Below, in pieces: positions 1-64,000 of a stretch of 64,000 nt of DNA; positions within the stretch are counted from its first letter, which is position 1, and the number at the start of each line of letters is the position of its first letter. This DNA comes from Levyella massiliensis (lineage in GTDB: Bacteria > Bacillota > Clostridia > Tissierellales > Peptoniphilaceae): the NCBI RefSeq assembly GCF_000308275.2, contig NZ_HG529491.1, positions 307,477 to 371,476 on the forward strand, given 5' to 3'. Position numbers and translations under genes: made by a program. The notes beneath the pieces were generated by a model, which was not told where the DNA came from, did no database searches, and saw nothing but the letters and a program-made list of their open reading frames with translations.

Positions 1-1434
1 CCTGCACTGATTGTGATCGGCAAGCTGACCTCATCGATCGGATCGCTTATCACGACCTTTTCAAGCGTAGGGAAAGCGGTCACCGGCTTCATGGTCAACA
101 TGGGCGGCATGTCCGGTCTCATGAGCAAAATAGGAGCTGCCATCGGCGGCATCTCCGCTCCCGTGGTGGCGGTCGTTGCCATCATCGGCACACTGGTTGC
201 CGCTTTTGTGCATCTGTGGAACACCTCAGAAGGTTTCAGGGATTCCATTATCGGCACGTGGGACAGCATCAAGGAGGCTTTTTCAAACTTCGCATCCGGC
301 ATCACCGAACGCATCAACGCCTTAGGTTTTGACTTTCAGTCCTTCGGCGAGCTGGTATCTGCCATTTGGAACGGTTTCACCGAGCTTTTGGCGCCGGTAT
401 TTGAGAACGCCTTTTCAGCAATTGCCGCGATTTTACAAGGAGCCCTCGACATCCTGACGGGCATCTTTGATATTTTCGCAGGGCTTTTTAGCGGCAACTG
501 GAGTCAGCTGTGGAACGGCATCAAGGAAGTCTTCTCCGGCATCTGGACGGCCATCTCCGGAATTTTCACGTCTGTCTGGGAAGTCATCAAAGGCGTGACG
601 AACACCGTGCTCTCCTGGTTTGGCACGAACTGGAGCGAGGTTTGGACGGCGATCAAGACCTTCTTTGAGAACACCTGGAACGGGATCGTCTCCTTTTTCA
701 CCGGCATCTGGGAAGGAATCAAGTCTGTTGTCACGGGAGCCGTAAGTGCTGTGTCCAACACGGTCTCCTCGGTTTTCACGGCCATCAGCACCACGGCATC
801 CAGTATCTGGAACGGCATCAAAAACATGATTTCCGGTGTGGTAGGTGGGATTAAGTCAACCGTCTTAAATGTGTTTAACGGCGTGAAGTCTACCGTGACA
901 AACATCTTTAACGGAATCAAGAGCACGGCCACCTCCGTATGGAACGGCATCAAGTCCGCTATCACCGCACCGATCGAAGCGGCTAAAAACACCATCAAAG
1001 GCATTATCGATAAGATCAAAGGCTTCTTCTCCGGCCTTCACATCGAGCTTCCGCATATCAAGCTGCCGCATTTTTCGATCTCCGGCGGCTTTTCCATCGT
1101 GCCGCCCAGAGTGCCGCACCTTTCCATTGACTGGTACAAGGAAGGCGGCATCATGACGAGACCGACCCTTTTCGGCATGAACGGAAGTGCCCTTATGGCG
1201 GGAGGCGAAGCGGGATCGGAGGCGATTTTGCCGCTCAAGTCTTTCTACGACAAGCTCGAAGGCATGCTTGCCGCCCGGGACACAACACTCATGGAAAAGT
1301 ACCTCGCCATCATCGCCGGAAATTCGGAAAAAGACATCGTACTGGACTCCGGTGCGCTGGTCGGAGCACTCACACCAAAACTGGATGGAGCCTTGGGAAG
1401 ACGCGCCGCTTACGTAGGAAGGAGGATGAAATGA
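1..1434 (+). CDS. Phage tail tape measure protein, C-terminal part
   Basis: Partial gene: the frame is open from the first base, so the start is outside the window and 477 residues are visible. Tape measure proteins set tail length and help DNA ejection. The visible part begins with hydrophobic segments (around residues 20-70). It then has many degenerate 11-residue-type repeats containing W/F-N-G-I/V-K (residues about 170-340), as is typical of these proteins. It ends in a globular tail with the GEAGSEAILPL motif seen at the C-terminus of many Firmicutes tape measures. It overlaps the next gene by 4 bases (ATGA). Confidence 0.9.
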   Translation, partial: PALIVIGKLTSSIGSLITTFSSVGKAVTGFMVNMGGMSGLMSKIGAAIGGISAPVVAVVAIIGTLVAAFVHLWNTSEGFRDSIIGTWDSIKEAFSNFASGITERINALGFDFQSFGELVSAIWNGFTELLAPVFENAFSAIAAILQGALDILTGIFDIFAGLFSGNWSQLWNGIKEVFSGIWTAISGIFTSVWEVIKGVTNTVLSWFGTNWSEVWTAIKTFFENTWNGIVSFFTGIWEGIKSVVTGAVSAVSNTVSSVFTAISTTASSIWNGIKNMISGVVGGIKSTVLNVFNGVKSTVTNIFNGIKSTATSVWNGIKSAITAPIEAAKNTIKGIIDKIKGFFSGLHIELPHIKLPHFSISGGFSIVPPRVPHLSIDWYKEGGIMTRPTLFGMNGSALMAGGEAGSEAILPLKSFYDKLEGMLAARDTTLMEKYLAIIAGNSEKDIVLDSGALVGALTPKLDGALGRRAAYVGRRMK

Positions 1435-2171
1435 ACCAAAACATAGGCTTTGGAGCCACTCTAAACGGCAAACACACGTGGAAGAATTACGGGCTTGTCG
1501 TATCCAACACCGACGTGGTCGGTATGCCAAAGCCTAAAACACTCATCGTTGAGATTCCCGGATCATCCAAGCGCCTCGATCTCACAGAGGCTCTGACGGG
1601 ACGATGCGAATACGAAGGACGCACGCTCTCCTTTACGCTTGGCGGCATCGGAAAGATCGAAAGCTGGGCAGGAAGGCTCCGAGCCTTCCTCGACGAAATA
1701 CATGGAAAGCATGTCAAGGTCATCTTGGACTCCGAGCCGGAATACTACTTTGAAGGCCGAGCCGAAGTAAAAAACTTTGAGCGCACCCGCGCTTTGGGAC
1801 AAATTGAGCTGGAGATTGCCTGCGATCCGTATAAATGGGAGCTTGCCGCAAGCGATGAGGATTGGCTTTGGGACTCGTTTAACTTTGAAAGCGGCATCAT
1901 CCGAGACTATCGGGATGTGAGCGTAAGCTCTTATACCGACCTTCTTGTTCCCGGATCGCACGTTCCGATGGTGCCGACGTTTCATGTCAGAAACTACCAA
2001 GAAACCGAAGGCAGGAAAAACTACGTCTACTCCATCAAGCTGAGAACGTCGTGGATGCTTCATGCCGGCACAAATCGTTTCGCCGACCTTGTCATTCCTG
2101 AATCCGGCGACACGCTGCGCTTTTTTGGAACTTACACCGTCACCGTATCTGTGAGAGGAGGAAGCCTTTAA
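1431..2171 (+). CDS. Phage distal tail protein (Dit-like)
   Basis: The 246-residue protein sits between the tape measure and the tail spike, the classical place for Dit, which forms the hub joining tail tube and baseplate. The N-terminus (FGATLNGKHTWKNYGLVV) and the central ACDPYKWE segment match the siphovirus tail component family of Firmicutes phages. The start overlaps the tape measure stop (ATGA). The stop overlaps the next start (TAATG), so the three genes are translationally coupled. Function is inferred from family resemblance and synteny. Confidence 0.82.
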   Translation: MNQNIGFGATLNGKHTWKNYGLVVSNTDVVGMPKPKTLIVEIPGSSKRLDLTEALTGRCEYEGRTLSFTLGGIGKIESWAGRLRAFLDEIHGKHVKVILDSEPEYYFEGRAEVKNFERTRALGQIELEIACDPYKWELAASDEDWLWDSFNFESGIIRDYRDVSVSSYTDLLVPGSHVPMVPTFHVRNYQETEGRKNYVYSIKLRTSWMLHAGTNRFADLVIPESGDTLRFFGTYTVTVSVRGGSL

Positions 2172-4168
2172 TGTACCAAGTGTTTTTAGATGAGCACGTG
2201 CTCTATATACCGGGCGATGATGAGGCTGTTCTTATTGATCCGGTGCTGGAGCTGGCGCTTGGAAAATCCGGCACATTTTCTGCCCGCGTACCGAAGATCA
2301 ATCCGCTCTACGAAAAGCTCAAAGCGCTGGATTCCACCGTCCGTGTGGAGCGTGACGGTGTGGCACTCTTTTACGGCCGCATTTTATCGGTTGAGCGGGA
2401 CTTTTACGGCACCAAGAGCATCACCTGCGAAGGAGAACTGGCCTTTCTTTTGGACTCCGTGCAGGAGCCTTCCGAATTTCATGATGTCTCGCCCCGCGCT
2501 TTTCTTGAGACGCTTATTGCCAAGCACAACAATCAGATGGCAAAAGACGGCGCGCACAATAAGCGCTTCACGGTCGGGCAGGTCACCGTTACCGACCCCA
2601 ACGACTCGCTTTACCGCTACACCAACTGGGAGACCACCTTGGATGCCATCACCGACAAACTCGTCAAACGCTTGGGCGGCTTTCTTCGTGTGCGCCATGT
2701 GGGAGAGATTCGCTATCTGGACTATCTTGCAGAATCCGATAACACCAACACACAGGTGATTGAGTTCGGAGAAAACCTCCTTGACTACACCGACACGCTT
2801 TTGGCAGAAGACATCGCTACCCGTGTGATTCCGCTTGGCAAAAGGCTTGAGACATCAAGCATTGCCGCGCTTGAGGAATATACCACCATCAAGAGCGTCA
2901 ACGGTGGCAAGACTTATGTGGAGTCGCCTTCCGCCATTCAAAACTTCGGTATCGTCACCAAAACCGTGAGCTTCGAAAATGTCTCTGTACCTGCCAACTT
3001 AAAGAAGAAGGCGGAAAAATATCTTAAGGACAGCCAGTTTGCCGATGTCACCCTGACACTCACCGCTGTCGATCTGCATCTTGTGCATGCCGATATGGAA
3101 GCGATGAAGATCGGAGATCGTATTCGTGTCATCTCGCCGCCTCATGGCATGGACAGGTTCTTTCCGCTGACGGAGCTTACGATCGCTTTGGATCACCCTG
3201 AATCCTCTACGGTGGTACTTGGAACCGAAGTGAAGGCAGGTCTTTCTGAGCGAAGCATCAGCGAGAAAAAAGAACTGGTCGAGCGCATTGAGCGGCTTCC
3301 CACACAGTCCGACACGCTTCGCCTTGCCAAGGATAACGCCACCGCTCTTATCACAGCAGCTACGACCGGACACGTCGTGACCCGCAAAAACGAGATTCTC
3401 ATCATGGACACAGCGGACAAGGCGACGGCAAAGAAGGTCTGGCGCTGGAACTTAAACGGGCTCGGCTACTCCAAGACGGGCTACAACGGCACCTACGGCA
3501 CGGCGATCACCATGAACGGCGCCATCGTCGCCGACTTCATCACGACCGGCACCTTAAACGCTGACCTCATTCGGGCGGGAACCTTAAAAGACAAACAAGG
3601 AAACAACAGCTGGAACATGAGCTCAGGAGCACTCACAGCAAAGAAGCTATCGATCGACTCCCCAAACTTCAAGCTCACGACCTACGGTTACATGACGGCA
3701 AAAGGCGCAAGCATCGACGGCTCCATCACGGCAAGCTCCGGAGACACCAAAGTTCGTGTGGGCTATGGACACCTTTCCATCTATTACAACGACAAGGAGA
3801 TGGGACTGATTGGCGGAAACAGCTTTGCGCAATCAAACTCCATTGCAGGGCTGAACTTCGACCTCGAAAACACCGGAGACTACATGACCTGGGCCGCACA
3901 GCCTGCCTCAGGTGGAAACTACAACATGGTATGGACTTATGCCAGATCCTCGTTCAGCGGATTTACCGGAGGAGCCTTAAACGCCGGCTGCGACATCGAC
4001 ATGCACAACTACACTTTAAAAAACGTGAACTTTGAAGGCGGCGGCATCTCCGGCACCGCAAACTTCGTGAAGATCAACTCGATGAGCTCGGACGGCACAG
4101 CCGCGAACTGGTCGAACAACTGCTACATGACATTCAAAAACGGAATTCTTATCGACGGAAGATTCTAA
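2171..4168 (+). CDS. Phage tail spike / tail-associated lysin-type protein
   Basis: The 665-residue protein follows Dit directly. Residues 1-360 resemble the prophage tail / minor structural protein N-terminal domain that forms the baseplate hub (MYQVFLDEHVLY start, then a segment around YRYTNWETTLDAITDKLVKR). A short helical linker (about 365-400) leads to a C-terminal region rich in Gly, Asn and Thr. That region carries the TTGTLNADLIRAGTL pattern common in these proteins and probably forms a beta-rich fibre. No obvious peptidoglycan hydrolase motif was seen, so enzymatic activity is not claimed. Confidence 0.82.
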   Translation: MYQVFLDEHVLYIPGDDEAVLIDPVLELALGKSGTFSARVPKINPLYEKLKALDSTVRVERDGVALFYGRILSVERDFYGTKSITCEGELAFLLDSVQEPSEFHDVSPRAFLETLIAKHNNQMAKDGAHNKRFTVGQVTVTDPNDSLYRYTNWETTLDAITDKLVKRLGGFLRVRHVGEIRYLDYLAESDNTNTQVIEFGENLLDYTDTLLAEDIATRVIPLGKRLETSSIAALEEYTTIKSVNGGKTYVESPSAIQNFGIVTKTVSFENVSVPANLKKKAEKYLKDSQFADVTLTLTAVDLHLVHADMEAMKIGDRIRVISPPHGMDRFFPLTELTIALDHPESSTVVLGTEVKAGLSERSISEKKELVERIERLPTQSDTLRLAKDNATALITAATTGHVVTRKNEILIMDTADKATAKKVWRWNLNGLGYSKTGYNGTYGTAITMNGAIVADFITTGTLNADLIRAGTLKDKQGNNSWNMSSGALTAKKLSIDSPNFKLTTYGYMTAKGASIDGSITASSGDTKVRVGYGHLSIYYNDKEMGLIGGNSFAQSNSIAGLNFDLENTGDYMTWAAQPASGGNYNMVWTYARSSFSGFTGGALNAGCDIDMHNYTLKNVNFEGGGISGTANFVKINSMSSDGTAANWSNNCYMTFKNGILIDGRF

Positions 4169-4182
4169 GGAGGAACAGTCAA

Positions 4183-4416
4183 ATGGAAGAACATGAACTC
4201 ATCAACGGAAAACCCAACGAACAGGAAGCCGAAAAACCGTCCGAGACGATTTTTCAGATCAAAGACGAAGAATGGAAGAAAGCTGTCGAGATCATCTTAG
4301 GCACCGACAAGCACGAAGAAATCTCAGATAAGGATGCCTCTGAGCTCATTGCGGCTGCCCGCAATTTCAGAAAGATCATCGACTTCTTCGTGAAGCTCTT
4401 TGGAGGTGGTATGTGA
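4183..4416 (+). CDS. Small phage protein, unknown
   Basis: A 77-residue acidic protein with a good ribosome binding site (AAGGAGGAACAGTCAA before ATG). It is charged and predicted helical, has no membrane segment, and ends in a hydrophobic IIDFFVKLFGGG. Small proteins at this place between tail spike and tail fibre are common in Clostridia prophages. I do not recognise a function. Confidence 0.7.
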   Translation: MEEHELINGKPNEQEAEKPSETIFQIKDEEWKKAVEIILGTDKHEEISDKDASELIAAARNFRKIIDFFVKLFGGGM

Positions 4417-4652
4417 TGGAAAAAGAGATGCCCCTCATCCTGCGCCTTGAAAAAGCGAGAAACGAACTGAGATACGCACTCAACCAAACTGCCGGAAAGT
4501 ATGAGCTTCCCGGTTTTTTACTTGACCTCATCATAGAAGCCTTGCTCTCAGAAGAAAAAGGTCAGCGCATAGCCCTTATGAGCGAGCAGATCAGCACAAC
4601 AGGTGGAAAGGAGGAAAAAGAACATGGCCAACGTGAAAACCTATCTCAGTAA
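4416..4652 (+). CDS. Small phage protein, unknown
   Basis: A 78-residue protein whose ATG overlaps the previous stop (TGATG), so it is probably coupled to it. A GTG three bases upstream is an alternative start. The sequence is helical (LRLEKARNELRYALNQTAGK) and resembles small chaperone-like or accessory phage proteins that open with a short helical domain, but I cannot assign a role. Its 3' end overlaps the start of the tail fibre gene, which carries its own strong ribosome binding site. Confidence 0.7.
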   Translation: MEKEMPLILRLEKARNELRYALNQTAGKYELPGFLLDLIIEALLSEEKGQRIALMSEQISTTGGKEEKEHGQRENLSQ

Positions 4653-5160
4653 AATTTTATCGGCCGTCTACGGCAAAGACGTGCGCGGAGCCATCCACGA
4701 CTCGATTGCCGCCATCAATCAGCAGGTTGAAACCACGACATCTGGCGAAGCTAACCGTGTTCAGGCGGAAAAAGAAAGAGCATCCGCTGAAACATCCCGC
4801 AAAAATGCTGAAACAGTAAGAACGAATGCCGAGGCATTACGGCAAAATGCAGAAAGTTCACGAAATGAAGATGAAAAAAAGCGCGAAAACTCTACCAATG
4901 AGTTGAAAAGCCGTATGAATGAAAAACTGAACACAGTTGACCAGAAGATCAGCGAAATGCAAAATCGAGTGCAAGAAGCTATTGACGCTGTTCCTAAATC
5001 TGTTCTCACACTTGATGCAACGCTTTCCAAAGAAGGCTATGCGGCGGATGCCAAAACAACGGGCGATGCGATCGCAGTACTAAGAAAAGGAAAAGAGCGA
5101 AAAATTTTTCCTCTGACAAGTAGCAATCCAGCTGTAGCATTCGAAAAGAAAGTTATCTGA
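4624..5160 (+). CDS. Tail fibre / upper baseplate-type protein, N-terminal part (frameshifted)
   Basis: The start ATG at 4624 follows AAAGGAGGAAAAAGAAC. An in-frame start at 4603 lies inside the previous gene without such a site. The N-terminus (MANVKTYLSKILSAVYGKD) is a conserved opening of Firmicutes phage tail fibre or baseplate proteins. A long coiled coil rich in A-E-R-S-N repeats follows (residues 45-120). The frame stops at 5158-5160 just after a GAAAAGAAAG run. The -1 frame then stays open to 5531 and continues sensibly, so this is the first half of an interrupted gene of about 302 residues. Confidence 0.75.
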   Translation: MANVKTYLSKILSAVYGKDVRGAIHDSIAAINQQVETTTSGEANRVQAEKERASAETSRKNAETVRTNAEALRQNAESSRNEDEKKRENSTNELKSRMNEKLNTVDQKISEMQNRVQEAIDAVPKSVLTLDATLSKEGYAADAKTTGDAIAVLRKGKERKIFPLTSSNPAVAFEKKVI

Positions 5161-5531
5161 TCGTTGAGGGACCTTTCGCTACCCTTTATTTCACGGCTTC
5201 TATTCGCTCCCTTACAGATAATTCCTTCGGACCACTGTTGACTTTATGTGTTTCACCAATTAAGCCTGCTTCTGCAATCGTTGGAACAGCATTTATCATG
5301 GAGGAGGAATATAGTCGTCCTCTTATCATGCTTGAAACAGGCGCTCTTTGCCTGATGATAAATCCTAACCAATCATCTGCCACTGCAACCAATGCACCTG
5401 TTCTTAAGGAGTTTGAGAATCTGAATACCCAGGACACCCCGGTTTCAGATAGGCCACCTAAGCCGGACCCAAACGGAACATATACACTAACAGGAAGTAT
5501 AATCTATCTCGCCACAGAAACTCAAGAATAA
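5160..5531 (+). pseudogene. C-terminal part of the frameshifted tail fibre protein
   Basis: Reading in the frame one base behind 4624-5160 gives an uninterrupted continuation (SYLIVEGPFATLYFTAS..., ending TGSIIYLATETQE). It has alternating hydrophobic residues that look like a beta-rich domain. There is no ribosome binding site at a plausible start, which supports the view that it belongs to the upstream gene. A missing base in the A-rich run at 5144-5151, a sequencing error, or ribosomal slippage could explain it. No canonical X-XXY-YYZ slippery heptamer is present. Confidence 0.6.
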
Positions 5532-5557
5532 GCACCTATCCACTATTTGTTCGCATA

Positions 5558-5580
5558 AAGCCGTACTGACGGTTTTTTTT
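5558..5580 (+). terminator. Rho-independent terminator after the tail fibre gene
   Basis: AGCCGT (5559-5564) pairs with ACGGTT (5569-5574), including one G-T pair, over a 4-base loop. A run of eight T follows (5573-5580). It separates the structural genes from the lysis genes. Confidence 0.65.
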
Positions 5581-5608
5581 ATGTTCAAAATCAAAGGAGG
5601 AATCTATT

Positions 5609-6022
5609 ATGAAAGAATTCTGGACAACCATTCAACTTATTTTTGTCGGCATCGGAGGCTGGCTCGGCTATTACTTAGGAGGCTTTGACGGACTTCTCTA
5701 TGCGCTGATCGCCTTTGTCATCTGCGATTACGTGACAGGCATTATGTGCGCCGTCTCCGATAAAAACCTCTCAAGCGAAGTCGGCTTTAAAGGCATCGCC
5801 AAAAAGGTCGTGATCTTCATTCTGGTCGCCGTTGCCAACATCATCGACACTAACGTCATCACACAGGGCGCGATTCTTCGCACGGCCGTCATCTCCTTCT
5901 ATCTCTCAAACGAAGGGCTGTCGCTTGTGGAAAACGCGACTCATCTGGGACTTCCTGTCCCGGACAAACTCAAGGCGGTCTTGGCACAGCTTCATGACCG
6001 CGCAGAAAAGGAGGAAAAATAA
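5609..6022 (+). CDS. Phage holin
   Basis: A 137-residue membrane protein placed directly before the endolysin. It matches the phage holin / toxin-secretion holin family (holin 4 type): hydrophobic segments at about residues 5-22, 25-45 and 65-85, and the conserved FVICDYVTGIMCA and GIAKKVVIFILVAVAN stretches. Holins form membrane lesions that let the endolysin reach the wall. A strong site (AAAGGAGGAATCTATT) precedes the ATG. Two bases separate its stop from the endolysin start. Confidence 0.9.
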   Translation: MKEFWTTIQLIFVGIGGWLGYYLGGFDGLLYALIAFVICDYVTGIMCAVSDKNLSSEVGFKGIAKKVVIFILVAVANIIDTNVITQGAILRTAVISFYLSNEGLSLVENATHLGLPVPDKLKAVLAQLHDRAEKEEK

Positions 6023-6024
6023 CT

Positions 6025-6945
6025 ATGACTATAAAAGGAATTGATGTATCAACCTGGCAGGGATCGATTGATTTTAAGCGTGTAAAACAAAGCGGGATTA
6101 ACTTCGTCATTATTCGTGCAGGCTACGGCTCGGCACTTTCTCAAAAAGACAAGTGGTTTGAGACGAACTACGCCCGCGCCAAAGCGGCAGGTCTTCACGT
6201 AGGAGCCTATTGGTACTCCTATGCGGGAAGCGCCGCAGAGGCACGCGAAGAAGCACGTGTCTGCAAACAGGTGCTCTCCGGCAAGCAGTTTGACTATCCC
6301 ATCTACTTTGATTTGGAAGAAAAGTCACAGCTTGCCCGCGGACGGGCTTTTTGCGACTCGCTCATTCGAGCCTTTTGCAATGAGATGGAAGCTGGCGGCT
6401 ATTTTGCCGGATTCTACACATCGCTCTCAGCAGCAGTGAACAACGTTTCCGCTGATGTGAGAAACCGCTACGCCTTCTGGGTAGCGCAGTGGAACAGTCG
6501 CTGCACCTATCAGGGACAGTACGGTCTTTGGCAGTATTCCTCGAGCGGCTCGGTGCCGGGCATCGCAGGCAGATGCGATATGGATCTTGCCTATGTGGAT
6601 TATCCCTCCATCATCAGGAAAGGCGGCTTTAACGGCTATGGCAAAGGCACAAGCTCCGCCCCCGCAAGAAAGTCTGTCGATACGCTGGCCCATGAAGTCA
6701 TCTCCGGTGCTTGGGGAAACGGTGAGGACAGAGTAAATCGTCTTACCCAAACAGGCTACGACTACGACGCGGTGCAGGCACGCGTAAATGAGCTTTTAGG
6801 CATAAAGCCGAAAAAGTCCATCGACACACTTGCCCGAGAGGTCATCCGCGGCGACTGGGGAAACGGTAAGGACCGTGTAAACCGCCTGACGAAAGCAGGC
6901 TACGATTACGAAGCTGTACAAAAACGAGTAAACGAACTGCTCTAA
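6025..6945 (+). CDS. Endolysin: GH25 muramidase with two Cpl-7 repeats
   Basis: A 306-residue lysin with two modules. Residues 3-195 are a glycosyl hydrolase family 25 domain with GIDVSTWQG at the N-terminus (catalytic-type Asp 7) and YFDLEEK around residue 95. Residues 215-306 hold two tandem Cpl-7-like wall-binding repeats of about 43 residues, each with the pattern SxDTLAxEVIxGxWGNGxDRVNRLT. It hydrolyses the N-acetylmuramyl-glucosaminyl bond of peptidoglycan during phage release. There is no signal peptide, consistent with export through the adjacent holin. Confidence 0.93.
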   Translation: MTIKGIDVSTWQGSIDFKRVKQSGINFVIIRAGYGSALSQKDKWFETNYARAKAAGLHVGAYWYSYAGSAAEAREEARVCKQVLSGKQFDYPIYFDLEEKSQLARGRAFCDSLIRAFCNEMEAGGYFAGFYTSLSAAVNNVSADVRNRYAFWVAQWNSRCTYQGQYGLWQYSSSGSVPGIAGRCDMDLAYVDYPSIIRKGGFNGYGKGTSSAPARKSVDTLAHEVISGAWGNGEDRVNRLTQTGYDYDAVQARVNELLGIKPKKSIDTLAREVIRGDWGNGKDRVNRLTKAGYDYEAVQKRVNELL

Positions 6946-6962
6946 GCTGAATGCATTGATAT

Positions 6963-7009
6963 GCCCGCAAGGCGTGAGGAGAGATCTTCACTCCCTTGCG
7001 GGCTTTTTT
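6963..7009 (+). terminator. Terminator after the endolysin
   Basis: Ten-base perfect stem GCCCGCAAGG (6963-6972) with CCTTGCGGGC (6994-7003), a possible inner GTGA/TCAC stem, then six T. It closes the late operon. Confidence 0.88.
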
Positions 7010-7144
7010 ATTTTGTCCGCTCAACTTCTTCAAAAACCTCCAGTGGAACAGTGGAAGGCAGAAAAAGATTCGTCCATAACGCCTTCGTCTCTTCAGGGAG
7101 TGTTAGAGGGACAACAAGACCTGCCCTCTGTCTGGAGGGATGAT

Positions 7145-7552
7145 ATGACAAATGATGAAAAACAAAGCATTTACAACATGAGACGAAACGGTGCAAGTTA
7201 TGCCGTAATTGCTGCCATCTTAAATCTATCGAAAAGCACCGTGGCTTCCTTTTGCCAAAAAGAAGGCCTGAGAACAGGTTCCTCAAAAGCTTTAACAGCA
7301 CTACGCTACTGCAAGTATTGCGGAAAGCCACTGCCCGTCAAGGAAAAAGGGAAAGAGCAAAAATTCTGCTCAGAGCACTGCCGGATGAGCTGGTGGAAAG
7401 AGCATCCGGAAGAGCTGAATAAAAAGGCAATCTATATATTCACCTGCCCATGCTGCGGAAAAACTTTCACTTCCTATGGCAATGCGCACAGAAAGTATTG
7501 CAGTCATGCTTGCTATATCCAAGACCGATTCGGAGGCTCTCATGAAGACTGA
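7145..7552 (+). CDS. HTH and zinc-ribbon protein of the recombinase module
   Basis: 135 residues from ATG 7145, chosen for the upstream TGGAGGGATGAT. An open frame extends further left but crosses the terminator. Residues 1-45 look like a helix-turn-helix of the resolvase/sigma type (SYAVIAAILNLSKSTVASFC). Two Cys clusters follow: CKYC...CSEHC and CPCC...CSHAC, each able to bind zinc. Such proteins commonly precede paired serine recombinases in Clostridia prophages. A DNA-binding role is inferred; the exact function is unknown. Confidence 0.72.
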   Translation: MTNDEKQSIYNMRRNGASYAVIAAILNLSKSTVASFCQKEGLRTGSSKALTALRYCKYCGKPLPVKEKGKEQKFCSEHCRMSWWKEHPEELNKKAIYIFTCPCCGKTFTSYGNAHRKYCSHACYIQDRFGGSHED

Positions 7553-7724
7553 AGCCTTCGCATCCGAGCTTGCCTATGAAGTATCCCGCTCCATCCTCTT
7601 TTCTTGGCTCAAGCAAAACATCATCGATAAAGAGGAATTCATTCGTCTCGACCACGCACTCCTAAAGCGATACCACCCCGGCTTAGGTGCCTTATTTACT
7701 TGCTATTTCAGCTCTTTAGAGTGA
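7542..7724 (+). CDS. SHOCT-like small protein of the recombinase module
   Basis: 60 residues from ATG 7542, which follows CGGAGGCTCTC and overlaps the end of the preceding gene. The sequence has the SHOCT-like pattern (FSWLKQNIIDKEEFIRLD followed by KRYHPGLGALF), a short helical oligomerisation motif. Small SHOCT-type proteins often sit just before large serine recombinases. Its role is unknown. Confidence 0.65.
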   Translation: MKTEAFASELAYEVSRSILFSWLKQNIIDKEEFIRLDHALLKRYHPGLGALFTCYFSSLE

Positions 7725-7752
7725 TGTATAGACACGGAAAGGAGACGATTCT

Positions 7753-9519
7753 ATGGCTGAAATCATAAAAATCGAAGCAAAGAAATCACCGCTGCCAAAC
7801 CGCAAAAAAGTCGCCGCCTATGCCCGTGTCTCTATGGAAACGCAAAGGCTGCACCACTCACTGGCGGCACAGATCAGTTTTTATTCTGATTTGATACAAA
7901 AGAACCCCGAGTGGGACTATGCCGGAGTCTATGCCGATGAAGGCATCAGCGGCACATCAGTGGAAAAACGTCCCGAGTTTATGCGCATGATGAAAGACTG
8001 CAAGGCCGGAAAAATAGACCTCATCTTAACGAAATCCATCTCCCGATTCGCGCGTAACACGGTCGACCTCCTAAAAGTCGTAAGACAGTTAAAAGACCTC
8101 AACATCGAGGTCCGATTTGAAAAGGAAAAAATCAACTCACTTTCAGATGACGGTGAGCTGATGCTCACGCTCCTTGCCTCTTTCGCACAGGAAGAGACCA
8201 TCAGCATCTCCAACAACGTTAAATGGGCCATCCGAAAACGCATGTCCGAAGGAAACCCGAATATGCGAAATATCGTCTATGGCTACCGCTGGAAAGATGA
8301 CACCCTGATTGTTGTTCCCGAAGAAGCAAAGATCGTGCGGCGCATCTTTCAAAACTTCCTTGATGGAAAATCACGCCTTGAAACCGAGCGTGAATTTGCA
8401 GAGGAAGGCATTACAACCAGAAAGGGCAACCGCTGGACGGACTCCAATATTAAGGTTGTTCTGACCAATGTCACTTATACGGGAAATTTGCTCTGTCAAA
8501 AAGAGTTTGTCGAAGATCCCATTACCAAGAAGCGCAAGAAAAACCGCGGTGAGCTTCCTCAGTATTTCATCGCAAACACCCATGAAGCGATTATCGACAA
8601 GGAAACTTTCGACTATGTGCAAGAAGAGATGGCAAGAAGACGTGCTCTGGGACCTCGGGCAAACAAGAGCCTGAACATCTACTGCTTTACCGGAAAAATC
8701 AAATGTGAGCTGTGCGGGAAAAGCTATATGCGAAACGTCCGAAACAACCGTGCCAAGCACTCCAATCTTGGGAATAAAGTCATCAGCTGGGTATGCGGTT
8801 CCAGCAAGAAAAAGTACAGTACATGCTCGGCAAAAGCCATCCCGGATCGAATCCTTAAAACTTGCTGTGCCAAAGTGCTCGGTCTTGAGGATTTTGATGA
8901 TGCTGTTTTTAACGAGCAAATCGATAAAATCACGGTACCCAAACAAGGGGTTCTCATTTTCCATTTCAAAGACGGACACAGCGTCACCGAAACTTGGGAA
9001 AATAACGCCAAAAAAGAATCGTGGGATGATGCGGCGCGCAAACGCGCCTCAGAATATAGGCGCACTCATGCCATGAAACGCTCGGACGTCACCTGCTTTT
9101 CAACTAAAATCCGATGCGAACATTGCGAATGCAATTTTCGCGCACAAACACAAAACTGTTCAACATCTCCCAGCGGAAAACGCAGATACTGGCGATGTGC
9201 CGAACATAACGGCTGTGACACCAGAGGATTCAGAGACGACCTTTTGCGCTCACTTACCGTAGAGGTCTTAGGTCTTGATGCATTCGATGACGCTATTTTT
9301 CTTTCGAAGATCGACCATATCAGCGTCCTTAGCCGAGAAGACCTTATCTTTCATTTTTATGATGGAAAGGAAATTGCTCGCAAGCTGATCCAACCTACGC
9401 ACGAAGGACACAAGTGGACAGAGGAACAGCATGCGAAATTTAAAGCATCCATCAAAGAATGCTACGCGTCAGAGCGGCACAAACCGATACGAAAGGAGAA
9501 GCTATGGCCAAACAAGTAA
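7753..9519 (+). CDS. Large serine recombinase with a duplicated C-terminal module
   Basis: 588 residues. The N-terminal resolvase domain has the nucleophile in YARVSMETQ (Ser 27) and the conserved ISRFARNTVDLL region. A recombinase domain follows (about 185-290), then zinc-ribbon DNA-binding parts. The C-terminal half holds two copies of one module. Each is a Cys4-type zinc ribbon (CELC...C...C; CEHC...C...C) followed by VLGLxxFDDAxF, IDxIxV and LIFHFxDG (about residues 305-415 and 450-550). These enzymes integrate or excise mobile DNA, or act as a pair. It overlaps the next recombinase by 16 bases. Confidence 0.88.
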   Translation: MAEIIKIEAKKSPLPNRKKVAAYARVSMETQRLHHSLAAQISFYSDLIQKNPEWDYAGVYADEGISGTSVEKRPEFMRMMKDCKAGKIDLILTKSISRFARNTVDLLKVVRQLKDLNIEVRFEKEKINSLSDDGELMLTLLASFAQEETISISNNVKWAIRKRMSEGNPNMRNIVYGYRWKDDTLIVVPEEAKIVRRIFQNFLDGKSRLETEREFAEEGITTRKGNRWTDSNIKVVLTNVTYTGNLLCQKEFVEDPITKKRKKNRGELPQYFIANTHEAIIDKETFDYVQEEMARRRALGPRANKSLNIYCFTGKIKCELCGKSYMRNVRNNRAKHSNLGNKVISWVCGSSKKKYSTCSAKAIPDRILKTCCAKVLGLEDFDDAVFNEQIDKITVPKQGVLIFHFKDGHSVTETWENNAKKESWDDAARKRASEYRRTHAMKRSDVTCFSTKIRCEHCECNFRAQTQNCSTSPSGKRRYWRCAEHNGCDTRGFRDDLLRSLTVEVLGLDAFDDAIFLSKIDHISVLSREDLIFHFYDGKEIARKLIQPTHEGHKWTEEQHAKFKASIKECYASERHKPIRKEKLWPNK

Positions 9520-11123
9520 CCACGATACCCGCCAGCATCAAACCCTTCTCCAAAACACCGCTCACCACTTCACGCAAACGCCGCGTGGCAGCCTATGCCC
9601 GCGTCTCAACGGACTCCGATGAGCAGTTTACCAGCTACGAGGCACAGGTAGACTACTACACAAATTACATTAAAGCCAGAAATGACTGGCAATTTGCGGG
9701 TGTCTACACCGACGAAGGGATCACCGGTACCAATACCAAAAAGCGAGAAGGCTTCAAACGCATGGTCAAAGACGCCCTTGACGGAAAAATAGACCTTATC
9801 GTCACCAAATCGGTCTCGCGTTTTGCCAGAAATACCGTGGACAGCTTAACCACCATCCGAAAGCTTAAAGAGCACGGCACCGAGTGCTTCTTTGAAAAAG
9901 AGAATATATGGACCTTTGACTCCAAAGGCGAGCTTTTGATTACCATCATGAGCAGCCTTGCTCAAGAAGAATCTCGCTCAATATCCGAAAACTGCACCTG
10001 GGGACAAAGAAAGCGCTTTGCTGACGGCAAAGTGACCGTGCCCTTCAAACGTTTCTTAGGCTATGACCGCGGAAAAGACGGAAACCTCGTCGTCAATCCC
10101 AAACAGGCAAAAATCGTCAAACGCATCTATGCGATGTACCTGCAGGGAAAAACCTACCACCTCATTGCAAAGGCTCTGACCGAAGACGGTATCCCGTCAC
10201 CTGCAGGAAATCCTCGCTGGAACCCAAGCAACATCAAATCCATCCTTACCAACGAAAAATACAAAGGCGATGCGCTCCTGCAAAAGTCCTTTACCACGAA
10301 CTTTCTTACCAAAGAGCACAAGATAAACGAAGGCGAAATTCCGCAGTACTACGTGTCCGGAAACCACGAAGCCATCATTGAACCGGAGGTGTGGGAACTC
10401 GTACAACGCGAGATGGAACGGCGCAAAAACGAAAAAGGAAGACACAGTGCCGTGAGACTTTTCTCCGGCAAGGTCTACTGTGGTGAATGCGGAACAAGGC
10501 TCGGTTCAAAAGTCTGGCATTCCAACGACAAATACAAGCAGGTTATCTGGCAATGCAACAGGCACTGCAAGAAAAACTCCCCCTGCAAAAACGGCGTGCA
10601 TCTTACCGATGAGGAGCTAAAAGCCGCCGTCCTTTCTGCGACCAACAAGCTCATAGAGAATAAAGATGAGATTCTTAATAGCTTTCAAGAGATTGTCGGA
10701 GGCGTTTATGATACTCACACCTTGGAAGGCGAAAAAGCCAAGCTGGAAAGCGAGATGGATGTCTGTGCCAAGATGATCGAAGACCTTATCCGCCAAAATG
10801 CTGCCATCCCGCAAGACCAGAGCGAGTACCAAGCAAAGTACGAAGATCTGGAACGCTTCTACAATAGAAAAAAAGGCGGCCTTAGCGAAGGTCGAAGGAA
10901 AGCTCAAAAAGATGCAGGCGACCAAAGTCGATATCAAGTTCTGCCTGAAGCAGCTACAAAAACAAGACAGGCTTCTGCAAACATTCGACGAACAGAGCTT
11001 CTGTGCTCTTGTAGATCACATCACGGTATTCAGCAAAGAAGATATCCGCATAACCTTCAGAAACGGCAGCGAGATTTGCTCTTAGCCGCCGTTATTTCAT
11101 CATCTGATCAAAATAAGAAATGA
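9504..11123 (+). CDS. Large serine recombinase, C-terminus frameshifted
   Basis: The start at 9504 follows GAAAGGAGAAGCT. The protein has a resolvase domain (YARVSTDSDEQ, Ser 35), a recombinase domain with the zinc ribbon CGEC...C...C, and the start of a coiled coil. At a run of seven A (10868-10874) the reading frame breaks. After it the translation becomes a low-quality basic stretch to 11123, while the other frame gives a normal recombinase end (KVEGKLKKMQATKVDIKFCL ... ITFRNGSEICS) stopping at 11085. A run of six A would restore a full protein of about 527 residues. Together with the upstream recombinase it is the likely integration/excision pair. Confidence 0.82.
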   Translation: MAKQVTTIPASIKPFSKTPLTTSRKRRVAAYARVSTDSDEQFTSYEAQVDYYTNYIKARNDWQFAGVYTDEGITGTNTKKREGFKRMVKDALDGKIDLIVTKSVSRFARNTVDSLTTIRKLKEHGTECFFEKENIWTFDSKGELLITIMSSLAQEESRSISENCTWGQRKRFADGKVTVPFKRFLGYDRGKDGNLVVNPKQAKIVKRIYAMYLQGKTYHLIAKALTEDGIPSPAGNPRWNPSNIKSILTNEKYKGDALLQKSFTTNFLTKEHKINEGEIPQYYVSGNHEAIIEPEVWELVQREMERRKNEKGRHSAVRLFSGKVYCGECGTRLGSKVWHSNDKYKQVIWQCNRHCKKNSPCKNGVHLTDEELKAAVLSATNKLIENKDEILNSFQEIVGGVYDTHTLEGEKAKLESEMDVCAKMIEDLIRQNAAIPQDQSEYQAKYEDLERFYNRKKGGLSEGRRKAQKDAGDQSRYQVLPEAATKTRQASANIRRTELLCSCRSHHGIQQRRYPHNLQKRQRDLLLAAVISSSDQNKK

Positions 11124-12540
11124 GCTTATGATATTCTGCCGTCTGTAAATCAAGTTTCTCATATCCATCTTGTTTGATCAGAAGGACCGTCCGGCAGACT
11201 TTCAGTAATAGTTCAATGTCATGCGTAATAATAAGTGTCGGGCGACCTTTGGCAAGTTCAAAGATAAGCTCGGCGATTTTATCCATGTGCATGTAATCCA
11301 AACCGCTGGTCGGCTCATCCAAAATAAGAATTTGCTTTTCACTCAAAAAAGCATTGGCGAGAGCCAGCCTTTGCTTTTGCCCGCCGGATAAGTTTTGCGG
11401 ATGCTCGCTGCGTTTATTCCAAAGATCAATATGCTTAATGATCCAAGAGACCTCTGCCAAATAAGCATCGCTTATTTTTTTGCCGTTCGCGAGCGCCTCG
11501 TTTTCTACGGTATCAAAAAACAGCTGGTAGTCTACATCCTGCATCATGTAGTAGGCATTTTTCAGTCGTTCTCGCTGAGTTTTTCCCCATGAAATATCTT
11601 GCTTCTTGCCGGCAAGTCCGCAGAGAACACGACCTAAACTGCTTTTTCCGATACCATTTGTGCCGACAATCCCCATGATTTCATCGGAATGTAAGTCAAA
11701 GGATAAATTCGAGATGAGTTCTTTTTTGCCTACAGAGACATGAACATCCTTCGCAGAAAAAACACGCTCACCTGTCTTTGTCGTGTTGTGCGGAACAAGT
11801 GCGGAAAAATCTATCGCTCGAAGTCCCAAGTCTTTACAATCGGATGATTTCAGTTCGCCCGCATCAAATTCTTTGATAAAAGTTCCGTCTTTCATGACAT
11901 AGAGCTTATCGTAGAGATCCTCCAAAAAATATAGTCGGTGTTCGGCGATGATGATGGTTCTACCCGACGCTTTGAGCAATTTCAGGATGCCTTGCAAATC
12001 TCGGATACCTTCTTGATCAAGGGAAGCTGAAGGCTCATCAAAGAAAATAATCTTTGTGTCATAAACTAAGGTAGAGGCAATAGCTACCCGCTGTTTTTCT
12101 CCACCGGAAAGTTCATTCAAATTTTTATCCATTAAGTGAGCAATGCTCATGTACTCAAAAGCTTTTTTCACCCGTTTTCTCAGTTCCGCCTGCGGCATGC
12201 CGAGGTTCTCTCCGACAAGGGCGACCTCATCTTCTGCCTTGCGGGTAAAGAATTGATCGGATGGATTTTGAAATACGTTGCCGATGACCTTAGCCAAGGT
12301 ACCCGTCTTAAAATCATGCAGATTTTGATCCAATAATGTGACTTTGCCATCCAGTGTGCCTTCATACTGATCCGGTATGAGTCCGTTCATCACTCTGGTA
12401 AGCGTTGTTTTTCCGCAGCCGGAATTACCGGTGAGTACGACCAGTTTTCCCGGTGCAATCGCAAAATGAATAGCATGCAAAGATGACTTTTCTTCTCCTT
12501 GATAGGTAAAGCGCTCAATATTGACTTTCATGATGTCCAT
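11092..12540 (-). CDS. ECF transporter ATPase with two fused ABC domains
   Basis: 482 residues with two complete ATP-binding cassettes. The first has Walker A GNSGCGKTT, signature LSGGEKQR and Walker B FFDEPSASLD. The second has GTNGIGKSS, LSGGQKQR and LILDEPTSGLD. This corresponds to fused EcfA1/EcfA2 subunits that drive an energy-coupling-factor importer. The start is preceded by GGGAG seven bases upstream and overlaps the end of the EcfT gene by 13 bases. It is the last gene of the TetR-controlled cluster. Substrate unknown. Confidence 0.88.
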   Translation of the reverse strand: MDIMKVNIERFTYQGEEKSSLHAIHFAIAPGKLVVLTGNSGCGKTTLTRVMNGLIPDQYEGTLDGKVTLLDQNLHDFKTGTLAKVIGNVFQNPSDQFFTRKAEDEVALVGENLGMPQAELRKRVKKAFEYMSIAHLMDKNLNELSGGEKQRVAIASTLVYDTKIIFFDEPSASLDQEGIRDLQGILKLLKASGRTIIIAEHRLYFLEDLYDKLYVMKDGTFIKEFDAGELKSSDCKDLGLRAIDFSALVPHNTTKTGERVFSAKDVHVSVGKKELISNLSFDLHSDEIMGIVGTNGIGKSSLGRVLCGLAGKKQDISWGKTQRERLKNAYYMMQDVDYQLFFDTVENEALANGKKISDAYLAEVSWIIKHIDLWNKRSEHPQNLSGGQKQRLALANAFLSEKQILILDEPTSGLDYMHMDKIAELIFELAKGRPTLIITHDIELLLKVCRTVLLIKQDGYEKLDLQTAEYHKLISYFDQMMK

Positions 12541-13226
12541 AGTGCAACTCCCAAAAGCGCCACACCGGCAAACAGGCTGATGCCATCTGCGAATTTAAAG
12601 CGCATATCATAATAACTGGTTTTTTCTCCTTCATACTCGATACCTTTGGCAATAATTGAAGAGACAAGCGTTTCGCTGACATGCAGACACTTATATACCA
12701 AAGGAACAAAGTACAGCTCAAAAGTGCGGACGGGATGCAAAAGGGAAGCATGAAAGCCGCGGATTTTCATACCGTTTCGAATCTCATGCAAGCGCAGGCC
12801 AATTTCATCCATAAAACGCAAAGCTGCAATCATGGCTACACTAACGGTGTTGGGCATATGAAGCTTGCGAAAACAGGCTAAGATTTTTGATGGGCTGGTA
12901 AGAATCAACACAATGCCAATATTAAAGATCGGTATGAAGCGGGCAATGAGTGCAAAAAGTCCTATAAAAATGCCTGTGACATATCCCAAATCAGCGAAGG
13001 CCAAAAGATACATCATGCCATAGGAAACAGAAAAGACAATAATCTGTCTAAGGAAGAGACCTGTCGAGGCATTTAAAGCAATCAACAACGTCAGAATAAG
13101 CACTGCCCAATAGACCGTTTGATTGCCAAAAAAGACCTGGAAGGACACCAGAATCGTAAGCGCGAAGAGCGTAAACGGATGCAGCTGTCCTTCCTTCTTT
13201 TTCTTTAGAGCTGATTCCTTTATCAT
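12528..13226 (-). CDS. ECF transporter T component (EcfT/CbiQ-like)
   Basis: 232 residues with several hydrophobic segments in the N-terminal 130 residues. A C-terminal helical region contains the conserved coupling patterns of EcfT proteins (AALRFMDEIGLRLHEIRNGM and HVSETLVSSIIAKGIE), which contact the ATPases. It overlaps the S component stop at its start and the ATPase start at its end, so the three ECF genes form one translational unit. Confidence 0.87.
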   Translation of the reverse strand: MIKESALKKKKEGQLHPFTLFALTILVSFQVFFGNQTVYWAVLILTLLIALNASTGLFLRQIIVFSVSYGMMYLLAFADLGYVTGIFIGLFALIARFIPIFNIGIVLILTSPSKILACFRKLHMPNTVSVAMIAALRFMDEIGLRLHEIRNGMKIRGFHASLLHPVRTFELYFVPLVYKCLHVSETLVSSIIAKGIEYEGEKTSYYDMRFKFADGISLFAGVALLGVALWTS

Positions 13227-13807
13227 CAGCTAAGCCTGCTTTGTTTACTATTCTTTTCAAAAAACTTGTTATTGATGAAAAGCCCGAAACGGCCGGCGAT
13301 AAGCTCCAAAACAATGTTTACCAAAACGCAAATCACTATTACATTTCCGGTATAGCTGGCCACCATCATTTGCGCTTGCTCTAAACTCATGCTGCTGACA
13401 AAGCGTGCAATGTTTTCGGCACCCAACAACACAACAAATAGAATCGGATGCATGGCGTAAATAAACATTGATGCGCTGAAAGCCATGGCAATACGGTTTT
13501 TATTGCTGTAATCACCTACAATCAGTTCAGCTATGATACCGGCAACAACACAAATCGGTGTTGCAATCCAATAGCCCATTGCAATGTATAAGAGACCGAT
13601 AATCAGCCAAAAGAGAAACGATGCACCTCGCTTTTGCACCTTGCGTGCCATGATGACATAGACCGGCGCGACAAAGAAAGCGCCAAATCCTGCGGATACA
13701 TAAAGTGAAACCACGCCTAAAAGTCCCGTCAGCATACCGATGCCCATAGCCAGAACAAAGCCAATGACTCCAAGCACTGCAATTTGTACCACATTTTTAA
13801 GTTTCAT
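13226..13807 (-). CDS. ECF transporter S component, MptD/Trep_Strep-like
   Basis: 193 residues with five to six predicted membrane helices. It resembles the MptD / Trep_Strep family of putative substrate-binding components, which occur next to EcfT and a double ATPase. Substrate of the family is not established. The neighbouring ABC proteins hint at a metal chelate or peptide-like ligand, but this is inference only. A good site (AAGGAGGATTTT) precedes the ATG. Confidence 0.8.
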   Translation of the reverse strand: MKLKNVVQIAVLGVIGFVLAMGIGMLTGLLGVVSLYVSAGFGAFFVAPVYVIMARKVQKRGASFLFWLIIGLLYIAMGYWIATPICVVAGIIAELIVGDYSNKNRIAMAFSASMFIYAMHPILFVVLLGAENIARFVSSMSLEQAQMMVASYTGNVIVICVLVNIVLELIAGRFGLFINNKFFEKNSKQSRLS

Positions 13808-13828
13808 AAAATCCTCCTTAAATGCTTT

Positions 13829-15559
13829 TTATATCTTCCAAGACTCAGCCGTTTTCCGAGCCTGAAGGAACCTGGAATAAATACCGTCTTTGGCGGCAAG
13901 TTCGTTATGTGTGCCACTCGCCACTACTTTGCCTTCATCAATCACTAAAATTTGATCGGCGTTTTCAACTGTTTTCAAGCGATGAGCAATCATAATGATG
14001 GTTTTATCTTTCATTAAGCTGTTCATAGCCTGCTGAAGCTTATCTTCGTTTTCCGGATCGACATTGGCTGTTGCTTCATCGAATATGATGATGGGCGCAT
14101 CTTTGAGGATGGCTCTTGCAATAGAGATACGCTGTTTTTCACCGCCGGAAAGAGATGCACCGCCTTCTCCGATTACCGTTTTATAGCCTTCCGGCAGACT
14201 CATGATAAAATCATGGCAAGCTGCTTTTTGAGCAGCTTGAACGACTTCTTCATGCGTGGCATTCATGTTTCCAAATTTGATATTGTTTTCAATGGTGTCT
14301 TGGAACAAATAGACGCTTTGGAACACCATAGAGATCTGATCCATCAAAGAGGTCAACGTATAGTCCCGAATATCATGTCCTCCAATTTTGATGCTTCCTG
14401 CATTGACATCCCAGAAACGGGCAATTAAATTACAAACCGTTGTTTTCCCGGATCCAGAAGGGCCTACGATGGCCGTGGTTGTTTTTTCCGGAACGGTAAA
14501 GCTTACATCATGCAAAATTTCTTTGCTTCCATACGAAAAGTCAATATTTGCTACCTTTATGGAGGCTTTTTTCGGACGGATGTCTTCACCATGAATATCC
14601 ATAACCGGCATCTGTTTTAGGTTTTCTACCTGATCAATAGAACTGGATACCACACGCAAAACAGCCATAGATGAACCGGCGGAATCAATCTGGGCAAAAA
14701 TCATAAAGGAAATGATAACGGACATCAGAGCATTTTCCGGAAGCATAGTTCCTTGCACGTAAAGGTAAATAGCTGCAACGATAATCAAAATGCTAAAGAG
14801 CTTTAGCACAAAATCCTGGGCCATATTGTAAGGCGTAAACATTTTTTCAATAGCAAGGTTGGTCTTCTTGTTACGACGAATTGCCGCATGAACCTTTTTA
14901 TCACCTTTCCCTGTCAGATTAAAGGATTTAATAATGGACATTCCCTTAATCTGTTCAAGGACGGCTTCCACCAGTTCTGCTTGCGCTTCTTGGCGTTTCG
15001 GTGCAAGGTGTGCCGTCTTTTTCTCCATCGCCGAGGTAACCCACAAATAAATCAGTGTACCGACAATAACGATGAGACCGATACGCCAATCCCAGATCAA
15101 GGTTATTAAAGTAAACACAAAAGCATTGAGAAAGCCTCCCATGATATTGATCAGCACAACCGGAGCTGTGTTTTCTACATCACCGAGAACCGTAGTAAGC
15201 GTTCCTACAATATTGCCGGTGTTTGCTTCATCAAAATAGCCCATAGGCACGGTCTTCATTTTGTTTGCGACCGCAAGTCTCTGCCGAGCCACCATGAAGT
15301 AGCCGGCATGCGTTTGCTCGAGCTGAGCAAAGTAGTTGGTAAGAGCACGTCCGAAGATGCTGATAAGGAGAAAAAGGAGTGCCAAAAGAGCAGGGTTTAT
15401 GCCGATATCTTTTCCCAGCATCCCTAAGATGACAAAGTAAACAGCACCAATTTGAAACATATAGAAAATGGCAAAAAGAAAGGAAACGGCGATGGACTTT
15501 CTAATATTACCCTGTTCCTCTCCGGCAAAATGTCCTATTTTTTTCAGTGCGTTCAACAT
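13829..15559 (-). CDS. Half-size ABC transporter (membrane plus ATPase), partner 2
   Basis: 576 residues: a six-helix type IV membrane domain (about 15-310) and an ATPase domain with Walker A GPSGSGKTT, signature LSGGEKQR, Walker B IIFDEATANVD and an H-loop in MIAHRLKTV. It ends 21 bases before the S component gene and begins one base after its partner. The pair has exporter architecture. Transporters of this subgroup with a DEATANVDPEN Walker B include siderophore importers of the YbtPQ/IrtAB kind, so direction cannot be judged from sequence. Confidence 0.88.
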   Translation of the reverse strand: MLNALKKIGHFAGEEQGNIRKSIAVSFLFAIFYMFQIGAVYFVILGMLGKDIGINPALLALLFLLISIFGRALTNYFAQLEQTHAGYFMVARQRLAVANKMKTVPMGYFDEANTGNIVGTLTTVLGDVENTAPVVLINIMGGFLNAFVFTLITLIWDWRIGLIVIVGTLIYLWVTSAMEKKTAHLAPKRQEAQAELVEAVLEQIKGMSIIKSFNLTGKGDKKVHAAIRRNKKTNLAIEKMFTPYNMAQDFVLKLFSILIIVAAIYLYVQGTMLPENALMSVIISFMIFAQIDSAGSSMAVLRVVSSSIDQVENLKQMPVMDIHGEDIRPKKASIKVANIDFSYGSKEILHDVSFTVPEKTTTAIVGPSGSGKTTVCNLIARFWDVNAGSIKIGGHDIRDYTLTSLMDQISMVFQSVYLFQDTIENNIKFGNMNATHEEVVQAAQKAACHDFIMSLPEGYKTVIGEGGASLSGGEKQRISIARAILKDAPIIIFDEATANVDPENEDKLQQAMNSLMKDKTIIMIAHRLKTVENADQILVIDEGKVVASGTHNELAAKDGIYSRFLQARKTAESWKI

Positions 15560-15560
15560 G

Positions 15561-17306
15561 TTATTTGCCTCCTTTCGCGCCTACATGAGCAAGCCACATA
15601 CTTTGATAGAGCTTTGACTTTTCAAGCAGCTCTTGATGTGTGCCATGATTTTCGATTTTTCCTTCTTCTATGACGAAGATTTGATCGGCTCCCGTGATGG
15701 TGGAAAGTCTATGAGCGATTGCGATAACGGTCTTCCCCGCAACAAGTTGTCCCAGTGCTTGCTGCATCAGCACTTCATTCTCGGGATCAATGTATGCTGT
15801 TGCTTCGTCGAAAATGACAATCGGGGCGTTTTTAAGCATGGCGCGCGCAATAGAAATCCGCTGACGCTCACCTCCGGAAAGATGAGTGCCTCCTTCTCCT
15901 GCAATCGTGTCATAACCGTTTTCCAGATTCTCAATAAAGTCATGACAGCCCGAGAGCTTCGCAATGTGCTCCACGTCTTCATCCGTAGCACTCAAGCAAC
16001 CCATGCGAATGTTGTTGCGAATGCTTTCGTTAAAGAGAAAATTATCCTGAGATACAAAGGAAACGCTGTTATAGAGTTGTTCTAAGGGAACCTTTTTCGC
16101 ATTGATGCCACCGATAGCGATGCTTCCTTTTTCCACATCCCAATAGCCGGCTATCAGTTTTGCTAAGGTCGATTTGCCGCCGCCGGATGGACCTACAAAT
16201 GCATTAAAGCTCCCGTCTTTTATGCTTAAAGAAACATCATGAATAATTTCTTTGGCATCTTCACCGGATTCATAGGAAAAAGAAACATGATCAAGAACAA
16301 TGTCGTGTTTGTTGAACGATATCGGGTGTTTTTCATGCTGCTGCTCTTCGGCAGCTAAGAGCGCATCAATCTGACCGACAACCGTTCCCACCCGAGCCAA
16401 ACTGTCCACAAAATTCATGGCAGCCATCAAAAGGCCCGAAAGGGAGAAAGAGAGGATCACCGTCGTCAAAAATGTGCCTCCGTCCAAACTTCCACTTTGA
16501 TAAAAAAGATATCCTGCCGGCAAAACAGCAAGCAGCGTTGTAGGAAGTATCGATTTAGACAGCGACATTAAGAACTGAACGCTTTTCATCCAGTCGTAGT
16601 AGTATTGGGCATTTGCGAGAATTTTCTCGGAAAACTTGTGATAGCTGCTCTCTCCTTGATTGAAAGCTTTAATAACTTCAATGCCTCCGGCATATTCCGC
16701 AATAGCGGCATTCATCTGAGCGCCAACCTGGACCGAGCCGGCATATTGCTTGCCGTAGCTTTTCATAATGATACTCATAAAAAACATTCCGATCGGAATG
16801 GATACCAAAGATAACAGTGCCATGCGCCAGTCCAGTACAATGAGATAAATCAAAATACAGAGCGGCCCCACCATATTTGCCGTCATTTCCGGAATAAGAT
16901 GAGCAACCGGACGCTCCAAACTTTCCACCTGATCTACAATGAGCTGCTTCCATTCACCGCTGGGTGTCGCTGTTACTTTCCCCAGCGAGAGTTTTGGAAG
17001 CTTGTGCAGCATTTTTTCGCGCAGTTCCTGTAAAAGTTCAAAAGTGGCTTTATGGGAAACGGAAAGCGACAGTGAATATAGAACGGATTTCACGGCATAG
17101 CCTAAAAGCCCGACAACGCAGGCTTTCATATAAGCACTGAAGTCTGTCACACCATTAAATAAGTTTGTCAGAACCTGTCCCGCAACCACGTAGGGAACGA
17201 TACCACCTAAAACTCCAAGTACCGCAAGACTCACAGAGAGTTTTAGTCCGGCGTGCTGACTGGCAGCCAGTTCCCACAGACGCTTTATGGGACTTTGTTT
17301 TTTCAT
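15561..17306 (-). CDS. Half-size ABC transporter (membrane plus ATPase), partner 1
   Basis: 581 residues, first gene of the transporter operon. It has a membrane domain at about 20-310 and an ATPase domain with Walker A GPSGGGKST, signature LSGGERQR and Walker B VIFDEATAYID. Both nucleotide sites of the pair look catalytically intact. The ATG follows GAGGAGGTAAAAAC. A near-palindrome matching the TetR operator lies 35-55 bases upstream, so the operon is probably repressed by the adjacent TetR protein. Confidence 0.88.
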   Translation of the reverse strand: MKKQSPIKRLWELAASQHAGLKLSVSLAVLGVLGGIVPYVVAGQVLTNLFNGVTDFSAYMKACVVGLLGYAVKSVLYSLSLSVSHKATFELLQELREKMLHKLPKLSLGKVTATPSGEWKQLIVDQVESLERPVAHLIPEMTANMVGPLCILIYLIVLDWRMALLSLVSIPIGMFFMSIIMKSYGKQYAGSVQVGAQMNAAIAEYAGGIEVIKAFNQGESSYHKFSEKILANAQYYYDWMKSVQFLMSLSKSILPTTLLAVLPAGYLFYQSGSLDGGTFLTTVILSFSLSGLLMAAMNFVDSLARVGTVVGQIDALLAAEEQQHEKHPISFNKHDIVLDHVSFSYESGEDAKEIIHDVSLSIKDGSFNAFVGPSGGGKSTLAKLIAGYWDVEKGSIAIGGINAKKVPLEQLYNSVSFVSQDNFLFNESIRNNIRMGCLSATDEDVEHIAKLSGCHDFIENLENGYDTIAGEGGTHLSGGERQRISIARAMLKNAPIVIFDEATAYIDPENEVLMQQALGQLVAGKTVIAIAHRLSTITGADQIFVIEEGKIENHGTHQELLEKSKLYQSMWLAHVGAKGGK

Positions 17307-17340
17307 GTTTTTACCTCCTCACGATCACATATAAAGCAAA

Positions 17341-17361
17341 TTAGATAACTAAGTCATCTCT
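17341..17361. promoter_or_regulatory. Probable TetR operator before the transporter operon
   Basis: The left arm TTAGATAACT is identical to the arm of the palindrome at 18048. The right arm matches at 7 of 10 positions after the same single central A. It lies 35 bases upstream of the first ABC gene, where binding would block transcription. Confidence 0.65.
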
Positions 17362-17380
17362 TGGATAAAAAAATATAGAG

Positions 17381-18019
17381 CTACGGGCTGCGGTACTTTT
17401 CCCAACCCGCATTGAAAAAATTAGACATCGTCTTTGCCATACTGAGAAGCTGTTCTTTATCGGATGCGTGTACAACGAGTTCAGAGATGGCGTTGAAAAA
17501 TGCATGATTGATGATATGGACACTTTGCTTGGTCATAATGGAATCCGCGTTTTCTTTCCCATGGATCATCTCTAAAATCGACCAGTCATTACGATCCTCA
17601 ATTTCGATGAGTTTATCTAAGAAATGCTCATACTTTGTGCCATAGGATTTAAAAATAAGAAGCTCAAAGATATCTTTATGTGCATAGAAAAACTCAACAC
17701 TTTTAAGCGTCCCTTCTTGTTTGAGTTCAAGAACTTTTAAGATTTTTTCTTTGGGAATGGGAAACTCCGTGCCGTAGGTGGAAAAACTTTCTTTTTCGTA
17801 GTAGTTATAAATTTCATTGATCTTATCTGCTAAAGGCTCTACCAACTTTGCAAACAAATCTTCCTTATCTGTAAAATGCTTATAGAAAGCTCCTGTTGTC
17901 ACGCCAGCTGATTTACAAATTCTTCTCAAATTTGCTTTTTCATAGCCTTCCTCCAAGAAGGCATCTAGACCACTTTTTAGTATGTTGGCATGAGTTTCTT
18001 CAAAATTACCTGTAGTCAT
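17381..18019 (-). CDS. TetR/AcrR-family repressor
   Basis: 212 residues from the ATG at 18019, chosen because GGGAGG lies just upstream; an earlier in-frame ATG at 18034 is possible. The N-terminal HTH domain reads ILKSGLDAFLEEGYEKANLR ... AGVTTGAFYKHFTDKEDLF, typical of TetR. The C-terminal ligand domain (about 60-212) is not recognisable. The gene is upstream of and co-oriented with the ABC/ECF operon. Palindromic operators at its own promoter and before the operon suggest autoregulation and control of transport. Confidence 0.9.
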   Translation of the reverse strand: MTTGNFEETHANILKSGLDAFLEEGYEKANLRRICKSAGVTTGAFYKHFTDKEDLFAKLVEPLADKINEIYNYYEKESFSTYGTEFPIPKEKILKVLELKQEGTLKSVEFFYAHKDIFELLIFKSYGTKYEHFLDKLIEIEDRNDWSILEMIHGKENADSIMTKQSVHIINHAFFNAISELVVHASDKEQLLSMAKTMSNFFNAGWEKYRSP

Positions 18020-18047
18020 AGATCCTCCCATCAAAAATAGTTCTTGC

Positions 18048-18068
18048 TTAGATAACTAAGTTATCTAA
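18048..18068. promoter_or_regulatory. TetR autoregulatory operator (perfect palindrome)
   Basis: Perfect 10-base arms, TTAGATAACT and AGTTATCTAA, around one central A. It abuts the -10 element of the TetR promoter on its downstream side, so repressor binding would cover the transcription start. Confidence 0.8.
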
Positions 18069-18098
18069 ATATTACACCCAGCTGTTGCTATCTGTCAA
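18069..18098 (-). promoter_or_regulatory. Promoter of the TetR gene
   Basis: On the minus strand TTGACA (18098-18093), an 18-base spacer, then TAATAT (18074-18069). This is close to the housekeeping sigma consensus and ends directly at the palindromic operator. Confidence 0.78.
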
Positions 18099-18234
18099 GA
18101 GAAATATTTTTACGTCAATAATTATGACCAGAAGAAGGCCTGATTTTATATGATCGGGATGCTATTTTTCCTATCGAATTGTTTTCGTGCCCCCCATACC
18201 TATTTTTCGTACCCCTGCGTATGAGTTTCGTACC

Positions 18235-18984
18235 CTAAGCGGCTGTGCCGTTAAAATGTATCAAATATGGCGTTTTGTTCTCATAAACCTTATTAATTTC
18301 AGTTTTACCAACTGTACCAAGTCTTGTAAGGAGTTCTGATACATCAGCAGGAGTAAAGAACTCACCACCTGATTTACCTGCATTTGATGCATACATTGTC
18401 ATGAGGTATTCATAAGCATCACCAAATGCATCAATATCGTGGTTCTTAACATCACCAAGATTCATATCAGCCACACCATCAAGAAGCTTGCAGAGCTTTT
18501 CGTTTCTCTTTGCTACTGTAGAGCCAAGCTTATTACTGTTTACATCAAAGTCATCAAAAAGACCTGCAAAATCAGATTCCGACTCACTGCCTTTTGCTGA
18601 CTCTTCAATATGACGGAATACCTTCTCAAGTGTTTCATTAAGGTTCTCATCATCTTTAGCTTTTGCTCTTACATTACAGAAAAGTTCTGACGGAAGAATA
18701 AAGAAGCCTTTTTCTTCAACAAGACTCTGTCTTGCTTCTTCCGCATCATCGTCAGACATCTGTGCGTAATCGAATTCAGTATTGCCGGCTTCAATTTCAC
18801 CTGCGTTAATATAGTTAGTAATGTTTTCAGAAATATATCTATAGAACATAGTGCCAAGCACATAGTTCTTAAAGTCCCAACCATCTACTGCACCACGAAG
18901 TTCATCAGCAATTGCCCATATAGCACGGTGAAGTTCATCACGTTCCTGTTCTTTTTAAGTATCTAGGGCCATTATATTATTCAT
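18235..18984 (-). pseudogene. Truncated hsdM (type I restriction methylase) relic
   Basis: The minus-strand frame from ATG 18984 encodes the N-terminal domain of HsdM (ELHRAIWAIADELRGAVDGW ... YVLGTMFYRYISENI ... GKSGGEFFTP). It has an in-frame TAA at codon 10 (18957-18955). At its 3' end it leaves the family just before the S-adenosylmethionine motif DPACGSG: after INKVY it reads ENKTPYLIHFNGTAA and stops. The intact family has about 500 residues; here about 200 follow the stop codon. No hsdS or hsdR is nearby. It is a dead remnant of a restriction-modification locus. Confidence 0.82.
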
Positions 18985-18992
18985 CCTTTCAG

Positions 18993-19205
18993 TTATTTAA
19001 CCCATTCTGCTTCCAACGCACTGAAATCAATACCCTGCGTCTCGCAGAATTCTTTAATTTTTTTCATAGCTGACATATTAGGCTTGGTCTTTCCACTTTC
19101 CCAACGGTTGATAGAGGAAAAAGACACACCAAGTTCTCTTCCAAGAGCCTCCTGTGACAGAAAGCATTTTTGACGAATTTTCTTTATTTCTTCCGAACAG
19201 GTCAT
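18993..19205 (-). CDS. Small XRE-family regulator
   Basis: 70 residues, almost entirely a helix-turn-helix of the Cro/CI type (LSQEALGRELGVSFSSINRW). It sits 8 bases upstream of the hsdM relic and runs the same way. Small HTH proteins of this kind often lead type I restriction operons and control methylase expression. It appears intact while its target operon is broken. Confidence 0.82.
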   Translation of the reverse strand: MTCSEEIKKIRQKCFLSQEALGRELGVSFSSINRWESGKTKPNMSAMKKIKEFCETQGIDFSALEAEWVK

Positions 19206-19442
19206 CTTATTTCATCTCCTTACCTATCCATTTCAATGATATGGCATAAATTCATGTTTTTCCTATTTCCTGCAGCTATTTTATATAGTCGCAGGAGATT
19301 TTTTCTAAAACCGCCAGATTACACCCTCCGCCATGGCTAACAAGTAGAAGGCAAAAAAACTTTTAAGACAGGTTAAACAATCGTCTTTTTCTTTTGCCTG
19401 TGATTTAGAAGGAATAAGCCTTCTAGAAAAGGAGGATCAAAT
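19206..19442. other. Intergenic region between divergent genes
   Basis: It separates the XRE gene (minus) from the chimeric ORF (plus). It holds a hairpin with arms TCCTGC (19268-19273) and GCAGGA (19291-19296) followed by a T run, possibly a terminator left from a lost gene. It also holds a small AGAAGG/CCTTCT hairpin just before the ribosome binding site AAAGGAGGATC at 19430-19440. No convincing promoter was found. Confidence 0.4.
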
Positions 19443-19844
19443 ATGGATCTAGAAAAACTGCCAAAAGCACTAAAGAACAAGCATATCTTTTGTTCATGGA
19501 AGTACGAGCACCAAGAAAACGGCAGGCTCACTAAGCCGCCTTATAACCCTATAACGGGAAAGAAAGCAGCCATAGACAGCTTAAGTGATTTTAGCTCGCT
19601 CGATGCTGTCATGAAAGTGAAAGACCAGGCGAAAGAGATCATTTCCCATTTCAAGCACGCTTATATCGAATACAGCCCAAGTAAGCATGGCTTTCATATC
19701 TTGTTACTGTTTAATGGTACATACGATAAAAAGGCTTATTACATTAAGCACGGTGTATTACGCAAGCACTTAGCAACAGATCTTATTACCAAAGTATCAC
19801 CTGCGTTTTATGACCTAAAGCCAAGAAGTAAACGTTTTAGCTAG
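19443..19844 (+). pseudogene. Chimeric remnant: phage-type primase N-terminus joined to a recombinase piece
   Basis: The 133-residue frame begins like phage/ICE primase-polymerases (LPKALKNKHIFCSWKYE, then LTKPPYNPITGKKA). It lacks the central acidic active-site region, resumes with a piece like AYIEYSPSKHGFHILL, and then after about residue 98 no longer looks like a primase. The last part (YYIKHGVLRKHL...) resembles the linker of serine recombinases. After the TAG at 19842 the same frame goes on with recombinase-like sequence. I infer a deletion fusion of two mobile-element genes. It has a strong ribosome binding site, so a peptide may still be made. Confidence 0.55.
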
Positions 19845-20149
19845 TTCGTTGACGAAATCATGAGCGGAGATTGCGAGACAGAACTAACCCAAAAGGTAAA
19901 GTCCTCTCATAGGGAACTTGAGCAAGCAAAAGCAAGATTGAATCCCTTGAAACCTTTATTTCTAAAGCACAAGAAAAATGTCTTAACGTAGATTCTTTCT
20001 TGAAATTAGTACGACAATACACAGACATACAAGAACTTAATGCAGAAATTATTCGAACCTTTGTAGATAAGATTTATGTTGAAAAATCTGAAAAGGTACC
20101 CGCTATAAGAACCGAGAAACAAACCCTCTGGATACAGTGGAATGTATGA
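19845..20149 (+). pseudogene. Serine recombinase C-terminal remnant
   Basis: The translation gives a coiled coil (KSSHRELEQAKAR) and, after a one-base deletion near 19940, IESLETFISKAQEKC ... YTDIQELNAEIIRTFVDKIYV, ending at TGA 20147-20149. This is the characteristic C-terminal domain of large serine recombinases of conjugative elements (DUF4368-like). The resolvase domain is missing. It marks the right edge of the accessory island next to pta. Confidence 0.7.
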
Positions 20150-20179
20150 GTGCAGCCGATATTCCACGCCATAAGTAAA

Positions 20180-20223
20180 ATCGGCGTAGCCGATATTACT
20201 ATCGATTACGCCGATACTTTTTT
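20180..20223 (+). terminator. Hairpin terminator after the recombinase remnant
   Basis: ATCGGCGTA (20180-20188) pairs perfectly with TACGCCGAT (20207-20215), then a T-rich run (20218-20223). It lies between the remnant and the convergent pta gene. Confidence 0.7.
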
Positions 20224-20279
20224 AGAAATTAAATTCCTAAGGGATTCCCCTCCTCTACGGAGGATGCCAACCATTCGCT

Positions 20280-21257
20280 CTAGTTCAGTGCCTGATATGC
20301 CGTAATAATGCCGATCTCGTAAGCATCCTGCTCGGAGCAACCACGAGAAAGGTCGTTAACGGGCTTGGCCATACCTTGCAGCAACGGTCCCAAAGCGGTG
20401 TAGTTGCCCAAGCGCTGTGCAATCTTATAACCAATGTTTCCGGCTTGCAGATCCGGGAAAATAAACACGCGCGCTTTACCGGCAACGTTGGAACCCGGCG
20501 CTTTCTTCTTGGCTACCGTCTCATCCCAAGCGGCATCCAACTGCATTTCGCCGTCCACGTTCAGATTCGGATAGTTCTTCTTGGCAATCTCGGTAGCCTT
20601 GGCTACCTTCTCCTGCTCCGGCGAGCTTGCCGAACCATAGGTCGAGAAGGAAAGCATGGCAACATTCGGTTCAATATGAAACACTTTAGCGGTTTCTGCC
20701 GTCTGATAGGCAATATCCGCTAACTCTTCTTCCGACGGAGAAATGTTGACCGCCGAATCCGCAAAGAGCAGACGTTCTTTTTCATCCGGAGAAATCATGA
20801 TGAAGCAGCCGCTTACCAGTTTCGCATCCGGCTTTGTCTTAATGATCTGCAGACCCGGACGAATCGTGTCACCGGTCGGGCCATCTGCACCAGAAACCAT
20901 ACCGTCCGCTTTACCCATATAAACGAGCATTGTTCCGAAATAGTTGCGATCTTTCAGCATCTTATGCGCTTTTGTTTCATCAATCTTGCCCTTGCGGCGC
21001 TCCAACAGCGCCTGCAACATGGCATCGTAATCCTCGTAATGTTCGTAATCAATGAAATCTAATCCTTCCAGAGAAAGACCCTCTTTTTCTGCCAGTGCTT
21101 CTACCTCGTCTTTCGGTCCCAACACAATGGGATGGAGAATGCCGTCTTTGGCATGACGCACTGCCGCACGCAGAATACGCGCATCCGTACCTTCCGGATA
21201 CACAATGCGCAAATTTTTACCCTTTATGGCTTCCGCCGCTTCCTGAACAATACTCAT
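20280..21257 (-). CDS. pta: Phosphate acetyltransferase
   Basis: 325 residues, the size of the short Pta form. It converts acetyl-CoA and phosphate to acetyl phosphate and CoA, the step before ATP formation by acetate kinase. Family segments are visible: LRIVYPEGTDARILRAAV at the start, VYMGKADGMVSGADGPTGDT around residue 112, and KAPGSNVAGKARVFIFPDL with GNIGYKIAQRLG near the end. AAAGGAGAGTTT precedes the ATG. No acetate kinase gene is adjacent. It may be the last gene after the par operon (135-base gap) or have its own promoter. Confidence 0.95.
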   Translation of the reverse strand: MSIVQEAAEAIKGKNLRIVYPEGTDARILRAAVRHAKDGILHPIVLGPKDEVEALAEKEGLSLEGLDFIDYEHYEDYDAMLQALLERRKGKIDETKAHKMLKDRNYFGTMLVYMGKADGMVSGADGPTGDTIRPGLQIIKTKPDAKLVSGCFIMISPDEKERLLFADSAVNISPSEEELADIAYQTAETAKVFHIEPNVAMLSFSTYGSASSPEQEKVAKATEIAKKNYPNLNVDGEMQLDAAWDETVAKKKAPGSNVAGKARVFIFPDLQAGNIGYKIAQRLGNYTALGPLLQGMAKPVNDLSRGCSEQDAYEIGIITAYQALN

Positions 21258-21392
21258 AAACTCTCCTTTTTCTGTTCTCGACCGTTTGTCGGTCTTACCC
21301 GTTGCTTTACTTTTACCCGAATCCGTTAAGGCAACAAAGATTTTTTTTGGACGCCTGTCCGTTCCAGTCGCTTTTCTGCCGCAACGGCAAAA

Positions 21393-22532
21393 TCAGCGTT
21401 TCATCGCTTCCTGCAACGCCACTTCCTCTTCCGGCGATAGTTTCTGCACCGGCTCACCGGTGCGTACTTCTTTCGCAAAGGTCGTCGTTCCACGGCGAGA
21501 GTACAGCGTGGTCAAAATCAAGCCGTTGCGATATTCATCCAAAAGAACCGCGGTAAAACTGGTGTCCCCCGCCACATCATCAAAGGCATTGTAGCGATAT
21601 AAATAAATTTTCTGGATCGCCATCGAAAGCTGTTCGCGAATGCGCGACGATTCCCGTTTCATCTGATCGCCGGTCTCCTCGCGGAACAAAGTGATGCGGG
21701 AATCCGTCTCCTTTTCCAGATGATCCATTTTGCCGCGCAGATCCTTCTCCAGGCCATCCGCACGCTGTTGCGAAGACTTGTCCATCGCCTCCAGCGTCTC
21801 GTGCATCTCCTGTTGCTGCGCCCGTTGCGCTTCCTGTGCGCGTTGCTCCATGGTTTGGAAGCGATTCTGCGTCATCGTCTGCAGACCGCCCAAGCGCTCA
21901 TTCCAGCCTTCTTCCACCTGCTTAAAACGCTGGGCGGTATCGCCCTCAAGCTGCGTCAGGCGGGCGTTTGTCTGTTCCTTTTGCTGCGCCACGTCTTTTT
22001 CCAAGCTGTCAAAACGCACGAACGCATCCTCTTCGTTCTTACGCACCTGACGCACAATGGACTGCGAAAACTCATTCAGTTGACCGCGCAGCGCCGCCGT
22101 TTCACGCTTCACCGTCTCCGCACTCCCCTTTTCCGCGGCATTCAGACGCTCCTTAACTTCCCCATCCAGGCGATTCAAGCTCTGCATCACGTTGGCTGTG
22201 GTCTGGCGCATTTCATCCGTAATTCCCTTTGACACGGTTGAAAAACGCTCATTCACATACGCGCTCTGATCCGTATCGGTCCGTGCCATCCATTGTTCCA
22301 CATGATACAGTTTTTGTTCCGTTTTACTACGCTCCGCCTTAAACTTTTCCAACTCTCCGGAAAGGCCGAGCAAATATTCTTCAATATTGATGTCCGTCTG
22401 CCCCCGCAACAATAAATCGTAGCGACGACGCAGTCGATTGAGCTTCTTATTGGTGCTGCTCGTCATGTAGAAGCAACCCAACACGACTAGCAGCGTAAGA
22501 AACATCAATAGTATGAAAATGATATTGGGCAT
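21393..22532 (-). CDS. DUF4446 protein with a long coiled-coil insertion
   Basis: 379 residues. An N-terminal membrane anchor (about 4-24) is followed by the start of a DUF4446-like domain (KLNRLRRRYDLLLRGQ). About 220 residues of charged, heptad-like coiled coil follow (about 65-290). The family's C-terminal part then closes the protein (YLYRYNAFDDVAGDTSFTAV, LTTLYSRRGTTTFAKEV). DUF4446 proteins are usually about 150-180 residues and commonly sit next to parB, so the coil is an expansion. Function unknown; a membrane-anchored role near the origin is speculative. The gene starts 12 bases after parB, so it is in the same operon. Confidence 0.8.
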   Translation of the reverse strand: MPNIIFILLMFLTLLVVLGCFYMTSSTNKKLNRLRRRYDLLLRGQTDINIEEYLLGLSGELEKFKAERSKTEQKLYHVEQWMARTDTDQSAYVNERFSTVSKGITDEMRQTTANVMQSLNRLDGEVKERLNAAEKGSAETVKRETAALRGQLNEFSQSIVRQVRKNEEDAFVRFDSLEKDVAQQKEQTNARLTQLEGDTAQRFKQVEEGWNERLGGLQTMTQNRFQTMEQRAQEAQRAQQQEMHETLEAMDKSSQQRADGLEKDLRGKMDHLEKETDSRITLFREETGDQMKRESSRIREQLSMAIQKIYLYRYNAFDDVAGDTSFTAVLLDEYRNGLILTTLYSRRGTTTFAKEVRTGEPVQKLSPEEEVALQEAMKR

Positions 22533-22544
22533 GATTGGTTCCTT

Positions 22545-23465
22545 TCAACGTTGTTCCGGCAACAGCAACCGTTCCAACAGACGATTTAAATCTTCTTCAT
22601 TATAACAGGATACCTGCACACTCCAACCGCGGCGCCGCGAAATCACAGAAACTTTTGTGCCCAACGTCTCCGACAAACGCCGCTCCAGATCCTCTGTAAA
22701 CACATTCGGTCGTTTCGGTTGGCGACGGCGATGCTCCACATCCTGTACGCTGGAACGTCCCTCCACCAATAACTTGCGATACGCCGCACGCTTCTTAAGA
22801 TCCTTCTCGGCCAGGAGCGTTCTGCCCTGCGATGAGGTAAGACGGCCATCTTTCAACGCTTCCAAGGTTTCTTCGTCCAGCTTTAACAGACGAATCGCAT
22901 TGGCCACATAGGGGCGTGATTTTCCCAACGCATCCGCTAATTCCTGCTGCGTCATCTTGCGCTGTTCCATAATGTTCTGATACGCCACGGCTTCTTCCAC
23001 GGGCGTTAAATCCTGTCTTTGGACATTCTCCACCACCGAAAGCAGCGCCTGTTCCTCCAGATGCTCCTCCCGCAACACCACCGGAACTTCGCTTAGTCCC
23101 GCCTTCTTTGCGGCACGATACCGACGCTCCCCCGCAATGATGCGATACGGTGCATGGCCCGGCACGGTATATTTTTCCACCACGATGGGCTGCAGTATCC
23201 CATAGCGACGTACCGACTCCGTCAGATCCTCCAGCGCCTCCGGATCGAAGGTTTTACGCGGCTGATCCGGGTTCGGCTCCACCATGCTTATCGGTAATTT
23301 CTGTATAGAGCGAAGTACGGTTTCAGCAGTCGTTGTTTTTTTCTTTGACACGGCCTTTTTCGGCGGCTGCTCTTGTTTTTCAGCGGAAACAGCTGTCTCT
23401 TCAGCGGGTATATCCTGCGAAATCAGCGCCCCCAGGCCTCTTCCCAGTCCTCGTTTACGCGCCAT
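22545..23465 (-). CDS. parB: Chromosome partitioning protein ParB (Spo0J)
   Basis: 306 residues from the ATG at 23465, chosen because AAGGAG is 5 bases upstream; a GTG at 23471 is an alternative. The N-terminal ParA-activating peptide KRGLGRGLGALI is followed by the CTP-binding ParB domain with GERRYRAAKKAGL, the helix-turn-helix around MTQQELADALGKSRPYVANA, and a C-terminal dimerisation domain. ParB loads and slides on parS DNA to organise the origin. Candidate parS sites lie about 2 kb away at 25527-25719. Confidence 0.95.
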   Translation of the reverse strand: MARKRGLGRGLGALISQDIPAEETAVSAEKQEQPPKKAVSKKKTTTAETVLRSIQKLPISMVEPNPDQPRKTFDPEALEDLTESVRRYGILQPIVVEKYTVPGHAPYRIIAGERRYRAAKKAGLSEVPVVLREEHLEEQALLSVVENVQRQDLTPVEEAVAYQNIMEQRKMTQQELADALGKSRPYVANAIRLLKLDEETLEALKDGRLTSSQGRTLLAEKDLKKRAAYRKLLVEGRSSVQDVEHRRRQPKRPNVFTEDLERRLSETLGTKVSVISRRRGWSVQVSCYNEEDLNRLLERLLLPEQR

Positions 23466-23467
23466 GG

Positions 23468-24262
23468 TCACTCCTTTTCTTCCTGCGTATTCGCATGCTT
23501 CTTCTTCAATTCTTTTGCCAATTTGATGTAGGCCTGTGCGCCCTTGGAATATTTATCATAGGTCACCGCACTCTCCCCAAACGACGGCGCCTCCGCCAAA
23601 CGCACATTGCGCGGAATTTCCGTTTCAAATACCTTTCCCTCAAAATAGCGATTTACTTCACTGCGTACATCCTGCGCAAGATTAGTGCGTGCATCGTACA
23701 TGGTAAGGAGAATGCCCTCCACTTCGAGCGACGGATTCAGCTTTTCCCGCACCAACGACAGCGTATTCACCAGCTGACTGACACCTTCCAATGCATAAAA
23801 TTCCGTTTGAATCGGAATCAGAACTGCATCCGATGCCACCAAGGCATTCATGCTGAGCATCCCAAGCGACGGCGGACAGTCAATGAGAATATAGTCAAAG
23901 TCTTCCTGCACATCCTTTAACGCTTTTGACAGGCAGTGCTGCGGATCCTTTCGCGTGGTTGCTTCAATCTCAAAACCGGTCAGATCCGGTGTCGAAGGCA
24001 CCAGTTGTAAGGTTTTCTTACGAACCGTCTGCCATACCTCCGACAACGTCGCCTCGCCATTCAAAACAGTATATATATCCTTTTCTACTGCATTTTTATC
24101 CAGTCCGAGGCCCGACGTCGTATTGCCCTGCGGATCCAGATCAATGACGAGAACCTTCTTTTTGAAAAAGCCGGTAAAAGCAAGCGCAGCCGCCAGATTT
24201 ACCACGGTTGTCGTCTTTCCGACACCGCCCTTTTGATTATAGATGCTAATGATCCTGCTCAT
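23468..24262 (-). CDS. parA: Chromosome partitioning ATPase ParA (Soj)
   Basis: 264 residues with the deviant Walker A KGGVGKTT at residues 11-18, Walker A' VLVIDLDPQGNTTSGLG, and Walker B DYILIDCPPSLG. It binds DNA as an ATP dimer, is stimulated by ParB, and in Bacillota also modulates DnaA. It lies 7 bases after cinA and 2 bases before parB, so the cluster is one operon. GAGGATACG precedes the ATG. Confidence 0.96.
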   Translation of the reverse strand: MSRIISIYNQKGGVGKTTTVVNLAAALAFTGFFKKKVLVIDLDPQGNTTSGLGLDKNAVEKDIYTVLNGEATLSEVWQTVRKKTLQLVPSTPDLTGFEIEATTRKDPQHCLSKALKDVQEDFDYILIDCPPSLGMLSMNALVASDAVLIPIQTEFYALEGVSQLVNTLSLVREKLNPSLEVEGILLTMYDARTNLAQDVRSEVNRYFEGKVFETEIPRNVRLAEAPSFGESAVTYDKYSKGAQAYIKLAKELKKKHANTQEEKE

Positions 24263-24269
24263 CGTATCC

Positions 24270-25511
24270 TCATTTCATATCGTGTTGCCGCTTCAAGGTC
24301 ATGATCGCATAATCGATGGCCAGATTCTTGGCACGATTGCGAATGGCGTTACGTGATCCGTGCAAATGGTGTTCATAGACCATGCGCTCGCCATCATACA
24401 TCACACCGATAAATACATGACCGACATCCTCACCCGTCGGTCCCGCATAGCCTGTGGTGGCCAGACACAGTTCCGACCCCGTACGATTGTAGAGGCCCTT
24501 CAACATGCTGCGACAAACCGCTTCACTGACCGCCGTATGTTCACGAATACGATCCTTCGAAACGGTTAACACCTTATGCTTCGCACGATCGCTATAAACG
24601 ACAAAGCTCTGCTCCAATACCGCGGATGCACCAGCCGCATCGATAATTGTTGAAGCTACCAGTCCTCCGGTAATGCTCTCTGCCGTAGAGACCTTTTCGT
24701 TGTGATCGGCTAACAGGCGCACCAGCACCTCCGAGCGCGATTCGTGTCCCATGGCGACAATATAAGGATGCAATTTCGCATCGACTACCTGCATCGCATC
24801 CAAAATCATGCGATCTGCCGTCCGCTCATACGCTGCCTTTGCGGTGATACGTATCATGGCGCCGTCGTCTTTCACATAAGGTGCAATTGTCGGATTTGTC
24901 CCGTTAGCAATTTCTTCCTTTAATATATCATTTACCTGATATTCGCCAAGTACGCCAATGCGCACTTCCAAGGACTTAGTGATGCCTTCTGTTTTTTCCA
25001 ATAGGATCGGCATCAACGCATTCTCAACCATCGGAATCATTTCCTTTGGCGGCCCCGGAAGAATGACGATATGTCCCTCTTTGCCATCAATGGAAAACGG
25101 CACCCATGCGCCGGATGCTGTGCCAACGTGGTTTTCTAATACTTTAGCACCCTTTGGGAACGTATAGACGATTTCATTATCGTGACGCGCTTTTTCTGTA
25201 TCAAACCAACCATCAATCGTTTCCTTATTATAGGCGCTGACTTCCGTCCCTTGTCCTAAAAAATCGATGACGACGCGCTTTGTAATATCGTCATTGGTTG
25301 AACCCAATCCACCTGTCAAAATGACAAGATCCGCCCGAGAAGTGGCCAGCGCTAATTCTGCCTTCAAGCGAGCGTCATTATCGCCGACAACCGAAGTATG
25401 AAAGACATCAAAGCCCAAGGTAGCGCAAAGACGTGATAAATATTGCACATTTGTGTTGAGAATATCGCCCAGCAATATTTCCGTGCCGACAGAGATACAT
25501 TCAACGATCAT
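24270..25511 (-). CDS. cinA: CinA-family protein (competence/damage-inducible; NMN deamidase domain)
   Basis: 413 residues from ATG 25511, preceded by GAGGAATT. Longer in-frame starts run into the parS region and are unlikely. The N-terminal molybdopterin-binding-like domain (VECISVGTEILLGDILNTN, LTGGLGSTNDDITK) is followed by the C-terminal CinA domain (STAESITGGLVASTI, TTGYAGPTG), which in studied members deamidates nicotinamide mononucleotide. It heads the cinA-parA-parB-DUF4446 operon. Confidence 0.93.
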   Translation of the reverse strand: MIVECISVGTEILLGDILNTNVQYLSRLCATLGFDVFHTSVVGDNDARLKAELALATSRADLVILTGGLGSTNDDITKRVVIDFLGQGTEVSAYNKETIDGWFDTEKARHDNEIVYTFPKGAKVLENHVGTASGAWVPFSIDGKEGHIVILPGPPKEMIPMVENALMPILLEKTEGITKSLEVRIGVLGEYQVNDILKEEIANGTNPTIAPYVKDDGAMIRITAKAAYERTADRMILDAMQVVDAKLHPYIVAMGHESRSEVLVRLLADHNEKVSTAESITGGLVASTIIDAAGASAVLEQSFVVYSDRAKHKVLTVSKDRIREHTAVSEAVCRSMLKGLYNRTGSELCLATTGYAGPTGEDVGHVFIGVMYDGERMVYEHHLHGSRNAIRNRAKNLAIDYAIMTLKRQHDMK

Positions 25512-25526
25512 AATTCCTCTTCCTTT

Positions 25527-25542
25527 TGTTTCACATGAAACA
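25527..25542. promoter_or_regulatory. parS site 1
   Basis: TGTTTCACATGAAACA differs from the Bacillota parS type TGTTnCACGTGAAACA mainly at the central dinucleotide. It lies in the leader of cinA, between a candidate promoter and the ribosome binding site. Confidence 0.75.
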
Positions 25543-25560
25543 TTACCTGCCAATACCATA

Positions 25561-25569
25561 ATTATAGCA
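25561..25569 (-). promoter_or_regulatory. Candidate extended -10 promoter of the cinA-par operon
   Basis: The minus strand reads TGCTATAAT (25569-25561), an extended -10 element about 50 bases upstream of the cinA start. No good -35 was seen. Confidence 0.45.
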
Positions 25570-25623
25570 AAGGAGATGCAAAAATAAATTTTTACGTTAC
25601 GAATGGAATAAAATGAGACAAAA

Positions 25624-25639
25624 TGTTTCATATGAAACA
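25624..25639. promoter_or_regulatory. parS site 2
   Basis: TGTTTCATATGAAACA, a perfect 16-base palindrome of the parS class. Confidence 0.78.
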
Positions 25640-25663
25640 CCCAAAAGGATCCACATCTTGAAT

Positions 25664-25679
25664 TGTTTCATATGAAACA
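25664..25679. promoter_or_regulatory. parS site 3
   Basis: Identical to site 2 and exactly 40 bases from it. Confidence 0.78.
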
Positions 25680-25703
25680 TATAAAGGCTTGCAAAACATG
25701 AAT

Positions 25704-25719
25704 TGTTTCATGTGAAACA
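25704..25719. promoter_or_regulatory. parS site 4
   Basis: TGTTTCATGTGAAACA, the reverse complement of site 1, exactly 40 bases from site 3. It abuts the rsmG terminator. Confidence 0.78.
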
Positions 25720-25745
25720 AAAAAGAAGCCGGCGGTTCCGGCTTC
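25717..25745 (-). terminator. Terminator of the mnmG-rsmG operon
   Basis: Eight-base perfect stem GAAGCCGG (25725-25732) and CCGGCTTC (25738-25745) with a 5-base loop. On the minus strand it is followed by a T run (25724-25720). Confidence 0.88.
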
Positions 25746-25764
25746 GTTAAAGCATAAAGTATTC

Positions 25765-26493
25765 TTAAAGCGGTCGTTTCTTGGCTTTCCCGCCGCTACG
25801 AGGATAGCGTGCCGGTGTTTCAGCAACCTTCACAATGCAGATATTGACACGTTCCCATTGCTCTTCCGTCCATCGGAAAGAATCAATGGTATCAACGAAT
25901 CCTCCCAGTTGAGTCAAAGCGTTTTGTGCGGTTTTCAATTCTTCCTCGGCTTGTGGTCCTTTCATTGCTAATAATTTCCCACCAATGCGTAGTGCCGGTA
26001 AAGTATACTCAAGTAGCGTCGGCAGGGGAGCCACGGCGCGCGCAACGACAAAATCAAATTGCCCACGTGCGAGAGGATCCCGATTCGGCTTCAGAAAATC
26101 CTCAGCGCGTTCGTGAAGCAGCGTCATGTCGGTCAACGATAAATCGTCCACCACGGTCTCTAAAAAAGTAATGCGTTTTTGAAGGCTGTCGACCAGCGTC
26201 ATGGCTAAATTCGGTTGCATAATCTTTAAGGGAATGGAGGGAAAGCCTGCACCCGTGCCGATATCACAGATCCTTCCATTTAAGCCTTCCGGAAAGAGCC
26301 GTAAAAGACTCAGTGAATCCAGAAAATGGCGATTATCGATGCCGGCAGCATCCGTGACAGCAGTCAAATCCATCTTCTGATTCCATTCCAATAATAAGGC
26401 GCGATAGCGTTCAAACTTCTTGAGTTGACCGGGAGTTAAGGTAATGCCACAGGCCGCTGCGCGCTCTTTAAGCGTCTTTTGCGATTTAGACAT
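25765..26493 (-). CDS. rsmG: 16S rRNA m7G527 methyltransferase RsmG (GidB)
   Basis: 242 residues from ATG 26493, preceded by GAGGAGAAAGACC; it overlaps the end of mnmG by 8 bases. The AdoMet-binding motif CDIGTGAGFPSIPLKI is at about residues 74-89, with VDSLQKRITFLE and the RAVAPL motif after it. The enzyme methylates G527 of 16S rRNA; loss in other bacteria gives low-level streptomycin resistance. The C-terminus ends in a basic YPRSGGKAKKRPL tail usual for the family. Confidence 0.96.
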   Translation of the reverse strand: MSKSQKTLKERAAACGITLTPGQLKKFERYRALLLEWNQKMDLTAVTDAAGIDNRHFLDSLSLLRLFPEGLNGRICDIGTGAGFPSIPLKIMQPNLAMTLVDSLQKRITFLETVVDDLSLTDMTLLHERAEDFLKPNRDPLARGQFDFVVARAVAPLPTLLEYTLPALRIGGKLLAMKGPQAEEELKTAQNALTQLGGFVDTIDSFRWTEEQWERVNICIVKVAETPARYPRSGGKAKKRPL

Positions 26494-28417
26494 GGTCTTT
26501 CTCCTCGCCTTGGTGCCCTTTTTCTGCATGACGTCTTCTTTCAATCTCCAAGTGGATCAACAATACATTCATGTCGGCAGGGGAGACGCCGCTGATGCGG
26601 GAGGCTTGTCCGACGGATTCCGGTTGCACGGCATTGAGCTTTTCGATGGCTTCTTTCTTAAGCCCGTCAATTGTCGTGTAGTCCATGGTCGGGAGAGTGC
26701 GACTTTCCAGCTTTTTAAATTGCTGAATTTGCGCATTTTGCTTTTTAATATAGCCTTCGTACTTGATTTCCGTCTCCACTTCCATGCGAATTTCTTTGCG
26801 AAGCGCGGGACGATCGGGATCTAAGACAGCCAGCGCATCATAGCTGCACTCGGGGCGACGTAAGAGTTCGGCCAGGTTGCTGCCTGTTTTTAAGGGCGCC
26901 GAATCCCACATGGCTAAGGTGGCATTGACGGCTTTTGTCGGCGTCACCGAGACGGTTGTTAATCGCTCCACTTCCTTTTCAATGCACGCCCATTTTTCCT
27001 GCATACGATCATAGCGTGCCTTGGAGGCAAGACCGATGGCATAGCCGACGGGGGTAAGCCGTTGATCGGCGTTATTCTGGCGCAGACTTAAGCGATATTC
27101 ACAGCGCGATGTCATCATCCGGTAGGGTTCATTGGTTCCCTTGGTCACGAGATCATCAATCAAAACGCCGATATAGGCCTGGCTGCGGTCCAGCACCACC
27201 GGCTCTTGATTCGAAAGCAAGCGTGCGGCATTAATGCCCGCCATCAGGCCCTGCGCGGCGGCTTCTTCATATCCCGAGGAGCCGTTCACCTGTCCGGCAA
27301 AAAACAAGCCTTCACAAGAACGGGCTTCCAACGAATTTTTTAAAGCACGCGCATCAATACAGTCGTACTCAATGCCATAGGCGGTGCGCATGATTTCCAC
27401 ATTCTCAAGGCCCTGAATCGTGCGATAGAATTCCAACTGGACTTCTTCCGGCAAGGTGGTACTGGCGCCTTGCACATAAACTTCTTCTGTTGTGGCACCT
27501 TCGGGCTCCAGAAAAATCTGATGCTGTGGATGATCGGCAAAGCGCACCATTTTATCCTCTAGGGAAGGGCAGTAACGCGGTCCCACCCCGTGGCGCTCAC
27601 CCGAGTACATCGGACTGCGCAAGAGGTTCTCGTCGATAATGCGCTTGGTCTCGGCTGTCGTGTACGTCAAATAGCATGGCATCTGTTTTGACGCATCATA
27701 GCTTTTATCGGCATTTAGGAAGGAAAAGGGGACAATCTCCGGATCGCCTTCCTGCAAAATCAAATGGGAGTAATCAATCGAGCGGCGATTCACACGGGCC
27801 GGTGTCCCGGTCTTAAAGCGTTTCAAAGGAATTCCCGCTTCTTCTAGCGATCGGCTGAAGTACAGAGAGGGGCGCAAGCCATGAGGGCCGGACGAGTAAC
27901 TGACTTCGCCCATGAGAATCGTGCCGTTTAAGAACGTGCCGGTACAAATGATGACGGCACGCGCCTCATAAAAGGCGCCTTGCAGCGTCAACACACCGCG
28001 CACCTTATGTTCTTCCATGATCAGTTCCGTGACTTCACCCTCAATTAGGCGCAAATGGTCCTGTGTTTCCAGTCGTTTCTTCATCGTCTCGTGGTAACGG
28101 CGTTTATCCGCCTGCGCACGCAGGGAATGGATGGCGGGTCCTTTCGAAAGATTGAGCATACGGGACTGCAAAAAGGTCTCGTCAATCACGGTGGCCATTT
28201 CGCCGCCCAATGCATCAATCTCGCGCACCAGGTGGCCTTTGCCCGTGCCGCCCACGTTGGGATTGCAGGGCATATCGCCGACAGAATCCAGACTCATGGT
28301 CAGAATAACCGTTTCCATGCCGAGACGCGCACTAGCCAACGCCGCCTCACAGCCGGCATGACCGGCACCGATGACAACAACGTCTACGCTTGTTCTTTTG
28401 TATTGTCTTTTTTCCAT
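26486..28417 (-). CDS. mnmG: tRNA uridine-34 carboxymethylaminomethyl modification enzyme MnmG (GidA)
   Basis: 643 residues. The FAD-binding motif VVIGAGHAGCEAALASARLG is at residues 15-34. Other family blocks are CNPNVGGTGKGHLVREIDALGG, with its conserved Cys, ICTGTFLNG, and GQVNGSSGYEEAAAQGL. With MnmE it installs the cmnm5 group on U34 of tRNAs that read two-codon families. AAGGAAAAGC precedes the ATG, 40 bases after mnmE. Confidence 0.97.
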   Translation of the reverse strand: MEKRQYKRTSVDVVVIGAGHAGCEAALASARLGMETVILTMSLDSVGDMPCNPNVGGTGKGHLVREIDALGGEMATVIDETFLQSRMLNLSKGPAIHSLRAQADKRRYHETMKKRLETQDHLRLIEGEVTELIMEEHKVRGVLTLQGAFYEARAVIICTGTFLNGTILMGEVSYSSGPHGLRPSLYFSRSLEEAGIPLKRFKTGTPARVNRRSIDYSHLILQEGDPEIVPFSFLNADKSYDASKQMPCYLTYTTAETKRIIDENLLRSPMYSGERHGVGPRYCPSLEDKMVRFADHPQHQIFLEPEGATTEEVYVQGASTTLPEEVQLEFYRTIQGLENVEIMRTAYGIEYDCIDARALKNSLEARSCEGLFFAGQVNGSSGYEEAAAQGLMAGINAARLLSNQEPVVLDRSQAYIGVLIDDLVTKGTNEPYRMMTSRCEYRLSLRQNNADQRLTPVGYAIGLASKARYDRMQEKWACIEKEVERLTTVSVTPTKAVNATLAMWDSAPLKTGSNLAELLRRPECSYDALAVLDPDRPALRKEIRMEVETEIKYEGYIKKQNAQIQQFKKLESRTLPTMDYTTIDGLKKEAIEKLNAVQPESVGQASRISGVSPADMNVLLIHLEIERRRHAEKGHQGEEKDHV

Positions 28418-28457
28418 GCTTTTCCTTATCTATACGAAAGCGATCCGAAACCTATGG

Positions 28458-29876
28458 CTATTTACCGACGCAAAAGTCTTGAAAAATTTTATCCAATACA
28501 TTTTCTTCGACCTTTTCACCGGTAAGCTCCGCCAATTCGCCATAGGCACCGCGCAAATCCACTTCCAAGGCATCCAGCATCACGCCTTGCTCGAAGGCTT
28601 GTAAAGCATCTTTCAATGCGTGCTGTGCTTTTTTCAAGCGATCAATATGGCGTACATTGGAGAGCAATGCCGTGTGATCCGGCATGGCGCCATGAAAAAT
28701 GCAATTTAACATAGCGTCCTTCAATGCCTCCAGTCCGGTTTGCTCCTTGGCCGAAATCGAAATCCATGGGATGGTCGGCTTCTTATTTTCCCAACGTTGA
28801 CGCGCTTCACGCATGCTTTCCGAAACGGGAAGATCTTCTTTGTTTAACAGGATGATGGCCGGCTTTTCGCCCATTTCTTCCAGTAAATTTTCATCTTCAT
28901 CAGTAAAGTCTCGCGCACCATCCAACAAGGCCAATACCAGATCTGCTTCTGCCAGCTGCTGACGACTGATATGGACGCCGATGGATTCTACGACATCTTC
29001 CGTATCGCGAATCCCTGCCGTATCGATGAGACGCAAGGGGATGCCGCCCAGTTGATAGCTTTCCTCAATGGCATCACGCGTTGTTCCCGGAATGTCGGTA
29101 ACAATAGCGCGTTCTCGTCGTAACAGGGCATTGAGCAGCGATGATTTACCTACATTGGGACGGCCGATAATGACGGTGGCTACGCCTTCCCGAATTAAGC
29201 GGCCGCTATGAGCATCCTTGAGCAACGCATCCACATGCTTGAGAATGGCTTTGTTCTCTTCGATCATGGGTGCCACAGGCAGATCCTCTTCGGCATCTTC
29301 CATAAAATTGATGGCATATTCCACATGACTCAACAGATGCAGCATGGCGGTCTTTAAGTCGTTGATTTGAGCGGATAGGGCGCCGGAAAGCTGCTGAACG
29401 GCTTGTTTTTGGGCAGCTTCCGTCTTCGCATCAATCAGATCCATCACGGCTTCGGCTTGCGGCAGATCGATACGGCCATTCAAAAAAGCGCGACGTGTAA
29501 ATTCTCCTCGCTCGGCAAGTCGGGCGCCGGCCTCCAACGCACAGGCAAGGATACGCTGTACACACATGGCGCCGCCATGCGCATTGATTTCCGTCACATC
29601 CTCTGCCGTATAGGTATGGGGACCACGCATATAGGAAACCAAAACTTCATCCACGCGCTCATCGCCATCCAGTATCCATCCGTAACGCAGACGGCGATTG
29701 AAAGCCGGTGTAAAGGCTTTGCCGTCGATCGGATGAAAAAGACGATCCGTGATAGCAAAAGCATCCGGTCCGCTCAAGCGAACAATACCGATGCCGGCTT
29801 CGCCAAGAGAGGTAGAAATGGCAACGATGGTATCGTCGCGCAGGGTCCCTGTTGGTGTGCGTAATGGTTCTTTCAT
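28458..29876 (-). CDS. mnmE: tRNA modification GTPase MnmE (TrmE)
   Basis: About 472 residues. The N-terminal tetrahydrofolate-binding domain ([21 protein letters not shown]) and a helical domain enclose a GTPase domain with [27 protein letters not shown] and NKEDL. It ends with FCVGK, the conserved C-terminal Cys motif. It partners MnmG in U34 modification. The start is uncertain: ATG 29876 and an upstream GTG at 29891 both lie within or next to the jag terminator and neither has a clear ribosome binding site. Confidence 0.95.
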
Positions 29877-29880
29877 AAGT

Positions 29881-29905
29881 AAAAAAGGCACTCCGTCGGA
29901 GTGCC
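29881..29905 (-). terminator. Terminator after jag
   Basis: Perfect 8-base stem GGCACTCC (29887-29894) and GGAGTGCC (29898-29905) with a 3-base loop, followed on the minus strand by six T. It sits between jag and mnmE, so mnmE expression may depend on read-through or on its own promoter. Confidence 0.88.
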
Positions 29906-29911
29906 CCCTTT

Positions 29912-30985
29912 CTAGTCTTTATACAGAATGACGACTTTACGGTGCGGCTCACGGCCCTCGGAAACCGTATCAATGTGTTCCATCTCCTGCAAAGCAGTGT
30001 GAACAATACGCCGTTCATAGGCGTTCATCGGTTCCAGCTTCATCGAACGTTTACTGCGCTGTACCTTTTCCGCATTGCGTTCGGCCAGTCGTGTGATGTT
30101 TTGGGCGCGACGTTTGCGATAGCCACCCACATCCAAGTAAACACGGTAATGTTTTTTGCTGGCGCGATTGAGCGTAACGCCCAATAAATACTGAATGGCA
30201 TTGAGCGTTTCCGCACGACGACCGATGACGATGCCCATATCGGTATCGGTGATGTTGACCAATTCCATGTGCAGATTTTCATCTTCTAGAGAAGCCTCAA
30301 GATCGGCGGTAATGTGCATCTTGTCCAAAAGTTCGGCCAGCCAATCCTCGGCGAAATGCAGTAATTCGATCTCCGTGAATACACGAGCTTCGACGCCTGC
30401 CGTCTCTTCCGATTCTTCGGCATCTTCAAATGCATCCGTCGCCACATCCGCTTCCTCAACCTCTGCGGATGCGACGGCCGCTTCTTCAACAATCTTCTCT
30501 GTCTTCTCAACAGAGACAGTCACGGTTTGTGTGTCCTGTTCGCGCTCGACTTCCTGATGAATCAAATCCAACAGGCTATGCGATGCCTCAGAAGTTTCCG
30601 ATGTCTGCTTAGCTTGTGCAACAGATTCCAAAGGTTCCGATTCCGTCGTAGGCTGCGCCGGCGAAATTGCTTCCTCTTTTACCGGTTCTGCCGCTTCTTC
30701 TCGAATCGGTGATTCTGCACTGACAGGGGAAATCGGTGTTGCTGAAGCAGTAACGTCACTAACTTCCTCATGATGCGGTTGATCCTCATGCAGTAAGTCC
30801 TCAAAAGAGGATTCGTTGCGAGAAACACGCACGATGGCTTCCTTTGAACCGAACACGCCTAAAAAGCCGGATTTCGGCTCTTCCATAATTTCAATTGTTA
30901 CGTCATCCAAGCTCGCGCCAAGCTCCTGTAAGGCAGCTTGCACGGCATCATTGACAGTTTTTCCGGTTTTGACGACCGATCTCAT
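29912..30985 (-). CDS. jag: Jag (KhpB/SpoIIIJ-associated) RNA-binding protein
   Basis: 357 residues, longer than the usual 200-250. An N-terminal Jag_N domain (residues 1-52, ending GFLGVFGSKEAIVRV) is followed by an acidic, low-complexity linker of about 155 residues. The KH domain then has the GxxG-like loop in VIGRRAETLNAIQYL, and the R3H domain ends with MNAYERRIVHTAL and GREPHRKVV. It binds RNA, often with KhpA. It overlaps yidC by 4 bases, the conserved arrangement. The long acidic linker is variable in this family. Confidence 0.95.
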   Translation of the reverse strand: MRSVVKTGKTVNDAVQAALQELGASLDDVTIEIMEEPKSGFLGVFGSKEAIVRVSRNESSFEDLLHEDQPHHEEVSDVTASATPISPVSAESPIREEAAEPVKEEAISPAQPTTESEPLESVAQAKQTSETSEASHSLLDLIHQEVEREQDTQTVTVSVEKTEKIVEEAAVASAEVEEADVATDAFEDAEESEETAGVEARVFTEIELLHFAEDWLAELLDKMHITADLEASLEDENLHMELVNITDTDMGIVIGRRAETLNAIQYLLGVTLNRASKKHYRVYLDVGGYRKRRAQNITRLAERNAEKVQRSKRSMKLEPMNAYERRIVHTALQEMEHIDTVSEGREPHRKVVILYKD

Positions 30986-31716
30986 TTTTTGCCTCCCTCT
31001 ACAGCAGTGTGCTTTTTGGAACGGAAGAACAAGGCGGAAATTCCGCGATAGATCAATTCCAGAACGTTGCCGGATGCCCAGTACAGCAGAAGTCCCGATG
31101 CCCAGCTAATGGACATGAAGTAGAAAATAACGGGCATGAACTGAAACATGAGGCTCATATTCTTATTGGGTCCCGTTTGCTGTTGACGCATAGGACCGAA
31201 GAACATGATACCGACTTGGGTGATCAGATAAATCAGCGGCAAACCAAACCAACTCAACGGGTCTCTTTTCAACAGATCCGGAATCCAAAAGAAATTCTTG
31301 GCAATGCTGTGAAAGCTGCTTCCCGTTGTGGTCATATACTTGGCCGGATCTTTCAACACGGCAAAAAGAGCAAAGATCAACACAAGCTGTAAAACCATCG
31401 GTAAACAGCTTGAGCAGCCCATGGCTGAAATGCCTTCCGACTTATAGAGTTCCTGTGTTTTTTCCTGCAGAATACGCTCATCGTAACCGTATTTTTTCTT
31501 CAAAGCTTCCACTTTCGGACCCAATTCCTGCATCTTCTGCGAGGATTGCGTGGATTTTGCCATCAGAGGAATCATGATGAGCTTACTGATCAAAGCCATG
31601 ACGAGAATGGTCATGGCAAAAAATGAGACTTGGGCGGGTTCCGCCATGATTTTTGCCAAGGAATTATAAACATATCCCATCATCCAGCCAAAAAGATCGC
31701 TAATTGGTTGTAACAT
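30982..31716 (-). CDS. yidC: Membrane protein insertase YidC/Oxa1
   Basis: 244 residues of the short Gram-positive type. Hydrophobic segments lie around residues 30-55, 108-130, 160-185 and 198-220, with the family block between the first two helices (SQKMQELGPKVEALKKKYG). It inserts membrane proteins alone or with SecYEG. There is no obvious lipoprotein box at the N-terminus, unlike Bacillus SpoIIIJ. It lies between jag and yidD in the conserved order. Confidence 0.95.
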   Translation of the reverse strand: MLQPISDLFGWMMGYVYNSLAKIMAEPAQVSFFAMTILVMALISKLIMIPLMAKSTQSSQKMQELGPKVEALKKKYGYDERILQEKTQELYKSEGISAMGCSSCLPMVLQLVLIFALFAVLKDPAKYMTTTGSSFHSIAKNFFWIPDLLKRDPLSWFGLPLIYLITQVGIMFFGPMRQQQTGPNKNMSLMFQFMPVIFYFMSISWASGLLLYWASGNVLELIYRGISALFFRSKKHTAVEGGKK

Positions 31717-31831
31717 GGCAAACGTACCTCTTTTTCTGTTTCGGAATTCATCGAGTTTGCATTCGTTTTTTTACGTTTTATGGATTTATAATACTATCCT
31801 AAAACACGACGGCGCCTTGCTCGGTCTGTCA

Positions 31832-32047
31832 TTAAGGGAGCAGAGGATCCTCGCCGCCGGCTGAAAACGGATTACATCGGAGAATTCGCCAAAGGGTTAA
31901 TAAAAGCGCAGTGGAAAAACGATACTGACCAAAAGCTTGCAAGGCATATTGAGAACACGTGGGATGATAGCGACATTTTCCCTGTCCCAGTAAAGGAGAA
32001 ATTAACTGTTGATAGCCGCGAATCAGCCACTGTGTTAAGCGGTTCAT
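31832..32047 (-). CDS. yidD: Membrane protein insertion efficiency factor YidD
   Basis: 71 residues with the family core GYQQLISPLLGQGKCRYHPT, CSQYALQAF and RILRCNPFSAGG. It assists YidC-dependent insertion. It overlaps the rnpA stop by 4 bases (ATGA). A 115-base gap separates it from yidC. Confidence 0.95.
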   Translation of the reverse strand: MNRLTQWLIRGYQQLISPLLGQGKCRYHPTCSQYALQAFGQYRFSTALLLTLWRILRCNPFSAGGEDPLLP

Positions 32048-32472
32048 TCTGCGTTCTCCTGCGAAGGATGACGTGCTGAAACCGGTGTCGTATGCGATGT
32101 TGACGCCGGGCGATTTGAATGCGATTGCTTTTTATTTTCCATGCGTTTTTTCCATTGTCCGAGACAATGGATCAGGGAATGTTCAAGCTGTTGATAGTCT
32201 AATTTTTTTGCCGTTGGCCGCGGCAAAAAAACATAATCAAAGCCAAGGGGAAAGATCTCCTGATGGGCGCGTACAATTTCACGCAGGCGCCGCTTCATAC
32301 GATTACGCTCATTGGCCTTGCCGAATTTTTTAGACATAGAAAATCCATAGCGATTATGGTTCATGCCGTTATGGAATCCGACAAGCTTAAAATCACGGTT
32401 ATACGCGGGTAATCCCCGACGATAGACGCGTTTAAACTCCTCATTTTTGCGTAGTCGCAGCGAACGATCCAT
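32044..32472 (-). CDS. rnpA: Ribonuclease P protein component
   Basis: 142 residues from ATG 32472, with AGGAAGGAAGCGGC in front; a longer frame to 32499 overlaps the terminator hairpin. The RNR motif is present (GKANERNRMKRRLREIVR). It assists RNase P RNA in maturing tRNA 5' ends. The C-terminal 30 residues after KKRMENKK are a Ser/Thr/His-rich extension not needed by the family. Confidence 0.95.
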   Translation of the reverse strand: MDRSLRLRKNEEFKRVYRRGLPAYNRDFKLVGFHNGMNHNRYGFSMSKKFGKANERNRMKRRLREIVRAHQEIFPLGFDYVFLPRPTAKKLDYQQLEHSLIHCLGQWKKRMENKKQSHSNRPASTSHTTPVSARHPSQENAE

Positions 32473-32497
32473 GCCGCTTCCTTCCTGTTTCGCACCC

Positions 32498-32526
32498 AAA
32501 AAAAGTAGGCCCTGTTCCGGACCTAC
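32498..32526 (-). terminator. Attenuating hairpin between rpmH and rnpA
   Basis: Stem GTAGGCCC (32505-32512) with GGACCTAC (32519-32526), one G-T pair, then a T run on the minus strand (32504-32498). The stem overlaps the rpmH stop codon. It would reduce transcription from the strong rpmH promoter into rnpA. Confidence 0.75.
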
Positions 32527-32657
32527 GCGGATAATCTCTTACGACCTTTTAAGCGTCTTGCTTTCAAAACGCGACGTCCGGTCTTGGTCGCCATTCTCGT
32601 ACGGAATCCGTGGTCTTTTTTTCTTTTGTGTTTGTTCGGCTGATAAGTTCTTTTCAT
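32523..32657 (-). CDS. rpmH: Ribosomal protein bL34
   Basis: 44 residues: [18 protein letters not shown], then [20 protein letters not shown] and RKRLSA. It is the canonical L34, very basic. The ribosome binding site GGAAAGGAGGACGAG is strong. It is the first gene leftward from oriC, as in most Bacteria. Confidence 0.98.
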
Positions 32658-32716
32658 CTCGTCCTCCTTTCCGGTCTCTATTCATGCGTCGCTCGCATTG
32701 CAAGAGTATCGTTGTA

Positions 32717-32745
32717 ATTATATTGAGGGGAAGAAAAAGTGTCAA
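32717..32745 (-). promoter_or_regulatory. rpmH promoter (full consensus)
   Basis: On the minus strand TTGACA (32745-32740), a spacer of exactly 17 bases, and TATAAT (32722-32717): a perfect housekeeping promoter about 60 bases before rpmH. Confidence 0.92.
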
Positions 32746-32770
32746 GATGGTATCCAACGAAAGCGCTGAA

Positions 32771-33124
32771 AATCCACAAATACAAACCATCTTCTTCCTG
32801 TGGACAGTGGTAAGGCTCCCCCCGAAAAAAGGCATTCTATGCTATAATAAAACTATCTGTTCTTGGGGGATTTTGTGCGCTTTCGACACCTTTATCCACA
32901 AATGTGAACAAGTTGTGGATAAATAAAGCAAAAAAGTGCGGATTTGCGATGACTTTTCGTTTGCCCGCCAGTTTTCCTTGTGGATAACCAGAGTGGGGAT
33001 ATCTCCTGTGAATAAGTGGATAACTTTTCGTATCCCATCGCAAAAGGCAGATTTATGCCCCATAAAGAAGCATACGGGGGACCAGAAGCGGTGGAAAAAA
33101 TTGTGGATGGTGATTGGGGAAATC
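32771..33124. other. oriC, left part: DnaA-box cluster upstream of dnaA
   Basis: Three perfect DnaA boxes: TTATCCACA at 32892-32900 (plus) and TGTGGATAA at 32914-32922 and 32979-32987 (minus). A one-mismatch box is at 33015-33023 (AGTGGATAA). Weaker ones are near 32771 (AAATCCACA) and 33102. They lie in the rpmH-dnaA gap, the same place as the upstream half of the Bacillus origin. Confidence 0.9.
32840..32848 (+). promoter_or_regulatory. dnaA promoter (extended -10)
   Basis: TGCTATAAT is an extended -10 element. The -35 position is not consensus. The DnaA boxes just downstream would allow autorepression. Confidence 0.65.
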
Positions 33125-34585
33125 ATGAGCGATTTAACAATGGTTTGGAATGAAGTGATTGATATGCTGGACATTCAGCTGAACCGAATTCAGTTGAAAA
33201 ACTGGGTCCAGCCACTTATTCCGATTGCCTTCCTCGACGAGGGGATGCTTCTGGACAGTACCAGCGCATTCATTCAGTCGATGGTGGAGAAAAAATACAA
33301 GCAGGATATTGAAAAATGCCTGTCTTATATCTGTGAAACCCCCATGCATATTGAACTGATCAATCCGAGCATGGCGGATTATGAAATGCGCATCAAAGAC
33401 GCACAAAAAGCGGAAATCGAAGTATCCGAACAACCGACGGATGCGCCGCAACAAACGTTGCCCTTTGAAAAGGATCAGAGCTTGACCGAAAAAATCAAGG
33501 AAAAGAAGGATTTTCTGGAGCAACAGCATCGCTATAACGGCTATAACACATTAAATCCGAAATACACGATGGATAGCTTTGTGCGCGGTGCCAGCAATGA
33601 TTTTGCTTATGCGACAGCGGTGGCGGTCATTCGTGCGCCGGGACGTGTTTATAATCCGCTGTTTATCTATGGCTTGTCGGGACTGGGGAAAACCCACCTG
33701 ATGCAGGCCATTGCCCATGAGATACTGGCTACGGATCCGCAAAAAAAAGTACTTTACATTACCAGCGAAAATTTTATGAACGAGATGATTGCTGTCATTG
33801 AAAACGGCACGAATGCGGAAAAAGAGAATTTTCGCCATAAATACCGCTCCATTGATGTCTTGCTCATCGACGATATTCAATTTATTGCCGGTAAAAAAGC
33901 AACCATGGAAGAGGTGTTTCATACCTTTAATGATTTAAAAGAAGCCGGAAAGCAAATCGTATTATCTGCCGATAAGCCTCCCAAGGAATTAAAAAATCTG
34001 GAGGATCGCCTAGTTACTCGTTTTGAAGGCGGAATGACGGTGGATATTCAGCAGCCGGACTTTGAAACGCGCGTGGCCATTTTGAATCATAAGATGAAGG
34101 GGGAATCCATGGAATTACCCCAATATATAATTGCGTTCATCGCGAATAACATTACAGCGAATATTCGTGAACTGGAGGGAGCGCTGCTACGCGTGTTGGC
34201 CTATTTCCACTTCAAAGAAGGTACCGAAGAACTCTCTAAGGACGAAGCCATGGCGATTGCGCGAGAAGCCTTGAAAATTGAGGAATATGGAGAATCTCGC
34301 CTGACGCTGGAAGAGATTATTCGCCGTGTGTCGGAATATTACAATCTGAAAGCCAATGATATGGTCTCCAAATCACGGCAAAGCGCCATTGTGTTGCCGC
34401 GGCAAATTGCGATGTATCTGTGTCGCGATCTTACCAATGAGTCCCTGGTGGCCATCGGTCGGTGCTTTTCAAGAGACCATACGACCATCATGCACGCGGT
34501 GGACAAAATCACAGAGCGCATGGAAAAAGACGAATCCGTCAAAGAAGATGTGAACGCGCTGGTAACACAGCTGACCCATACCTAA
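33125..34585 (+). CDS. dnaA: Chromosomal replication initiator DnaA
   Basis: 486 residues from ATG 33125; an open frame continues upstream into the DnaA boxes but family alignment begins at MSDLTMVWNEV. Domain I spans 1-80 and a charged linker about 85-140. The AAA+ domain carries Walker A GLSGLGKTH, Walker B LLIDDIQFI and sensor regions. The C-terminal DNA-binding domain has the box-recognition helix CFSRDHTTIMHAVDKI. It binds DnaA boxes on both sides of its own gene and melts the origin. Confidence 0.97.
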   Translation: MSDLTMVWNEVIDMLDIQLNRIQLKNWVQPLIPIAFLDEGMLLDSTSAFIQSMVEKKYKQDIEKCLSYICETPMHIELINPSMADYEMRIKDAQKAEIEVSEQPTDAPQQTLPFEKDQSLTEKIKEKKDFLEQQHRYNGYNTLNPKYTMDSFVRGASNDFAYATAVAVIRAPGRVYNPLFIYGLSGLGKTHLMQAIAHEILATDPQKKVLYITSENFMNEMIAVIENGTNAEKENFRHKYRSIDVLLIDDIQFIAGKKATMEEVFHTFNDLKEAGKQIVLSADKPPKELKNLEDRLVTRFEGGMTVDIQQPDFETRVAILNHKMKGESMELPQYIIAFIANNITANIRELEGALLRVLAYFHFKEGTEELSKDEAMAIAREALKIEEYGESRLTLEEIIRRVSEYYNLKANDMVSKSRQSAIVLPRQIAMYLCRDLTNESLVAIGRCFSRDHTTIMHAVDKITERMEKDESVKEDVNALVTQLTHT

Positions 34586-34749
34586 GCAGTGGATAGTTGG
34601 TGGAAGGAAAACGGGAAATAAAATGTTATCCACAAAAACTATCCCAAGTGCTATCGGACACCCAGTAAGACATACGGGAGCTTTTCCACGAAATCCACAG
34701 ACTCTACTACTAATGCTACTGACTTATTACTACTACTAAGGGGGGAGAA
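34586..34749. other. oriC, right part: DnaA boxes and DnaA-trio-like unwinding element
   Basis: A perfect box TTATCCACA at 34626-34634, box-like sites at 34682 (TTTTCCACG) and 34691 (AAATCCACA), then a run of CTA/TTA trinucleotides from 34704 to 34738 (CTACTACTAATGCTACTG and TTATTACTACTACTA). Spaced [C/T]TA triplets next to DnaA boxes are the DnaA-trio signature of the Bacillus unwinding region. Unwinding therefore probably happens here, just before dnaN. Confidence 0.85.
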
Positions 34750-35859
34750 ATGAAAATCCAAGTGATGCCACAGGAACTGGTCAAACGGATCGGTCAATGT
34801 CAGCGAGCAATTTCTGCACGTACAACCATGCAAATTCTGGAGTGCATCCGCTTTGAGGCCAAAGAAGATGTACTGACCTTAACCGCCTCCGATCTGGAAT
34901 TGACGATCCAAACCTCGATGCTTTGCAAGGTGCAGGAAGAAGGCGTGATGGTGGTACCTTCCACCATGATTGGAAATATTTTCCGTAAATTACCATCGGA
35001 AGAAACCATCCTGGAAGAAAAAGACGGTGTATTGAAGATTCACTGTGCGGATAGCTATTTTGAATTACAGGTGCCAAATCCTTCGGAATTTCCGGAAGTG
35101 CCGGAAGTGGACAGTGAACGCCAAACAACCGTGGACAACGATGCGTTAAGTCGTGCCGTTACAGAAACCGAATTTGCCACTTCTTTAGATGAATCCAAGA
35201 TTGCTTTGACGGGCATTTTTTATGAACGTCGGCCCGACAGTATTCGCCTGGTAACCTTGGATGGCTATCGTTTGGCGGTGCGTGATGTGCGCTTGAGCGC
35301 AGAAGAGGAAGTGTTTGAAGAATCCATGATCGTTCCGAAGCGATGCATGATTGAGTTAAGTCGTCTGTTATCGCCGGAGGATCGCACGACCATTCGTACG
35401 GTGCCGGGTCATATTTTCTTCGAAAGCGGTTCTTTAAAACTGTATTCGCGCTTCATTGATAAAACCTTTATCAACTATGAAGAAATTATCTCTGAGGAAA
35501 ATCAAACGAAAGTGGTGGTAGATCGCCAGGCGTTCCGCGATGCGATCGAACGCGCTTCATTACTGACCCAGGGTGAGCGGGCACATCTGATTAAATTGGA
35601 TTTCCAGGATGATGGCTTGCATATTGCTTCAAATTCGGAACTCGGCCATGTGAATGAATTTCTTGCGATGGAAATCGAAGGCGAAGCTTGCCGTATTGCT
35701 TTCAATGCGCGCTATCTCTTGGACGGCGTGCGTGCCTTGCAGAGTGAAAAGATCACGCTTTATTTGAACGGGATGTTAAATCCCATGGTGATTCGCCCGA
35801 CGGAAGAGGAAGATACCTATCTCTATCTGGTATTGCCGGTGCGCATTGCCGGAGAGTAA
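34750..35859 (+). CDS. dnaN: DNA polymerase III beta subunit (sliding clamp)
   Basis: 369 residues, normal for the family, with three clamp domains (about 1-120, 121-240, 241-369). Recognisable parts are MKIQVMPQELVKRIGQCQRA, TLDGYRLAVRDVRL at about 175 and the C-terminal NPMVIRPTEEEDTYLYLVLPVR. It is the processivity clamp for polymerase. GGGGGAGAA precedes the ATG and the stop is 9 bases before the S4 gene. Confidence 0.97.
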   Translation: MKIQVMPQELVKRIGQCQRAISARTTMQILECIRFEAKEDVLTLTASDLELTIQTSMLCKVQEEGVMVVPSTMIGNIFRKLPSEETILEEKDGVLKIHCADSYFELQVPNPSEFPEVPEVDSERQTTVDNDALSRAVTETEFATSLDESKIALTGIFYERRPDSIRLVTLDGYRLAVRDVRLSAEEEVFEESMIVPKRCMIELSRLLSPEDRTTIRTVPGHIFFESGSLKLYSRFIDKTFINYEEIISEENQTKVVVDRQAFRDAIERASLLTQGERAHLIKLDFQDDGLHIASNSELGHVNEFLAMEIEGEACRIAFNARYLLDGVRALQSEKITLYLNGMLNPMVIRPTEEEDTYLYLVLPVRIAGE

Positions 35860-35868
35860 GGAGGAAAC

Positions 35869-36084
35869 ATGAGTGATCTAATGATCCATACTTCCTTTAT
35901 TCGTCTGGATCAGGCTTTAAAATTAGCCAATCTGGTTTCCTCCGGTGCGGAAGCAAAACTGCGGGTGCAGGAGGGCGAAGTGCTGGTGAATGGCGAAATA
36001 TGCACACAGCGCGGGAAAAAATTGCGTGAAGGAGATTCTTTCGCTTGGCAAGGGAAAGAATTTACGATTGGTATCCCATCGTGA
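35869..36084 (+). CDS. S4-domain RNA-binding protein (YaaA-type)
   Basis: 71 residues with one S4 domain (FIRLDQALKLANLVSSG, then EVLVNGEICTQRGKKLREGD). It is the conserved small protein between dnaN and recF in Bacillota, called YaaA or RlbA in Bacillus. Exact function is unsettled; binding of structured RNA is likely. AAGGAGGAAAC precedes the ATG. Confidence 0.93.
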   Translation: MSDLMIHTSFIRLDQALKLANLVSSGAEAKLRVQEGEVLVNGEICTQRGKKLREGDSFAWQGKEFTIGIPS

Positions 36085-36094
36085 AGGAGGAAGC

Positions 36095-39141
<3,047 letters not shown>

Positions 39142-39193
39142 GCCATGTGCTTGATACGAACAATATGAAGGCTGTAAAAGAGAAGGAGCAAAC

Positions 39194-41644
39194 ATGGCAG
39201 AAGATTTAACAAAACATACAGTATTGGATGCGGACCTGGAAGAGGAGATGAGAAGCTCCTATTTGGATTATTCCATGTCGGTCATTGTCGGGCGTGCTCT
39301 GCCGGACGTACGTGACGGACTAAAACCCGTGCATCGCCGCATCCTGTATGGCATGTCCTTATTGGGACTGACACCGGATAAACCCTATCGAAAATCCGCT
39401 CGTCTGGTCGGTGATGTCATGGGTCGTTTCCATCCGCATGGCGATTCGGCTATTTATGATGCCGTAGTGCGTTTGGCGCAACCCTTTAATACGCGTTATC
39501 TGTTAGCCGATGGCCAGGGAAACTTCGGCTCGGTGGATGGCGATGGTGCAGCGGCCATGCGTTACACGGAAGTGCGCATGACCAAACTGGCGCAGGAAAT
39601 GCTGCGGGAAATCAACAAGGACACGGTCGATTTTCAACCGAATTTTGATGAAGAGGAAATGGAACCGGTGGTGTTACCGGCGCGTTTTCCGAATCTCATT
39701 GTTAACGGTTCGGCAGGTATTGCCGTCGGTATGGCGACGAATATGGCCCCACACAATTTGGGCGAAGCCATTGATGCTTGCATTGCCTATATGAAAAATC
39801 CGGATTTGACAACGGAAGACATTCTGAAGATTATGCCGGGTCCGGACTTTCCGACCGGGGCACATATCATGGGCAAGAGTGGCATTGAAGAGGCCTATGA
39901 AACCGGCCGTGGCCGCTTAAAACTGCGTGCCGTGGCGCGTGTGGATGAAATCCGTGGGCGCAATCGCATCACCATTACGGAAATCCCGTATCAGGTCAAT
40001 AAAGCCAAACTCATTTTAAAGATTGCGGAGCTGGTCAAAGAGAAGCGCATTGAAGGCATCTCGGATATTCGCGATGATTCAAACCGTACGGGTTTGCGCA
40101 TTGTGATTGATCTGAAGCGCGATGCGATTCCTAAGGTGGTGCTCAATAACCTCTACAAGTACACGCAGATGGAGACCACTTTTGGCATTATCAATTTAGC
40201 GCTGGTCAACGGACGCCCGAAGATTTTGCCGATGAAGGAGCTGATTCGCTACTATATCGAACATCAAATTGAGGTGGTCACGCGTAGAACGCGTTATGAT
40301 CTGAAAAAAGCGGAAGCCAGAGCACACATTATTGAAGGCTTACGCATTGCCATGGATCACATTGATGAAATTATTAAAATCATTCGTTCGAGCTATGATG
40401 ATGCGGAAATCAAGGCCATTTTTCTCAAACGCTTTGGCTTGGATGACGTGCAGTCGCAAGCTATTTTGGATATGCGTCTTAAACGCTTATCCGGCTTGGA
40501 ACGCGAGAAGTTGGATGAAGAATATAACGAATTGTTGAAGAAGATTGCCTACTTCCGTGAGATCTTAAACAGCCGCAAGGTATTGTTGGGCGTGATTGAG
40601 CAGGAATTGCTGGAAATCAAGGAGAAATATGCGGATGCGCGTCGCACGAAGATTATGCCGGCGGTGGATGAGATTGACATTGAAGATCTGATCGAAAAAG
40701 AAGCGGTGGTTATTTCACTGACCAAGCGCGGCTACATCAAACGCACGCCGGCAGATCAATACAAAGTGCAACAGCGCGGTGGCAAGGGCATTCGCGGTAT
40801 GACGACAAAGGATGACGATTACGTCAGCCAATTATACGTGGTTTCGACGCATGATGAAATCTTCTTCTTCACAAACCAGGGTCGTCTGTACACCTTAAAT
40901 GCCTACAACATTCCCGAGGGTGGGCGCACATCGCGCGGACAGGCAATTGTCAACCTCCTGCAATTGGAGCCGGATGAAATCATTGAAGCGATGTTCCCGA
41001 AGAACAACTTACTTTCGGAGGGCAAACAGTTTGTCATGATGACAAAGAATGGTACCCTGAAGAAGACGGAAACATCGAATTTCAAGAATGTCCGTGCCAA
41101 CGGCATTCGTGCGATTACCTTAGCAGATGACGATGAGCTGGTTGCGGTACGTATTGCGAAGAAGGATGATGAAATCCTCATCGTGACGAAGAAGGGTATG
41201 TCGGTGCGTACGAGTCTTTCCGAGGTGCGCAGCGTCGGTCGTTCGGCAATGGGCGTTAAGGGGATTACGTTGGATGTGGATGACACGGTCATTGATATGG
41301 ATGTGGTGAAGGAACATCCGTATATGTTGGTCATCAGTGAAAACGGCTTCGGCAAGAAAACCCTGATTGAGCATTATGGCGTGCAGAAGCGCGGCGGCAA
41401 GGGATTAAAGACCTATAAAGTGACCAAGAAGACGGGCAACATTGTTGCCGCTATGCTGGTAGAAAAGGGCGATGAAGTCCTGCTCATGTCTCAGAACAAT
41501 GATCTGATTCGTCTGGAAGTGGCAAAGATCAGCACGCTCGGCCGTGCCACGCAGGGCGTGAAGCTTAAAGATGTGCGTAGCGAGGACGAGCGCATCGTTG
41601 CGGTTGCCAAGTATATGGAAGATTTGGATCCGGAAGAAGCGTAA
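39194..41644 (+). CDS. gyrA: DNA gyrase subunit A
   Basis: 816 residues. The catalytic Tyr is in AAMRYTEVRM (about residue 123). The quinolone-resistance region reads HPHGDSAIYDAVVRLAQP and keeps the sensitive-type Ser and Asp. The C-terminal beta-pinwheel contains the gyrase box (QRGGKGIRGM), which separates it from ParC. It lies 52 bases after gyrB and 10 bases before the STAS gene, so the following regulators may be co-transcribed with gyrase. Confidence 0.97.
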   Translation: MAEDLTKHTVLDADLEEEMRSSYLDYSMSVIVGRALPDVRDGLKPVHRRILYGMSLLGLTPDKPYRKSARLVGDVMGRFHPHGDSAIYDAVVRLAQPFNTRYLLADGQGNFGSVDGDGAAAMRYTEVRMTKLAQEMLREINKDTVDFQPNFDEEEMEPVVLPARFPNLIVNGSAGIAVGMATNMAPHNLGEAIDACIAYMKNPDLTTEDILKIMPGPDFPTGAHIMGKSGIEEAYETGRGRLKLRAVARVDEIRGRNRITITEIPYQVNKAKLILKIAELVKEKRIEGISDIRDDSNRTGLRIVIDLKRDAIPKVVLNNLYKYTQMETTFGIINLALVNGRPKILPMKELIRYYIEHQIEVVTRRTRYDLKKAEARAHIIEGLRIAMDHIDEIIKIIRSSYDDAEIKAIFLKRFGLDDVQSQAILDMRLKRLSGLEREKLDEEYNELLKKIAYFREILNSRKVLLGVIEQELLEIKEKYADARRTKIMPAVDEIDIEDLIEKEAVVISLTKRGYIKRTPADQYKVQQRGGKGIRGMTTKDDDYVSQLYVVSTHDEIFFFTNQGRLYTLNAYNIPEGGRTSRGQAIVNLLQLEPDEIIEAMFPKNNLLSEGKQFVMMTKNGTLKKTETSNFKNVRANGIRAITLADDDELVAVRIAKKDDEILIVTKKGMSVRTSLSEVRSVGRSAMGVKGITLDVDDTVIDMDVVKEHPYMLVISENGFGKKTLIEHYGVQKRGGKGLKTYKVTKKTGNIVAAMLVEKGDEVLLMSQNNDLIRLEVAKISTLGRATQGVKLKDVRSEDERIVAVAKYMEDLDPEEA

Positions 41645-41654
41645 AGGAGAGCCT

Positions 41655-41963
41655 ATGGCATTTCATATTCATATGCAGCAGGAAGAGGCTTTACAGATTG
41701 CCCTGGAAGGGGATCTGGATATTATCAGTGCGTCGGAAATGAAAACAAAGGTATTGGATGCCTATGAAGAGCAGCCGTCGGATTTGATTTTTGATCTGTC
41801 CGCGTTAAACTATTTGGATTCCACGGGTCTCGGCGCGTTGATCTCCATTTTGAAGAATGTGAAAGCGCAGGGGCATCAGATCACCATCCGTCACGCTAAG
41901 AGCAATGTGAAAAAGCTCTTTATGATTACGGAATTGGATCAAGATTTTATTTTGGAGGCATAA
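41655..41963 (+). CDS. STAS-domain anti-sigma factor antagonist (RsbV/SpoIIAA-like)
   Basis: 102 residues from ATG 41655 (AAAGGAGAGCCT upstream). It is one STAS domain with the phosphorylatable Ser in LDSTGLGALISILK. In the family, the unphosphorylated form binds the anti-sigma kinase and frees the sigma factor. It is first of a three-gene set with an anti-sigma-like protein and a SigB-type sigma, immediately after gyrA. Confidence 0.9.
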   Translation: MAFHIHMQQEEALQIALEGDLDIISASEMKTKVLDAYEEQPSDLIFDLSALNYLDSTGLGALISILKNVKAQGHQITIRHAKSNVKKLFMITELDQDFILEA

Positions 41964-41964
41964 G

Positions 41965-42300
41965 ATGAAGGCGGTAGCATTACAAATTCCTTCTCGCCCG
42001 GAATATGTCACGACGCTGCGTTTGGTAACCGCTTCGATTGCACAAAAGATGCATTTTGATATCGAAGCGATTGATGATCTGCGAGTTTGTGTTTCGGAAG
42101 CGGTGAACTATCTTCTGCCCTCGAATGAAGAAATTTTAATTCGTTTTGAGGAGAAAGAAGATCGTCTGGTGATTGAAATCATCGCTACCATTGAGGAAAC
42201 GAAGGACGAGGGATATACCTTGCATCACCAAATTATGGAAACGCTGTTGGATGACGTGGAGGTAGAAGCGGGGCGTTTGCTTTTAACTAAAGTACTCTGA
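41965..42300 (+). CDS. Anti-sigma factor-like GHKL protein (RsbW-like), reduced
   Basis: 111 residues, shorter than the usual 140-160 of RsbW/SpoIIAB. The N-terminal half fits the family (TLRLVTASIAQKMHFDIEAI, then DDLRVCVSEAVNYLL, where E and N of the N box are kept). The G1 box (DxGxG) and the ATP-lid that should follow are not visible; the C-terminus instead reads DEGYTLHHQIMETLLDDVEV. It probably still binds the sigma factor, but kinase activity is doubtful. One base separates it from the STAS gene. Confidence 0.75.
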   Translation: MKAVALQIPSRPEYVTTLRLVTASIAQKMHFDIEAIDDLRVCVSEAVNYLLPSNEEILIRFEEKEDRLVIEIIATIEETKDEGYTLHHQIMETLLDDVEVEAGRLLLTKVL

Positions 42301-42311
42301 GAGGATTTGTG

Positions 42312-43118
42312 ATGGCGAAAGAACGAACGAAAGCGAAGGACCCGCGCAAGCAACGGCTGGACGAAGAGCGCGAAGAATTTCGTCGCCTGGCAGAAACGCA
42401 CGATCCGAAACTGCGGGAAAAAATCATCACCGACCATCTGTATATCGCTGAGATTCTGGCTAAAAAATATGTCAATCGAGGCATTGAGTATGACGACTTG
42501 CTACAGGTGGCTTCACTGGGGTTAATTTTTGCGGTGGATCGCTACGATGTGTCCAAGGGGTTTGCTTTTTCCAGTTTTGCCACGCCAACTATCGTGGGGG
42601 AACTGAAGCGTCATTTTCGAGATAAAGGCTGGGTTATCCGTGTACCGCGCCGCATCCAGGAGTTGTCCAAAAAGGTGAATTTGGTGCGTCTGACGTTGGC
42701 GCAGGAGCAGCAAAGACAACCCACCGTGGATGAGGTCGCAGAGCGTCTGGGGGTGAGTGCGGAAGACGTGTTGGAGGCTATGGAGGCGTCCAAGGTCTAT
42801 GCGCCTCAGTCTCTGGATAAGACGTTGGATACCGGCATGGACGATCAGGAAATAAGCCTTGGCGATCTCATCGGTGTGGAGGATGAACGTTTCAACCAAA
42901 TTGATTTTAACGATGTGGTCGAGCGATTGACACAAACGCTCAATCATTTGGAAAAACGCATTTTCGTGTATCGCTACTATGATAAACGGACACAGATTTC
43001 CATTGCTGAGGATCTTAAGATCAGCCAGATGACGGTGTCTCGCATTGAAAAGAAGATTATCAAGAAGTTCAGACAGGAGTTGCAGATCAAACCGCAGGAT
43101 CTTAAGAGAAAAAGGTGA
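42312..43118 (+). CDS. Group 3 RNA polymerase sigma factor (SigB/SigF/SigG type)
   Basis: 268 residues from ATG 42312 (GTG at 42309 is an alternative), after GAGGATTTGTG. Region 2 has YDDLLQVASLGLIFAVDRYD and FSSFATPTIVGELKRHFRDKG, region 3 has RQPTVDEVAERLGV, and region 4 ends with ISIAEDLKISQMTVSRIEKK. Order antagonist - anti-sigma - sigma matches the sigB and spoIIA operons. With no sporulation genes in the window, a general-stress or envelope role is more likely, but unproven. Confidence 0.9.
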   Translation: MAKERTKAKDPRKQRLDEEREEFRRLAETHDPKLREKIITDHLYIAEILAKKYVNRGIEYDDLLQVASLGLIFAVDRYDVSKGFAFSSFATPTIVGELKRHFRDKGWVIRVPRRIQELSKKVNLVRLTLAQEQQRQPTVDEVAERLGVSAEDVLEAMEASKVYAPQSLDKTLDTGMDDQEISLGDLIGVEDERFNQIDFNDVVERLTQTLNHLEKRIFVYRYYDKRTQISIAEDLKISQMTVSRIEKKIIKKFRQELQIKPQDLKRKR

Positions 43119-43122
43119 GAGT

Positions 43123-44301
43123 GTGGAATATCAGGATCTTTACCGAAAAGAAGACGGCGCGTATGTCGGCAGACACATTCGAGGGAAGATGATTCCAAAA
43201 GGAACGTATCTTCATCTGGTCAGTGTGTTTACGCTCAACAGCAAACGTGAAATCCTATTGACACAGCGCGATCCCAAGAAAAGTCATCCCCTGGCCTGGG
43301 AAAACACAGGTGGGGCGGTGCAGGCGGGGGAAACGCTTCGCCAGGCGGCCAAACGTGAGTTGTTGGAAGAGACCGGCATCGAGGTAGCGGAAGAGGATCT
43401 GGTGTATCTCGGCCATTTAACGGTACGTCGGGAGCAAAATGCGCTGATGCACAGTTTTTTCATCCAGCGTGATGTTCCTCGTTCCGCGATTCGCCTCCAA
43501 GAAGGAGAAACGGTAGATGCCAAATGGGTGCCTTTCGAATGGTCTCTCTGTTTTGACACCTCTCTGGCGGAGCCCGTGCGCTTGCGCTTGATCTATTTTT
43601 GGCAGGAGCTGCAAAGCTTTCTCGATCCCATGCAGTCCAAGGACCCGCATCTCGTGGAAGCCGATCGCTATGAGCCTTGGCTTACCTGGGCAAAACAATT
43701 GCAGTTTTATGCGCAGCAGGGGCAGGCCTACACGAAGGATCCCTTTGACCGCGAGCGCTTTGATGCGATTTCAGCGATGGCTTGCGACATGATTGCACGA
43801 AAAACAGGGATATCGCCATTAAAAGTGCCGGGCCTTTTTGCACCGGTCGACAACCTGTATCGTACGCCGAATGTTGAAGTGCGTGTCGCCGTTTTTCGTG
43901 GCGATAAAATTCTCATGGTACAGGAAAAGCGCCCCGAAGACGCATGGTCTTTGCCGGGCGGTTGGTGCGATCCCGGCTTAACGCCCATGGAGAACGCGAA
44001 AAAAGAAGTGTGGGAAGAGGCCGGCATCCGTGTCCGCCCCACGCGCTTGATTGCCTTGGAGGATCGCGCGCACGAGGACTACCATTATAAATTTCCATTG
44101 GACGTCTATAAAATTTTCATTCTTGCCGAAGAATTGGAGCCCGGCACCGATGCCTTCCAGGAAAATATCGAAACCACCGATGCACGCTTCTTTGCTTTGG
44201 ACGATTTACCAAAGTTGAGTGAAGCACGCGTCAGCGTTCGTGCGATCCGGCAATGCTTTGCAGCAAAAGACGATCCGCATTGGAACGTATATTTTGACTG
44301 A
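43123..44301 (+). CDS. Double NUDIX hydrolase (two NUDIX domains fused)
   Basis: 392 residues from GTG 43123, with AAAGGTGAGA upstream. The first NUDIX domain (about 1-170) has an intact box GAVQAGETLRQAAKRELLEE. The second part (about 195-392) has an all-helical NUDIX N-terminal extension (YTKDPFDRERFDAISAMA) and a NUDIX fold whose box starts GWCDPGLTPMENA and ends KEVWEEAGI, with Leu at the first conserved Glu. The halves look like two separately known proteins, the first near IPP-isomerase/YfcD-like enzymes, the second near nucleotide-sugar hydrolases. Substrates unknown. Confidence 0.87.
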   Translation: MEYQDLYRKEDGAYVGRHIRGKMIPKGTYLHLVSVFTLNSKREILLTQRDPKKSHPLAWENTGGAVQAGETLRQAAKRELLEETGIEVAEEDLVYLGHLTVRREQNALMHSFFIQRDVPRSAIRLQEGETVDAKWVPFEWSLCFDTSLAEPVRLRLIYFWQELQSFLDPMQSKDPHLVEADRYEPWLTWAKQLQFYAQQGQAYTKDPFDRERFDAISAMACDMIARKTGISPLKVPGLFAPVDNLYRTPNVEVRVAVFRGDKILMVQEKRPEDAWSLPGGWCDPGLTPMENAKKEVWEEAGIRVRPTRLIALEDRAHEDYHYKFPLDVYKIFILAEELEPGTDAFQENIETTDARFFALDDLPKLSEARVSVRAIRQCFAAKDDPHWNVYFD

Positions 44302-44352
44302 AGCATCTGCTTTTTATGTATCATCGGTGGCCAATGCTGCCGCCTAACGAAT

Positions 44353-44654
44353 TACAGTACTATTTTGGCAATTTACGAAAAGTACTGTAGTCATTTTGCC
44401 TGATTTACAGTACTAAAAGCCTTTCTGGCAAAAAGTACTGTAGTTTTTCGACCCCATTTACAGTGCTTTTCAAAAGAATTGCCATTTGCACTGTATTTTT
44501 TTCGCACATTTTACAGTACAAATTCTATTAATCGCTAAAAGTACTGTAATTGCGGCACTTTTTGTACAGTGCAAATTTCACTTTCCGCCAAAAGTACTGT
44601 AATTGCGGCACTTTTTCTACAGTGCAATTTCTATTTTTCGATAAAAGTACTGTA
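44353..44654. repeat. Array of six inverted repeats, exact 53-bp period
   Basis: Six units of exactly 37 bp start at 44353, 44406, 44459, 44512, 44565 and 44618, all 53 bp apart. Each is TACAGT(A/G)C, 21 variable bases, G(T/C)ACTGTA. In unit 3 both arms changed together (TGC/GCA), and units 5-6 have a G-T pair, so pairing is kept. The array lies between the convergent NUDIX and ABC exporter genes. No coding function is credible. Confidence 0.92.
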
Positions 44655-44776
44655 TCGGCCGCCGGATTCGCAGGTTTTCCCGCCGCCACAGGCGCTCCTG
44701 ACACCGCAGGAATCTGAGGTGGCACACACGGTTCAGCTTGGCAGGTTTCCAGACGCCTCCGGCCGCAGCACTCGCC

Positions 44777-46636
44777 TTAAGCCAATTCCTCCATGCCTTT
44801 ATTCAAACGATAATAGCGACCTTTTTTCGCCATGAGATCATCATGATCGCCGCGTTCTACAATCTGGCCGTCTTCCAACACCATGATGGCGTTGGCATCG
44901 CGAACGGTGGAGAGGCGATGAGCGATGACAAAGGTCGTGCGGCCTTTCATCAATTCATCCATACCGGCAGCGATGAGTTTTTCCGTATGCGTATCGACGG
45001 AGCTCGTGGCTTCATCCAAAATGAGGATGACAGGATCGGCAACGGCAGCGCGCGCGATGGCCAACAGCTGGCGTTTGCCTTGGGACAACTCACCATCGGT
45101 GTCAGAAATCATGGTATCGTAACCGTCCTTCAGGCGACGGATGAAATGGTCGGCATGGGCCAGTTTTGCAGCGTGTTCCACTTCTTCATCCGTGGCATCC
45201 AGGCGCCCGAAGCGAATATTTTCACGAATGGTGCCGGTGAACAAATGTGTTTCCTGCAAGACCATGGAAAGGATCGAACGTAAATCGCGCTTATCAATAT
45301 CCTGCAAAGGCATACCGTCCACCGTGATGGTGCCTTTGTCGATTTCGTAGAAGCGATTGATGAGGTTTGTAATGGTGGTTTTGCCGGCGCCGGTGGAGCC
45401 GACGAGAGCAATTTTTTGACCGGGTTTGGCATAGAGAGAGATGCCCTTCAGGACAGGGTGGTCTTCGTCATAGCCAAAATACACATCGTCAAAGCGGACA
45501 TCGCCATGGACGGGCGCTTTCTGTTCCAAAACAGCCCCGTCCGTTGCCGCTTCATCGGCGGTGTTGCGGCGCTCCCAATATAGTTTTTGCGTTTCCGGAT
45601 CGGCCCACAAACGAACGGAGCCATCCATAACTTCAACGGGTTCATCCATCAGGCGGAAGATACGCTCGGCGCCGGCAATGGCGGCAAGAACGCCGTTTAA
45701 CTGTTGCGAAACCATGGTGACCGGGCGATTGATCGTTCGTGTGTATTGCATGAAGGCCGTCAAAGCACCGATCGTCATGGTGCCGCTCATGGTGTAAAAG
45801 CTGCCGATGAGGGCCACGACCGCATAGAGGACGTAAGAAAGATTGCCCATGATCGGGAAGCTGATCACACCAAAGGTGGCAGCGTCCGTGGCGATTTTCT
45901 GCACGTCATCCGAGCGCTTGTCGAAGGCAGAAATGACGGTATCCTGTTGATTGAAAAGCTGTACGACCTGCTGCGCGGAGAGCATCTCTTCAATATAGCC
46001 GTTCATTTCACCGATTTGTTGCTGGCGTTTGCGATAGTAGCGGGCGCTGCGGTGTGAAATGACGCGCATCACCCAGATGGTCAAAACCGAGAAGGCAATG
46101 GTCACGAGGGTGAGTTGCCAACGCAGAATAAACATCATGAAAAGGGTTGAAGTGAACTGAATGATGGACAGTAAAAACTGCGGCAAGGCCTGCTGAATGG
46201 TTTGCGTCAAGGTATCCACGTCATTGGTAAAGGACGACATGATTTTACCGTGGGCCGTATGGTCAAAAAAGGTTATGGGCAGGGCCAGAACATGCTGATT
46301 CATATCGTTACGTAAGCGATAGATTGTACGTTGAGACAGCTCTGCCAACCACAAAAAGCCGAAGTATTCGGTAAGGGTAGCTACGACAAAAACCAAGGCC
46401 ATGATGACGATATTGCGGAAGAAGAGGGAGAGGTCGTGCTGGACGGCTACGGCATCTACGACAGGCGCCAGAAAGCCGTTTCCCACGACACTCAAAAAGG
46501 TGGAGAGCACCACCATCAATAAGCCCCCGACAAAGATGGCCTTATTGTAGCGAAAATACGCAAATAATCGCTTCAGGACAGGAATATTCAGTGTCGCACG
46601 AGGACGCTTCTTCTGTTCGTTGTTTGCATCGCTCAT
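44777..46636 (-). CDS. Half-size ABC exporter, subunit 2
   Basis: 619 residues: a membrane domain (about 30-330), a linker with an acidic insert, then an ATPase with Walker A GSTGAGKTT, signature LSQGKRQLLAIARA and Walker B LILDEATSSVD with its catalytic Glu. Together with the upstream gene it forms a heterodimeric type IV exporter of the LmrCD/TmrAB kind; the substrate is unknown (drugs, lipids or peptides). The start overlaps the stop of subunit 1 by 4 bases. Confidence 0.9.
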   Translation of the reverse strand: MSDANNEQKKRPRATLNIPVLKRLFAYFRYNKAIFVGGLLMVVLSTFLSVVGNGFLAPVVDAVAVQHDLSLFFRNIVIMALVFVVATLTEYFGFLWLAELSQRTIYRLRNDMNQHVLALPITFFDHTAHGKIMSSFTNDVDTLTQTIQQALPQFLLSIIQFTSTLFMMFILRWQLTLVTIAFSVLTIWVMRVISHRSARYYRKRQQQIGEMNGYIEEMLSAQQVVQLFNQQDTVISAFDKRSDDVQKIATDAATFGVISFPIMGNLSYVLYAVVALIGSFYTMSGTMTIGALTAFMQYTRTINRPVTMVSQQLNGVLAAIAGAERIFRLMDEPVEVMDGSVRLWADPETQKLYWERRNTADEAATDGAVLEQKAPVHGDVRFDDVYFGYDEDHPVLKGISLYAKPGQKIALVGSTGAGKTTITNLINRFYEIDKGTITVDGMPLQDIDKRDLRSILSMVLQETHLFTGTIRENIRFGRLDATDEEVEHAAKLAHADHFIRRLKDGYDTMISDTDGELSQGKRQLLAIARAAVADPVILILDEATSSVDTHTEKLIAAGMDELMKGRTTFVIAHRLSTVRDANAIMVLEDGQIVERGDHDDLMAKKGRYYRLNKGMEELA

Positions 46637-48357
46637 TCGGAAAGCCCTCCTTCCTGGGATTCAACAATATCTTTATAAATGGCCGAGGTATGCAGCAGCG
46701 CATCATGGGTGCCCAATGCATCCATGTGGCCGTTATCCAATACGAGAATTTGATTGCAGTCGCGAATGGAAGCAATGCGCTGCGCAACGATGATGACGGT
46801 AATGCCTTGCAACTCTTCCTGCAAAACGCGTCGAAATTTCGCATCCGTTGCCATATCCAAGGCGCTTGTGGAATCATCCAAGATCAGGATCTTTGGCTGT
46901 TTAATCAGCGCTCTGGCGATGGTAAGACGTTGCTTTTGACCGCCGGAAAAATTGGCGCCGTTCTGCTCCACCGGATGATCCAGCAGATCCGGATAGCGCG
47001 ATACAAAATCCCAGGCCTGCGCCTTTTGGAGGGCAGCCTTCATTTCTTCATCGGTGGCATCCGCACGCCCCCATTGCAGATTGCTGCGAATGGTTCCCGA
47101 AATCAAGGTGTTTTTCTGCAACACGATACCGATGTCTTCACGCAGAGCATGCAGGGAATAGTCCTTGACATTTCGTCCACCCACATACACCGCACCGTCC
47201 TTCACGTCATAGAGTCTGGCGATGAGCTTAATGAGCGTGGATTTTGACGATCCTGTCGGCCCGATGATGCCCATATGTGCTCCAGCAGGAAGGAAAAAAT
47301 CAATGTCCTGGAGGGTATCTTCGTTGTAATCCGGATAACGGAAGGAAACGTGGGAGAAACGGACGGAACCGTCAGCCAGGGCATGACAGGGATTGTCTTT
47401 TTCTTCCAGCTCCGACGTGGTATCAATCACTTCGAAGATACGATGCAGCGAGGTATACGCAAACGAGAAGTTTACGAGATACATGCTGATCATCATCACG
47501 GCCATCATCACCTGAAACACATAGGTCGTAAAGCCGATGATCGTACCCGGCATCATGGCGCCTTGATAGATGAGCAGACCGCCCTTATACAGCACAAAGA
47601 GCAATGTCAGATAGAGTAACGTGCTCGAAAGGGGATTCAGATAGCTGATCAGATGTACGCCCTTTAACTCTGTGTCCAGTAAGGCACGGTTCGGCTTTTC
47701 GAAACGCCGTGAGGCATACTTTTGTCGTCCGAAGGCGGTAATGATATGAATGCCCGCCAATTGCTCCTGAATCATGCCGTTTAAACCATCAATGCGCTCG
47801 CGAATCTTGAGAAATACAGGGATGGCTTTACGAAACACCAGAAAGATGAAGAAGGCGCTGGTCGGTAACATGACGACAAAGATCAGGGCTAAACCGGCAT
47901 GGATGCGAAACGAAAAAATCAGAGCGAAGATAAGTAAAAACGGGAAGCGAAACGCCATGCGCAAACTCATCATCGCTACCATACCGACTGTATCAATATC
48001 GGCGGTCAAACGCGTAATCAACGAAGGCACGCTGATTGTATCGATATTTTGGTACGAGTATTTTTGCACCGCTTCATAAGCAGCTTTACGCAGATTGCCG
48101 GCAATGCCATAGCCGGCCGTCGCTCCCAAACGGGAACTCAGGACGCCAAAGCCCATGCTGATAAAGGCAACAGCGACCATGAGTAGGGATTGCTGCAAGA
48201 TATAGGAACGATTGTTAAGAGCAATGCCCTTGTCCACGAGGTTAACCATCATCATGGGGATGACAATATCGCCGATGACCTCTAAAATCATCAGCAAAGG
48301 CGTGAGAATGACTTGCCATCGTACATTTTTCGTATAAGGAATTAATTTTTTTATCAT
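46633..48357 (-). CDS. Half-size ABC exporter, subunit 1 (degenerate ATP site)
   Basis: 574 residues with six membrane helices (about 15-300). The ATPase domain has a modified Walker A GPTGSSKSTL (Ser for Gly), signature FSGGQKQRLTIARA, and Walker B LILDDSTSALD, where Asp replaces the catalytic Glu. Such degenerate sites are the mark of asymmetric heterodimeric exporters, supporting pairing with the next gene. A CGGCGC/GCGCCG hairpin at 48382-48398 sits in its leader. Confidence 0.9.
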   Translation of the reverse strand: MIKKLIPYTKNVRWQVILTPLLMILEVIGDIVIPMMMVNLVDKGIALNNRSYILQQSLLMVAVAFISMGFGVLSSRLGATAGYGIAGNLRKAAYEAVQKYSYQNIDTISVPSLITRLTADIDTVGMVAMMSLRMAFRFPFLLIFALIFSFRIHAGLALIFVVMLPTSAFFIFLVFRKAIPVFLKIRERIDGLNGMIQEQLAGIHIITAFGRQKYASRRFEKPNRALLDTELKGVHLISYLNPLSSTLLYLTLLFVLYKGGLLIYQGAMMPGTIIGFTTYVFQVMMAVMMISMYLVNFSFAYTSLHRIFEVIDTTSELEEKDNPCHALADGSVRFSHVSFRYPDYNEDTLQDIDFFLPAGAHMGIIGPTGSSKSTLIKLIARLYDVKDGAVYVGGRNVKDYSLHALREDIGIVLQKNTLISGTIRSNLQWGRADATDEEMKAALQKAQAWDFVSRYPDLLDHPVEQNGANFSGGQKQRLTIARALIKQPKILILDDSTSALDMATDAKFRRVLQEELQGITVIIVAQRIASIRDCNQILVLDNGHMDALGTHDALLHTSAIYKDIVESQEGGLSE

Positions 48358-48530
48358 TACGGCCTTCTTTCAAACAAGAAACGGCGCTCTATGCGCCGAA
48401 AGAATGCAATGAACAAACGTCTATACGTTTATTATAATTTAGAACAAATTAAACATACCCAAACGCACAATTTTCATGCAAAAACGTTTGAAAATCCCAC
48501 GAACAACACATTTTATTCACCCCTGCTGCC

Positions 48531-48536
48531 TATAAT
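48531..48536 (+). promoter_or_regulatory. Candidate -10 of the secreted-protein gene
   Basis: TATAAT 110 bases before the ATG. No good -35 is seen at 16-18 bases upstream, so this is weak. Confidence 0.35.
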
Positions 48537-48645
48537 AAAAGCAACATCTGAAAGACCGCTATCGGCTATGATTTTCAACCGAAACGTGTCATCATGCGAC
48601 GAGTTCGATATACTAGAGAGGGTTCACGCGATTCAAGGAGGAATC

Positions 48646-50649
48646 ATGCTTACAAATCAAGATAAGAAAAAATTAGGCGCCCTCGTCGGCATCCTGTTAG
48701 CCAGTGGAGCGACCATATTTGGTATACAAAAGGTCAACGAAAAACCGCAATCCATCGTAGATGATGGAACGTCCGGCCAATATGAGGAGTCTCTGGATGA
48801 TTCCTCTATCGAGACAAGCCGAAATTGGACGGGAGCCGTCTCCGAATCCTCGGCGTTTGAAACACAAAACGCCATTCCACAGCTTTCGTATGACTCGATG
48901 ACCCTTCCGGAGCAGTCTGAGACCGAACGGAGCCATACAAGAAGCGGCAACCTGGTTGTGCGTCCGTCAGACTCGAAACAAGAAGCGTCTTCGAAAGCAG
49001 AACGTAAGCCGGAACAAAAGCCAGAACAAAAACCGGCACAACAATCCACGAAGCCGTCGCCTAAACCGCAACAGAGCACAAAAATAGCAAAGGGTTCATC
49101 GGCAACGGGAAAGACGCCGACGGAGCTCCCGGAAGAAACCATTGAAAATCAGCCGACGGAAAGCGAAACGTCGCAAAAGCCGACAGGATCCGTATCAACG
49201 CCGGCGAAAAGCACGACATCCGACACCTCGTTGACACCGGAACAATCGCAGTCCCTGTCCATTGCTAAAGCATCGGAGGAAGAAGCCGCTCGTGTACCGG
49301 ATACGCCGGCAGCCAAAGCGCTGACGAATCTGCCGGTCTTTGACAGCCAGCGATTGGGCAATACCAAAGTTTACTTCTATCAGCATCCATCGCTGAGTGT
49401 TGGCTTGGATTTGCGCAATGCCAAGGGAATGTCACAACAGCTTTATGTTTTCCCGTCCAAAAAAGGATTTTTGATTTTCCCGCGCCAGTTGATGTCTATT
49501 TTAGGACTCACTCCGGAAACGTTAAAAGAAAAGACGGAAAAGAACGAAGAAATTCCGGGGGCTATCTCCGTGCGCTTGGTGGATGCCAAGGAAAAAGAAG
49601 AGCTGGAAAAGAAAGATACGGAAAAGAAATTGCACTTTGCTGAGGCAGAGGGCGGACGTTTCTATGTCATCGAACAGACGCCGGATAAAGACGGACGTTA
49701 TCAGAATATTTACGACATGCTCGATCATTCGCTGGATCCGAAATTCATTGCTGATAATCTGACAACAGCCGGCATGATCGGTAATCCGCCCAAGATCAAC
49801 GATAAGGTGACGATGGGTGAGCAGCAGAAGGCATGGGAAGATCTCGTCTCGAAAATGCGCGATAACCCGGCCGTTGTCGAATACAATTGGAATTTGCCCT
49901 TACTCGCACCATCAGCGGGCTATTTGAAAGATGGTAAAGAAATCCGTACCAATATTCCGGATAGCACGCCAAACTACAGTTTCGGGCGCTTGGATATCAA
50001 TAACGATAAAACGCCGGAATACATCATTCATGCCACAACAAAAGCCTCAAAAGACGGTGTGGCAGCCGGCTATTGGGCCATTTTGGAACCGACCCCGTCC
50101 GGCTTAACGGTGGCCAATGTGATTCCTGATGGCAACGGCGACTTACTCTTGAAAGACAACACGATGATTTTGCCATCGCTGGATAAGAACAATCGTGAAG
50201 TGTCTTTATGCGTCCAAGAAGCAAAACTCGGCGAAAAAACCGACCGCAAAGAGATGCCCAAAGTGACCTTCCGTTTGGCGGAGGGAACCGGCAAGGAATT
50301 GGCGGAAAAATACCCCAAGTCCTACTTAGTGCCCATGAACGATCATGTGTATCTCTTTACCATGGAAGAGATGGATAAGTTGTTGGAATACATTGAGAAT
50401 GAAATGAAAGATGTCAAACGCATTGACTTCATTGGTAGCGTTAAGGATGGCAACACAGGTCTCACCAACCCCACCGGAACGCAGGCGGCCGATATCCAAG
50501 ATCCGATTCAGTATTTGCAGGAACGCTATCCGAACTTGCCGCTGACACCGGAACGCTTGCAAAAAGCTACGCCCACCTCTTCGTTTAAGGACCTGAACGA
50601 CGCAGTAAAGCCGAGCGATTTTGATCGCGTTGAAAACAATCACAACTGA
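48646..50649 (+). CDS. Large membrane-anchored or secreted protein, unknown
   Basis: 667 residues from ATG 48646, chosen for CAAGGAGGAATC; longer frames have none. A hydrophobic segment (KKLGALVGILLASGATIFGI, residues 8-27) is a signal anchor or uncleaved signal. Residues 35-210 are Ser/Thr/Pro/Glu-rich and disordered, with short repeats such as KPEQKPEQKPAQ. The C-terminal about 440 residues look globular (DINNDKTPEYIIHATTKA resembles a repeat-containing or calcium-binding-like loop), but I recognise no family. It is probably exported and wall-spanning. It diverges from the ABC exporter operon. Confidence 0.7.
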   Translation: MLTNQDKKKLGALVGILLASGATIFGIQKVNEKPQSIVDDGTSGQYEESLDDSSIETSRNWTGAVSESSAFETQNAIPQLSYDSMTLPEQSETERSHTRSGNLVVRPSDSKQEASSKAERKPEQKPEQKPAQQSTKPSPKPQQSTKIAKGSSATGKTPTELPEETIENQPTESETSQKPTGSVSTPAKSTTSDTSLTPEQSQSLSIAKASEEEAARVPDTPAAKALTNLPVFDSQRLGNTKVYFYQHPSLSVGLDLRNAKGMSQQLYVFPSKKGFLIFPRQLMSILGLTPETLKEKTEKNEEIPGAISVRLVDAKEKEELEKKDTEKKLHFAEAEGGRFYVIEQTPDKDGRYQNIYDMLDHSLDPKFIADNLTTAGMIGNPPKINDKVTMGEQQKAWEDLVSKMRDNPAVVEYNWNLPLLAPSAGYLKDGKEIRTNIPDSTPNYSFGRLDINNDKTPEYIIHATTKASKDGVAAGYWAILEPTPSGLTVANVIPDGNGDLLLKDNTMILPSLDKNNREVSLCVQEAKLGEKTDRKEMPKVTFRLAEGTGKELAEKYPKSYLVPMNDHVYLFTMEEMDKLLEYIENEMKDVKRIDFIGSVKDGNTGLTNPTGTQAADIQDPIQYLQERYPNLPLTPERLQKATPTSSFKDLNDAVKPSDFDRVENNHN

Positions 50650-50764
50650 TCTTTTCCGAAGACCGACGGGCTTCCGGGAAAATCGAGGCCTTGTCGTTGC
50701 TATCGCAGGATACGCCCGTCTAGGGCGTGCTCTTCTTCGGACAGACAGAAGGGAGAAAACGTAC

Positions 50765-51445
50765 ATGGATATTCGCATTGACCCCAGTATTGCCGCTCTT
50801 GGCGTAAAGGATGTTGTGGTAGGCATTGCTAAGAATGTCAATCCGCATGCCGCATTTTCAGAAGCCTTTTTAAAGCGACAAAAACAAGCGGAGGAGTGGG
50901 CCTTGTCCGTTTCTCTGGATGAGGTAGCCGAGCATCCGCTGACCCAAGGTTATATGAACTTGATGAAAAGTGTTGGGCGCAGCGTGAAAAAGAATGTACC
51001 AAGCGTCTTAGCCTTGGTACGCAACGTCCAGCATCGCGGTTCCATGCCGCAAGTGAACAGCATCGTTGATATTTATAATGTGGAATCTTTACTTTCCATG
51101 CTGGCCATCGGAGGCCATGATCTGGATAAAATCGACGAGCCCCTGATCTTTAAAGTGAGCGGCATAGAGGACACCTTTTATCCCATCGAATCCTCCTCCA
51201 AACACGTGGCGCCCACAGATTTTCTATATTGTGATGCGAAGGGGATTGTCTCCTGGATGGGCGTGCGCGACGGCGAAGCCTATAAGCTGGATGAGAACAC
51301 GACAAACGTGCTTTTTACCATCGCCGGGAATGCGGAAGCAACGACGGAAGTACGCCTGGAAGCGCTGAAGCATATTGAAGAGGATTTAGTCCAATGTATG
51401 CCGGGCGTTGAATTTACCGCGCAGGTAGTGCGTGTGGAGGCGTAA
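50765..51445 (+). CDS. B3/B4 domain protein (PheRS editing-domain-like)
   Basis: 226 residues from ATG 50765 after AGGGAGAAAACGT. The protein resembles stand-alone B3/B4 domains (editing module of phenylalanyl-tRNA synthetase beta): VNSIVDIYNVESLLSMLAIG and the C-terminal TTEVRLEALKHIEEDL. Such proteins may clear mischarged tRNA or bind amino acids; their role is not settled. The last codons form the first copy of a degenerate tandem repeat running downstream. Confidence 0.85.
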   Translation: MDIRIDPSIAALGVKDVVVGIAKNVNPHAAFSEAFLKRQKQAEEWALSVSLDEVAEHPLTQGYMNLMKSVGRSVKKNVPSVLALVRNVQHRGSMPQVNSIVDIYNVESLLSMLAIGGHDLDKIDEPLIFKVSGIEDTFYPIESSSKHVAPTDFLYCDAKGIVSWMGVRDGEAYKLDENTTNVLFTIAGNAEATTEVRLEALKHIEEDLVQCMPGVEFTAQVVRVEA

Positions 51446-51524
51446 TCTTCGCCACCTGGGTATGTGCGTGAAGGTGTAATCTTTGCCGCCCAGGTAGCGT
51501 GCGTGGAGGCGTAGTCTTTGTCGT
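51420..51524 (+). repeat. Three degenerate 34-35 bp tandem repeats at a gene end
   Basis: Three copies near 51420, 51455 and 51489 of a unit containing GGTA, GTGCGTG, GGAGGCGTA and TCTT(T/C)GCCGCC. The first copy includes the last codons and stop of the B3/B4 gene; the others follow it. GAGGCGTA/AAGGTGTA/GAGGCGTA shows the drift. Confidence 0.7.
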
Positions 51525-51581
51525 CCAACCTATGGCGATCGGCATGAAGATGATCGGGATGAAGAGAAGGGAAGCAGACGG

Positions 51582-52220
51582 ATGGAAGTGAAAGATTGGC
51601 AACGACCCTATGTGATCGGGGTAGCCGGAGGCAGTGCCTCAGGCAAAACCACAATTGTCCGCAAATTGCGCGAAACGTTTGGGGATGACTTGGCCTTGAT
51701 CAGTCATGATTTCTACTATTGGGCACACGATGCGATGCCCATGGAGGAACGGGTCAAACTCAACTACGACCATCCGGATGCGTTTGATACAAAACAGCTC
51801 ATCCGTGATATTAAAGCCCTGCGCAGCGGACAGGCGGTGGATTTGCCAATTTACGACTTTACCATTCACACGCGTAAAAAAGAGACACGTCATGTCGAAC
51901 CGCGCGCCGGCATTCTCGTCGAAGGCATTCTTATCTTGGAGGATAAGGAATTGCGCAATTTGATGGATCTCAAGATTTTCGTTGATACCGATGCGGATGA
52001 ACGTCTTTTGCGCCGCATTCTGCGCGATACGAAGGAGCGTGGACGCAGTCTGGAAAGCATTCTGACCCAGTATTGCACCACAGTGAAACCCATGCACGAA
52101 GAATTTGTTGAGCCAAGCAAAAAATACGCTGATGTCATTATCCCGCGCGGTGGTGAAAACATCCCCGCAGTGGATATGCTCATTCGTCACATTCAAACGA
52201 TGCTGCACCGGGAAGGATAG
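51582..52220 (+). CDS. udk: Uridine kinase family protein
   Basis: 212 residues with the P-loop GVAGGSASGKTTI (residues 13-25), ISHDFYYWAHDAMP, NYDHPDAFDTKQL, LPIYDFTIHTRKKE and VEGILILEDKELRNLMDLKI, all typical of uridine/cytidine kinase. It phosphorylates uridine in pyrimidine salvage. Trp in FYYWAH and NYDH instead of FDH are small family deviations. It is followed by its own terminator and the second palindrome array. Confidence 0.92.
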   Translation: MEVKDWQRPYVIGVAGGSASGKTTIVRKLRETFGDDLALISHDFYYWAHDAMPMEERVKLNYDHPDAFDTKQLIRDIKALRSGQAVDLPIYDFTIHTRKKETRHVEPRAGILVEGILILEDKELRNLMDLKIFVDTDADERLLRRILRDTKERGRSLESILTQYCTTVKPMHEEFVEPSKKYADVIIPRGGENIPAVDMLIRHIQTMLHREG

Positions 52221-52262
52221 CAGCGAAACGCGATAAACCGGTGCGTTTTGGAATGATATAAG

Positions 52263-52300
52263 GAAGGCGGCCTGTCGGGCCGCCTTCTTCTGTTTCTTCT
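52263..52300 (+). terminator. Terminator after udk
   Basis: Ten-base perfect stem GAAGGCGGCC (52263-52272) and GGCCGCCTTC (52278-52287), 5-base loop, then a T-rich tract interrupted by C and G. Confidence 0.8.
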
Positions 52301-52360
52301 TCTACTGCTGTTGCTTATATAGTTGCCCGCCGCAGGCGGACACCTTCTTGGCGTGCGTAT

Positions 52361-52832
52361 CCCATGTTATTTTAAGAAACGGCAAATAACATGGGGTGGC
52401 ACGGTAGATTTTTCGAGGTTTTACCCCATGCTATTTTAAGAATGCAGAAATAACATGGGGTACCGCGGCCGTCTTTTCGAGGTTTTACCCCATGCTATTT
52501 TAAGAAACAGGAAATAACATGGGGTATTTGCGTTTTTTTCACCCCATGTTATTTTTCAAATCGAGAGATAACATGGGGTAAACCAGTACTTTTCGAGATT
52601 TTTCACCCCATGTTATTTTTTAAATCGAGAGATAACATGGGGTAAACCAGTATTTTCAAGATTTTTCACCCCATGTTATTTTTTAAATCGAGAGATAACA
52701 TGGGGTAAACCAGTACTTTTCAAGATTTTTCACCCCATGCTATTTTTAAAATGCTGAAATAACATGGGGCACCGCAGCAGTTCTTTCGATATTTCGCTCC
52801 ATGTTATTTTCAAACCAACAAATAACACGAGG
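52361..52832. repeat. Array of eight inverted repeats, mostly 64-bp period
   Basis: Eight 35-bp units start at 52361, 52425, 52489, 52543, 52607, 52670, 52734 and 52798; spacings are 64, 64, 54, 64, 63, 64 and 64. Each has arms CCCATG(T/C)TATTT and AAATAACATGGG (the right arm is sometimes one A shorter), usually extended by ACC/GGT outside, around 11 variable bases. Units 2, 3 and 7 carry the C variant (a C/A mismatch) and unit 8 is degenerate. It lies between convergent udk and purL. Confidence 0.92.
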
Positions 52833-52862
52833 CGCTGCGTTTTGACAACACAGCGCCTCGTG
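52826..52862. terminator. Strong hairpin between the repeat array and purL
   Basis: Twelve-base perfect stem CACGAGGCGCTG (52826-52837) and CAGCGCCTCGTG (52851-52862) with a 13-base loop. It overlaps the last repeat unit. There is no clean T run on either strand, so termination is only probable. Confidence 0.5.
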
Positions 52863-52889
52863 GAAGCTGCCTTTTAGGCAGGAGCATTT

Positions 52890-55800
52890 CTAGTTTTTCT
52901 TAAAATACGCTTTTGCGGCTTCAAACAGTCGCAAATCTTTGACCTCGGGGAGGTTCTGATACAGATAGCGACCGGTGCGTTCGCTGTGGCCCATCTTGCC
53001 GAGGATGCGTCCGTCGGGTGAGAGTAAGGCTTCGACAGCGCCTTGGGAGCCATTGGGGTTGTAAGCGATGTCCATAGAAGGCTCGCCATTGCGATCGACG
53101 TATTGACCGGCCACCTGTCCTTCCTCAAAGAGCTTTTGCAGGAGGGCGGGATCCATGTCAAGACGCCCTTCGCCATGGGAAATGGGCACGCGGTAGAGAT
53201 CGCCGGGGGTGACATGTGAAAGCCACGGAGAGCGATTGGTCACAATACGTGTGTTAATCACTTGCGATTGATGGCGGCCGATGGTATTAAAGGTCAGAGT
53301 TGCCAGCTCTGGCGTCGGCGGCATGATGCGGCCGTAGGGCAGCAGACCCAGTTTTACCAATGCTTGGAAGCCGTTGCAGATACCTAGGATTAAGCCGCCG
53401 CGGCGATCCATTAGATCGGTGAGGGCTTCGGCCAGGCGGGCATTGCGGAAGAAGGCATTGATGAGCTTCGCACTGCCGTCGGGTTCATCGCCGCCGGAGA
53501 AGCCGCCCGGCAAGAAGAGAATTTGCGCATTGCGAATGGCATCGGCCATGGCATCGACGCTTTTTGCGATATCATCCGTGGTTTGATTGCGGATGATTTG
53601 AATGTGCGGGGTGAGACCGGCGCGCGTGACATAGCGTGCGGAGTCGACTTCACAGTTCGTACCCGGGAAGACAGGAATGACCACACGGGGTGTTGCTTTT
53701 GTGCCCGCAAACGAGCAAACAGTAGGAGCGGGGTGAGAAGCGGCATAATCCTTGGCCAGCGCAACGGCGTTATGGGCTTCAACGCTCAGTGGTGCCGGTT
53801 GGGCATCCGGCGCTGTCGGAAAGATGTCTTCGAGAGTGGAACGGCGCAGGGCTTCCATAGCAGCCAAATCAATCGTTTCTTGCGGGAAGGCAAGCGTATA
53901 GTCTTTCGTCGTAGTGCCCAGGTCGGTCACCGTAAAGGCCTCTGCCTGCAAGTCTTCTGCGCTTAGCGGATGCGTTGCACTGATAAGGAAGCTGCCAAAA
54001 GCAGGCTGCGTCAAAAGATCCGGCGTTACGGCATCGTTAAGCTTTGCACCGATGCGGTTGCCGGCGGCGGAAAGGAGGAGCGCCTCCATGAGTCCGCCAT
54101 AGCCCAGAGCCCAGGCGCTATGGACGCCTTCTTGTTGGGTGAGCTGTTCGACGGCATGGAAAAGGGCATGAAGCGATGCTTTTTCCGGCAGGCCATCGGC
54201 ATTCCATTGCGGCGTTAAGAGCAGCAGATGATCGCCGGCGTTTTTCCATTCCGGGGACAGGACGCGTGTAGCGGAGTCCGTCGTAATGGCAAAGGAGACC
54301 AACGTAGGCGGTACATCCATGGATTCGAAAGTGCCGGACATGGAGTCTTTGCCGCCGATGGAACCGACTTCAAGATCCAACTGTGCCTGCAGGGCACCTA
54401 ACACCGATGCCAATGGCTCTGCCCAGCGTTTGCCGTCGGTGCCCGGACGTTTAAAATATTCCTGGAAAGTCAGGTAAGTCTGCTTCCGATCTGCTCCGGT
54501 GGCCAGCAATTTAGCCAAAGATTCCACAACGGCCAAGTAGGCGCCATGATAGGGGCTCTTTTCGGAGACTTCCGGAGAGAAGGCCCAAGACATATAGGAG
54601 GCCGTATCGGTTTCACCCTCTTCCAGGGAAATCTGATGCACCATGGCTTGAATGGGCGTTGCGCGATAGGTACCGCCATAAGGCATCAGGACGGTGCCGG
54701 CGCCGATGGTCGAGTCAAAGCGATCGACGAGGCCGTGGCGATCCGCGTTTTGCAGGTCTTTGGAAAAGGCAGTGAACAGGTCGGAAAGCTTGGTCGCTGG
54801 CGACGCTTTTGCGTTTTTCGGCGACCAAGAAGTCTTTTCGGCCGGAATGGAGATGTGCTTTTCGGCGCCGTTGGAATCCAGGAATTCGCGCGATAGATCC
54901 AAGATGCGCTGTCCCTTCCATTCCATCTGCAGGCGTGGATTGGCCTGAATCTCCGCCACGACAGTGGCTTCGAGATTCTCTTGTGCAGCAAGCTCCAAGA
55001 AGCGTGCTTCGTTTTCGGCAGCAATGACCACCGCCATGCGCTCCTGTGATTCGCTGATAGCCAGTTCTGTCCCGGTCAAGCCTTCGTATTTCTTTGGTAC
55101 GCGATCCAGATGGATGAAGATGCCATCGGCCATTTCACCGATGGCTACCGATACACCGCCCGCACCGAAGTCGTTGCAACGCTTAATCATTCGCGCGGCT
55201 TCGCCGTTGCGGAAGAAGCGCTGTAATTTACGCTCTTCCGGGGCATTGCCCTTCTGGACCTCTGCACCGGCCGTTTCGACGGAGTGCAGGTTGTGAGCTT
55301 TGGAAGAACCGGTGGCGCCGCCCACGCCGTCGCGTCCCGTGCGACCGCCCAAGAGAATGACGATATCGCCGGGCTTTGGCGTTTCGCGTACCACGTTTTT
55401 CTGCGGAGTGGCGGCTACGACAGCACCGATTTCCATGCGTTTGGCGGCATAGCCCGGATGATAGATTTCATGCACCATACCGGTAGCCAGACCGATTTGG
55501 TTGCCGTAGGAGGCATAGCCCTGTGCCGCTTCGGTCACGATTTGTCGCTGTGGCAGTTTGCCTTCCAGCGTTTCCGAGAGCGGCGTGCGCGGGTCGGCCG
55601 CCCCGGTGACGCGCATGGCGGCATAAACATAGGAACGGCCGGAGAGCGGATCGCGAATGGCGCCGCCGATGCAGGTGGAAGCGCCGCCGAAGGGCTCGAT
55701 CTCGGTCGGGTGATTGTGAGTTTCGTTCTTGAAGAGCAACAGCCACGGTTCTTTTTTGCCATCGATGGTGACATCAATATGCACCGTGCAGGCATTGATT

Positions 55801-56660
55801 TCTTCGGAAACGTCTTCGCCGGTGAGTTTACCGTTTTGACGAAGCGCCCGTGCGGCCAAAAGCGCCATGTCCATAAGACAGATGGGCTTGGTATCGCCGG
55901 TTTCCTTGCGCAGCGAAAGATAGGTGTCATAGGTTTTCTGCAACAGCGGATCCGCAAAAGACACGTCGTCAATAATCGTACGGAAGGTCGTATGGCGGCA
56001 ATGATCGGACCAATAGGTATCAATCATGCGAATTTCGGTTTCGGTCGGATTGCGCTTTTCCTGCCGGAAATACGCCTGGCAGAAGAGGAGATCGTCATCG
56101 TCCATAGCCAGGCCCATATCACGACGTAAGACATCCAACGTTTTGGCGTCTGCTTCGATAAAGCCATCCATGGTCGGGACGGGCCCCGGTGTCTGCACGG
56201 GCGCTTGTAAGGTTTCGGGTAGCGCATCGGAAGCTTCGCGCGACTCCACGGGATTAATCAAATGCTTACGGATGCGACGCAGGTCCTCCTCCGAGAGGGA
56301 ACCGGAAAACAGATAAATATTTGCTGTTTTTACCTGCGGTGCCTCCACACGAGAGAGCAGGCGCAGACAAAGTGCGGCAGAATCCGCTCGCTGGTCAAAT
56401 TGACCGGGCAAGGGCTCGACGCTCAGATGATGTTCCGCGTTCGGCAAGGTTTCCCACACCTGATCGACTGTCGGATCGGAAAAAACCGTAGCGATGGCGT
56501 CGCGAAACACGTCTTCCGGCACGCCTTCCACATCGTAGCGATGCAGGATGCGTACGTCCTCGAGCGAAGCAATCTGCACAAAATCGCGCAATTCTTCCGC
56601 AAGCGCTCGCGCCTCACGACGGTGCGCCGATTGCTTTTCGACATAAATGCGGTGAATCAT
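52890..56660 (-). CDS. purL: Phosphoribosylformylglycinamidine synthase (single-chain PurL)
   Basis: 1256 residues, the long form joining PurS-, PurL- and PurQ-like parts as in many Clostridia. ATPase-type motifs lie mid-protein (FKNETHNHPTEIEPFGGAST, NDFGAGGVSVAIGEMADG). The C-terminal glutaminase has the nucleophile in LGICNGFQALVKLG and a terminal catalytic His in PISHGEGRL. It converts FGAR, ATP and glutamine to FGAM (step 4 of purine synthesis). It is the last gene of the operon; purD precedes it by one base. Confidence 0.96.
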   Translation of the reverse strand: MIHRIYVEKQSAHRREARALAEELRDFVQIASLEDVRILHRYDVEGVPEDVFRDAIATVFSDPTVDQVWETLPNAEHHLSVEPLPGQFDQRADSAALCLRLLSRVEAPQVKTANIYLFSGSLSEEDLRRIRKHLINPVESREASDALPETLQAPVQTPGPVPTMDGFIEADAKTLDVLRRDMGLAMDDDDLLFCQAYFRQEKRNPTETEIRMIDTYWSDHCRHTTFRTIIDDVSFADPLLQKTYDTYLSLRKETGDTKPICLMDMALLAARALRQNGKLTGEDVSEEINACTVHIDVTIDGKKEPWLLLFKNETHNHPTEIEPFGGASTCIGGAIRDPLSGRSYVYAAMRVTGAADPRTPLSETLEGKLPQRQIVTEAAQGYASYGNQIGLATGMVHEIYHPGYAAKRMEIGAVVAATPQKNVVRETPKPGDIVILLGGRTGRDGVGGATGSSKAHNLHSVETAGAEVQKGNAPEERKLQRFFRNGEAARMIKRCNDFGAGGVSVAIGEMADGIFIHLDRVPKKYEGLTGTELAISESQERMAVVIAAENEARFLELAAQENLEATVVAEIQANPRLQMEWKGQRILDLSREFLDSNGAEKHISIPAEKTSWSPKNAKASPATKLSDLFTAFSKDLQNADRHGLVDRFDSTIGAGTVLMPYGGTYRATPIQAMVHQISLEEGETDTASYMSWAFSPEVSEKSPYHGAYLAVVESLAKLLATGADRKQTYLTFQEYFKRPGTDGKRWAEPLASVLGALQAQLDLEVGSIGGKDSMSGTFESMDVPPTLVSFAITTDSATRVLSPEWKNAGDHLLLLTPQWNADGLPEKASLHALFHAVEQLTQQEGVHSAWALGYGGLMEALLLSAAGNRIGAKLNDAVTPDLLTQPAFGSFLISATHPLSAEDLQAEAFTVTDLGTTTKDYTLAFPQETIDLAAMEALRRSTLEDIFPTAPDAQPAPLSVEAHNAVALAKDYAASHPAPTVCSFAGTKATPRVVIPVFPGTNCEVDSARYVTRAGLTPHIQIIRNQTTDDIAKSVDAMADAIRNAQILFLPGGFSGGDEPDGSAKLINAFFRNARLAEALTDLMDRRGGLILGICNGFQALVKLGLLPYGRIMPPTPELATLTFNTIGRHQSQVINTRIVTNRSPWLSHVTPGDLYRVPISHGEGRLDMDPALLQKLFEEGQVAGQYVDRNGEPSMDIAYNPNGSQGAVEALLSPDGRILGKMGHSERTGRYLYQNLPEVKDLRLFEAAKAYFKKN

Positions 56661-56661
56661 G

Positions 56662-57951
56662 TCATTTCCTTTCCAGCGCTTTAAGCGCCTTCTGTCCGAT
56701 ATCCTTGCGGAAATACTTGGTACGGAAGGTCACCTGATCAGCCGTTTCATAGGCTTTCGCAATCGCCTCTTCCAATGTGGGCGCCGTTTCCACTACGCTC
56801 ACCACGCGTCCGCCGTTTGTATAGTAGGTGCTGCCCTTTTTACGCACCCCGGCACAATAGATTTTGTCGCGCAGGTGGTGTGGCAGCTTGATCTCCACAT
56901 TCTTCTCGTAGGACTTCGGATAGCCTTCCGAAGCCAGGATTACGCAGCAGGAGGAATCGCTGCTGAATTCCACCATCTCCGGGGTCAGAGTCTCTTCTGT
57001 GACCGCGCGGAAGAGGGTATAGAGATCACTCTTCAGCAGGGGCAAAATGGCCTGGGCTTCCGGATCGCCAAAGCGGCAATTGTATTCCACGACCTTCGGT
57101 CCGTCTTGCGTGAGCATGAGGCCGAAGTAGAGGCAGCCTTTGAACGGCGTGCCTTCATCGCGCATGCCTTGTACCGTGGGTTCAAAGATGGTTTTGCGGC
57201 AAAGCTCAGCTACTTCCGAGGTATAGTAGGGGTTTGGCGCAATGACGCCCATGCCGCCGGTATTCGGCCCCTTATCCCCATCCAAGGCACGCTTATGATC
57301 CATAGAGGACAGAAGCGGCACGATGGTTTTTCCATCGGTCAACGTTAGCACCGTCACTTCAGGGCCTTCCATGAACTCTTCAATGACCACGCGATGGCCG
57401 CTTGTGCCAAAGGCATCCTCCTGCATGAAACGCGTTAAGGTTTCTTCGGCCTCTTCTAGGGTTTCTGCAATGACCACCCCTTTGCCGAGGGCCAGGCCGT
57501 CGGCTTTAATGACCAGAGGCAAATGGCCGGCGGCAGCTTCTTTTTCCACATAGGCTTTGGCCTTCTCTAGTGTTTCAAACGCTTCATAGCGTGCCGTCGG
57601 AATGTGATGGCGTTTCATGAATTCTTTTGCAAAGATTTTCGAGCTTTCCAATCTGGCAGCCGCCTTGTTGGGGCCGAAGCAGGGAAAGCCGGCTTCTTCG
57701 AAGAAATCCACCGCGCCGTCAGCCAGTTGATTATCCGGACTTACGACAATGTAGCCCACATGCTCGGTACGAGCAAAACGCGCGAGCAGAGGAAAATTAT
57801 TGATATCAATGGGGAACGGGATGCCGCCGTCCATACCGTCGTTACCGGGCACACAGTAGATGCGCTCTACGCGATCATTTTTTTTCAATGCTTTGATGAT
57901 CGCATGTTCGCGGCCGCCGCCGCCCAACACTAGAATATTCACTGTTTTCAT
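56662..57951 (-). CDS. purD: Phosphoribosylamine-glycine ligase (GAR synthetase)
   Basis: 429 residues with LVLGGGGREHAI at the N-terminus, the ATP-grasp region (LPLVIKADGLALGKGVVIAE) and the family motif NTGGMGVIAP. It joins glycine to phosphoribosylamine, step 2 of the pathway. AGGAGGATTG precedes the ATG. It lies 75 bases after the formyltransferase gene and 1 base before purL. Confidence 0.97.
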   Translation of the reverse strand: MKTVNILVLGGGGREHAIIKALKKNDRVERIYCVPGNDGMDGGIPFPIDINNFPLLARFARTEHVGYIVVSPDNQLADGAVDFFEEAGFPCFGPNKAAARLESSKIFAKEFMKRHHIPTARYEAFETLEKAKAYVEKEAAAGHLPLVIKADGLALGKGVVIAETLEEAEETLTRFMQEDAFGTSGHRVVIEEFMEGPEVTVLTLTDGKTIVPLLSSMDHKRALDGDKGPNTGGMGVIAPNPYYTSEVAELCRKTIFEPTVQGMRDEGTPFKGCLYFGLMLTQDGPKVVEYNCRFGDPEAQAILPLLKSDLYTLFRAVTEETLTPEMVEFSSDSSCCVILASEGYPKSYEKNVEIKLPHHLRDKIYCAGVRKKGSTYYTNGGRVVSVVETAPTLEEAIAKAYETADQVTFRTKYFRKDIGQKALKALERK

Positions 57952-58026
57952 CCAATCCTCCTTCTATGCGGAAGACAGACTTCCGTCGTTTTGTCGTCCG
58001 CTCTGACGACAGAGTAATAGAAAAAC

Positions 58027-59211
58027 TTAATGATGGAATAAACGTTGATGCGTAAAGACCATCGTAAGTCCGTAATGATCCGCGGCGTCAATGACCACAG
58101 CGTCGCGTGTGGAGCCGCCCGGCTGCGCGATGTATTTCACACCGCTCTGTGCAGCCCGTTGAATATTATCGGCAAAGGGGAAGAACGCATCGCTGGCTAA
58201 CGCCAGATGCGCCTCTTGTGCCAGATAAGCCCGGCGTTCTTTTTTGGTGAAAGGTGCGGGTTGTTGTGTAAAGTACGCTTCCCAATGTCCCGGCGCCGTC
58301 ACATCTTCTTCGTAATCATGCAGATATTGGTCGATGACATTGTCGCGGGCAGCGCGCGAGAGATCGTCGCGGAAGGGCAGGGAAAGCACGCGCTCACTCT
58401 GCCGCAGACGCCAGGTATCGGCTTTATCACCGGCCAGACGTGTGCAATGAATGCGGGATTGCTGGCCTGCACCGACACCGATGGCCTGACCATCTACCGC
58501 AAAGCAAACCGAATTGGATTGCGTATATTTCAGCGTGATCAGCGCCACCAGAAGATCGCGCTTGGCGGATTCCGGCAAGGCCTTGTTTTTCGTGATGATT
58601 TCGTTGAGACTCTCGGTGGTAAAGCGTGCATCGTTACGCTTTTGCGTAAAACGAATACCGAACACTTCCTTGGATTCTGCAACGGGCGGCTCATAGGCCG
58701 GATCGATCTGAATAATATTGTAGCTGCCGTTTTTCTTTTGGCGCAGGATGGCCAAGGCCTCCTCACTGTAGCCGGGAGCAATGACACCATCCGATACTTC
58801 GCGCTTCAACAGATGCGCCGTAACAGCGTCCACCGGGCGCGAGAGGGCTGCCCAGTCTCCAAAGGAACTCAGGCGATCCGTACCGCGTGCACGGGCATAG
58901 GCGCAGGCTAGCGGCGAATCGTCCAGCCCCTCCACATCTTCCACAAAGCAGGCTTTTTTTAGCTTTTCGTCGAGCGGCAATCCCACGGCTGCTGAAGTCG
59001 GGGAAACATGCTTAAAAGAAGCCGCACAGGGAAGTCCTGTGGCGGCGTCTAACTCCCGCACTAATTGCCATGAATTCAAGGCATCCAAAAAGTTGATATA
59101 GCCGGGGCGTCCGTTGCATACAACAAACGGCAAATCCTTGCCATCCGCTCGGTCCAGCTTAGCCGGCAGTTGATTGGGGTTACAGCCGTATTTTAAGGGC
59201 AATTCCTTCAT
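58027..59211 (-). CDS. purH: AICAR formyltransferase, stand-alone (no cyclohydrolase domain)
   Basis: 394 residues covering only the formyltransferase half of bifunctional PurH (about 510-530 residues). The N-terminus starts directly with LPLKYGCNPNQ. The catalytic Lys-His pair is in AASFKHVSPTSAAVG. The C-terminus has GGSTRDAVVIDAADHYGL and TGxRxFxH-like THQRLFHH. It converts AICAR to FAICAR. No methylglyoxal-synthase-like IMP cyclohydrolase domain is present; that activity is probably supplied by the PurN fusion downstream of purM. AAGGAGGATCGC precedes the ATG. Confidence 0.92.
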   Translation of the reverse strand: MKELPLKYGCNPNQLPAKLDRADGKDLPFVVCNGRPGYINFLDALNSWQLVRELDAATGLPCAASFKHVSPTSAAVGLPLDEKLKKACFVEDVEGLDDSPLACAYARARGTDRLSSFGDWAALSRPVDAVTAHLLKREVSDGVIAPGYSEEALAILRQKKNGSYNIIQIDPAYEPPVAESKEVFGIRFTQKRNDARFTTESLNEIITKNKALPESAKRDLLVALITLKYTQSNSVCFAVDGQAIGVGAGQQSRIHCTRLAGDKADTWRLRQSERVLSLPFRDDLSRAARDNVIDQYLHDYEEDVTAPGHWEAYFTQQPAPFTKKERRAYLAQEAHLALASDAFFPFADNIQRAAQSGVKYIAQPGGSTRDAVVIDAADHYGLTMVFTHQRLFHH

Positions 59212-59251
59212 GCGATCCTCCTTCTATGGCGTGCGCGATTTTCGTAAGCGC

Positions 59252-60682
59252 TTATACGGAAAGCACAGCCTTGCGATCCGCATCATGATAGCGATGAATC
59301 AGCGGTTCAGCCACATTTTTTAGAAAAGCGTCCACTTGCTCCGGACAGCGTCCTATATAAGCGACCGGATCCAAGTGGTTACGAATTTCCTCTTCGGTCA
59401 TCGGAATCTTGGGCTCATCGGCCAAACGTCGGATGAGGTCGTTTTTCCCGCCTTCTTTGACGGCACGAGCGGCCGCATGAGAATGGACACGGATAATTTC
59501 GTGCAAAACCTGACGATTGCCACCGCGTTTGACGGATTCCATCATGATATTTTCCGTTGCCATGAAGGGCAGCTTTTCCATCACGCGATGGTGTACCACC
59601 GGTTCGTAAACGGTCATGTTTTCCGTCACGTTCATATAAATATTTAAGATGGCATCGGTGGCCAGGAAGGCTTCCGCCACAGCAATGCGTTTGTTGGCCG
59701 AATCATCCAGGGTGCGTTCCATCCACTGCGTGGCGGCAGTCACCGAAGGATTCAGTGCATCCACCATGACGTAACGCGCAAGCGCTGTCATGCGTTCGGC
59801 GCGCATGGGGTTGCGTTTATACGGCATGGCCGAAGACCCGATCTGATCCTTTTGGAATGGCTCCTCCACCTCTTCAAAGGATTGCAGCAGGCGCAGATCG
59901 TTCGCAAATTTGGATGCGCTCTGGGCAATGCCGGAGAGTGCAAAGAGGAAGAAAGAATCGATTTTGCGCGAATAGGTTTGGCCACAAACCGGAATCAACC
60001 GTTCAAAGCCGAAGGTTTTGGCAATTTTTTCATCCAATGCCTGTACTTTGGCGGAATCGCCGTCAAAGAGTTCCAGAAAGCTGGCCTGGGAGCCGGTAGT
60101 GCCTTTTGCACCACGTAGCGCCAATTGGTCGATCTGGAATTGCAACTGTTCCATATCCATGGCCAGTTCGTTCATCCACAGCGTTGCGCGTTTTCCCAGG
60201 GTGGTCAGCTGTGCGGGTTGCAAATGCGTATAGGCCAAAGCGGGCACGCTCTTATAGCGTTCGGCAAAAGCACTGAGATTCACCAGCACCTGAGCGGCTT
60301 TATGCAGCAAAAGTTGAGAAGCTTCCCGCAGAATAATTAAGTCTGTATTATCGGTGACATAGCAGCTCGTAGCCCCCAAATGCATGATGGGAGCAGCCTT
60401 TGTGGCCTGTTGGCCGAAGGCATAGACATGGCTCATCACGTCATGACGTACCTGCTTTTCGCGTGCTTCGGCCACATCATAGTTAATGTCGTCTTTGTAT
60501 TGCTCCATTTCCGCAATTTGCGCATCGGTAATGTCCAGACCCAATTCTTTTTCAGCCTTGGCCAGCGCAATCCACAGTCTGCGCCAGAGGCGAAACTTAT
60601 GGTTGGAGGAAAATAAAAATTGCATCTCATCGCTCGCATAGCGAGTGGACAGGGGGGACAGATAACGATCGTGAGAATCCAT
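59252..60682 (-). CDS. purB: Adenylosuccinate lyase
   Basis: 476 residues of the fumarase/aspartase superfamily. Family blocks are HLGATSCYVTDNTDLI, ALAYTHLQPAQLTTLGKRA, and the signature loop SSAMPYKRNPMRAERM with its catalytic Ser. It cleaves SAICAR to AICAR and adenylosuccinate to AMP, so it acts twice in the pathway. AAAGGAACCACG precedes the start. The purN fusion gene ends 62 bases upstream. Confidence 0.97.
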   Translation of the reverse strand: MDSHDRYLSPLSTRYASDEMQFLFSSNHKFRLWRRLWIALAKAEKELGLDITDAQIAEMEQYKDDINYDVAEAREKQVRHDVMSHVYAFGQQATKAAPIMHLGATSCYVTDNTDLIILREASQLLLHKAAQVLVNLSAFAERYKSVPALAYTHLQPAQLTTLGKRATLWMNELAMDMEQLQFQIDQLALRGAKGTTGSQASFLELFDGDSAKVQALDEKIAKTFGFERLIPVCGQTYSRKIDSFFLFALSGIAQSASKFANDLRLLQSFEEVEEPFQKDQIGSSAMPYKRNPMRAERMTALARYVMVDALNPSVTAATQWMERTLDDSANKRIAVAEAFLATDAILNIYMNVTENMTVYEPVVHHRVMEKLPFMATENIMMESVKRGGNRQVLHEIIRVHSHAAARAVKEGGKNDLIRRLADEPKIPMTEEEIRNHLDPVAYIGRCPEQVDAFLKNVAEPLIHRYHDADRKAVLSV

Positions 60683-60744
60683 CGTGGTTCCTTTCTTTGC
60701 CTGGATAGTTCAGGTGGGATTCGGTCATGCCGTGCCGGGCACGA

Positions 60745-62139
60745 TTAAGAAAAGCGACTTTTGATAAAGTGGCGGACGGAGGCGCCGTCATGCTCTTCCA
60801 CATAAAGAGCAATGCGATTTTCCGGGCTTAAGGCATCCCACAAAGCCGCTGTGAAAGCGGCAGCATCGCCATCCCAGGAGAAACGCAGCGGTTCGCCTTG
60901 AAAGCTTGGCAAGGGATTGCCATCGGTCACATACGTGGAGATGAAGCGACCCGTGCCGGGCTCTTTATCATAATGGAACGCCTGATAGCAGGCTTTCGTG
61001 CCATTTGCATCGGCGGCTTTCCAAATGGAAAGCTGCAAGTGATTTTCGGCCAGTAAACCGGAAATGCGCGGGGTAAAATGCGGACCGTCCGGCTCAAAGG
61101 TGCGCGATTGTAAGGCCGTATCAAAATCTTTGCCGACGGCCAAGCCGTCAAGAAGCGTATCCGTGTGATCACCGTTCGTTACCACCGTAACAGGCTCTCC
61201 GGCTACGCGGGTATGCGAGAGGGCACGGTAAATGATGAGGCTCGGATCTTCGAGTAGCGCCGGATCGTGGGCTTGCGTATAGAGGTCATTTCCTTCCAGG
61301 TGAAACACCCGATTTTGACTGTTTTGACTGCGCCCCATAATAAAGTAGGCGATAAGCGCATTGCCATTTGTGCCATGCGCTAGCGCAATGCCGCGACCGG
61401 GATAGGGGTTACCGCGTAGCAGCGTTGCCAGAGAGGGTGCTTTTTCCGTTGCGCGCGATCCACTTTGCACACTCGGCAGAAAAGCGGCGTATTCGGCTTC
61501 GGATAACGGGGCGGACAGAGCCTTTCCCGTCAGGCCATTGTGGAGACGAGACGCTATCGCATGCACGCAGGCGGGGAGTAACTTCCATTCTGCTTCGCGC
61601 ATGACGCGCTGTTGCAAGCGTTCAGGGGTATCGTCGGCCAAAACACGGACGGCCTGTTGGGCCAGGATGGGACCCGCATCGGCTTGCGCCGTAACCAGAT
61701 GAACCGTGGCGCCCGTCACTTGCACGCGATGGGCAAGCACCGCTTCATGGACGTGTTCGCCATAGTAGCCGCGACCGCCAAAGGCCGGCAATAATGCCGG
61801 ATGAATGTTTAATACGGGAACGTGGCAGGCCTTGAGAAAATCAGCCGACAAGACACGCAGAAATCCCGCTAAGACAATCATGTCAACGGATGCCTCCGAC
61901 AGAGCGTCCAATACTGCCTTTTCCCACGCCGTGCCGGGATAGTCCTTTATCGAGAAAGCACGGGCGGCAATGCCCGCATTTTTCGCGCGCTCCAGGGCAT
62001 GGGCATTGGCGCGATTGGAAAAGACGGCCACAATTTCGCCGGGGGCAAGACGCCCTTCGCGTTGTGCATCTAAAAGCGCTTGTAAATTTGTGCCACCGCC
62101 TGAAACAAGGACGGCAAGGCGCACCGGACGGGAACTCAT
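60745..62139 (-). CDS. purN: PurN fused to a PurO-like IMP cyclohydrolase
   Basis: 464 residues in two enzyme domains. Residues 1-200 are glycinamide ribonucleotide formyltransferase: LAVLVSGGGTNLQALLDA, the catalytic pattern VLNIHPALLPAFGG (Asn and His) and TAQADAGPILAQ (Asp). After a linker (200-238), residues 239-464 match the archaeal-type IMP cyclohydrolase family (PurO): GNPYPGRGIALA, AYFIMGRSQNSQNRVF and EDPSLIIYRAL. Normal PurN is about 190-210 residues, so this is a fusion. It would supply the last step, FAICAR to IMP, missing from the truncated PurH. The start overlaps the purM stop (ATGA). Confidence 0.9.
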   Translation of the reverse strand: MSSRPVRLAVLVSGGGTNLQALLDAQREGRLAPGEIVAVFSNRANAHALERAKNAGIAARAFSIKDYPGTAWEKAVLDALSEASVDMIVLAGFLRVLSADFLKACHVPVLNIHPALLPAFGGRGYYGEHVHEAVLAHRVQVTGATVHLVTAQADAGPILAQQAVRVLADDTPERLQQRVMREAEWKLLPACVHAIASRLHNGLTGKALSAPLSEAEYAAFLPSVQSGSRATEKAPSLATLLRGNPYPGRGIALAHGTNGNALIAYFIMGRSQNSQNRVFHLEGNDLYTQAHDPALLEDPSLIIYRALSHTRVAGEPVTVVTNGDHTDTLLDGLAVGKDFDTALQSRTFEPDGPHFTPRISGLLAENHLQLSIWKAADANGTKACYQAFHYDKEPGTGRFISTYVTDGNPLPSFQGEPLRFSWDGDAAAFTAALWDALSPENRIALYVEEHDGASVRHFIKSRFS

Positions 62140-63188
62140 AGAATCACCTTTTCAAGCGAACGTACGACTTCGCCTAAGCGATAGGCTTCTTCGCCCTCCT
62201 CTTGGAGCACTTCGAGCGCCCGAGGCAGATCTTCTTTGGAAACGACGAGCACAAAGCCGACCCCCATATTGAAGGTATTGTACATATCGTGGGTGGTGAC
62301 GTGCCCGGCTTCCTGAATGAAACGGAAGAGGAACGGCAGACGCAGCGCACCGCGCTCAATATTGGCGCCTAAGCCGTCCGGTAAGGCGCGCGGAATATTT
62401 TCATAAAAACCGCCGCCCGTGATGTGCGCCATGCTCTTGACCTTGACCTGCTTCATCAGTTCGAGAACGGGCTTTACATAGATGCGCGTCGGCGTGAGCA
62501 AGGCTTCGCCCAGCGTTTTACCGTCTAACGTCGAATAACGCGTGGTCCAGTCCGTGTTCTTATTGCCATCTAGAATTTTGCGCACTAAGGAATAGCCGTT
62601 GGAATGAATACCGGAAGAGGGCAAAGCGATGAGCTGATCGCCTTCTTGGACGTCATTTTTATCGATCATCTTTTTCTCGTCGACAAGACCCACGGCAAAG
62701 CCGGCCAAATCGTATTCGTTTTCAGGATAGAAACCGGGCATTTCCGCAGTTTCTCCGCCGATTAAAGCGCAACCCGACTGCACGCAGCCTTCGGCCACAC
62801 CCTTTACGATCTCGGCAATGCGTTCCGGATCATTTTTTCCGCAAGCAATGTAGTCTAGGAAAAACAGCGGTACTGCGCCGCTGCAGAGGATATCGTTGAC
62901 GCACATGGCAACGCAGTCAATGCCGATGGTATCGTGCTTGTCCAGTAAAAAGGCATATTTCAATTTAGTGCCCACACCGTCGGTACCGCTGACAAGAACG
63001 GGTTTTTCCATACCGGCAACTTCCGGAGCAAAGAGACCGCCGAAGCCGCCGATGCCGGACAGGACGCCCGGTGTGGTGGTGCGAGCGATATGTTTTTTCA
63101 TCAATTCCACCGCTTTATATCCTGCGGTGATGTCTACGCCGGCTTCCTTATAGGCGGCGGAGGAGGATTGCCGATTCATCTCGTCCAT
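62136..63188 (-). CDS. purM: Phosphoribosylformylglycinamidine cyclo-ligase (AIR synthetase)
   Basis: 350 residues from ATG 63188, which shares its A with the purF stop (TAATG) and has GGAG 7 bases upstream; a longer frame to 63227 lies inside purF. The N-terminus AAYKEAGVDITAGYKAVELM, VSGTDGVGTKLKYAF and CALIGGETAEMPGFY are typical of PurM. It closes the imidazole ring to give AIR. It is translationally coupled to both neighbours. Confidence 0.96.
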   Translation of the reverse strand: MDEMNRQSSSAAYKEAGVDITAGYKAVELMKKHIARTTTPGVLSGIGGFGGLFAPEVAGMEKPVLVSGTDGVGTKLKYAFLLDKHDTIGIDCVAMCVNDILCSGAVPLFFLDYIACGKNDPERIAEIVKGVAEGCVQSGCALIGGETAEMPGFYPENEYDLAGFAVGLVDEKKMIDKNDVQEGDQLIALPSSGIHSNGYSLVRKILDGNKNTDWTTRYSTLDGKTLGEALLTPTRIYVKPVLELMKQVKVKSMAHITGGGFYENIPRALPDGLGANIERGALRLPFLFRFIQEAGHVTTHDMYNTFNMGVGFVLVVSKEDLPRALEVLQEEGEEAYRLGEVVRSLEKVIL

Positions 63189-64000
63189 TATTCTTCTCCA
63201 TTCCAGCAATAGGTGCATAGTTGACAACGCGGCAGGCCGATGGCTTCAATGGTCCCTTCCAGAGTCTGATACTCCAGAGAGGAAAAATGAAATTGCTCGG
63301 CAATTTTATCGCGCATGGCGCGCCCGCGCTCGGTGGTGCCATCCTGGTATTCATCCAGGTGTTCAAACCCTTCTTCCCCTTCCAGGTCCATGATGACGCG
63401 GCGGGTGAGAAGCTCCATCTCATCGTTACTGCGTGAAAAATTCAAATATTTACAACTGAAGAGAATCGGCGGACAAGCTGCACGCATGTGGACGCTCTTC
63501 GCACCGTTGCGATAGAGGAAATCCACCGTTTCGCGCAGCTGCGTGCCGCGCACGATGGAATCATCCACAATCAGCAGATTCTTCTGATCGATGTAGTCCG
63601 TGATGGGCAGTTGCTTCATATGAGCCACGCGATTGCGTTCCGATTGCCGAGACGGCGTAAAGGAACGAGACCAAGTGGGCGTATATTTGAGCATCGGACG
63701 ACCGAAAGCCACGCCGCTCTCAAAGGCATAGCCCTGCCCATAGGCCAGACCGGAATCCGGGACACCGCCGACATAGTCGAGCTCCGGAATCCCGCCATTT
63801 TTGCGATCATTTTCGGCCAGAATTTCGCCATTGCGATACCGAGACTGTTCCACGCCCTTTCCTTCATAGCAGGAATTGGGATAGCCATAGTAGGTCCACA
63901 GGAAAGCACAAATCTTCATATCCTTTTGCGGTTCAATCACGGTGGTGACGCGTGAAGATGTGATTTCTACCGCTTCGCCCGGGCCCAGTTCACGCAAGGT
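63188..64000 (-). CDS. purF: Amidophosphoribosyltransferase, C-terminal part
   Basis: Partial: the gene runs off the right edge, and 270 residues are visible. The phosphoribosyltransferase domain has the PRPP-binding motif KNLLIVDDSIVRGTQLRE and the family blocks YVGGVPDSGLAYGQGYA and PTWSRSFTPSRQSERN. The glutaminase N-terminus with its Cys is outside the window. It makes phosphoribosylamine from PRPP and glutamine, step 1 of the pathway, and is the first gene visible in the operon. Confidence 0.96.
   Translation of the reverse strand, partial: TLRELGPGEAVEITSSRVTTVIEPQKDMKICAFLWTYYGYPNSCYEGKGVEQSRYRNGEILAENDRKNGGIPELDYVGGVPDSGLAYGQGYAFESGVAFGRPMLKYTPTWSRSFTPSRQSERNRVAHMKQLPITDYIDQKNLLIVDDSIVRGTQLRETVDFLYRNGAKSVHMRAACPPILFSCKYLNFSRSNDEMELLTRRVIMDLEGEEGFEHLDEYQDGTTERGRAMRDKIAEQFHFSSLEYQTLEGTIEAIGLPRCQLCTYCWNGEE

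Follow-up and report, generated by a model that had tools for sequence, protein, structure and literature searches.

In the REP/RAYT system, as passages of PMC8266576 describe it, a gene is bordered by palindromic repeats and many cognate repeats are dispersed in intergenic positions; the repeat co-evolves with the protein, and the gene behaves as a housekeeping gene. In TIGR-Tas, according to passages of PMC12045711, a tandem array lies upstream or downstream of a nuclease-type gene; the repeats are conserved within a locus and vary between loci, and the 36-nt unit is made of two 8-12-nt repeats and two spacers of about 9 nt.

The arrays considered here, from Levyella massiliensis (genome G000) and its relatives, appear to share with REP/RAYT (the REPtron; TnpA-REP, REP/BIME) a repeat-bordered gene together with dispersed repeats, "cognate" here meaning that the arms match. 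They differ in having a PD-(D/E)XK-like protein instead of Y1/HUH, in being built of spaced half-sites in apparently helically phased arrays whose pairing is not conserved, and in showing no conserved tetranucleotide beside the arms of the family to which the array under study belongs. The Y1/HUH (RAYT) profile PF01797 had no match in G000, G001, G003 and G004 and one in G002, with matches in 5 of 14 control genomes as positive control; membership in REP/RAYT was rejected on the absence of a Y1/HUH protein from four array-bearing genomes and on hairpin pairing that is not maintained. As in the TIGR-Tas loci of the cited passages, the arrays adjoin a nuclease-type gene and the repeats are locus-specific; unlike those described there, the array under study has a period of 53 bp rather than 36, with 8-bp arms and gaps of 21 and 16 bp, and pairing is not conserved in the arrays of its genome. 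The Nop domain (PF01798) was found in none of 13 genomes (control matches in 4 of 14 control genomes), and its absence, with the period, excludes TIGR-Tas. The conserved full-length repeat of a CRISPR array is absent as well: only the 8-bp arms are strongly conserved in this family. No description of such arrays, or of the nuclease-type family with arrays, was found in open-licence PubMed Central papers; the pairing of array and protein is apparently new and the protein family undescribed, with an organising logic that parallels REP/RAYT.

The window (the whole stretch of 64,000 nucleotides that was analysed) contains two such arrays of different families (Table 1). For the first, the earlier note had described six 37-bp units at steps of exactly 53 bp between convergent genes; all six units and all five steps are as it said, and its coordinates were confirmed throughout. 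Downstream, the array ends 123 bp before the stop end of the convergent ORF. The flanking ORFs, one with two NUDIX stretches and the other presumably an ABC transporter from its sequence motifs, are regarded as neighbors only. This array is one of the genome's solo copies, and the gene of its putative cognate protein (G000:C1:755166-756011, minus strand) lies outside the window. The second array also sits between convergent genes; its CCCCATG arms recur to either side of the gene for another family member (G000:C1:777806-778567), and a relaxed pattern finds 44 units of the family in the genome (control 0). Elsewhere in the window, at 25520-25719, there are four palindromes of the TGTTTCAYRTGAAACA type: three follow one another at 40-bp steps, and the fourth precedes them by about 100 bp; we take them to resemble parS.

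Table 1. Arrays, units and flanking genes in the window; positions are counted from its first letter.
Feature	Positions	Strand	Sequence or remark
Flanking ORF, two NUDIX stretches	43123..44301	+	stop 52 bp before array start; neighbor only
Whole array	44353..44654	.	period 53 bp; one of ten TACAGTRC arrays in genome
Unit 1	44353..44389	.	TACAGTAC-N21-GTACTGTA
Unit 2	44406..44442	.	TACAGTAC-N21-GTACTGTA
Unit 3	44459..44495	.	TACAGTGC-N21-GCACTGTA
Unit 4	44512..44548	.	TACAGTAC-N21-GTACTGTA
Unit 5	44565..44601	.	TACAGTGC-N21-GTACTGTA
Unit 6	44618..44654	.	TACAGTGC-N21-GTACTGTA
Flanking convergent ORF, read as ABC transporter	44777..46636	-	neighbor only
Second array, other family	52360..52769	.	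CCCCATG-N23-CATGGGG; steps 64, 64, 54, 64, 63, 64

Across the 1.71-Mb genome the TACAGTRC arm pattern gives 47 exact units and its reversed control none (at 3 mismatches the count is 66 vs 34 in the control, and was not used as evidence). They are spread over ten arrays: seven consist of six units, a pair in locus L005 has seven and eight, and one more is interrupted by an insertion. By this pattern the genome also contains dispersed solo copies. The steps measure 53 bp, apart from 54 following a 38-bp unit in both arrays of L008 and a single 71 in L010; at 6640-7960 of L010 an orfA/orfB element, presumably IS3-like, is inserted inside a TACAGTRC array. That the array might prove to be a single strain-specific duplication, which the earlier note had named as fatal to its reading, was rejected: there are ten arrays with diverged centers, two pairs of which are recent duplicates.

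The exact TACAGTRC arms are absent from all 60 relatives searched, and a three-arm pattern had no match in genome_contigs or viral_contigs, a search from which near records may be missing. A de novo detector of repeated inverted arms, supplied with no arm sequence, found arrays in three congeners: G001 has 6 and G003 13 in samples of 400 kb each, and G004 has 7 in 300 kb, 5 of these 26 being GCGCCGC repeats of a different appearance. The samples of G002 (80 kb), G018 (20 kb), G006 and G008 (200 kb apiece) gave none, and neither did order-2 Markov resamples of the scanned sequences. The congener arrays have other arms (CCCTGGC, CCCTGAY, GATGGTG, GTAGAGT or TGTAGAG, TGTGTCC, TTACGGC) in a similar geometry. 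The earlier note's refuting condition, that related genomes lack the array or show random spacing, therefore has a split outcome: the exact arms are missing from the 60 relatives, but similarly spaced arrays with different arms are present in three congeners. GCGCCGC/GCGGCGC repeats with 21/41-bp steps also occur near phased arrays in congeners (L083, L084, L048). Dispersed solo copies also occur in other genomes: of ten searched with a further pattern, TACGGTT, the richest were G065 (114 units) and G066 (52), followed by G061 and G070 with 17 apiece; four more had between 3 and 8 units, and two had none. The control found nothing but a single unit in G064. Several G065 contigs end inside or just past arrays (L255, L261, L263, L266, L267, L269), and array copy numbers in draft genomes are for this reason lower bounds.

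What ties these differently spelled arrays together is a protein family. In L008, a 282-aa ORF is flanked by two direct-repeat TACAGTRC arrays that are 94% identical over 308 bp. Matches to its family number 6, 6, 4, 5 and 5 in G000 to G004, respectively (the six of G001 include pieces of one broken gene), and 4, 5 and 6 in G007, G010 and G016; 23 of the 31 genomes have none. Of the six L. massiliensis members, five lie no more than 1.5 kb from an array, each with its own arm sequence; for the sixth (G000:C2:42124) the nearby array, with CCCATGT arms, is about 1.8 kb off. With 1.5-kb flanks included, 14 of the 30 family loci hold strict arrays: 12 of the 19 from the genus, and 2 of the 11 from G007, G010 and G016. 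For comparison, 3.8-kb windows of the congener samples hold a strict array in 18 of 275 cases, and 36 loci of other genes, a set in which array-bearing genomes are poorly represented, hold none. A wider search of genome_contigs confirmed at least 520 relatives, of which 80 were retained, mostly from Lachnospiraceae and Peptoniphilaceae (in the latter we presumptively place relatives from Murdochiella, Kallipyga and Helcococcus); these 80 loci overlap partly with the genes of the 30-locus set and many are related, so the counts are not independent. Strict arrays occur at 27 of the 80, and none of the 31 such arrays is more than 941 bp from the gene; 26 are upstream, nine of them less than 70 bp from the matched start, and 5 are downstream. 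A lenient criterion found arrays in 30 of 78 upstream windows vs 0 of 135 distant ones, and upstream autocorrelation reached z >= 6 in 59 of 78 vs 4 of 137 control windows, two of those four falling in L164 and L189, which themselves contain arrays. There remain 16 of 30 and 53 of 80 family loci with no strict array, and 19 of 78 with no upstream period at z >= 6. Taken together, the counts show that genes of this predicted nuclease-type family tend to adjoin such arrays. Inspection of 59 of the 80 loci found no partner gene common to most of them; at 12 of the 59 (e.g., L186, L190, L196) the family gene stands in one common neighborhood, whose genes we take to be rplM and rpsI (ribosomal proteins L13-S9).

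The arm sequence goes with the protein lineage, as far as the sequences show. Five L. massiliensis members have nearby arms TACAGTAC, CCCCATG, AAAGGCA, GGTAATG and CTAGGTA; CCCTGAY arms are common to L134, L141 and L156, whose proteins are 83-90% identical and come from different species; TGTAGAG arms are common to L132 and L133 (proteins 93% identical), the L133 array being decayed to one exact unit and two decayed ones; and CCCTGGC arms are common to the near-identical members L148 and L149. L142 and L157 have TGTGTCC units; L140, 74% identical to L142, has none. In a test that used only part of each genome's family loci, 9 of 13 genome-and-family pairs seen as arrays had an arm match at a family locus of the same genome and 4 did not, with unexpected matches in 6 of 23 pairs, partly through cross-matching of similar arms. 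Over 32 loci the correlation of arm with protein similarity is weak (rho 0.24, 0.28, 0.24) and no better for the sheet tip of the protein than for other parts; in this set L185 and L231 contain stops and L132 was assigned a neighboring GCGCCGC array.

The protein itself would have two parts. Three members had no match in NCBIfam, and eight had nothing above the curated cut-off in Pfam; PADLOC profiles match the C-terminal part (PDC-S68, 2.6e-28; HEAT_CxxC_PDDEXK, 1e-5), and a Holliday-junction-resolvase profile, phrog_9019, matches weakly (E about 0.001). E170, D200 (in PDFT) and E215 are invariant in 24 aligned sequences, and the usual lysine is not obvious; the C-terminal domain is PD-(D/E)XK-like and nuclease-type by sequence, with predicted activity. 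A structure model (mean pLDDT 87.8) has long helices at 4-31 and 70-105, strands at 39-43, 50-56 and 63-68 between them and the nuclease-type domain after, so that the N-terminal part is modeled as a coiled coil with a three-stranded sheet at its tip. By VIA, the best neighbor of the nuclease-type domain is the I-Bth0305I domain (Z 8.6, rmsd 3.0, 92 residues), with Bax1 and TnsA (TnsA Z 7.6) among further neighbors; Foldseek gave none at E <= 0.001. In catalytic-domain arrangement or profile the family thus resembles the PD-(D/E)XK proteins I-Bth0305I, TnsA, the Vsr domains and PDC-S68/S69, but the likeness is modest, is confined to the C-terminal domain and, as a likeness between a model and known folds, shows no function. 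For the N-terminal model alone the neighbors are chiefly coiled-coil proteins, prefoldin among them, with Z up to 8.6 and a large rmsd, and Foldseek found no match; integrase arm-binding domains, to which a likeness had been considered, were absent among the structural neighbors listed, and a sequence search of solved structures returned two chance-level matches only. A phage origin was rejected, one of 64 candidate viral stretches giving a weak C-terminal match; 7 plasmid records match in the C-terminal domain only, at least 4 of them in differently named proteins.

Step lengths within the arrays cluster at 41-45, 52-55 and 62-65 bp, or about 4, 5 and 6 helical turns; a list of family steps compiled by hand, which omits the exceptional ones, has all 54 of its entries in these three bands. 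The exceptions are 71 bp in L010, 75 in L184, 49 in L082 and 45 in L264, which reads as a deleted unit. In five families two of these bands occur, the step shifting by about 10 bp within an array; unit width ranges from about 35 to 50 bp across families. The lags upstream of family genes are 52-55 in 47 cases, 63-64 in 7, 86 in 3, and 48 and 36 once each; most lags being near 53, a Rayleigh test would be unfair, and phasing was judged by the separate bands and one-turn switches. The bands fit sites kept on one face of B-form DNA, and the suggestion that 53 bp approximates five helical turns has gained from the families at about four and six.

The arms are also what is kept. Over 61 units of the genome, a set that includes near-duplicate arrays, arm positions carry 1.06-2.00 bits, compared with less than 0.5 at spacer positions and most center positions, and 0.75 to 1.1 at A/T-rich positions beside the arms and at the unit center; the earlier observation that only the arms are conserved therefore extends genome-wide. 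Between the arrays common to G003 and G004, 145 of 147 arm sites agree, against 345 of 441 sites in the remainder of the array (p = 3e-11), counting units with at most one arm mismatch and leaving out shorter overlapping alignments of the same arrays; the units were picked by their arms in one genome, which somewhat favors the arms. Agreement among G065 copies (11 of 14 aligned copies, from 20 stretches) is 96% in arms, 80% in centers, 78% in spacers and 58% in flanks. Judged by these alignments, the arms stay while the rest of the array drifts.

Pairing between the arms is another matter. The earlier note had pointed to compensatory and G-T changes in the window, and one unit changed in both arms and two with G-T do occur there; its inference that pairing is under selection fails genome-wide. 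At the variable arm pair the 61 units have A-T 31 times, A-C 15, G-T 8 and G-C 7 (Fisher p = 0.36), and in 48 of them, omitting the second copies of two duplicated arrays, pairing over a 12-bp stem chosen by the analyst is below that of 500 of 500 shuffles; stem pairs 1-6 hardly vary, and are hence uninformative on pairing. On these counts and the shuffle result hairpin or cruciform pairing finds no support: as far as the units themselves tell, the half-site sequence is conserved and base pairing is not.

Of the roles proposed in the earlier note, the evidence favors a phased protein-binding array. We put the probability at roughly three in four that the units are helically phased sites to which a cognate two-part protein of the nuclease-type family binds, the binding being a prediction from linkage, arm matching and spacing. 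The protein would read one arm with its N-terminal part, a dimer would span both arms of one unit, and successive dimers would align on one DNA face as a cooperative complex. An array at the protein's own gene, most often upstream, may regulate that gene's expression; at solo arrays such as that in the window the protein could make a nucleoprotein block, for which the candidate benefits are local insulation, restraint of the nuclease, or array-to-array recombination initiated by a cut. A broader proposal is held more tentatively, at somewhat under even odds: that this is an undescribed system, widespread in Bacillota, in which a PD-(D/E)XK-type protein with an arm that reads sequence assembles on helically phased, lineage-specific palindrome arrays, controls its own gene at them and maintains or spreads the dispersed arrays, in the manner of a REPtron that has another enzyme and acts on double-stranded DNA.

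Another possibility, a serious one that nonetheless seems more doubtful than probable, is that the arrays are a mobile repeat family: non-autonomous elements copied or moved by the nuclease-type protein through cutting and then homologous or transposition-like repair, with the array-flanked gene as the autonomous form and solo arrays as remains, like solo LTRs. All five pairs of gene-bracketing arrays that were examined are direct repeats; four enclose a gene of the family (L008, L195, L191 and L271, the last compared over 63 bp), and the fifth, in L005, encloses another operon; there, at 6054-9045, an operon that we take to be GntR-ABC-permease lies between two direct-repeat TACAGTRC arrays, with a duplicated stretch before each. 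The dispersed copies (47 exact units here, 114 in G065, 52 in G066) would also be expected of such elements, as would the positional homology of whole arrays: among five six-unit arrays of the genome, centers at the same position are slightly more alike than others (0.464 vs 0.412, permutation p = 0.0015), and the whole arrays are therefore related. Against this, the retention of arms while the rest drifts points to selection after insertion, and one common neighborhood at 12 of 59 loci is as expected of an inherited gene. The insertion boundaries in G065 also count against it. There, 6 of 14 array copies examined lie between inverted repeats of the GTTACTTTTCA type, which stand outside the array at distances of 84-89 bp in front and 95-121 bp behind; three of the six have perfect 8-9-bp direct duplications (ATTCCGGC, GAACAGTA, GCGCTTGCG), the others degenerate ones or none. 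With these terminal repeats and duplications, the array there rides in a MITE-like unit, and the solo arrays of G065 may have been spread by another transposase; the G065 gene in L178 is not inside such terminal repeats. Around the L. massiliensis arrays, unlike MITEs, no common flank, terminal-repeat boundary or target duplication was found by eye and by blastn of 250-bp flanks. A phased inner structure and a link to a nuclease-type gene are not known features of MITEs.

The upstream array might instead serve as an operator through which a potentially harmful nuclease regulates its own gene, and the dispersed arrays as a sink that titrates it. The position of 26 of the 31 strict arrays upstream, nine of them close to the matched start, is somewhat in favor of this, as is the retention of arms in an array that lies at least some 4 kb away (49 of 49 sites in the arms vs 131 of 146 others). 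We nevertheless consider it rather unlikely: several members have the array downstream (L139, L147, L151, L153, L158), and selection on any single one of ten sinks should be weak.

A purely local role, as an insulator or transcription roadblock between operons, is improbable. All ten TACAGTRC arrays appear intergenic by rough ORF calls, except where spurious-looking ORFs overlap parts of those in L005 and L010, and that in the window lies between convergent genes. The roadblock between convergent genes suggested in the earlier note is not general, however: several of the ten arrays lie between co-directional genes, and for the 32 of 34 arrays with both neighbors, in this genome and three congeners, the orientations are mixed (+- 9, ++ 11, -- 4, -+ 8, again by rough ORF calls). 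The linkage to the protein gene would also be left unexplained. A transcribed hairpin RNA array, offered in the earlier note and considered here in a guide-like (TIGR or CRISPR-like) form that tandem arrays with variable centers and spacers beside a nuclease-type gene might suggest, is highly improbable: base pairing is not conserved and stem pairing falls below all shuffles, steps change by quanta of one DNA helical turn, for which an RNA array would give no reason, the Nop-domain protein is absent from 13 genomes, and the best Rfam match in window positions 44000-45000, rliH, scores 15.5 bits vs a gathering score of 100.

Read as phased binding sites for a cognate protein, the arrays would tie a common, uncharacterised protein family, with its at least 520 relatives, to a visible DNA target. 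If the proteins bind the arms, the sequence alone gives each lineage's site, and recognition would be comparable over dozens of natural pairs; the arrays would likewise be a natural test of helical phasing. If true, this would be a second, chemically different case of dispersed repeats living with a resident nuclease in bacterial genomes.
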